From: Planctomycetota bacterium
Lineage (GTDB): Bacteria > Planctomycetota > Planctomycetia > Pirellulales > Pirellulaceae
Direction: 5' to 3'
NCBI GenBank assembly: GCA_029979005.1
Contig: JAPOIJ010000039.1
Location: forward strand, 1-33,206
DNA: 33,206 nucleotides
Under the pieces are notes generated by a model. That model searched no databases and was not told where the DNA came from. It saw only the letters and a list, made by a program, of their open reading frames with translations. Below, in pieces: positions 1 to 33,206 of the stretch (position 1 is its first letter; every line of letters begins with the position of its first letter). A program made the position numbers and the translations under genes.

Positions 1-1
1 A

Positions 2-1615
2 CTGATTCGCAGTTGGGGTAGTTTCTCCAGCTTCTTTAACGGAGCCCTAATGCGCTTGCCGTCTCGCCGCTTTGCAGAAAACAGCGAATCCACGACTGTC
101 TTTAACTGGGGCGATTACGGAACGACAGCCTACGATCCTATGATTCGCAGCACCCTCCGCTATCTCTCCCGAGATCTCTCGGCGACCGGAACACAAAGCT
201 TGCCGTTTTCTACCTTGGATGAGTTAAGCATAAATAATTCTCCCATTCTAAATAATTCTCCCATTCCAGGGCCAAACTTCGGGATTCGCCCCGCGGACAC
301 AACCGACCAACTGGCGGTACGAAAGATCGATGAAAACTGGCATTTTGGAGGCTATCAGGACGCTGAGTACTCCGGCGTTGCAGGGTGGAATGACTACGGT
401 GCTATCTCCAGTGCTGCGCGCGAAACACTCAAACAAACGGCGGGTATTTCACCGCCGTCTTCCGGCTTTGTCTTAAAAATGCTGACAGTCTATCTCTTTA
501 TTTTAGTCCCCGTGAACTGGTTATTATTTCGGATCATCGGAAAAGTGGAATATGCCTGGGTCGCTGTCCCAGTTATCGCGTTGGTTGCTGCATTCACTGT
601 CGTCAAACTTGCGTCGCTGGATATTGGCTTCGCGAGAAGTAACACCCAAATCAGCCTGCTTGAAGTTCATGCCGACTATCCCCGGGCTCACATGGCAGAA
701 TACTCCGCACTTTATACCTCACTCTCAACACGTTACACCGCCGAGCTGGATAATCGCTCGGCCCAGTCCCTACCGTTCTCGATCTCAGACCGGGAAGATC
801 AAAAATCTCAATCTGCTGAAACGCTAAGTCAAGTCACCTTGCGCCGCACCGTTGAGGACGAACTTCAAGGATTTCAAATCCAATCCAATTCTACCGGGTT
901 GTTGCATACCGAGGCCATGATCAATTTAGGCGGAGTTATCTCTTTTTCAAACGATCTCGAAACAGGTAAAACCATCCTTTCTAACTCGACGTTAATGACA
1001 ATTGAAGATGCTGCCGTCATCGGCCGAGATAGAAATGGACAACTCCAATTCTCTCGTTTCGAAACAATTGAATCCGGTGAGGAAGTTACTTTGAAATTTC
1101 AACCCTGTCTAACTCTCGATTCTATCTGGCAGCCAACTTCCGAAATTTCTACTTTACGGGCGACCGCAGAGTCCATCTGGGAATCCAACCTAAACGAAAA
1201 GGAGCGGGCCGATATCAATGAAGTTTGCGAATTCCCCCAAATCCAGGATATCAAAGGAACAATGAGGCGGTTGCTGTTAGCCAAGAATGAGGGCCGCGAC
1301 GAATCCAATTGCACAAAGATTGAATTCATCGCCGAATACGCAAAGATTAACTCAACTGGATCTACCAAAGTATCTCTCGATTTAGTCAGGCAATCGATCC
1401 TCCGAAATCTGGCACTAGATAATGATGAGTATCGCTTGATCGGAATCAGCCAAGACCATCCTGGAAATACTGTTTTTAGTCCAGCGGCAACACAAACCAT
1501 TAAACGCTCTCTGGTAGTAGCTCATCTCCAACGGGGAGAGTTACCAGTTGCCAAACGCGACGTTAACTCAATCAAAGACTTAAAAAACATCTCCAACCTG
1601 GATTTAATCGATTAG
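2..1615 (+). CDS. C-terminal part of a large membrane protein of unknown function, partial at the left edge
   Basis: The reading frame is open from base 2, so the first ATG (position 50) is probably internal. The residues before it (LIRSWGSFSSFFNGALMRLP) look like continuing protein, although a GGAG lies five bases before that ATG. No enzyme motif is recognisable. Two hydrophobic segments lie at about residues 144-162 and 169-188, counted from the ATG, with a short charged turn between them. About 330 hydrophilic residues follow, rich in Ser, Thr, Glu and Asn, and are probably exposed on one face of the membrane. An exact in-frame 18-base tandem repeat adds six residues at 231-266. The next gene, 62 bases downstream on the same strand, is an ABC ATPase. 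The protein may therefore belong to a membrane complex powered by that ATPase, but this is inference from position only. The name stays unknown; the frame itself is secure. Confidence 0.8.
   Translation: MIRSWGSFSSFFNGALMRLPSRRFAENSESTTVFNWGDYGTTAYDPMIRSTLRYLSRDLSATGTQSLPFSTLDELSINNSPILNNSPIPGPNFGIRPADTTDQLAVRKIDENWHFGGYQDAEYSGVAGWNDYGAISSAARETLKQTAGISPPSSGFVLKMLTVYLFILVPVNWLLFRIIGKVEYAWVAVPVIALVAAFTVVKLASLDIGFARSNTQISLLEVHADYPRAHMAEYSALYTSLSTRYTAELDNRSAQSLPFSISDREDQKSQSAETLSQVTLRRTVEDELQGFQIQSNSTGLLHTEAMINLGGVISFSNDLETGKTILSNSTLMTIEDAAVIGRDRNGQLQFSRFETIESGEEVTLKFQPCLTLDSIWQPTSEISTLRATAESIWESNLNEKERADINEVCEFPQIQDIKGTMRRLLLAKNEGRDESNCTKIEFIAEYAKINSTGSTKVSLDLVRQSILRNLALDNDEYRLIGISQDHPGNTVFSPAATQTIKRSLVVAHLQRGELPVAKRDVNSIKDLKNISNLDLID
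231..266 (+). repeat. Perfect 18-bp tandem duplication inside a coding region
   Basis: The 18-base unit taaataattctcccattc occurs twice head to tail (231-248 and 249-266) without a mismatch. It is six codons long, so the frame is kept and the residues N-N-S-P-I appear twice. The absence of any difference between copies suggests a recent slippage event. Confidence 0.95.
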
Positions 1616-1677
1616 ATCAAACCATCGATTCCCCCACACAAGTTCTCTTTAAAAATTGCAAACAGAAAAAACACACC

Positions 1678-2604
1678 ATGATTGAATTACGTGGATTTGG
1701 AAAAGACTACGGTGAATTCACTGCCGTCGACTCGCTGGATTTGACAATCGCCGAAGGTGAAATGTTTGGCTTCATTGGGCCCAATGGTGCCGGTAAAAGC
1801 ACAAGCATCCGTTTTTTAGCAACATTGCTTCGCGCCTCCAGAGGCGATGGCACCATCAATGGATATAGCGTGTCGGAGGACCCCATGAATGTGCGGCGGA
1901 GCGTTGGGTACATGCCCGATGCATTCGGTGTCTATGATGGAATGAAGGTCTGGGAATTTCTTGATTTCTTCGCCGTGGCTTACAAAATTGGCCGCACTCA
2001 GAGAAAACGGGTGATCAAAGATGTACTCGACCTGCTCGATCTAACTTATAAACGTGATGACTTCGTCAACGGACTCTCGCGAGGTATGAAACAGCGATTG
2101 TGCCTCGCAAAAACGCTTGTTCACGACCCCCCCGTTTTGATCCTCGATGAGCCGGCCAGTGGACTCGACCCGCGCGCCCGAATTGAAGTAAAGGCGCTCT
2201 TAAAAGAATTGCGACGCATGGGAAAAACTATCCTCATCTCCAGTCACATCCTCACGGAGTTAGCCGACTGTTGCACTTCAATCGGAATTATCGAAAGAGG
2301 GAAGTTGTTAATGCACGGGCCAATCGATGAGGTCTACAAAAGAATTCGAGGAAATCAGGTTATCGAAGCCAGGTTTGGAAACAACCTCGAAACTGGATTG
2401 TCAATTGTCCGTAGCAATCCGGAAGTACGAGATATTCAAGTCGACGGTTCTAAATTGATCATTGAGTTCTCCAGCGCTGACCACAATCCTGCGGAACTAC
2501 TTAAAGCCCTTATTAAACATGACGTGGAAGTAATTAACTTTGGCCAAAAGGATCCGAATCTCGAAGACGTCTTTATGATGGTCACAAAAGGATTGGTTTC
2601 TTAA
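1678..2604 (+). CDS. ABC transporter ATP-binding protein (ABC-2 exporter type)
   Basis: This 308-residue protein is a complete nucleotide-binding domain. It has a Walker A motif GPNGAGKST at residues 34-42, an ABC signature in the variant form LSRGMKQRL, a Walker B motif VLILDEPASGLDP and an H-loop SSHIL. The Gly-to-Arg change in the signature (LSRG rather than LSGG) is common in the exporter group that works with ABC-2 permeases. A C-terminal region of about 90 residues after the core is also typical of that group. The protein should hydrolyse ATP on the cytoplasmic face and drive a permease. No permease follows, so its partner is probably upstream, either the truncated membrane protein or genes outside the window. 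The transported substrate cannot be read from the sequence. Its stop codon lies 11 bases from the end of the convergent gene that follows. Confidence 0.93.
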   Translation: MIELRGFGKDYGEFTAVDSLDLTIAEGEMFGFIGPNGAGKSTSIRFLATLLRASRGDGTINGYSVSEDPMNVRRSVGYMPDAFGVYDGMKVWEFLDFFAVAYKIGRTQRKRVIKDVLDLLDLTYKRDDFVNGLSRGMKQRLCLAKTLVHDPPVLILDEPASGLDPRARIEVKALLKELRRMGKTILISSHILTELADCCTSIGIIERGKLLMHGPIDEVYKRIRGNQVIEARFGNNLETGLSIVRSNPEVRDIQVDGSKLIIEFSSADHNPAELLKALIKHDVEVINFGQKDPNLEDVFMMVTKGLVS

Positions 2605-2615
2605 CTTGAAACTGA

Positions 2616-3170
2616 TTAATCCAGTAAAATGGAATTTGGTCCTGAATTCATGCCACCACCAGACTCCCATTGGCGGCGTATTTCTCGGAGACCATAGCAA
2701 CACAAATCAAAACGGTCGCTAAGGCGCTCAAGTAACGTCGATGAAGGCGACTCGGCGACCGGTGCTTCGATTTCGCTTGCAAGTCGATAGGACCGCTTGC
2801 CAAAAGCACAATAGGTTTCAAATCGCCCCGATAGATCTGAATCGCCATCCCGTAAAGCTTCGGGGTAAAGACCAGCCCAAAACAAAGTAAAATCACCGAT
2901 GTGTAAATGCACCTCCCGCCTTGCATTACCTAAACGCTCTGACGCTTCGGCTACCATTTCATGAACGCTCATGATTGGTCTTCCAGTGACACTCCGTATC
3001 CGATGGATCATATCGCTACGGGTTGATCGAATCAAAAGATCGGTGAGATAGTCAATCAACAATGGATCAACAACACCTAATTGCGAATGAAAGGTGTGCT
3101 CAGCTAAGCCGGCAAAATATCGCTGAATTGCCGATCTTGGCTCAGGTGAATTCTCTGACTGCTCTGGCAT
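2616..3170 (-). CDS. Conserved-looking hypothetical protein, 184 residues
   Basis: I do not recognise this protein. It is soluble, with no signal peptide or membrane segment. It is rich in charged helices, with the pattern RSTRSDMIHRIR near the middle and GDFTLFWAGLYPE further on. The frame can be extended upstream to 3230, but the start at 3170 is preferred because a perfect GGAGG lies six bases upstream and the 20 extra residues look unrelated. The gene stands alone: it converges with the ABC ATPase on its 3' side, and trpA lies upstream in the same direction about 260 bases away. The well-placed ribosome binding site and the clean reading frame argue that it is real. Function unknown. Confidence 0.8.
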   Translation of the reverse strand: MPEQSENSPEPRSAIQRYFAGLAEHTFHSQLGVVDPLLIDYLTDLLIRSTRSDMIHRIRSVTGRPIMSVHEMVAEASERLGNARREVHLHIGDFTLFWAGLYPEALRDGDSDLSGRFETYCAFGKRSYRLASEIEAPVAESPSSTLLERLSDRFDLCCYGLREIRRQWESGGGMNSGPNSILLD

Positions 3171-3176
3171 CTTGAA

Positions 3177-3181
3177 CCTCC
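3177..3181 (-). promoter_or_regulatory. Shine-Dalgarno site fixing the start of the 184-residue gene
   Basis: On the minus strand GGAGG stands six bases before the ATG at 3170. It decides that start over the longer frame beginning at 3230. Confidence 0.75.
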
Positions 3182-3304
3182 GTTCACATCGATAAATCGA
3201 ATTAGCCGCCTTGGTAACTTTAGTACTCAAGCGGCTGGAGGGTCAAGGCTTTTTATGCATGCACTCAAAGGAAAAAATAAGAGCCATTAACGACGTTGGC
3301 AGTA

Positions 3305-3346
3305 GCGAACGTGAGGATTAATCGACGATTAACCACTCTCGTTTGC
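3305..3346. repeat. Imperfect long inverted repeat downstream of trpA
   Basis: The outer arms GCGAACG (3305-3311) and CGTTTGC (3340-3346) pair with one G-T. The inner arms GGATTAATCG and CGATTAACC pair with one bulged A around a very short centre, and an internal loop separates the two parts. The element lies about 85 bases past the trpA stop. It could be part of a 3' end or a protein-binding site. No T-run follows on the minus strand, so it is not a classic intrinsic terminator. Confidence 0.45.
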
Positions 3347-3430
3347 GGTCAAAGTCGAATTCCGCTACCGGACACTTTTTCTCAGTAGGGAAAGCACCAC
3401 AGCTCAATCAATTTTTAGTTCAGATTGGAA

Positions 3431-4240
3431 TCAACCGTTAATCGCCATCAGCATTCCCTGAGCAAATCCACCGACGTCGTCCATCACCAACTGATCTTTA
3501 GCTTGATCATTGGTCGCCTCAGCAATCCGACGGACGATCGCTGAACCAACGATTAAACCATCTGCGACCGGCTTGAGCACCTCGACGTGCTCAAGTTTAC
3601 TGATCCCAAAACCAACACAAATTGGCAGATCCGTCACCGACCTCAACCACCTCAGGTTATCCGCCAAATCAGCAGGTAACTCGGTACGCTCACCGGTGAT
3701 TCCAGTAATCGATACGTAATAAATAAAACCTGTTGTCTGATTCGCAATTTGCACCGCACGATCGCGCGGTGTGGTTGGTGTAATTAATTGAATGAGACTA
3801 AAGTCGAGCGCCTTACACTTCGCCGCCAGTTCATCCGATTCGTCGACCGGCATGTCAGGTACAATCGCTCCCGAAATCCCTGAAGCGATTGCCTGTTGCA
3901 GATACTCGTCGATTCCCATTCGGTAAATAATCGCGTAACTCACCATCGTAACGACTGGCATCGAAATCTCAGCCGTCACCTCGGAGGCCATGGAAAAGAT
4001 ACTGCTGAGCTTGGTTCCCCCCTGGAGGGAACGGGTGTACGAAGCTTGAATTACCGGACCATCAGCAATTGGATCACTGTACGGAATGCCTAACTCAGCC
4101 AGGTGACACCCCTCGGCATCCAGTCGCTTCAGAATTGCCGCGGTAAAATCTAAGCTAGGATCACCGGCGGTCACGAAAGGCATGAACGCTTTTTTACCTT
4201 CCGATTTCAACCGTTGAAAAAGTTCGTCGATTGCCGACAT
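3431..4240 (-). CDS. trpA: Tryptophan synthase alpha chain
   Basis: The alpha subunit cleaves indole-3-glycerol phosphate to indole and glyceraldehyde 3-phosphate, and indole then passes through a tunnel to TrpB. The 269-residue length is normal for the family. The catalytic residues Glu49 and Asp60 fall at the same numbers as in the enteric enzymes, within ELGIPYSDPIADGP. The phosphate-binding region GFGIS is present near residue 210. AGGA lies a few bases before the ATG. The gene follows trpB by 64 bases on the same strand, so the two are probably cotranscribed. No other trp gene is in the window, so trpBA is separated from the rest of the pathway or the other genes lie outside. Confidence 0.98.
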   Translation of the reverse strand: MSAIDELFQRLKSEGKKAFMPFVTAGDPSLDFTAAILKRLDAEGCHLAELGIPYSDPIADGPVIQASYTRSLQGGTKLSSIFSMASEVTAEISMPVVTMVSYAIIYRMGIDEYLQQAIASGISGAIVPDMPVDESDELAAKCKALDFSLIQLITPTTPRDRAVQIANQTTGFIYYVSITGITGERTELPADLADNLRWLRSVTDLPICVGFGISKLEHVEVLKPVADGLIVGSAIVRRIAEATNDQAKDQLVMDDVGGFAQGMLMAING

Positions 4241-4304
4241 AGATGATTCCTAAAAATTACTGATCCATTGAAGTTGTGAAAAAACTCAAACCCTGACGGG
4301 CATT

Positions 4305-5543
4305 TTAAGATCGACGAGCCGCCGCTTCATTTTTCAACCGCTGGATCTCACCAGCGTCTTTATCCCCCCGGCCTGAAAGACAGATGACAACCACCTCGTC
4401 TTTTCCGCGTTCTTTCGCGACTTCCATTCCTTTCGCGATCGCATGAGAAGTTTCCAGTGCGGACAGAATACCTTCGTTGCGGGCCACCAAATCGAAAGCC
4501 GCGAGAGCTTCATCATCTCGGCAACTGCGATATTCAACGCGGCCAGTCGATTTCCAATGGCTATGCTCAGGCCCAACTCCTGGATAATCGAGTCCGGCTG
4601 AAGCGGAGTGGACATCGTCCGTCTGCCCATCTTCATCCTGCAACACGTAACTAAAACTTCCATGCAATACGCCGGGCTTTCCAAACGTCAAACTGGAGGC
4701 GTGGCGTCCAGGTTGGTCACTCTCTCCTCCGGCTTCGACCCCCACCAGCGGAACATCGGTCTCGGCAACAAATGGATAGAACATTCCCGCCGCATTACTA
4801 CCTCCGCCAACACACGCGACAACCGCATCCGGCAACCGCCCGAACCGTTCTTGCGATTGACGTATTGTCTCGCGTCCAATCACTGCCTGGTAATCCCGCA
4901 CAATCAAAGGAAATGGATGAGGGCCGACAACGGAACCTAAAATGTAATGTGTGTCCGCAACAGAACTCATCCAATCTCGCATCGCTTGGTTAACCGCGTC
5001 GCGAAGTGTTCGCGAACCAGTGGTGACAGGACAAATTTCGGCGCCGAGCATTTTCATGCTCTGAACATTGGGCTGCTGACGACGGATATCCTCTTCGCCC
5101 ATATAGATGACACAAGGTATCCCAAAATGTGCACAAGCTGTGGCCGTCGCGACACCATGCTGACCAGCACCCGTCTCTGCAATGACTCTTTTTTTTCCCA
5201 TTCGAATGGTCAACAAAGCCTGCCCCAGAGTGCTGTTGATTTTGTGAGCACCCGTATGATTCAAATCCTCTCGCTTAAACCAAATCTGAGCGCCACCGCA
5301 GTGCTCAGTTAGTCGCTTCGCAAAGTACAGCGGGGAAGGGCGGCCCACAAAATCGCGAAGCAAGACGTCGAGTTCCGCCTGAAACGCCGGATCTTTTCGA
5401 GATTGATAATACTCAGTTTCGAGTTGATCGAGTGCAGCAATGAGCGTCTCAGGAACAAACCGCCCGCCGAACTCTCCAAAACGCCCTTTTTCATCAGGCA
5501 GACTGGCATCGGGACTCGGTTCCGGTAAAAAATGACTGGTCAT
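4305..5543 (-). CDS. trpB: Tryptophan synthase beta chain
   Basis: The beta subunit condenses indole with L-serine using pyridoxal phosphate. The PLP lysine is Lys101 in [10 protein letters not shown], the catalytic glutamate is Glu123 in AETGAGQHG, and the phosphate-binding loop GGGSN is at residues 246-250. The 412-residue length fits the standard TrpB1 form that pairs with TrpA. The start ATG has no clear Shine-Dalgarno site. The N-terminus then runs quickly into [15 protein letters not shown], the usual beginning of the family. The gene is first in the trpBA pair and diverges from mutM across a 261-base spacer that carries a possible promoter and a palindrome. Confidence 0.98.
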
Positions 5544-5625
5544 GAATTATCGTTTAAATCAAACTAAGAAAAAAATTTCACGGCGAAAAACATCCAATTT
5601 CCGGCTTGTTTCCGCCATTACGCTG

Positions 5626-5655
5626 ATTGTAACCGGTTATCGTTTCTCGTCATAA
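5626..5655 (-). promoter_or_regulatory. Possible trpBA promoter with overlapping palindrome
   Basis: On the minus strand a good -10 box TACAAT (5626-5631) lies 18 bases after a weak -35 TTATGA (5650-5655). A 10-bp palindrome TAACCGGTTA (5630-5639) overlaps the -10 and could be an operator. On the opposite strand TTGTCG (5659-5664) and TTAAAT (5683-5688) form an equally weak candidate for mutM. No leader peptide rich in Trp and no attenuator hairpin is visible between here and trpB. Confidence 0.3.
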
Positions 5656-5804
5656 CCTTTGTCGGTATAAAGAGGGAAGGCTTTAAATTCTATGAAAGCT
5701 AATTCCTAATTGCCCCAAAACCCTCACGACCAGAAGGCGACCGGACGACAGCCTTCGACGCCAGTAAAATAACCAATCCAACCTCGCTTAAGAGTTTAGA
5801 CCCA

Positions 5805-6644
5805 ATGCCGGAACTGCCAGAAGTTGAAACGATGCGACGTGGCATCCTTGGAATCGTTGGTGCGACGATTGTCAAAGCGGCACGAACCCCATGCTCCAAA
5901 CGTCCAATCACCATTAAGCCAAGAATCGACCATCTGAATAAACGAATTCAGGGAAAAACCATCGCCAGTGTTGATCGCCTCGGTAAGCGGGTTGTGATCC
6001 GACTCGACTCCGATGATCGACTCATTTTCGAACCACGAATGACCGGTTTGGTACTAATCGCCGATCCCCCCACCCAAGAGCATTTAAGATTTTGCCTTCA
6101 GCTGAAAAAGTGTCCTGTCAAAAACGTACTCTTCTGGGATCGTCGTGGACTGGGCAATGTTACGCTGCTATCCCCGAGTGAATATGAAACAAAGCTAACC
6201 GATGGAAAACTCGGTCCTGATGCACTGGCGATCTCTGCCGCCGAATTTCCCAAACGGTTTCACGGCACTCAACGGGAAATCAAAGTTGCCATGCTGGATC
6301 AAAAGATTGTACTCGGCATTGGCAATCTATATGCCGCCGAAATCTTACACCTCGCCGGAGTACATCCGCAAACCCGATGCGATCAGATAAACGCCAAAAG
6401 ATGGCAACTCATCTACCAACGCATGATCGAGGTATTTGAACTGGCCATCGAATACGAGGGATCAACACTGTCCGATGGAACTTACCGAAACGCCATCAAT
6501 GGAGAAGGAAGCTACCAAAACGAACATCGCGTCTACGACCGTGAAGGGCAAGCCTGCCCGCGATGCAAGGACGCGAAAATATTTCGAATCGTACAGGCCC
6601 AGCGGGCTACTTTTTTCTGCAAGCGTTGTCAAACCAAGCGATAG
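5805..6644 (+). CDS. mutM: Formamidopyrimidine-DNA glycosylase (Fpg/MutM)
   Basis: This enzyme removes 8-oxoguanine and formamidopyrimidines from DNA and cuts the abasic site. The N-terminus MPELPEVET supplies the catalytic proline and glutamate, and the conserved lysine is Lys61. The helix-two-turn-helix region includes GIGNLYAAEILHLAGVHP. The C-terminal zinc finger has cysteines 251, 254, 272 and 275, with Arg267 in QRATFFC at the position of the lesion-contacting arginine. The 279-residue length is normal. One oddity is the loop DRRGLG, where enteric enzymes have a phenylalanine before the glycine; here it is leucine. The gene diverges from trpB and converges with a histidine kinase gene. 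The zinc finger and Lys61 make Fpg more likely than Nei. Confidence 0.95.
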   Translation: MPELPEVETMRRGILGIVGATIVKAARTPCSKRPITIKPRIDHLNKRIQGKTIASVDRLGKRVVIRLDSDDRLIFEPRMTGLVLIADPPTQEHLRFCLQLKKCPVKNVLFWDRRGLGNVTLLSPSEYETKLTDGKLGPDALAISAAEFPKRFHGTQREIKVAMLDQKIVLGIGNLYAAEILHLAGVHPQTRCDQINAKRWQLIYQRMIEVFELAIEYEGSTLSDGTYRNAINGEGSYQNEHRVYDREGQACPRCKDAKIFRIVQAQRATFFCKRCQTKR

Positions 6645-6674
6645 TAAAAAAGGCACTCGCGGCGCTGATAAAAA

Positions 6675-7508
6675 TTAAGTACCCGTCGTCGCGTTGATTT
6701 GCGATACCGCACCGGAGATACCTCTCGCCAACTGGACAGGTGACTTCTGCTTTCCCACTGGAAACATCAATGTGAAGCAGGTCCCTTTCCCAAGGCTGCT
6801 TTCAACACGAATCTTTCCACCGTGCGCTTCAATGATATTTTTACAAGTGGATAAACCAACGCCGGTTCCACCTTTACCCGTTTCATCCGGCCCGGACTTC
6901 GTTGAGTAAAACGGATCAAATATCTTTCGCAACTTTTCCTGTGAAATCCCGGGCCCGTAGTCTCTCACACTCAAATCAACGGTGTTGTTCTTGAGATTTT
7001 TCTTTAGCTTGATCACTAACTGGCCACCTTCACTCATCGCCTGTCGGGCATTGATTAAGAGGTTCATCAACACCTGTTGAATCTGATTTCCAATGGCGGA
7101 AATTTCAGGGATATCTTTGTCGATATCAATGTCGACCGAGATGCGATACTTCTGCATCTCCCGCTCCAGCAAAACCATCGACTCGTCGATCAACTTGCTC
7201 ACATCCGTCAGTTCAAAATGCTCGCTTCGGTTTCGCGCCATCCCAAGTACAGCATTGGTGATTTTCGCAGCTCGCATGCCGGCATTGTTGATTTTATCGA
7301 ACGCTTTATCCCGGGTCTGTTTGTCGTCGTGACGCATCCCCATTTTGGCGTAGTTAATGATTGTCATGAGAACGTTGTTGAACTCATGGGTTGTGGTACT
7401 CACGAGTTCGCCAAGTGCTGTCATTCTCTGAGACTGGTCGAGTTGCTTTTTCAACGCATCGATTTCATCTCGGAGGCGTTGAATTTCGTTTTGCTGCCCG
7501 TCGCTCAC
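6675..7508 (-). CDS. Soluble NtrB-like sensor histidine kinase
   Basis: This cytoplasmic kinase has no membrane segment and no recognisable sensor domain. A coiled-coil-like N-terminus leads into the dimerisation domain, with the phospho-accepting histidine at residue 46 (counted from ATG 7523) in THEFNN. The N box NLLINARQA, G1 box DYGPGIS, F box DPFYSTK and G2 box GTGVGLS follow, so the ATPase domain is complete. The frame opens at an ATG at 7523 without a ribosome site. I prefer the GTG at 7508 because GGAGG lies eight bases before it, giving 277 residues. No response regulator is adjacent, so the partner is elsewhere. The signal is unknown and may come through a partner protein bound to the coiled coil. 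Confidence 0.92.
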   Translation of the reverse strand: MSDGQQNEIQRLRDEIDALKKQLDQSQRMTALGELVSTTTHEFNNVLMTIINYAKMGMRHDDKQTRDKAFDKINNAGMRAAKITNAVLGMARNRSEHFELTDVSKLIDESMVLLEREMQKYRISVDIDIDKDIPEISAIGNQIQQVLMNLLINARQAMSEGGQLVIKLKKNLKNNTVDLSVRDYGPGISQEKLRKIFDPFYSTKSGPDETGKGGTGVGLSTCKNIIEAHGGKIRVESSLGKGTCFTLMFPVGKQKSPVQLARGISGAVSQINATTGT

Positions 7509-7849
7509 AAGCGATCCCTCCATGGTCGTTATATTTTAAGCATCCCGCACCGACGCGAACCTTAAGCCAAACCGCGCAGGCTTCCTGCCTTGCCTGTTTG
7601 CCAAAAACTACGAAAATCACTTAAAACCATTGGTTTTACCCGCGATTCGCCGCTTTTCCCTTTGATACTGCTATCGTCCGATTAGTGTGGGCGGCTAAAC
7701 CTTGAATCTCTATAATCGGGTTGGGTAAGAAACGTTTTTTCTGCGCTTGGCAATGATCGCCTCCTCTTTGCACCGAGGTGTTCAAAATCGCTCCAAGTCA
7801 CCCTCAACAACGTCAAGGAATGACGGTTTGCCAAAGACAAGGAATGTCG
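7509..7849. other. Intergenic region between divergent genes
   Basis: This 341-base stretch separates the kinase from a small plus-strand gene. It holds a perfect -10 hexamer TATAAT at 7711-7716 (+) without a convincing -35 box at the usual distance. It also holds a 15-base perfect inverted repeat AAAACCA-T-TGGTTTT at 7623-7637 that could bind a dimeric regulator. No RNA gene is visible. Confidence 0.4.
7517..7521 (-). promoter_or_regulatory. Shine-Dalgarno site favouring a GTG start for the kinase
   Basis: On the minus strand GGAGG stands eight bases before the GTG at 7508. The upstream ATG at 7523 has no such site and itself overlaps this motif. Confidence 0.6.
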
Positions 7850-8107
7850 ATGAGTACAATTCAGGAATTTGATCAATTAGTCGCGATTGCCGAAACGCTT
7901 GGCTATCGCATCCGCTACGACTACTTCGGAGGAACTGGCGGTGGAGTCTGTGAGTTCGCCGGTACAAAATGGCTATTTATCGATCTCGCACTCACATGCA
8001 ATGAGCAGCTTGAGCAACTTCGAGGCACGCTAGCCAAGGAGCCGCTTCTTTCCACACTCAAACTCGATGACTCCATTCGAGATGAAATCTCAAAGCGGGT
8101 CGCCTGA
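7850..8107 (+). CDS. Small hypothetical protein, 85 residues
   Basis: I do not recognise a named family. The protein is soluble and acidic, with a central glycine-rich stretch YDYFGGTGGGVCEF followed by KWLFIDLALTC and an amphipathic C-terminus. The open frame extends back to 7778, but the ATG at 7850 is preferred because AAGGA lies six bases before it and the earlier residues look unrelated. A near copy of the same ribosome-site context (caaggaatg) occurs 24 bases upstream in the same frame. The GTGGG segment could form a turn or a ligand loop, but no catalytic pattern is clear. A possible -10 box lies upstream at 7711. The gene is probably monocistronic, since the next gene converges on it. 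Confidence 0.75.
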   Translation: MSTIQEFDQLVAIAETLGYRIRYDYFGGTGGGVCEFAGTKWLFIDLALTCNEQLEQLRGTLAKEPLLSTLKLDDSIRDEISKRVA

Positions 8108-8139
8108 CTTCTCCCATCAAAAACTAGCCAACCCTCGGT

Positions 8140-8406
8140 TTAATGATGGTACCAGCATCTAAGGAATTGGTGCCAACGACTCGGCGTATCTCCGCTAGTG
8201 CCTAATGAGGCATCTGCCGATCCTTCTTCCCAGCGACTCCAAATATTGGGAAGCACAACCGTTTCCATGCTAACGATTTTGATTTCATTATCCGCAATCC
8301 ACTGGTTCGCTGCCCGGACTGCCGCCTCGAATGTCTCGTGTTTACCCGGGTTTAAAAATCCGGGCGCAACAATCTCTTTCGGGACAAAATCTTTATATTT
8401 TAACAT
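8140..8406 (-). CDS. Small hypothetical protein, 88 residues, downstream of nadD
   Basis: No function can be assigned. The protein is soluble. Its N-terminal half has the character of a small alpha/beta domain (ETFEAAVRAANQWI, then IKIVSMETVVLP), and it ends in an aromatic motif WHQFLRCWYHH. GAGGG lies seven bases before the ATG. The gene starts 15 bases after the nadD stop on the same strand, so the two are almost certainly cotranscribed. I believe similar short proteins ending in W-x-Q-F-x-R-x-W-Y occur in planctomycetes, but this is from memory and not checked. A role near NAD metabolism would be a guess from position alone. Confidence 0.8.
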   Translation of the reverse strand: MLKYKDFVPKEIVAPGFLNPGKHETFEAAVRAANQWIADNEIKIVSMETVVLPNIWSRWEEGSADASLGTSGDTPSRWHQFLRCWYHH

Positions 8407-8421
8407 TGCTAATCCCTCTCA

Positions 8422-9033
8422 CTATTTCTCACAATAGAGCTTTTGTGTCTCGATATATTTCTGCACCGCGCGTGGAGTCAAATAACGAATACTCTGTTGA
8501 CCCGTTACCTTATCCCGTATTTTCCGGCTTTGAATATCAATTAATGGACTGACAATCGAATGGCGACAAAAGGATTCGTATCGCTGCGAATCAACATATT
8601 TTTTGAACACCGAGAGGTCGATCTCCTGAGCGCCCGGACGATTCACGACCAGCGGTGTTGCGAGCTGGCAGATTTCACCCGGTTCATGCCAAGTGTCAAA
8701 ACTGTCCAGCGAGTCGGCGCCAAGTAATAAAAACAATTCATCATCGGGATGCAACTCACAAATCGCTTTAAGCGTATCTACGGTATAGCTGACGCCGCCA
8801 CGGTCAATTTCAATACGAGCCAACTGGAATGCAGGGTGCCCGGCAATTGCAAGTTCGATCATCTCGATCCGCTGTCGATCAGTTCCTTGAGCCCCCTGCG
8901 TTTTATGAGGGCTCAATGCGCATGGGACGAACCAAACGGCGTCTAAGTCAGCCTGCTCCCGGCACTGCTCCGCCAATATCAAATGACCTTGATGAATTGG
9001 ATCAAACGACCCCCCAAACACTCCAATACGCAT
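8422..9033 (-). CDS. nadD: Nicotinate-nucleotide adenylyltransferase
   Basis: NadD joins ATP and nicotinate mononucleotide to give deamido-NAD, the next-to-last step of NAD synthesis. The nucleotidyltransferase signature GGSFDPIHQGH is at residues 7-17, with His14 and His17 as the HxGH pair. SPHK and the substrate region TWHEPGEI follow. The usual ISSTxIR motif appears as IQSRKIR, with the Thr replaced by Arg, before SIRYLTPRAVQKYI. The 203-residue length is typical. The gene is first in a two-gene unit with the small unknown gene downstream and diverges from priA across 240 bases. Confidence 0.96.
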   Translation of the reverse strand: MRIGVFGGSFDPIHQGHLILAEQCREQADLDAVWFVPCALSPHKTQGAQGTDRQRIEMIELAIAGHPAFQLARIEIDRGGVSYTVDTLKAICELHPDDELFLLLGADSLDSFDTWHEPGEICQLATPLVVNRPGAQEIDLSVFKKYVDSQRYESFCRHSIVSPLIDIQSRKIRDKVTGQQSIRYLTPRAVQKYIETQKLYCEK

Positions 9034-9188
9034 ACTTTTGCCAACCTTTTGTTTATTGCGTTGTCTCTCACCTTCGGAAACCTAACACAACTTTGAATAA
9101 TAAACTACTAGCGTAAATTTTTGAAAATCCATAAGCTGGCCAATCCTCAACCGGCGAAAAAAGCATCCAAAGAATCAACACATTTAAC

Positions 9189-9209
9189 TTAGGGCTCCTA
9201 GTCCCCTAA
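9189..9209. repeat. Small inverted repeat between nadD and priA
   Basis: TTAGGG (9189-9194) and CCCTAA (9204-9209) can pair around a nine-base loop, 65 bases before the priA start. It may be an operator or a 5' leader hairpin. Nothing else in the 240-base spacer is strong enough to call. Confidence 0.35.
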
Positions 9210-9273
9210 ATATTCCTGCTGGAACGTGGGCAACGTGACCCTACGTGTCAACTGAATCTGATAAGTTAGTTCA

Positions 9274-11571
9274 ATGGACCAGCAATCTCTTTTCAACGTC
9301 GAACCCCCACCTTGGCAACTGGATGACCAGGACGACTGGCTGGCTGCACGAATCGTATTTCCGGGCGCCCCTTTCGGTCCTTACGACTATTCCATCCCAG
9401 CTGAGTTGGAAAAATCTGTGCAACCCGGAGTTCGCGTAGAGGTCAATCTCGGCCGGGGTAACCGAATCATGATTGGCTACTGCATTGAGGTAATCGGCCC
9501 GTGTCACCCGGACGCTCACACGGTGAATCCCCAAAAATTAAAGCCGATCGGCCGGGTCATTGACGCAAAACCGTTAATTAACGCTTCGTTGCTTGGTCTA
9601 GCCAACTGGATTAGCGATTATTACCTCTGCCCAGTTGGTCAAGTCATTGAAACCATCGTCCCAACCGGCGTTCGTAACAAATCGGGCACCCGCGAAATGC
9701 TTTTCCTAAGTGCCGCCGAAGATTTGCAGCAACGCACCAAAACGATGAAATTGTCGCAACTGCAAAAGACCATCTTAGAAACACTGGTCAGCAGCGTTCA
9801 GGACTGGACACCGCGAGAGCTTGCCGAAACCGTCGGCTGTACCCAAGGCCCGATTTCAACTCTTCGAAAAAAAGGATTAATTGTTGCGACCACCAAACGG
9901 GTTCAACAGAAAACTCATGAGATTCCACGTGAACGCAGAACAGCTGACCTAGTTCTTAATGAAGAACAGCAAGACGCTCTCGACAAAATCAACCAACATA
10001 TTGATTCCGACACTCACCGTACATTTCTGATGCACGGCGTGACTGGGAGCGGAAAAACCGAAGTCTATATTCGCGCCATTCAAAGAGTGGTGGAGTTTGG
10101 AAAACAAGCCATTGTACTCGTCCCTGAAATCAGCCTTACTCCCCAAACCCGTCAACGGTTCCGAGCCCGTTTCGATCGTGTTGCTGTGTTACACTCCCAC
10201 TTAACAGCCGCTCAACGCGCCTGGCATTGGCAAGAGATCGCAGCTGGCCGCGTTCAAGTAATTATCGGCGCCCGGAGTGCAATCTTTGCTCCAACACCTC
10301 GACTAGGATTAATCGTTTTAGATGAAGAGCATGATGGGTCATTTAAACAGGACAAAGCACCAAGATACCACGCGCGTGATGTTGCGGACTGGCGGGCCAG
10401 CAATGAAGGCATTCCCTTAGTTCTTGGCTCAGCAACCCCATCACTTGAATCATGGCAGCGAACGATCGACGGCAAATACGAAAAACTTTCTCTCGCAAAA
10501 CGTGTTCTCGACTTGCCCCTTCCCGATGTTGCTACCATCGACCTTCGTGTTGACTTTGGCGGGCGAAAACGATTCGGCCCCATCAGTCAAAAACTCCGAC
10601 AGGAAATCACCCAGGCCGTATCGAGAGGCGGGCAAGTCATTTTGTTGCTAAACCGCCGCGGATTCTCTACCCGTATCCAATGCCCCGGCTGTGGAAACGT
10701 GGAAACCTGCCCCGACTGTTCAATTCCACTTACACACCATGTCGACGGAAATAAAGCGGTTTGTCATTACTGTGACCATCAAATTCCCGAACCCAAAAAA
10801 TGCTCACAGTGCGGGAATGACTCCATTCGGTTTTCAGGACTGGGAACGCAACGATTAGCCGCCACCGTAGCTGCCATGTTTCCCGAAATTCCGATGATGC
10901 GAATGGATACTGATACCATGCGGAAACCGGGAAGCCACGAAAAAGCGCTTGCTAAATTCCGTAGTGGTGAGATCAAAATCCTGTTGGGAACTCAGATGAT
11001 CGCCAAAGGCCTCGACTTCCCAAACGTCACGCTCGTAGGGGTCATTAACGCGGACACGGCGCTGCATCTTCCCGATTTTCGGGCTGCCGAACGAACTTTC
11101 GGATTGGTCACTCAGGTCGCCGGACGGACAGGGCGAGGAGAGAAGGGCGGCAGAGTGCTTGTGCAGACCTTTGATCCTGAACACAAAGCAATTCAAGCCG
11201 CAACGCGCCATGACTATCTCGGGTTCGCCGCAGAGGAGCTGCCTCATCGCGACGAATTCAAATACCCACCTTTTGGGTTTCAAGCAAGAATCGTAATTCG
11301 CGGAGAGCTGGAATCAAAAGCCGAACAAATGGCGGAGCATATTGCTGAACAGATAGAATTTGCTTCGGAAAAACTAAACACCGATGTCTCTGTTCTCGGC
11401 CCTGCCGCCGCCCCTGTCGAAAAACTCCGGGGAAAGTTTCGCTTCCATATGCTCCTGAGTTCAGAAACCTCCGGTACGTTGCAATCGGTCATTCGGCTCG
11501 CCCAAAAAACCATTAAATCAATTAATGATGTGCAGTGGATCGTCGATGTCGACCCGCAGGACATGATGTAG
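9274..11571 (+). CDS. priA: Primosomal protein N' (replication restart helicase PriA)
   Basis: PriA recognises stalled forks and D-loops and reloads the replicative helicase. The 765-residue protein begins with the 3' DNA-binding region. A winged-helix segment follows, then Walker A GVTGSGKT at residues 255-262 and the DEEH box at 350-353. All eight zinc-binding cysteines are present from residue 470 onward, arranged as four C-x2-C pairs. The late helicase motifs QMIAKGLDFPNV and QVAGRTGRG follow. No catalytic residue is missing. The ATG has no clear Shine-Dalgarno site. It is the first of a run of plus-strand genes that also includes rnhA and recG, whose products act on related DNA structures. 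Confidence 0.97.
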   Translation: MDQQSLFNVEPPPWQLDDQDDWLAARIVFPGAPFGPYDYSIPAELEKSVQPGVRVEVNLGRGNRIMIGYCIEVIGPCHPDAHTVNPQKLKPIGRVIDAKPLINASLLGLANWISDYYLCPVGQVIETIVPTGVRNKSGTREMLFLSAAEDLQQRTKTMKLSQLQKTILETLVSSVQDWTPRELAETVGCTQGPISTLRKKGLIVATTKRVQQKTHEIPRERRTADLVLNEEQQDALDKINQHIDSDTHRTFLMHGVTGSGKTEVYIRAIQRVVEFGKQAIVLVPEISLTPQTRQRFRARFDRVAVLHSHLTAAQRAWHWQEIAAGRVQVIIGARSAIFAPTPRLGLIVLDEEHDGSFKQDKAPRYHARDVADWRASNEGIPLVLGSATPSLESWQRTIDGKYEKLSLAKRVLDLPLPDVATIDLRVDFGGRKRFGPISQKLRQEITQAVSRGGQVILLLNRRGFSTRIQCPGCGNVETCPDCSIPLTHHVDGNKAVCHYCDHQIPEPKKCSQCGNDSIRFSGLGTQRLAATVAAMFPEIPMMRMDTDTMRKPGSHEKALAKFRSGEIKILLGTQMIAKGLDFPNVTLVGVINADTALHLPDFRAAERTFGLVTQVAGRTGRGEKGGRVLVQTFDPEHKAIQAATRHDYLGFAAEELPHRDEFKYPPFGFQARIVIRGELESKAEQMAEHIAEQIEFASEKLNTDVSVLGPAAAPVEKLRGKFRFHMLLSSETSGTLQSVIRLAQKTIKSINDVQWIVDVDPQDMM

Positions 11572-11746
11572 TTGCGGTTCAGTGAAACAACCTAGAGCAC
11601 CTTTATTCCCCACAAAACACCCAACTTGGTGGCCCTCTCGTTTCGCAGGGACTTTCTCAACACCGCTGTTTCGCTCTGGCTTGGTTTAAGGAGCACTCCT
11701 ACAATATTAGGGCGAGTAAATTTACCTATTAGAAAATCAAACTCCT

Positions 11747-13750
11747 ATGTCCTATCGCGGTATCAAACGCGTCCTTGGCGAGTCTAACCTTGAACGGAAA
11801 ATCCGTATCTGGTTCGGCATGTGCCTATTGGGTTTGATGGGAGGATCTTTTTGGCTGTTAAATAAAATTACCGAAGATCAAATCTATGACAACATTCAGA
11901 AAACGGCAAAAAGTTTTAAATCGGACCATCTCCTGCGGACACACCTAGGGAATATTCAAAACATTCCTCAAGCCGAAGAGGAGCTCCTCGTAAAACTGGC
12001 TGAGGATGGCGCGGGTTACATGTACACCGCGCAAACTATTTTTTTACCAAATAAAGTCACCCGCAATCTAATTGGCACATTCGATAGTGGACTCTCAAAG
12101 CCCAAACCGCTGCCCGATGAGTCGCCAGACCAAAGTGAGAATAACAAAAAAGAAGAAACCAACCGCCTCAAATTGCTTACCGAACTAGCGAAACCACTCC
12201 AGTTGAATCAAGATCGACTCGACGCGTACAAAAAAAGGGACGTTGATAAATACGAAGAGTATAAAAAAGCGATCGAAGAGGATCCGACAGCCGATGATTG
12301 GAATTCCTGGGAGGTCGACAACTTCGAGGGCGGGCAATTTGTCTATTACGCACCAATCATTTTCAATACAGAATGCAGTGCGTGCCACTGGCTCATTACT
12401 GAGGACCAAGACATCCAGCTAGAACTCGATGGTCTTCAACAACGCCTGATCGAAGATGACATCAAAACGGAAGACATCGACAACATCCTTGCTGAAAAAA
12501 ATAAATACGCACCGTCCTTCTTTCTAAAAATATCGCTCGATGACAAATTGACACAGGATACTCTCACACGGAGTCGCGCAATCCTAATCTCAGTTGCGAT
12601 TGGAACCGTCGTTATCTGCGTGGCTTTTCTTTGGGCAATCGTCCGGTATGTGATTGTCAAACCATTGGCTCACCTTCGTGACGTAACGGAAGAAGTCAGC
12701 CAGGGCAGAATGGATGTTCGCGCCGAAGTCAACACAGGGGATGAGTTTGAAGAATTGTCACGTTCGTTCAATCGCATGCTGAGACACCTCATGGATACGC
12801 AGGTGGCACTCCAGAATGCCAACCAGGATCTCGACAGTAAAGTCGACGAACAGGCGCAATTGAATTTAAAGCTCTATGAGATGAACCAGATTAAAAGTGA
12901 GTTTCTGGCTAATATGAGCCATGAATTGCGGACACCATTGAACAGCATCATTGGATTTTCAGAAATACTCGAAACGGCAAAAGGCCTCGAAGACAAACAG
13001 GTTCGTTTCGCCTCCAACATCCGAAACTCTGGCCGATTACTTCTCGATTTAATCAACGACATCCTTGATTTAGCCAAGCTTGAGGCTGGCAAAATGAAAG
13101 TTAATCCCAGTGAATTCAAACTGCCTCAACTCATCTCGGAGCTTTGCGAGATGGTCGCGAACCTGGCGGAAACCAAAAACATTCAACTGACCGTTGATGT
13201 TAACTCTAATTTCCCGGTTGTCTTTCAAGACAAGATTAAACTCCAACAAATTTTAACCAACCTGCTCTCTAACGCGATTAAATTTACGCCAGAAGGCGGC
13301 CGCATTAATGTCACCGCAGAGCAGCTGGATTCGAATCCTACTGAACTCCAAATCCACGTGCGAGACACCGGCATAGGTATCGCCGCTCCGGATCAAGCCA
13401 TCATCTTTGAAAAATTCCGACAGGGACCCTCCGCCATTGGAACAGACTCGCTGACCCGCGAGGTCTCTGGCACCGGCCTGGGGCTTTCCATTGTAAAGGA
13501 ACTCTGCATTCTTCTCGGAGGCAAAATCCAATTGGTTTCAGAAGTTGGAAAAGGAAGTACTTTTTCTGTTACGTTACCTTGGCGATTTCAGGCCGAGCCA
13601 AAAATCAACTCGGAAATTTCAGAGACCATAAACGAACTTACCAAAAGCCAACGCGTTGACTTTGCCAGAGCAAACCTCACTCCAACCCCCCAGACTGAAG
13701 ATCTTGAGAGCCTGCCATCAAGCTCGGCGGCGACAGACCCATCCGACTAG
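11747..13750 (+). CDS. Membrane sensor histidine kinase with periplasmic c-type heme motif
   Basis: The 667-residue protein has a membrane segment at about residues 22-41, a periplasmic domain of about 235 residues, a second membrane segment at about 279-301, a HAMP linker and a short coiled coil. The kinase core carries His392 in SHELRTP, followed by NLLSNAIKF, DTGIGI and GTGLGL. The periplasmic domain contains CSACH at residues 210-214, a covalent heme c attachment motif, preceded by FVYYAPIIFNTE. This resembles Tll0287/DUF3365-type sensor domains, by recollection. It may sense redox state or a diatomic gas. A tail of about 50 residues after the ATPase domain has no known domain. No response regulator is nearby. 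The next gene is rnhA, about 100 bases on. Confidence 0.93.
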   Translation: MSYRGIKRVLGESNLERKIRIWFGMCLLGLMGGSFWLLNKITEDQIYDNIQKTAKSFKSDHLLRTHLGNIQNIPQAEEELLVKLAEDGAGYMYTAQTIFLPNKVTRNLIGTFDSGLSKPKPLPDESPDQSENNKKEETNRLKLLTELAKPLQLNQDRLDAYKKRDVDKYEEYKKAIEEDPTADDWNSWEVDNFEGGQFVYYAPIIFNTECSACHWLITEDQDIQLELDGLQQRLIEDDIKTEDIDNILAEKNKYAPSFFLKISLDDKLTQDTLTRSRAILISVAIGTVVICVAFLWAIVRYVIVKPLAHLRDVTEEVSQGRMDVRAEVNTGDEFEELSRSFNRMLRHLMDTQVALQNANQDLDSKVDEQAQLNLKLYEMNQIKSEFLANMSHELRTPLNSIIGFSEILETAKGLEDKQVRFASNIRNSGRLLLDLINDILDLAKLEAGKMKVNPSEFKLPQLISELCEMVANLAETKNIQLTVDVNSNFPVVFQDKIKLQQILTNLLSNAIKFTPEGGRINVTAEQLDSNPTELQIHVRDTGIGIAAPDQAIIFEKFRQGPSAIGTDSLTREVSGTGLGLSIVKELCILLGGKIQLVSEVGKGSTFSVTLPWRFQAEPKINSEISETINELTKSQRVDFARANLTPTPQTEDLESLPSSSAATDPSD

Positions 13751-13850
13751 TCATCCAGCTGCCTAGTTGCAGTTACCACATGACGCTAAACTTTTGCAAC
13801 TTGATCAACTAAACTACTGCTTTCCTACCTCCTTTTCCAAACAATGCTCC

Positions 13851-14321
13851 GTGAATAACTCAGCCGCCGACACAATTGAAGTTCATTTATTTACCGATGG
13901 TGGGTGCAGTGGTAACCCCGGACCAGGCGGGTGGGGTTTCATATTAAGACACCTCGCATCGGGAAAAGAGATTGAAAAATCCGGCGGCATGGCACTAACA
14001 ACCAACAACCAAATGGAATTGGAAGCTGTCATTCAGGGCCTCGCAATGCTTAAACGACCTTGCCGCGTCGAACTTTTCACCGACAGTGTTTACGTGGGCA
14101 AAGGAATGACAGAATGGATGCCGAAATGGAAAGCCAACGGATGGAAGCGACGCGAAGGAAAAAAATTAGTCCCCGTCAAAAATGAAGAATTCTGGAAACG
14201 TTTGGACCAGCAACTCACTCGCCATCGAGTGAAGTACACCCGTGTTGCCGGACATAGTGGGCACGAAGAGAACGACCGTGTTGATGGACTCGCTGTCGCG
14301 GCCTACCAGAAATACCTTTAA
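13851..14321 (+). CDS. rnhA: Ribonuclease HI
   Basis: RNase HI cuts the RNA strand of RNA-DNA hybrids with two metal ions. The four acidic residues are visible: the Asp in FTDGGCSGNPGPGGWG, the Glu in NNQMELEA, the Asp in FTDSVYV and the Asp in NDRVDGLA, with the flexible-loop His in AGHSGHEEN. The frame stays open back to a TTG at 13767. I chose the GTG at 13851 because the conserved fold begins six residues later and the resulting 156 residues match the usual length. No good ribosome binding site supports either start. It lies 100 bases after the heme kinase and 72 before recG on the same strand. Confidence 0.93.
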   Translation: MNNSAADTIEVHLFTDGGCSGNPGPGGWGFILRHLASGKEIEKSGGMALTTNNQMELEAVIQGLAMLKRPCRVELFTDSVYVGKGMTEWMPKWKANGWKRREGKKLVPVKNEEFWKRLDQQLTRHRVKYTRVAGHSGHEENDRVDGLAVAAYQKYL

Positions 14322-14393
14322 ACAGCCCCTCCCATCGACGGAATCTGCCATCCCGGGTCTACCCGTTTGTTGTCGAATCGAACAAAATAAGGC

Positions 14394-16511
14394 ATGGTTG
14401 ATTCTGAACAATCCCCCTCTACACCTCCCGACGCGGCTCCGATTGAGAGACTAACTCAGTCGATCCTTTCGATTCACGGAATTGGGGTTCAGCGCGCCAA
14501 GTTGCTTCAAAAGCTTGGATTGCATACGGCTGCTGATTTGTTGTTCTTTTTCCCTCGATCTTACGAAGACTTCACTGAACTACACCAAATCACTGAACTC
14601 CAAGACGAGCAAATGGCCAACGTTGTCGGCGTAGTGGAAGATATCGACCCGGCAATTACTGGTCGTGGCAAACACATTTTGTCTGTTTTGTTCAAACAGA
14701 ACGACCAGTTTTTGAAAGCAATTTGGTTCAATCAGTCGTTCATGACCAAGAAATTCCAAATTGGCCAGCGCGTACTTTTGCGAGGCAAAACCAAATTGGT
14801 CTCTGGGCGTTTTCAAATGTCTCATCCCAAAACAATCTGGCTGGACGCCGATCAGGATGTCGAAAACGAAAAACAACTTTCTCCCGTTTATCGATTAACC
14901 GAAGGAATCAATCAGCGGCAAATGCGCGAGTTGATTTCAGAAACCATCGAAAGTTGTGCCGGGCTAATTCAAGAGGCATTTCCTGAAGACTTACGAAAGC
15001 AAGTTGAAGTTTGCGAAATCGAAACCGCAATTCGTCAAATCCACGCTCCCAAAAACCATGAACAAATGGAAAAGGCTAGATCACGGTTGGTCTATCAGGA
15101 ACTCTTCATCCTTCAACTTGCTTTGGCCATTCGCCGACACAGGATCCGCACCACTAATGTCTCGCCCCGGCTTGAGTTAACGCCAAAAATTCGTTCTCGA
15201 ATTGTTGGCAGGTTGCCTTTTACATTGACTGAAACTCAAAAAAAGGCCTTTCAGGAAATTGCCACTGACATGGGGCAGAAGTTTCCGATGAACCGGCTTT
15301 TACACGGTGAAGTTGGCAGTGGGAAAACCGTCGTCGCTGTTTGCGCCATGCTACTCGCCGTCGCTCACGGAAATCAAGCGACCCTTATGGCTCCTACGGA
15401 AATCCTTGCGCAGCAACATTTCCAAACACTGAAAAAACTTCTTGAAAACAGCCGGGTTCGCATGGTGCTCTGGACTGGAAGCCTTAAGCCGGCGGAAAGA
15501 AAAAAAATCTCGAAGCAGATTTCTGACGGGGAAGTCGATCTTGTTATTGGCACCCAAGCAGTCGTGGCTTCTAAAATTGACTTTCATCAACTTGGACTAG
15601 TCGTCATCGATGAGCAACATAAGTTTGGAGTCCGGCAACGTGCATTACTAAAACAATCCGGGCACGATCCACACTACCTCGTCATGACGGCAACGCCGAT
15701 CCCAAGAACCATCTCGATGACTCTTTTTGGAGATCTCGATGTCTCAATACTTGAGCGAACCAGTGGGGTGGGGCAAAAAGTAAATACTTACCTCGGCCTC
15801 GAAAAAAATCGCGACCAATGGTGGGAGTTCTTTCGTAAGAAGCTGAAAGAAGGTCGGCAAGGATTTATTGTCGCTCCGCTGGTCAACGCTGATGACGACT
15901 CGGAATTGAGCAGCGCAGAACGAATGTTCGAAACACTCGCTAACGGACCACTTTCTGAATTTCGATTGGATGTCCTCCATGGCAAACAGTCTACCGAGGA
16001 AAAGGACATAGCGATGCAGAATTTTGTTTCCGGAAAAACGCAAGCGATTGTGGCCACGGGGGTGGTCGAAGTTGGCATCAACGTCCCCAACGCTACGCTA
16101 ATGACAATTGAATCTGCTGAGCGATTCGGGCTATCTCAACTCCACCAATTAAGAGGCCGCGTAAGCCGTGGCACTCACCCCGCATTCGTTTGTGCTTTTG
16201 CCACAACAGACGACCCAGAATCAAACGAGCGGCTCACCGCATTTGCCGACAACGATAACGGATTTGAGCTGGCAGAAATCGATCTGCAAATTCGCGGCCC
16301 CGGTAATTTATTTAGTACCCAGCAAAGCGGATTCCCTCCTTTGATGATCGCTGACCTAATTCGCGATGCAGATATTCTTAAATCAGCTCAGCATGATGCT
16401 CGAAAGTTAATCGATCAGGATCCTGAATTAGAAGGCAGTGACTACCAGCGGCTACGACAGCTTGTCTTTGCGAGGTACGGCAAGGCCTTGCAGCTAAGCG
16501 ACGTGGGTTAA
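14394..16511 (+). CDS. recG: ATP-dependent DNA helicase RecG
   Basis: RecG reverses stalled forks and unwinds R-loops and D-loops. An N-terminal helix-hairpin-helix-like region (SIHGIGVQRAKLLQKLGL) leads into the wedge OB domain. The helicase core has Walker A GEVGSGKT at residues 305-312, the DEQH box at 406-409, TATPIPRT, and the late motifs VVEVGINVPNAT and QLHQLRGRVSRG. The C-terminal IDLQIRGPGNLFSTQQSG is characteristic of RecG and separates it from Mfd. The 705-residue length is normal. It ends the plus-strand run that begins with priA and converges on the next gene across 29 bases without an evident terminator. Confidence 0.97.
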   Translation: MVDSEQSPSTPPDAAPIERLTQSILSIHGIGVQRAKLLQKLGLHTAADLLFFFPRSYEDFTELHQITELQDEQMANVVGVVEDIDPAITGRGKHILSVLFKQNDQFLKAIWFNQSFMTKKFQIGQRVLLRGKTKLVSGRFQMSHPKTIWLDADQDVENEKQLSPVYRLTEGINQRQMRELISETIESCAGLIQEAFPEDLRKQVEVCEIETAIRQIHAPKNHEQMEKARSRLVYQELFILQLALAIRRHRIRTTNVSPRLELTPKIRSRIVGRLPFTLTETQKKAFQEIATDMGQKFPMNRLLHGEVGSGKTVVAVCAMLLAVAHGNQATLMAPTEILAQQHFQTLKKLLENSRVRMVLWTGSLKPAERKKISKQISDGEVDLVIGTQAVVASKIDFHQLGLVVIDEQHKFGVRQRALLKQSGHDPHYLVMTATPIPRTISMTLFGDLDVSILERTSGVGQKVNTYLGLEKNRDQWWEFFRKKLKEGRQGFIVAPLVNADDDSELSSAERMFETLANGPLSEFRLDVLHGKQSTEEKDIAMQNFVSGKTQAIVATGVVEVGINVPNATLMTIESAERFGLSQLHQLRGRVSRGTHPAFVCAFATTDDPESNERLTAFADNDNGFELAEIDLQIRGPGNLFSTQQSGFPPLMIADLIRDADILKSAQHDARKLIDQDPELEGSDYQRLRQLVFARYGKALQLSDVG

Positions 16512-16540
16512 ACAGGTTTTCAACGAAGCCGGATTGGAAA

Positions 16541-16885
16541 TTATCCAGGACGGGACATGATCCCGCCAATTATCGTAAGGATTCCAAAACTACCACAAAG
16601 AAGAGAAAGCCCGCCAAGCACGATTCCAATCCAAGCGTGCGCCGATCCTTTGATTACTGGATTTCGTTTTCTGTCGGCCAAGCCCATAAAGCCTAAAACG
16701 ATCGAGACAAACCCCAGTGGAAAAATTAAGAGTGAACCTATTCCGAGGTAATAGGAAATAAGAGCTTTGGGGTTTTTGTAGGGGATCAAGCCGCCCGTTG
16801 CATCGCCCTCGCCAGTTCCGCTCGGACTGGCGACGTTTTGGGGTTGGGCGGTAGAGCGGTATGGATTTTCGGAATCTTCAGACAT
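16541..16885 (-). CDS. DUF4190-like small membrane protein
   Basis: The 114-residue protein has a polar N-terminal tail of about 40 residues rich in Ser, Gly and Pro, then two hydrophobic segments at about 42-66 and 82-110. The residues between them include GLADRKRNPVIKGSAHAWIGIVLG. This two-helix pattern with a short basic turn is that of the DUF4190 family, whose function is unknown. On the minus strand AGGGG lies close before the ATG. In the leader a perfect seven-base inverted repeat (16887-16893 and 16948-16954) has one arm between that site and the start codon. The gene converges with recG. mqnE ends 76 bases upstream in the same direction, so cotranscription with the menaquinone genes is possible but unproven. 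Confidence 0.82.
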   Translation of the reverse strand: MSEDSENPYRSTAQPQNVASPSGTGEGDATGGLIPYKNPKALISYYLGIGSLLIFPLGFVSIVLGFMGLADRKRNPVIKGSAHAWIGIVLGGLSLLCGSFGILTIIGGIMSRPG

Positions 16886-16961
16886 TGGAACGCCCCTGTA
16901 AACGAAAGCTTTTAAAGACCATAACCTGAAAAGTTAACAGACAGTTAGCGTTCCGTCAAAA

Positions 16962-18107
16962 TTAGTGGGCGACAGCAATTTCCTCGCCAACTTCCCAATT
17001 CGTAAATTCGTTTTCATCACGAATGACTTTTCGATAAATCGTATCTCTTTCAACGGGATCACGTCCCGCTTCGCGAATGAGGTCTTCAAGTCGCTCAACT
17101 GACAAAAACTCGGGAGTCGTTGCACCTGCATCATGATAGATCAGCTCCTGTCGAACCGTGCCGTCAAGATCGTCTGCTCCGTAAGCCAGGGCTGCCTGTG
17201 CGGTTCCGATCCCCAACATAATCCAATAGGCCTTCACATGGTCGATGTTGTCAAGCATCAAACGACTGATCGCAATTGTCCTTAAATCTTCGGTAGCGGT
17301 TGGTTTCTTGATGTGGTCAAGGCCCGTGTTTTCCGGATGAAATGCGAGTGGGATAAAAGTCTGGAACCCGCCCGTTTCGTCTTGAAGATCGCGAAGACGA
17401 ATCAAGTGGTCAATCCGGTGAAATGGCTTTTCCACGTGTCCGTAGAGCATTGTGCAATTCGTTTTAATTCCTAATTGATGAGCGGTGCGATGAATGTGGA
17501 TCCAATTATTTCCATCCGCCTTGTGTTCACAAATCTGATCGCGAACCTCCGGGTGGAAAATTTCTGCCCCGCCACCGGGCATGCTTCCCATCCCCGCCTC
17601 TTTCAGTTCTTGCAAAATTTCAGCGGTAGGACGCTTTTCAAGAAATTCAAACCAATTGATCTCGACCGCCGTCCAGGCCTTAAGATGGAGTTTGGGGAAA
17701 TTCTCATGCAGTAACGCAATCATATCCCGGTACCAAGCGTACTTTCGCTGGTGATGCAGTCCACCAACAACATGCAGTTCGGTGCAACCGTTATCCGTAG
17801 CTTCCTGGCCGCGAGCGATAATTTTTGCGTCGTCCATGGCGTAGCTCTTGTCACTGCGAAGGTCTGACCGAAACGCGCAGAAGACACATCGGTACACACA
17901 AACATTCGTCGCATTAAGATGCGAGTTAATGTTGTAGTAGGTAGCGTTCCCGTTCTTACGCTCCCGCACTAAGTTTGCAAGCTGACCCAGATCATTGACC
18001 GGAATGTCCGGATCGTACATCAGCAATCCGTCATCCAACGACAATCGCTCGCCAGACTCAACCTTATCGCGGATAGGCTTTAAACGTGGATCAACAGAAA
18101 AAATCAT
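16962..18107 (-). CDS. mqnE: Aminofutalosine synthase MqnE (radical SAM)
   Basis: MqnE joins the MqnA product to S-adenosylmethionine and forms 6-amino-6-deoxyfutalosine in the futalosine route to menaquinone. The radical SAM cysteines form C-x3-C-x2-C (VCVYRCVFCAF), at residues 70, 74 and 77 from the chosen start. MPGGGAEIF, MLYGHVEKP, FIPLAFHPENT and AYWIMLG are characteristic of MqnE rather than the related MqnC. The open frame reaches back to 18188. I chose the ATG at 18107, which gives 381 residues and begins just before the conserved region. The gene follows the UbiA-type prenyltransferase by 214 bases, so it may have its own promoter. Other early pathway genes (mqnA, mqnB, mqnC, mqnD) are not in the window. 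Confidence 0.95.
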   Translation of the reverse strand: MIFSVDPRLKPIRDKVESGERLSLDDGLLMYDPDIPVNDLGQLANLVRERKNGNATYYNINSHLNATNVCVYRCVFCAFRSDLRSDKSYAMDDAKIIARGQEATDNGCTELHVVGGLHHQRKYAWYRDMIALLHENFPKLHLKAWTAVEINWFEFLEKRPTAEILQELKEAGMGSMPGGGAEIFHPEVRDQICEHKADGNNWIHIHRTAHQLGIKTNCTMLYGHVEKPFHRIDHLIRLRDLQDETGGFQTFIPLAFHPENTGLDHIKKPTATEDLRTIAISRLMLDNIDHVKAYWIMLGIGTAQAALAYGADDLDGTVRQELIYHDAGATTPEFLSVERLEDLIREAGRDPVERDTIYRKVIRDENEFTNWEVGEEIAVAH

Positions 18108-18321
18108 TTCGGGTCTTTCAAGAAAAATTAATTCTCGTGTATTTAGCCGTTGTAAATCAGGGCAATGTTGTGACTTTCGTCGGGTCAACCACCACTAATT
18201 CAGGGAGAAACGGGCGTCGAGTGGCAGCAACCAATCTTTGATCGGTTAAAACCGCTGCAGAGTTTATTCTGACCATTGGAAACTGTCCATCTTGTCCTGT
18301 AAATAACCGCTTCTAGCTACT

Positions 18322-19245
18322 TTAAATAACCAGTAAATCAAGAGTCCCCGCCGCCAACAAACCCACACTAATAATCGAATTCACATTAAAAAAAGCGACA
18401 TTTACCCGGTCTAAATCGTCTGGCCGCACGAGCGAGTGTTCGTAAATCAAAAGCAGAGTTACCGCCACCAGCGTGCCCCAGTACAGCCAACCAAAACCCA
18501 ATTGAGGTCCGCCAACAAGAAAGGTCCAGGGCAAACTAGCCAACAAACAGATCATGATGAAATGGCAAACACCGGCCAATCGCAACGCACCGCCCATCCC
18601 GAGTCTCACTGGAATACTGTTCAAATGATGTTCCCGATCATACTCAAAGTCCTGACAAGCATAGATCATATCGAATCCGGCGACCCAGAACAGGACTGCG
18701 AGTCCAAGAACAACCGAAGGTAGTAAATCGAGAGGATCATCCAGGACAACCAGACCTCGAATAGCAAGCCATACGCAAACGGGGGAAAGCATCAATGCCA
18801 AGCCGAGCCAAAAATGTGCTAGAGACGTGAATCGCTTTGTATAGCTGTAGCCAAACAGTACTCCCATGACCGGAATCGAAACCAAAAGCGGAAGAAAGTT
18901 CGGAAGAAAGAAGCAGGTTCCAGCAACGAACAAAAGTGTCGAGAACACAGTGAACGAAACGACCGAAGCAACTGACAATTCCCCCGCTGGTAAATGCCGA
19001 CGCGCCGTTCGCGGATTTTTAGCATCAATAGCCCGATCAGCCAATCGATTGAAAGCCATCGCCGCGCTGCGAGCACCCACCATGCAAACCAGGATTCCAA
19101 CTAAATGCAACCAACGAAAGCTCACGAGCCTTTCTGGATCAGGTACCGACCACGCCATGACTGCAGCGAGCAGAGCAAACGGCAGCGCGAAAATGGTGTG
19201 GCTGAACCGAATCATCTCAAGTAGTTTTTTCAATTGCGGAAGCAT
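18322..19245 (-). CDS. ubiA: UbiA-family prenyltransferase, probably for menaquinone
   Basis: This integral membrane enzyme attaches a polyprenyl chain to an aromatic acceptor. Both magnesium-binding Asp motifs are present: N66-x3-D70-x3-D74 in NRLADRAIDAKNPRT, and D192-x2-Y195-x3-D199-x3-D203 in FDMIYACQDFEYD. About eight or nine hydrophobic segments fill the rest of its 307 residues. The text ADRAIDAKNPRTARRHLPAG is typical of the 4-hydroxybenzoate/MqnP branch. With mqnE and menG beside it, the acceptor is more likely the naphthoate-type intermediate of the futalosine pathway than 4-hydroxybenzoate. That assignment is inference from context. It follows ubiX by 58 bases on the same strand. 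Confidence 0.93.
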   Translation of the reverse strand: MLPQLKKLLEMIRFSHTIFALPFALLAAVMAWSVPDPERLVSFRWLHLVGILVCMVGARSAAMAFNRLADRAIDAKNPRTARRHLPAGELSVASVVSFTVFSTLLFVAGTCFFLPNFLPLLVSIPVMGVLFGYSYTKRFTSLAHFWLGLALMLSPVCVWLAIRGLVVLDDPLDLLPSVVLGLAVLFWVAGFDMIYACQDFEYDREHHLNSIPVRLGMGGALRLAGVCHFIMICLLASLPWTFLVGGPQLGFGWLYWGTLVAVTLLLIYEHSLVRPDDLDRVNVAFFNVNSIISVGLLAAGTLDLLVI

Positions 19246-19303
19246 AAGGCTAAGGCCGTACTCTCGATGTTCAAACCAGAAATCGTAGAATCAAAATAAA
19301 CGT

Positions 19304-19906
19304 TTACTCTACACCCCAACGACCAACCAGATCATGTTCTATGTCAAATTGGTCCAAGATACGTGCGACGATGAAATCAACCAGATCCGAAACCGCTCCG
19401 GTCTCCTGATAGAACCCGGGGGATGCAGGCAAAATGGTCGCACCCGCAGCACAGGCAGTCCGCATATTGTCGATTTGAATTAACGACAAGGGTGCTTCAC
19501 GGGGAACTAATACAAGTGGTCTATTTTCTTTAAGGTGAACGTCGGCAGCCCGCTGAATTAAATTTCGGCTAGATGCCGTCGCGATCCCTGACATCGTCCC
19601 ACCGCTGCAAGGACAAACAATCATTCCACGCGTCTTAAAAGAACCACTGGCAATCGGGGTCATGAAATCTTTGTAATAATGATAAAACAACTTGCCGTCG
19701 GGAACGTGACCGTGGAGCAGCTGACTTATTTCAAACTGTTCAAGATCCAGCGTCAAATTCAGTTCATGCTTGGCCACGACGCGGGCTGAATCGCTGATCG
19801 TCAGATGAACTTCTAATTGAGAATCTAGTAATACCTGAAGCAACCGCTGGCCATAGACCAAACCGCTCGCCCCGGTAATTGCCAAAACAATTGGGGATTG
19901 ACTCAT
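19304..19906 (-). CDS. ubiX: Flavin prenyltransferase UbiX
   Basis: UbiX makes prenylated FMN, the cofactor used by UbiD-type decarboxylases. The Rossmann-like start contains TGASG at residues 11-15. CPCSGGTMSGIATASS supplies the flavin-binding region, and VPREAPLS and PASPGFY are characteristic of the family. The 200-residue length is normal. It starts 10 bases after the menG stop and precedes the UbiA-type prenyltransferase, so all three are probably on one message. In the futalosine pathway a UbiD-like enzyme removes the carboxyl group before or around prenylation, and UbiX would supply its cofactor. No ubiD homologue is in this window. Confidence 0.96.
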   Translation of the reverse strand: MSQSPIVLAITGASGLVYGQRLLQVLLDSQLEVHLTISDSARVVAKHELNLTLDLEQFEISQLLHGHVPDGKLFYHYYKDFMTPIASGSFKTRGMIVCPCSGGTMSGIATASSRNLIQRAADVHLKENRPLVLVPREAPLSLIQIDNMRTACAAGATILPASPGFYQETGAVSDLVDFIVARILDQFDIEHDLVGRWGVE

Positions 19907-19916
19907 TCTTCACTCG

Positions 19917-20621
19917 CTACTTGGTTCCGATATAAAGCGTCGCAATCCCGAAGGTCAGGGGATAAAACTTAGCCGTCGACAGCCCTGCTTTCAACATGCG
20001 TTCGGTAAGTTGTTCGTAGCAAGGAAATTCTCCAACACTATCGGGCAAGTAGCTGTAAGCGCTCGAGTCATTCCGTGCCATCCACTGACCAATCCGCGGA
20101 AGTATGTTCTTAAAATACCAGCCGTACAGTCCTTTGACGGGTTGGTATCTTGGCACCGAAAATTCCAGGATTGCTACCTTCCCTCCCGGTTGGCAAACTC
20201 GTGTCATCTCACGGAGCCCGAGATCCGTGTCCGCAACATTTCGTAACCCGAACGCAGCCGACACGACCTGAAACCGATCGTCTTCAAACGGAAGATTCTG
20301 AGCGTCCGCTTCCACAAAGGAGACCACCCGTTCAGTTTTGTTGCTTTTCTCCCGACCGACCTCCAACATCTCGTAACAAAAATCTGAACCGACAACGGGC
20401 ACCTTGCCGTCAGTGTATTTATGAAACGAGAACGCGAGGTCACCAGTTCCCGTGCAGACATCTAAAATCGGGTCTGTTTGATTCGGCTTCAACTTGCGAA
20501 CAGATTTCCAACGCCAATAACGATCCACGTTCATCGATAAGAGATGATTCATTCGATCATATTTAGGCGCAATTTCGCCGAACATCTTCCGAACACGCTC
20601 ATTTGATTTATCGACAACCAT
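19917..20621 (-). CDS. menG: Demethylmenaquinone methyltransferase MenG/UbiE
   Basis: This SAM-dependent enzyme adds the C-methyl group in the last step of menaquinone synthesis. Motif I is ILDVCTGTGDLAFS, and the family signatures FGLRNVADTDLGLREM and VCQPGGKVAILEFSVP follow. The frame is open back to a TTG at 20669, with ATGs at 20642 and 20621. I chose 20621, which gives 234 residues and places VDKSNERVRKMFGEIAPKYD at the N-terminus, as usual. It is the first gene of the menG-ubiX-ubiA group and diverges from comB. No ubiquinone-specific genes are nearby, so a menaquinone role is more likely than ubiquinone. Confidence 0.94.
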   Translation of the reverse strand: MVVDKSNERVRKMFGEIAPKYDRMNHLLSMNVDRYWRWKSVRKLKPNQTDPILDVCTGTGDLAFSFHKYTDGKVPVVGSDFCYEMLEVGREKSNKTERVVSFVEADAQNLPFEDDRFQVVSAAFGLRNVADTDLGLREMTRVCQPGGKVAILEFSVPRYQPVKGLYGWYFKNILPRIGQWMARNDSSAYSYLPDSVGEFPCYEQLTERMLKAGLSTAKFYPLTFGIATLYIGTK

Positions 20622-20801
20622 AATTGGCTCTGTTTCCCGCATCGTTTGGCTTGGAGACCGAATGGCCAATGATTTTAATGTAAAACATCGCCCACACCGC
20701 TGTACTTGAATTGACCGAATCTGTCAGGATACATTAACTGATGGGAAATGCTATGGAACTACCTAACCAGCCGAAAATATCACTGTTTTAGCTTGAATCA
20801 A

Positions 20802-21578
20802 ATGAATCGCCCCGTATTGGATGTCGCCCTGCTACCCAGTCTCGTTTCCCCGGAATCGCTCACCGGACAAACCGTTATCGTCGTCGATGTTCTGCGAGCA
20901 ACAACAACGATCGTCAGTGCGCTTTACAACGGATGCACCGAAATTATGCCCCAACCCACCGTGGAAGCGGCTCGCGAGGCCTTTCGGCAGTTTCAAGGAG
21001 ATGCCGTCATCGGTGGAGAGCGGGGTGGGAAGATTGTCGAGGGATTTCATCACGGCAATTCCCCAATCGAATACACACCCTCGACCATTAAAGGCAAGAC
21101 TCTCATTCTAGCCACCACCAACGGCACGGTTGCCATGGAACATTGCCGAGCTGCCAATCGTGTACTTATCGGTGCGATGGTAAATCTCGAAGCGGTGGCG
21201 CAGCAGGTTAAAGAAGATTCCCAAGTGACCGTGATTTGCTCTGGCACCGATCGCTGCATTACCAGCGAAGATGTGCTGTTCGCTGGTGCCCTAGTGGATC
21301 GAATCATGGCGCTTCGCACCGAATCCAATCAGCCCAGTGGTCAATTGACAGACATGGCCTCGATCGCACTGGGACATTGGAAAACAACTCGGCAGGAATT
21401 GGACCGAGGCAAACCTCTTGCCGATTTTTTCCGAAACGCCAGGGGTGGCATCAATTTAGTCAAAATTGGGCATGATCCGGATATCGTTTTTGCCTCGCAG
21501 ATTGACACGTTTGATCTTGTCCCTGAGCTGGATCTTCAGCACTGGATTATCAACGATCCTCAGTCGCCAAAAAATTAG
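20802..21578 (+). CDS. comB: ComB family 2-phosphosulfolactate phosphatase
   Basis: ComB removes phosphate from 2-phosphosulfolactate, giving sulfolactate. In methanogens this is an early step of coenzyme M synthesis, and in bacteria the product may be an osmolyte or a sulfonate precursor. DVLRATTTIV at residues 29-38, GERGG, the region ATTNGT and ICSGT are typical of the family. The frame opens at an ATG at 20748, but the ATG at 20802 gives the usual family start (MNRPVLDVALLP) and 258 residues. Neither start has a clear ribosome site. comA and comC are not in the window. The gene stands alone between the menaquinone genes and glyS, so its pathway role here is open. Confidence 0.9.
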   Translation: MNRPVLDVALLPSLVSPESLTGQTVIVVDVLRATTTIVSALYNGCTEIMPQPTVEAAREAFRQFQGDAVIGGERGGKIVEGFHHGNSPIEYTPSTIKGKTLILATTNGTVAMEHCRAANRVLIGAMVNLEAVAQQVKEDSQVTVICSGTDRCITSEDVLFAGALVDRIMALRTESNQPSGQLTDMASIALGHWKTTRQELDRGKPLADFFRNARGGINLVKIGHDPDIVFASQIDTFDLVPELDLQHWIINDPQSPKN

Positions 21579-21618
21579 AATACTTGCCATCCTGACACGG
21601 CTCTCCCGCCTACTGTTA

Positions 21619-21644
21619 ACTCCATTTAGAAAGTAAAATGGAGT
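21619..21644. repeat. Perfect 9-bp hairpin between comB and glyS
   Basis: ACTCCATTT (21619-21627) and AAATGGAGT (21636-21644) pair perfectly around an eight-base loop. It lies 40 bases after the comB stop and 97 before the glyS start. No T-run follows on either strand, so it is not a classic terminator. It may act as an mRNA 3'-end barrier or as a leader element of glyS. Confidence 0.6.
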
Positions 21645-21740
21645 CGGTCAAACCTGAATTCTTAGGTAAAATTGAGCTGCGACACCGTATCTCACCCAAA
21701 TGCCAACGCAACCCATCAAGCTTCTATTGGACCCTAAGCC

Positions 21741-23348
21741 ATGAATATGGACTCGATTGTCTCCCTCTGTAAACGACGAGGTTTTCTATTTCAATCCAGC
21801 GAAATCTATGGTGGTTTACAGGGATTTTGGGATTATGGTCCACTCGGCGTTGAGCTCAAACGAAATGTCAAAGAGGCATGGTGGTCCGACATGGTGAACG
21901 GGCATGATGACATGAGTACGCTCGCCGGGGCTCCTTCCCCTTACGCGATGGAAGGTCTGGACTGCACAATCATTATGCACCCTCAGGTCTGGAAATGCTC
22001 GGGACATTACGACCTCTTTCACGATCACATGGTCGACTGTCGAGAGACAAAAAAACGGTATCGTTACGACCAAATCAATGGCCGTTGGGTGGAAGCAAAG
22101 GGGAGAAAAATCTTCGTCACAGCTCCCGCTGGAGAAGACGAGCAAGAGCATTTTACAAAACAAACCCTCAAGTTCTTCAAACTGCGTAACAAGCACATTG
22201 ACGATTTGAAATGGGATGGCCCCGTCGTTTGCTTAACGGATTTAGACAACTTCGAGGAAGTACTCGGACCGGATGCAAAATCACTTGGCTCTCTCACCGA
22301 ACCTCGCGAATTCAACTTGATGTTTAAAACATTCGTGGGAGCCCTTTCCGGAGAAGAAGGTGCTGCGTTCTTGCGACCCGAAACGGCGCAAGGAATTTTC
22401 GTTAATTTCAAAAATGTTCTCGACAGCACTCGACATCGCTTACCGCTGGGTATTGCCCAAATTGGAAAGAGTTTTCGAAATGAAATCACACCTCGTAATT
22501 TCACTTTCCGGTCTCGAGAATTCGAGCAAATGGAAATTGAATTTTTCTGCCACCCGGATCAGTCACAAGACTGGTACCGCTACTGGCGCGACCGACGCCT
22601 CAAATGGTATCACGATCTCGGCATTTCCAGCGACAACCTGATTATGCGTGAACACCATCAAAACGAACTGGCACACTATTCGGTTGGTACCGCTGATATT
22701 GAATACGCCTTCCCATTCATGTCCGATGGCGAATACGGCGAACTTGAAGGGGTTTCGCATCGCGGAGATTTTGATCTGCGGAGCCATATGGAAGGTAAAC
22801 TCGACGAAAAATCTAACGATCTTGCCCTGCAACTCAATGCCGACGGTAAACCTAAATGGAAGGGCAGCGGCAAGGATCTCTCCTACCGCGATGACCTTAC
22901 CAATGAAAAGTATGTCCCGCACGTAATCGAACCATCCGCTGGAGCCGACCGGGCCGCCTTGGCATTTCTCTGCGAAGCCTACACGGAAGATGAGCAACCT
23001 GATGAAAAAGGAAAAATGCAAACTCGTACGGTAATGAAGCTTCATCCCCGCTTAGCACCCATCAAGGCTGCCATATTCCCACTGGTCAAAAAAGACGGAA
23101 TGCCAGAAGTCGCAAAAGACGTCTATCTGGATCTCAAAAAACATTTCAAGGTCTTCTATGACGAGAAAGGGGCCGTCGGGCGGCGTTATCGTCGACAGGA
23201 CGAAGCAGGAACACCGTACTGCATAACGGTCGACGGTCAAACACTCGAAGATCAAACCGTAACCATTCGTGATCGAGATTCATTAGAGCAGACAAGAATC
23301 AAAATTGACGAATGCGAATCGGTCATTCGCGACCGAATTCGGCAGTAG
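21741..23348 (+). CDS. glyS: Glycyl-tRNA synthetase, dimeric (alpha2) class II type
   Basis: The enzyme charges tRNA-Gly. This is the single-chain type shared with eukaryotes and many Gram-positives, not the two-subunit GlyQ/GlyS type of E. coli. The N-terminus includes RRGFLFQSSEIYGG and GFWDYGPLGVELKRN. Motif 2 contains GIAQIGKSFRNEI, and REFEQMEIEFF follows. Motif 3 contains EPSAGADRAALAFL. The C-terminal anticodon-binding domain starts near LHPRLAPIKAAIFPL and runs to the end. The 535-residue length is slightly long owing to a lysine- and aspartate-rich segment before motif 3. The gene converges with yebC, with only 35 bases between the stops. Confidence 0.97.
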   Translation: MNMDSIVSLCKRRGFLFQSSEIYGGLQGFWDYGPLGVELKRNVKEAWWSDMVNGHDDMSTLAGAPSPYAMEGLDCTIIMHPQVWKCSGHYDLFHDHMVDCRETKKRYRYDQINGRWVEAKGRKIFVTAPAGEDEQEHFTKQTLKFFKLRNKHIDDLKWDGPVVCLTDLDNFEEVLGPDAKSLGSLTEPREFNLMFKTFVGALSGEEGAAFLRPETAQGIFVNFKNVLDSTRHRLPLGIAQIGKSFRNEITPRNFTFRSREFEQMEIEFFCHPDQSQDWYRYWRDRRLKWYHDLGISSDNLIMREHHQNELAHYSVGTADIEYAFPFMSDGEYGELEGVSHRGDFDLRSHMEGKLDEKSNDLALQLNADGKPKWKGSGKDLSYRDDLTNEKYVPHVIEPSAGADRAALAFLCEAYTEDEQPDEKGKMQTRTVMKLHPRLAPIKAAIFPLVKKDGMPEVAKDVYLDLKKHFKVFYDEKGAVGRRYRRQDEAGTPYCITVDGQTLEDQTVTIRDRDSLEQTRIKIDECESVIRDRIRQ

Positions 23349-23383
23349 TAAGACCGGCCCGCGTTGACTGAACCATTCCAGAC

Positions 23384-24139
23384 CTACGCCTCAGCGGCTA
23401 AAATTGCCATGGCTTCGTCAGATATATTGAAGTTAGCGGAAACCATCTGAACATCATCGTGGTCGTCTAAAGCTTCCATCAACTTTAAAACTTTCCTCGC
23501 ATCGTCGACTTCCAGATCAACCGTGTTTTGCGGGATGCGGGTGAGCTGTTTGGATTCACAAGGTACATCCGCTGCTTCCAGCGCGTCACTTACGTCGGTG
23601 AAAACGTCCGGCTCGCAAATAACCTCGAAGCTACCTTCATTAGCCGCGATATCCTCCGCCCCCGCTTCCAATGCAAGTTCCATCAGTTTCTCTTCATCGA
23701 TCTTGTCGGCTGAAATAACAATCAACCCTTTTCGATCGAACATGTAACTGACACAGCCCGTCGCTCCCATCTTTCCGCCACCCTTTTCAAACAGCTTACG
23801 CAACTCAGGCGCCGTTCGGTTTCGGTTGTCAGTAAGAATATCACACATGACAGCAACCCCGGCGGCAGCGTAACCTTCGTAGATGATCTCTTCGTAATCA
23901 TCTCCGCCAGTTTCACCGGCACCCTTCCGAATCGCCCGTTCGATATTGTCCTTGGGCATACTGACTGCTTTGGCATCCTGAATTGCGGTGCGCAACCGGA
24001 CATTTCCATCTGGGTCAGCACCACCTGCTTTGGCTGCAACAATAATTGCTTTTGAAAGTTTACTCCACGCCTTGCCGCGCTTGGCATTGGTCGCTGCTTT
24101 CTTATGCTTGATGTTTGCCCACTTACTGTGGCCCGCCAT
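23384..24139 (-). CDS. yebC: YebC/PmpR family protein
   Basis: The family start MAGHSKWANIKHKKAA is intact, and the three-domain length of 251 residues is normal. The family was long annotated as transcriptional regulators. More recent work on YebC and mitochondrial TACO1 points to a translation factor that helps ribosomes through proline-rich stretches. GAGGTGA precedes the ATG at a good distance. The gene is last in the minus-strand run that includes nusA, infB and rbfA, which fits a role in translation. It begins 84 bases after the stop of the HhH/H1-tail gene. A proline-rich secreted protein at 32345 would be one plausible client, but that is speculation. Confidence 0.95.
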   Translation of the reverse strand: MAGHSKWANIKHKKAATNAKRGKAWSKLSKAIIVAAKAGGADPDGNVRLRTAIQDAKAVSMPKDNIERAIRKGAGETGGDDYEEIIYEGYAAAGVAVMCDILTDNRNRTAPELRKLFEKGGGKMGATGCVSYMFDRKGLIVISADKIDEEKLMELALEAGAEDIAANEGSFEVICEPDVFTDVSDALEAADVPCESKQLTRIPQNTVDLEVDDARKVLKLMEALDDHDDVQMVSANFNISDEAMAILAAEA

Positions 24140-24223
24140 CGGATCACCTCTTCATTACGAGATTCAAGTTCCATTCATCCAGCACAGTTAAATCAACCGC
24201 TTATTATGCCGGACGTCTCTTTC

Positions 24224-25231
24224 CTATCGGGGTTTTTTCTTTGAAAGCCGTTTTGTCGGCGATTTCTTTTTGGTTACTTTCTTAGTCGCTTTCTTCGTTA
24301 CTTTCTTTGTCGCTTTCTTTGTCGCTTTCTTCGTTACTTTCTTAGTCGCTTTCTTAACCGGCTTTGCAGTCGATTTTTTGACTGGTTTAGCTGCCGCTTT
24401 CTTTACAACCTTCTTCTTCGTTTTAACGGCAGCCTTTTTCGCGACAGGCTTTCCCTTCGCCGTAGTCTTCTTCGCCGCCGCTTTCTTCACCACGGCCTTG
24501 GCAGGCTCTTTTTTCGCAGGTGCTTTCTTCTCCGACTCTTTCTTGCGGCTGGCACGTTTGGGGAATCGCTCTTTCGCGTCACCACTGATTTTCAAGATCT
24601 TAGCTCGAATCGCGTTACTGAAAGGTGCGCTATTAAAAGCGACTGCCAGTTGATGAACCAGAATCGAAAACTCTGCTCCCTTGGCCTTTGCGATCGTTCG
24701 CTCTAAACCAGGGACACGATCTTTCTTTGACTCATCTTCGGTCACGATTCCAAGTACGTAAAACAATCGCATCAAAGAGTGATCAAGCGGAATTGAGTGG
24801 CCACCCAGCCCGTTTTGAGCCACATAGGACACAACAAATTGCGAAACGCCATTGAATTTTTGAAAGGTCTGAACGGCTTTACTAAGGTTTTCTTTCTTCA
24901 AAAAATCAAGATCGAACTGATAGTAGTGTTCAAAAACACCGTGAAGTGTCTTTTTCAAACTCTTCGCCGCCGCCGTCGGATCCGATAGATTGCGACACGA
25001 CTCTTCCAACTCGGCCACTGTTGTTACCCGGACTTCGTTCCAATCGAAATAATTCTCCTGGAGCCTCGCGAATGCATCATCCGCCGCATCAAAGGTGGAA
25101 TTCTCGAGGCAACACCCATAAATCATATGCTCCAAAACCGACCGGTTCGAAGGAGGGGTTATTACTTGATATTCTTTTTTGACGAACTTGTGCAGTTTCG
25201 TAATCAAATCAGCTCGGTTTTTCGCGGACAT
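24224..25231 (-). CDS. Degenerate HhH-GPD (endonuclease III-like) domain fused to a histone H1-like Lys/Ala tail
   Basis: Residues 20-215 resemble the HhH-GPD fold of endonuclease III. The hairpin LPGVGRK appears as FNGVSQF at 126-132, and LDHSLMR supplies Asp150. The spacing from residue 132 to 150 equals that from Lys120 to Asp138 in E. coli Nth, so the Asp is kept and the Lys is replaced by Phe. The four iron-sulfur cysteines at the end of Nth are absent. From about residue 222 the protein is almost only Lys, Ala, Thr, Val and Pro, ending in seven KKxT units, like the tails of H1-like proteins of bacteria and chlamydiae. It may bind DNA or RNA and could be a monofunctional glycosylase or a catalytically dead binder. 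It lies between rbfA and yebC. Confidence 0.85.
   Translation of the reverse strand: MSAKNRADLITKLHKFVKKEYQVITPPSNRSVLEHMIYGCCLENSTFDAADDAFARLQENYFDWNEVRVTTVAELEESCRNLSDPTAAAKSLKKTLHGVFEHYYQFDLDFLKKENLSKAVQTFQKFNGVSQFVVSYVAQNGLGGHSIPLDHSLMRLFYVLGIVTEDESKKDRVPGLERTIAKAKGAEFSILVHQLAVAFNSAPFSNAIRAKILKISGDAKERFPKRASRKKESEKKAPAKKEPAKAVVKKAAAKKTTAKGKPVAKKAAVKTKKKVVKKAAAKPVKKSTAKPVKKATKKVTKKATKKATKKVTKKATKKVTKKKSPTKRLSKKKPR
24272..24355 (-). repeat. Seven tandem 12-bp units encoding KKxT
   Basis: The region reads as seven 12-base units coding for Lys-Lys-(Ala/Val)-Thr at residues 293-320 of the HhH/H1-tail protein. The units differ at few positions, mainly the Ala/Val codon and a wobble base. Such short units expand and contract easily, so tail length may vary between strains. 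Confidence 0.9.
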
Positions 25232-25366
25232 TTCTTCTCTTTACAACGGTGGAACCAAATTGGATTTAAATAGATTAACGTATCAGGATAGTCTCGATTT
25301 CTTGGGCGTCACCACATTGAAAGGAATTCATTGCGATAAAGCTCCATCCAGCGAAGATCTAATCGT

Positions 25367-25870
25367 TTAAACCGGATCTTCAACTGATTTGTCCGGACTT
25401 CCCTGGCCAGATTCGTGCGTTTCATCAACAGTCACGGCATCGCTAAGCGATTCCTGTGGATCGGCGGCATTGGTATCCTCAGACCCACCAGCATTCTCGG
25501 AGGCAGCTTGCTCATGCTGCTCACGCTCTGCCGGCAGCACTTCTTCAAGAATACGAGTCACCAGCAACGCATGCTGGATTCCCTTGTCAAGAACAAACTG
25601 TAACCGCGGAGTGTATCGCGTATCGATACGATTCCCAACCTTCTGCTGTAGGTAACCAGCCGAACTTTGTAGCCCGCGAATGCAGAGTCCTTGCTTTGTC
25701 TCATCTCCCATCACCGAAACATGAACCTTAGCTTGTCGCATGTCGGGAGAGACTTCGACGAGTGTCACCGTGACATCTTTGATCCTCGGGTCCTTGAGAT
25801 CAGCGATGATCGCCATACTCACAACTTCTCGGATCGCCTGAGCGGCCTTTAAAACACGACGGGAACTCAT
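25367..25870 (-). CDS. rbfA: Ribosome-binding factor A
   Basis: RbfA helps mature the 30S subunit and binds near the 5' end of 16S rRNA. The first 110 residues show the single KH-like fold, with SRRVLKAAQAIREVV at the start, DLKDPRIKDVTVTLVEVSPDMRQAKVHVSV in two conserved blocks and a region around RYTPRLQFVLD. The 167-residue length exceeds the usual 110-135 because of an acidic Glu/Asp/Ser tail of about 50 residues with no recognisable domain. It follows infB by 74 bases, the common infB-rbfA order, and precedes the HhH/H1-tail gene by 135 bases. Confidence 0.95.
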   Translation of the reverse strand: MSSRRVLKAAQAIREVVSMAIIADLKDPRIKDVTVTLVEVSPDMRQAKVHVSVMGDETKQGLCIRGLQSSAGYLQQKVGNRIDTRYTPRLQFVLDKGIQHALLVTRILEEVLPAEREQHEQAASENAGGSEDTNAADPQESLSDAVTVDETHESGQGSPDKSVEDPV

Positions 25871-25944
25871 AATTCAAAGCCTGAAAATGACACTAAAACA
25901 AAAGGGACAACTACGGACAACCGCCCGTCACTAAAATTCGAAAT

Positions 25945-28755
25945 CTACAGGGTTCTCGCCACTTCTTCGATCTTGTAGGCTTCGAGCGTATCACCTTCCT
26001 TGATGTCATTGAATTTTTCCAGCTTAATTCCGCACTCCATACCACGCTGGACTTCCTTAGCGTCATCGCGCTCACGCTTCAACGATTCAATCGGGTAGTC
26101 ACCGATTACCGTTTGATCACGGATGACTCGCATCCGGCATTCACGCTGAACCGAACCACGCATTACCCGGCAACCGGCAATCATTCCGGTCTTACTGACA
26201 CTAAATGTTCGCAAGACCATCGCCATGCCTAATTCAACCACTTGCTCTTCAGGTTTCAAGCGTCCCTCTAGCGTAGCCTTTAGGTCATCCGTGATCTTAT
26301 AGATCACGTCATATCGACGAATCTCAACACCAAGTTCATCCGCGAGGGACCGGGCTTCTTCATTGGCTACAACGTTAAAGCCAACAATTACGCCTGACGA
26401 AGCATGTGCCAAACGAACATCTCCGACCGAGACTCCACCGGCGAGCGATTGAAGAATCTTAATTTCAACTTCGGGATGTACGATCTTGCCGAGTTCTTTT
26501 TGAATCGCTTCAATCGAGCCTTTTACATCGGCACGAATGATGAGGTTCAAAGTCACCATGTCCTGAGAGTTACGATTCAGGTTCCCTGATTCCAGCAATT
26601 TCTGGAACTCGTCGAGGGACGTCTCAACGGACCGACCACCGACTTGCTCAACTTTACCTCGATGAACCCTTGTCGCCGCGATTTCGCGGGCCTTGGCGAC
26701 GTCATCTACCACGTAAAATTTATCACCCGCACCCGGTGCAATATCGAGTCCCGTCAGATTTACTGGAGTCGAAGGCTCCGCTTCTTTCAGTTTTTTCTTG
26801 GGACGCAACGTGTCATGCATCGCTTTTACTTTTCCAAATGCCCCGCCGCAAACAACAACATCACCCACCTTAAGAGTTCCGCCCTGAACCATAATTTTGG
26901 CGACCACTCCACGATCCGATTGTTGCTCCGCCTCCAAACATGTTCCAAAAGCAGGTCGCGATGGATTCGCTTTGTACTCGTGAAGTTCAGCGGTAACCAG
27001 AATGGTTTCTAACAAATCATCCAACCCGGTTCCGGCAATAGCACTGGTCTGAATCACTTCCGTTTCGCCACCCCACTCACTTGGCAGCAATTCATGGGTG
27101 GCTAAGTCCTGCAATGCTTTGTCTGGTGTGACTCCTGGTAAATCGATTTTGTTCAACGCAACGATGATCGGAACGCCGGCAGCCTTCGCATGGCTAATTG
27201 CTTCCTCGGTTTGAGGCATGATACCGTCGTCCGCAGCGACAACCAAAACAGCGATATCCGTGACGTTGGCACCGCGAGCTCGCATCTCTGTGAACGCTTC
27301 GTGACCCGGTGTATCAACAAAGGCAATCTTATTTTCACCCTTTCTGATTTCATACGCGCGGATGTGCTGGGTAATTCCACCTGCCTCACCCGATACAACA
27401 TCAATCCCGATCAGTGCATCCAGCAAAGATGTTTTTCCGTGATCAACGTGACCAAGGAAAGTCACAATTGGCGCTCTGGCTTCGAGAGCACCGGCGTCTT
27501 CTTGTTCAACATCGAAATCGGCAAGCAATTCATCTTCAAGCGATTGGTATTCGCGAATCTCTAATTCGATACCCAGCTCTTCGACGAGCAATTCGACCAT
27601 CTCATCTTCGATAATCGAATTGATATTCTTATTTGATTCGTCACCCAGTTGTTTGATCGCAAACAACACCTTCACTTTAGGAACACCTGCAGCTTCCGAA
27701 AACTCACGAACAGTACATGGAAGCTGGAGGACGACGTTGTCTTTCCGCGGGGCGGCTGTATTTACAGTTGGTCCCGAACGACGGCGACGGAAAGACGACT
27801 GGTTGCGAGCCGGCCTTCGGTTTTGACGAGAAGGACGTGAGCCCATGACACTGTCGTCACGACCTCCACGCTCGCGTCGGGAACCTAGACCCCGCTTTTT
27901 TGTTGATTCTTCCGAATCAATCATCGCATCGGCAGCTTTACCTTTTTTCTTCTTATTTTTAGACTTGGTGAGGTGCTCCAGCGGCGCAACACCCCCGCCG
28001 GATTTCACACTCTTAATCGCATCCTGTGGGAGCGCAATATCGGGTTTTTGAACCTTCTCACCAGATTCTTTTCGTGGCTGCGGTTGCTTAACTTCAGGCA
28101 TCGCGGCAAAACGAACGTTCGCTCCAGCAGGTTTCTTTTTAGGCGCGTCCTTCTTGGCTGCATCACCTTTAACATCCGCGCTTTGGTCGAGGTTTTTAAG
28201 CTGACGACGTGGAGCTACCCCCGGCTGACGACGTGGCATTAAGGGAGGCTTGACCGTCGGAGCACCTGTTCCAGAGGACTTTGGCTCAGCAACATTCGCC
28301 TTCGCGGGTTCTTTCGGTTTCTCTGTCGACTCTTCCGGCTTGGGCTTTACACCGCGAATTCGATCAAGCAGACCGCCGCGTTTGGCCGGGCGAGCCGGTT
28401 CCTCCGACGATGTGACCGGTGTTTCGACAGCCTCCTCAACGACTGCTTGAGATTCGACTTCCGTCTCTTCTTCAACCGCCGGGGGAGCCACGGAAACGGG
28501 CGAAACAATTTCACCAATCTTCTTTTTTGAAGCCACCGGACGCACAGGGCGCATGGGTGCGGCCACGTCAGGCTTGGGCTCCGCTTTCGAATCCTCACCT
28601 CCAGACATGAATTGCTTGACGATGGCAATCTCGTCATCTTCCAGACTTGCTAGCGCAGAGCCTTTACCCTTGATATTTGCTTTTTCACAAATCTCAAGTA
28701 ATTGCTTGTTATCAAGCCCAAGTTCTTTTGCAAACGCGTAGATGCGTACGGGCAC
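25945..28755 (-). CDS. infB: Translation initiation factor IF-2
   Basis: IF-2 is the GTPase that places initiator tRNA on the 30S subunit and promotes subunit joining. The N-terminal domain starts PVRIYAFAKELGLDNKQL, followed by about 300 low-complexity residues rich in Pro, Lys, Glu and Arg. The G domain begins with GHVDHGKT (residues 435-442 from the chosen start), then DTPGHE and NKID, and the C-terminal domains bind fMet-tRNA. The frame is open to a GTG at 28800. I prefer the GTG at 28755, which matches the usual family start and has GGAAGG nine bases upstream. It follows nusA after 230 bases, a rather long gap with a possible hairpin, and precedes rbfA. Confidence 0.97.
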   Translation of the reverse strand: MPVRIYAFAKELGLDNKQLLEICEKANIKGKGSALASLEDDEIAIVKQFMSGGEDSKAEPKPDVAAPMRPVRPVASKKKIGEIVSPVSVAPPAVEEETEVESQAVVEEAVETPVTSSEEPARPAKRGGLLDRIRGVKPKPEESTEKPKEPAKANVAEPKSSGTGAPTVKPPLMPRRQPGVAPRRQLKNLDQSADVKGDAAKKDAPKKKPAGANVRFAAMPEVKQPQPRKESGEKVQKPDIALPQDAIKSVKSGGGVAPLEHLTKSKNKKKKGKAADAMIDSEESTKKRGLGSRRERGGRDDSVMGSRPSRQNRRPARNQSSFRRRRSGPTVNTAAPRKDNVVLQLPCTVREFSEAAGVPKVKVLFAIKQLGDESNKNINSIIEDEMVELLVEELGIELEIREYQSLEDELLADFDVEQEDAGALEARAPIVTFLGHVDHGKTSLLDALIGIDVVSGEAGGITQHIRAYEIRKGENKIAFVDTPGHEAFTEMRARGANVTDIAVLVVAADDGIMPQTEEAISHAKAAGVPIIVALNKIDLPGVTPDKALQDLATHELLPSEWGGETEVIQTSAIAGTGLDDLLETILVTAELHEYKANPSRPAFGTCLEAEQQSDRGVVAKIMVQGGTLKVGDVVVCGGAFGKVKAMHDTLRPKKKLKEAEPSTPVNLTGLDIAPGAGDKFYVVDDVAKAREIAATRVHRGKVEQVGGRSVETSLDEFQKLLESGNLNRNSQDMVTLNLIIRADVKGSIEAIQKELGKIVHPEVEIKILQSLAGGVSVGDVRLAHASSGVIVGFNVVANEEARSLADELGVEIRRYDVIYKITDDLKATLEGRLKPEEQVVELGMAMVLRTFSVSKTGMIAGCRVMRGSVQRECRMRVIRDQTVIGDYPIESLKRERDDAKEVQRGMECGIKLEKFNDIKEGDTLEAYKIEEVARTL

Positions 28756-28764
28756 GTGGCGTGA

Positions 28765-28770
28765 CCTTCC
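28765..28770 (-). promoter_or_regulatory. Shine-Dalgarno site favouring the GTG start of infB at 28755
   Basis: On the minus strand GGAAGG stands nine bases before the GTG at 28755. The earlier GTG at 28800 has no comparable site at a useful distance. Confidence 0.5.
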
Positions 28771-28936
28771 TTCTTTGTTGGGCGATCCCGACTCTGACAC
28801 CAGAACCGAAGAACCGCCACCTTTTAAAAATTTGCTTTACATAAAACGTCCCCTCTGCCGAACAGTGAAAAGAAAACAACGATTTCGTTGATTTCCATAC
28901 CTGGCACAGACACGGTTATATATCCCCACGAATTAA

Positions 28937-28960
28937 ATGAGCTGGCTATCGCTAACTCAT
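28937..28960 (-). other. Possible hairpin in the nusA-infB spacer
   Basis: On the minus strand ATGAGTTAGC and GCCAGCTCAT can pair around GATA with one mismatch and one G-U. It lies 26 bases past the nusA stop. No T-run follows, so it is more likely an RNA-processing or stability element than a terminator. Confidence 0.4.
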
Positions 28961-28985
28961 CTAATTCGACTAATAGTAGTTTCGC

Positions 28986-30323
28986 CTACTCCGGTGAACC
29001 CTCACCTTCTGTGGGCTTTGCGGGCTCCGCCGACTCAGTTGAATCAGCAGCCGCCTCTTCGGAAGCACTCGCCGCTTGAGCTCGCAACTGCTGCTCGGCT
29101 GCGACCCGTTTCGCCTCCACGGCGGCCACCGCAGCAGCCGCTTTTTTCGCTCGTTTTTCTTCCGCTTCTCGCTCTTCCGCTTCCACGGCGAGCACGTCAG
29201 CTTGTTCCACAATGGCATCAACTTGACTTTCGGTCAAATCGCCCATCGCCATTAGATCCGGAGGCTCAATGACGGAGAGGTCATCGTAAGACAAATAACC
29301 CTCTCCCACCAGACGATTTGCCAATTCTTCGTCAACCCCTTCGAGCTTACAGAAGCCTTGAACCGCGCGGTCAATTTGCTGCTCCAACTCCCCCTGAGTC
29401 ATTATTTCAATGTCCCAAGTGCACAACTTGCTCGCCAAGCGAACATTTTGCCCGCGTTTTCCAATCGCAAGGGAGAGCTGATCTTCTCGAACCAACACAA
29501 TGGCTCGTCCCATCATTTGGCACAAAATCACCTCGTCCACTTCCGCGGGCTGCAGTGCATTAGGAATCATCTGCATTGGGTCTTCGTCAAATCGAACAAT
29601 GTCAATCCGCTCTCCAGCGAGCTCATCGATTACCATCTTGATTCGATTTCCACGCACTCCAACGCACGCTCCCACACAATCGACCTTTGAATCGATACTG
29701 CTAACCGCGACCTTCGATCGATAGCCGGGTTCCCGTGAAATGGCGTTAATCGAAATAACACCGTCGGCAATCTCCGGTATCTCATTTTCGAATAAACGCT
29801 GAACAAACACCGGGCGAGTTCGACTGAGAACTACTTTGACGCGACTCCCCTGAGCCTTTACTTCCGTAACCAGTGCTCGAACACGCTCGTTTGGCTGATG
29901 CGACTCTCCTGGAATCTGTTCACTCCGGGGCAAAATTGCCTCGATGGGGCCGAGCGTTACCGTCGTCACACGACCTTCATTCCGATGCACCGTTCCGGTT
30001 ACCAAGTCGTTAATGATCTCATTGAACTCATCTATCTGAGAATCACGTTCCGCCTCTCGCACCTTTTGGATAATGACTTGCTTCGCCGTCTGGGCACCAA
30101 TTCGCCCGATGACTTCTTCATAATCCAATTCATCCTGACCGCAACGACCCGCAATTTGCCCTGAATCTCGCTCGATAATAAATTCGATATCAGCTTCTTC
30201 GCCAAAATGCTTTCGCGCAGCGGAGACCAAGGCTGACTCAATCGCAACAAAAACAACCTCTTTCTCGATGTTTTTTTCGCGATGAAGTGAATCAACAATC
30301 CGCAAAACTTCACTGGCGTTCAT
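28986..30323 (-). CDS. nusA: Transcription termination/antitermination factor NusA
   Basis: NusA binds RNA polymerase and nascent RNA and controls pausing, termination and antitermination. The N-terminal polymerase-binding domain covers about residues 1-130, the S1 domain about 135-200, and two KH domains follow. The second KH domain includes SLAIGKRGQNVRLASKL. A helix-hairpin-helix-like region lies at about 350-380. The last 60 residues are a Glu/Ala/Lys-rich tail in place of the acidic repeats of E. coli. The 445-residue length fits bacteria outside the gamma group. Its ATG lies two bases after the stop of the upstream ABC ATPase gene, so translation is probably coupled. rimP, often the gene upstream of nusA, is missing here. 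Confidence 0.97.
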   Translation of the reverse strand: MNASEVLRIVDSLHREKNIEKEVVFVAIESALVSAARKHFGEEADIEFIIERDSGQIAGRCGQDELDYEEVIGRIGAQTAKQVIIQKVREAERDSQIDEFNEIINDLVTGTVHRNEGRVTTVTLGPIEAILPRSEQIPGESHQPNERVRALVTEVKAQGSRVKVVLSRTRPVFVQRLFENEIPEIADGVISINAISREPGYRSKVAVSSIDSKVDCVGACVGVRGNRIKMVIDELAGERIDIVRFDEDPMQMIPNALQPAEVDEVILCQMMGRAIVLVREDQLSLAIGKRGQNVRLASKLCTWDIEIMTQGELEQQIDRAVQGFCKLEGVDEELANRLVGEGYLSYDDLSVIEPPDLMAMGDLTESQVDAIVEQADVLAVEAEEREAEEKRAKKAAAAVAAVEAKRVAAEQQLRAQAASASEEAAADSTESAEPAKPTEGEGSPE

Positions 30324-30325
30324 TT

Positions 30326-31567
<1,242 letters not shown>

Positions 31568-31643
31568 CAGTTACCCACCGTGGCCGTCAGCCAATTGCCT
31601 GTTCGGCTCCAGTTAGTCAAAAGGCCCTTCTACTTTTTCACTA

Positions 31644-31662
31644 CTGCCCAAACCTCTGGCAG
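31644..31662 (-). other. Small hairpin in the 5' leader of the ABC-nusA transcript
   Basis: On the minus strand CTGCC and GGCAG pair around a nine-base loop, between the predicted start of transcription near 31703 and the ABC start codon. It is short and may be chance, but the leader of about 136 bases leaves room for RNA-based control. Confidence 0.3.
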
Positions 31663-31709
31663 CGACGAAAAGATAGAAAGACCTTAGAAATCTTCGATTC
31701 AAGCCAAAA

Positions 31710-31738
31710 ATAATAGCGTAAAAATCCCCCTCAGTCAA
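31710..31738 (-). promoter_or_regulatory. Sigma-70-type promoter for the ABC-nusA-infB-rbfA run
   Basis: On the minus strand TTGACT (31733-31738) and TATTAT (31710-31715) are separated by exactly 17 bases. Each box differs from consensus at one position. Transcription would begin near 31703, leaving a 5' leader of about 136 bases before the ATG at 31567. Confidence 0.75.
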
Positions 31739-32191
31739 TGCAGATCGAACAATCCGTTCTTCTTACTGACGCTGAGATCGGCAAATGACACTCCCTCTGA
31801 CCCCAATCAATCGACTTTCACTAGCAACTAAACCTCATTGCCAGGAATTGAGAACCTAAATCCTTAAAAAACCAGTCAATCCCCCCCATTTCGACCGGTA
31901 ATAGGCCGCAATCGACGCCAAACACCCGCTACTTCGCCGGATCTACCCAAAACAACAATGCGGACGCAAGACCACACTGTGGACGACCCGCCTCGTCGTT
32001 TAAGTATCTGGGCTAATTTTTAGACGCACAAGCAATCGAGTTTGAGAAACGAGGCATTCGCCCGAACCAGAATCCAACCGAGAAACCAATTAAGTCGCCC
32101 ACCGCTACCGCCGCCATTGAAATTGTGGATAGATCGTAAATAGCTAGCGACAAACCTCTCGTGCCTGCTGTTTCGACACCACTTATTCGTC

Positions 32192-32221
32192 TTGTCGGTT
32201 TTCCCCCGACATTCGTATACT
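32192..32221 (+). promoter_or_regulatory. Probable promoter of the secreted Pro-rich protein gene
   Basis: TTGTCG (32192-32197) and TATACT (32216-32221) are 18 bases apart, with four and five matches to the sigma-70 boxes. A small dyad GTCGG/CCGAC lies inside the spacer. The predicted start near 32228 leaves a leader of about 117 bases. Confidence 0.45.
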
Positions 32222-32334
32222 CGCCTGTTCACATTTGCTAGATCGCGACAGATTGGAATATGTCCCTAGCGAATACGTACTTTTCAGCGATTCGGACTTG
32301 GTGATGCAATCTCAAGCCCGATACCGTCTGTTTT

Positions 32335-32338
32335 GGAG
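32335..32338 (+). promoter_or_regulatory. Shine-Dalgarno site fixing the start at 32345
   Basis: GGAG stands six bases before the ATG at 32345. This supports that codon over the second ATG at 32351. Confidence 0.65.
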
Positions 32339-32344
32339 ATCGAG

Positions 32345-33206
32345 ATGAGAATGGATTCTTTATTCGATTCAACAATTGGCTATTGCAGCACACTGCGTTC
32401 CTGCAGAACACTGCGCTACCGTAGCCCATGGTTGAATGTTGCCACCATTGTGACTGCTATTTTTGCAGGACTCGTTTTACCGAGTTTTGCTGCGGCTCAA
32501 ACGACTGGTACCAACAACTGGCCCCCCTCGATATCATCCGAACCGGGAACGTTCGTCAAACCGACAACCCCACCTCCAAGTTCCTTCCAATCATCCAACA
32601 TTGGAAAGCCAGGCATTGCTCCTACGCAAATTCCCAAGACGTCTCCAACTGCCGCTCCTAAAACGCAACCGCCAAGTCCGCAAAGCTTTTCGGGGAATCC
32701 AAACCTAAAACTCTCCCCCACTTCACCGCCTGCACCCAACACCCCCGTTGAGCAAGGCAATCAATTTCAAAGCAACAAATTACAAAACCTACTTAGATCC
32801 CCGGCAACCCCACCAACCACCACCGCCGCAGCGGCACCGTGGCAGAACCCCTCCCAGCCCAAAGCCTCATCCTTTGTTGCTCCTGCCAGCAATGAATCCG
32901 ATTTGAATTCCTCTACAGGCATTGCCGTCGCGGCATTTCCAGTTCAACCCCAACCTCAACCACCCGCTTCGAGCGCTACTCCTGCTAATCCCGTAGTAGC
33001 CCAGCCGTTGGCCACTTCAAAACCTCAACCATCCGCTCAGCCATCCGCTCAACCATCTGCAAACAACGCCACCCCGGCAGCACCCAACACCGTGGTAGCG
33101 AGTTTCACAAAACCTCCCAACGACCTTCCGAGTGCTGCTGGGCAGATCTGGCAAGAATACGACATCACTCCCTATACATCTAAAATCACCAACAACAAAC
33201 AACCGG
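32345..33206 (+). CDS. Secreted proline-rich protein, partial at the right edge
   Basis: The frame runs open for 287 codons to the end of the window, so the gene is incomplete. After a basic start the hydrophobic segment VATIVTAIFAGLVLPSFAAA forms a clear signal peptide, with probable cleavage after AAA or AAAQ. About 190 residues rich in Pro, Ser, Ala, Thr, Gln and Asn follow, with three exact QPSA units at 33026-33061. This part looks like a disordered linker. Near the end the character changes to AAGQIWQEYDITPYTSK, which probably opens a folded domain cut off by the window. I believe similar secreted proteins occur in planctomycetes, but the family is not named here. Two 18-base units repeat in the signal region. 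Confidence 0.85.
   Translation, partial: MRMDSLFDSTIGYCSTLRSCRTLRYRSPWLNVATIVTAIFAGLVLPSFAAAQTTGTNNWPPSISSEPGTFVKPTTPPPSSFQSSNIGKPGIAPTQIPKTSPTAAPKTQPPSPQSFSGNPNLKLSPTSPPAPNTPVEQGNQFQSNKLQNLLRSPATPPTTTAAAAPWQNPSQPKASSFVAPASNESDLNSSTGIAVAAFPVQPQPQPPASSATPANPVVAQPLATSKPQPSAQPSAQPSANNATPAAPNTVVASFTKPPNDLPSAAGQIWQEYDITPYTSKITNNKQP
32384..32419 (+). repeat. 18-bp tandem near-duplication in the signal-peptide region
   Basis: The unit tgcagcacactgcgttcc (32384-32401) is followed directly by tgcagaacactgcgctac (32402-32419). Fifteen of 18 bases agree and the frame is kept, giving CSTLRS then CRTLRY. Confidence 0.85.
33026..33061 (+). repeat. Three tandem 12-bp units encoding QPSA
   Basis: Three consecutive four-codon units each encode Gln-Pro-Ser-Ala, with changes only at wobble bases. 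They lie in the disordered part of the secreted protein. Confidence 0.9.

Follow-up and report, generated by a model that had tools for sequence, protein, structure and literature searches.

A putative non-excising endonuclease III descendant held beside rbfA in a class of Planctomycetota

Why should a gene whose product resembles a base-excision repair enzyme stand in the middle of a cluster that serves ribosome assembly and translation? The question is raised by a stretch of 33,206 nucleotides from a member of the Pirellulaceae (contig JAPOIJ010000039.1, assembly GCA_029979005.1; hereafter the window), the minus strand of which carries, in this order, nusA (28986..30323; PF13184 and PF08529), infB for IF-2 (25945..28800; named from its translation and from matches in relatives), rbfA for ribosome-binding factor A (25367..25870; PF02033, E 1.1e-26), an ATG-started open reading frame for a protein of 335 residues, here called X (24224..25231, stop codon included), and yebC of the TACO1/YebC family (23384..24139; PF01709 and PF20772). 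The position between rbfA and yebC had been pointed out in the first-pass annotation, and the Pfam matches of both neighbours show it to be right; a place beside rbfA is unusual as well. Measured between ORF ends, 135 bp separate rbfA from X and 84 bp separate X from yebC, which is followed by a convergent glyS-like ORF (name from translation). A promoter and terminator scan of the window gave counts no higher than those in shuffled sequences; in the same scan, the lone minus-strand terminator-like site lay between infB and rbfA, with none between rbfA, X and yebC. The slot beside nusA, the usual occupant of which is rimP, holds an ABC-transporter ATPase gene here (30326-31567, minus strand), which runs in the same direction as nusA and stops 2 bp short of its start.

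What kind of protein is X? A Pfam search with it found no match at E≤1, PF00730 (HhH-GPD) included, which makes the window copy easy to overlook, and the NCBIfam model that it matches, NF053634 'monofunctional DNA glycosylase DR2438', is reached at E 6e-6 with 25.9 bits, short of the curated cut-off of 400. The fold speaks more plainly. An AF2 model of residues 1-223 (24563..25231, minus strand), made with 13 relatives, has a pLDDT of 84.7 and a pTM of 0.84, and a Foldseek search of the PDB with it ranks endonuclease III structures first (8a5f, EndoIII-1 of D. radiodurans, E 2e-5; endonuclease III 1orn, TMq 0.68). Profiles lead to the same structure: 8a5f is matched at E 1.1e-10 by profile A2, built from 31 same-class rows, and at E 7.9e-29 by profile A3, the 45 rows of which include remote relatives. 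Among these 45 members, 32 match the DR2438 model at E≤0.01 (the best at E 3.3e-25), 16 the nth model and 14 the mutY model, and Pfam recognizes the Fe-S domain PF10576 in three and PF00730 in one. X is thus shown by computation to descend from an EndoIII-1-type HhH-GPD glycosylase, and the HhH-GPD fold that had been read from the letters alone, with an unrelated fold named as the result that would overturn it, has been confirmed. Matches to U1A RNA-binding domains (E 0.07 to 1.1) were taken as chance. Since the same genome also encodes separate Nth-, AlkA- and MutY-like genes (names judged from sequence), X cannot be regarded as the enzyme on which its standard repair depends.

Has this descendant kept the chemistry of its relatives? 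The question was addressed in 119 loci of the window's class and in 40 remote relatives, 35 of which are in alignment A3 and are 17-26% identical to the window protein; the names Planctomycetia and Pirellulales used for the relatives' genomes are our assumption, resting on kinship grouping and general knowledge. Profile alignment of X with the Nth of the same genome (probabilities of 58% and 97.5%) pairs Phe132 (24836..24838) with the catalytic lysine and Asp150 (24782..24784) with the catalytic aspartate, and the details that the first-pass annotation had given for this region, namely the hairpin FNGVSQF at residues 126-132, Phe132 at the lysine position and Asp150 18 residues further on, all hold. 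The lysine that marks endonuclease III is absent from X and from the whole same-class sample (Phe in 117, Tyr in 2, Lys in none of the 119). Position 150 is occupied by Asp in 73, Asn in 19, Ser in 18, Cys in 7 and Gly in 2, which ranks it only 91st in conservation among 223 columns, and a contig labelled with the same genus as that of X has Asn there (L010). The hairpin, which reads GVS in X in place of a GxG-type motif, is no firmer: position 128 comes 104th and position 129 comes 185th, with Gly at position 128 in 82 and Thr or Ser at position 130 in 112 of the 119. The GxG-type hairpin and the Asp that define HhH-GPD enzymes are therefore not conserved in the X family, though X itself has the Asp. 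Of the 37 remote relatives with a residue at position 150, 13 have Asp, and of the 37 with one at position 132, none has Lys. By contrast, 39 canonical Nth proteins from the same family, chosen as strong matches and so biased to canonical Nth (36-75% identity to the Nth of the window's genome), have the Lys in 39, the Asp in 39 and GxG in 38 cases. The first-pass annotation had argued that Asp150 alone may suffice for excision and had staked its reading on the invariance of this residue and of the hairpin in homologues; with another residue than Asp in 46 of the 119 and a hairpin that varies as well, the argument has lost its support and the invariance does not exist.

Were these losses scattered accidents or the history of whole lineages? 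On a tree built without column 150, no fewer than 11 changes are required to explain the Asp state, six of them forced by starred branches; this is a quick tree, in which 46 of 116 inner branches are left open and L065 sits on a long branch. The Asp-less rows are clustered on it (11 changes against a mean of 36.8 in shuffles, with 0 of 500 shuffles as low). Lineages without the Asp are under purifying selection, somewhat looser in two of three identity bands: the median dN/dS was 0.052, 0.129 and 0.183 for pairs of X genes both lacking the Asp (5, 5 and 26 pairs) and 0.050, 0.081 and 0.155 for Asp pairs (12, 6 and 13 pairs), or, unmatched for identity, 0.149 (33 pairs) and 0.051 (49 pairs), in each case from pairs that are not independent and with many dS values above 1. 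The X family has thus lost catalytic residues while staying under constraint, which is the Mag2-like pattern. The four-Cys [4Fe-4S] loop is likewise missing. X has cysteines only at positions 40, 41 and 79, which leaves no Fe-S loop and agrees with the first-pass annotation, and a three-Cys form of the pattern occurs in one of the 119 same-class domains (L065); C-x(5-8)-C-x2-C-x(4-6)-C is present in 18 of the 40 remote relatives. Judged from these sequences, the cluster was probably ancestral to the X family and then lost. Taken together, it is quite likely in our judgement that X no longer excises bases, against which it counts that Asp150 is present in X itself and in 61% of the 119, and that the rows without it cluster on the tree.

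If the old catalytic positions are free to vary, what has been kept instead? Five residues of X, N65, R68, V69, His145 (24797..24799) and Lys182 (24686..24688), are each found in all 119 same-class relatives, closely followed by E66, E74 and L96 (118 each), Q139 (117) and D63 (115). Three of them lie in the motif DWNEVRV (residues 63-69, 25025..25045), and it is this motif that reaches furthest: N65 and R68 are present in all 40 remote relatives and D63 in 36, compared with His at position 145 in 15 (five with a gap) and Lys at position 182 in nine (three with a gap). Because EndoIII-1 has DWDAITL where X has DWNEVRV, N-E-x-R-V separates the X family from its nearest solved relative. The signature loop, for which model confidence is low or medium and to which the domain-only and full-length models give different folds, is a putative, unproven binding surface.

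The remainder of the protein, residues 224-335 (24227..24562), is a Lys/Ala/Thr tail (K 0.42, A 0.18) that appears disordered, block pLDDT in the full-length model being 36-44 over residues 231-330 and almost all values over residues 229-329 being below 50. The first-pass annotation had correctly described it as an H1-like Lys/Ala tail with seven KKxT units; these are consecutive and are encoded by a 12-bp tandem repeat (24277..24356; 36-bp higher order, 93% match by TRF). Its match to the histone H1-like model NF038053 hist_H1_lk has E 0.14 and 12.4 bits against a cut-off of 80. In the 117 of 119 same-class loci with complete proteins, tails measure 0-272 residues (median 101) with a median K+R content of 0.35. 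The only tail of zero length is that of L138, in a stretch of G041, where an in-frame stop follows ...KQRFP; beyond this stop the same frame encodes a full tail ending TKRLSKKKPR, which may reflect a sequencing error, a mutation or readthrough. In seven nearly identical genomes, the domains of which share 95.5-100% identity, the tails measure 95-123 residues and all end in (S/T)P(T/A)KRLSKKKPR, and the 12-bp repeat is the likely source of such length changes between close strains.

The very end of the tail, TKRLSKKKPR in X (24227..24256), behaves differently from its middle. KP(R/K) terminates 92 of 99 complete Pirellulales-type proteins and none of the 18 of families f4 and f5; composition would put it at the end in about 1%, and the triplet occurs at 0.4% of positions within tails. 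A general C-terminal signal common to many proteins of the genome is unsupported: two patterns for a TKRLSKKKPR-type ending, which cover some codon choices only, matched four times in the own genome, and X is the only long ORF among the four, the others ending frames of 6, 6 and 40 codons, at the level of backward-pattern controls. Many remote relatives have short tails or none and others have Lys/Ala-rich or Glu/Lys-rich ones, which suggests that tails arose on more than one occasion; in L098, L107 and L110, Glu/Lys-rich stretches extend to about 300 residues. Lys-rich low-complexity regions are reported in ribosomal proteins and in DNA-binding proteins alike (PMC6821194), and disordered tails have been described to modulate glycosylase-DNA interaction (PMC9266487).

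How widespread is the gene, and does it stay where it is found in the window? X has one match in its own genome, and its host is close to Mariniblastus sp. (Pirellulaceae), a contig of that title (L001) matching the domain at 100% in the search and at 99.6% in tblastn. With 193 of 199 same-family genomes, 142 of the 144 high-quality ones among them, X belongs to the core genes of a large group. Five of the six genomes without it also lack RbfA; the contig of the sixth (G074) breaks off directly behind rbfA and shows, at its edge, weak similarity (E 0.23) to the opening 15 residues of X. A recent or mobile gene is rejected by this distribution and by the finding of no plasmid record at E≤0.01. 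Retention was dropped as an argument for a role in translation, since X, RbfA and Nth are kept alike (142, 143 and 144 of 144). Across the phylum, a single-sequence search matched 264 of 392 genomes at E≤1e-3 and a profile search 295 at E≤1e-6, leaving 97 unmatched, these matches being taken as counted and inspected individually only for the loci read. A scan of one genome per species throughout bacteria and archaea, which reaches close relatives only, returned 16 loci, with planctomycete titles.

The linkage to rbfA is nearly complete within the class. An RbfA match on the same strand ends no more than 600 bp upstream of X in 118 of the 119 same-class loci, and the remaining one (L122) lies at a contig edge with just 166 bp of upstream flank; in another count it holds in 74 of 75 loci, the last one being cut off, so that the linkage spans about 30% to 100% identity. 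YebC, the family of which is reported to aid translation of proline-rich stretches, is downstream of X in 43 of the 119; 70 loci show none although their flank exceeds 1 kb, and in the remaining six the flank is short. In the 40 remote loci, IF-2 or RbfA adjoins X in 15 and YebC lies within 300 bp downstream in 10, the union being 24; L090, L106 and L112, labelled 'down', are counted as RbfA-adjacent, the stop-to-stop frame of X running into RbfA there. The other 16 have neither beside X, which counts against a connection with the ribosome, gene neighbourhood being indirect evidence in any case. Further neighbours in remote loci include hisG, maf, a gene for a release-factor domain protein and genes for TPR proteins, among others. 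A histidine-synthesis gene is unexpected beside translation genes; hisG follows X in L080, L095, L085, L097, L108 and L118, and in the first two of these the order is infB-rbfA-X-hisG-yebC.

What, then, might a disarmed repair protein be doing there? The presence of an altered repair fold beside rbfA in nearly all examined relatives of the class suggests that an old fold has been reused for another nucleic-acid job. The explanation that we tentatively prefer, at a little under an even chance, is that X is an EndoIII descendant, passed on vertically, that binds nucleic acid without excising bases and probably has a tie to ribosome assembly or translation, its gene being kept in the infB-rbfA cluster in its class and in some of its remote relatives in the phylum. 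Having abandoned base excision, the globular domain, which once gripped bent DNA and flipped out a base, would now hold a specific surface of nucleic acid or nucleoprotein and leave it uncut, and the flexible tail would add electrostatic grip. Because the end of the tail is fixed while its middle varies, a single docking site is suggested: the terminal peptide (TKRLSKKKPR here) may dock at a fixed place, with the repetitive middle as a length-tolerant linker. Given the place beside rbfA and, at some of the loci, the linkage to yebC, the most likely target would be rRNA or the assembling or translating ribosome instead of damaged DNA. That is to say, the rbfA linkage tilts the choice towards rRNA or the ribosome, itself a guess that could well fail, and away from the chromosome, a target that we find doubtful. 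Against the former it counts that the solved relatives found by Foldseek act on DNA; a Lys-rich tail, moreover, will bind DNA just as easily as RNA. It is conceivable, if rather unlikely in so specific a form, that in much of Planctomycetota a glycosylase fold has turned into an RNA-binding ribosome-assembly or translation factor, which lost excision, gained an invariant (D)xN(E/D)xR loop, settled behind rbfA and, in Pirellulales, acquired a Lys-rich arm with a conserved terminal peptide that inserts into the ribosome. Should X bind rRNA, a base-excision fold would clearly have been transferred to a task on RNA or the ribosome; should its target be DNA, X would act as a damage shield tethered to the chromosome.

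The latter thought leads to an alternative that is possible, if doubtful to us, namely that X is a non-excising damage binder, which would grip abasic or distorted DNA in the manner of Mag2 and be held on the nucleoid by its H1-like tail, its place behind rbfA providing for steady expression only. The loss of catalytic residues in the X family would fit such a protein, Mag2 structures (4b21 and 4hsb) are among the Foldseek matches, known non-catalytic relatives do bind DNA (Mag2, PMC4433238; DrEndoIII3, PMC9268735), and Lys-rich low-complexity regions are reported in DNA-binding proteins (PMC6821194). A damage binder would not readily account, however, for the disappearance of the Gln of the Nth intercalating loop (position 44 is Asn in 70 and Asp in 38 of the 119) or for a hairpin glycine kept in just 82, and linkage to rbfA from about 30% to 100% identity exceeds, in our judgement, what co-expression needs.

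Could X still be an enzyme, of the old kind or of a new one? A monofunctional glycosylase of relaxed chemistry, in which Asp150, or the Asn or Ser in its place, slowly excises a single lesion in the way of EndoIII-1, would fit with the Asp present in X, with DR2438 being the nearest curated model (matched by 32 of 45 A3 members at E≤0.01) and with the largely monofunctional activity reported for DrEndoIII1 (PMC9268735). Such an enzyme is improbable nevertheless: the Asp has repeatedly given way to Asn, Ser, Cys or Gly while the other invariant residues stayed unchanged, X remains far below the 400-bit cut-off of the DR2438 model, and the 39 canonical Nth examined show no variation at the Asp. 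An active glycosylase was accordingly rejected as the main reading, the Asp and the hairpin being variable in the X family and conserved in the Nth control. A new catalytic centre on the old scaffold, made up of N65, E66 and R68 with H145 and K182 and acting on RNA or protein, would explain why five polar or charged positions are better conserved than both of the old catalytic ones (132 and 150), yet only N65 and R68 are invariant in the remote relatives, where H145 and K182 appear in just 15 and 9 of 40, and the combination matches no known chemistry; we consider it very improbable.

How does X compare with what has been described? In one open-access library, nothing was found that joins planctomycetes with HhH-GPD, or planctomycetes with both DNA glycosylase and lysine-rich; among the literature matches listed, titles and the beginnings of abstracts do not mention an X-type protein, nor do the excerpted parts of a Rhodopirellula expression paper (PMC2754498). 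The nearest solved relative by profile and by Foldseek is EndoIII-1 of D. radiodurans (DR2438; PDB 4UNF, 8A5F and 8A5C), the DW of which aligns with residues 63-64 of X before DAITL in the one parts from NEVRV in the other. In contrast to X, which has neither Lys nor cluster, EndoIII-1 is described as active, a mostly monofunctional glycosylase with catalytic Lys and Asp and a [4Fe-4S] cluster (PMC9268735). The Lys-rich tail of X and the loss of the Asp among its relatives are both unlike EndoIII-1. With EndoIII-3 of the same species X shares the EndoIII fold and, by the same paper, X would resemble it in a lack of detectable excision combined with strong DNA binding, but EndoIII-3 has kept Lys, Asp and Fe-S cluster (PMC9268735); it was once proposed to be Deinococcus-specific, which was later doubted (PMC10523315). 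Mag2 of S. pombe, a non-catalytic HhH-GPD glycosylase homologue that binds DNA without base excision, weakly and transiently, and for which protection of AP sites has been postulated (PMC4433238), is found by Foldseek with X (4b21, E 2.9e-3; 4hsb, E 3.4e-3); unlike X, it is a yeast protein with the alkylpurine glycosylase Mag as its paralogue. For the tail, the actinobacterial topoisomerase I offers a parallel, in that a Lys-repeat C-terminal extension on a nucleic-acid enzyme is reported to give processivity (PMC7398561), on a catalytic domain other than that of X. Bacterial histone H1-like proteins (hist_H1_lk) resemble the tail in composition, whereas in X the tail is appended to a folded domain and has a conserved end of its own. 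To our knowledge, Mag2 and DrEndoIII3 are paralogues without such a signature or neighbourhood. The findings fit a protein akin to the described non-excising glycosylase homologues, but with a signature, a neighbourhood and an arm of its own.
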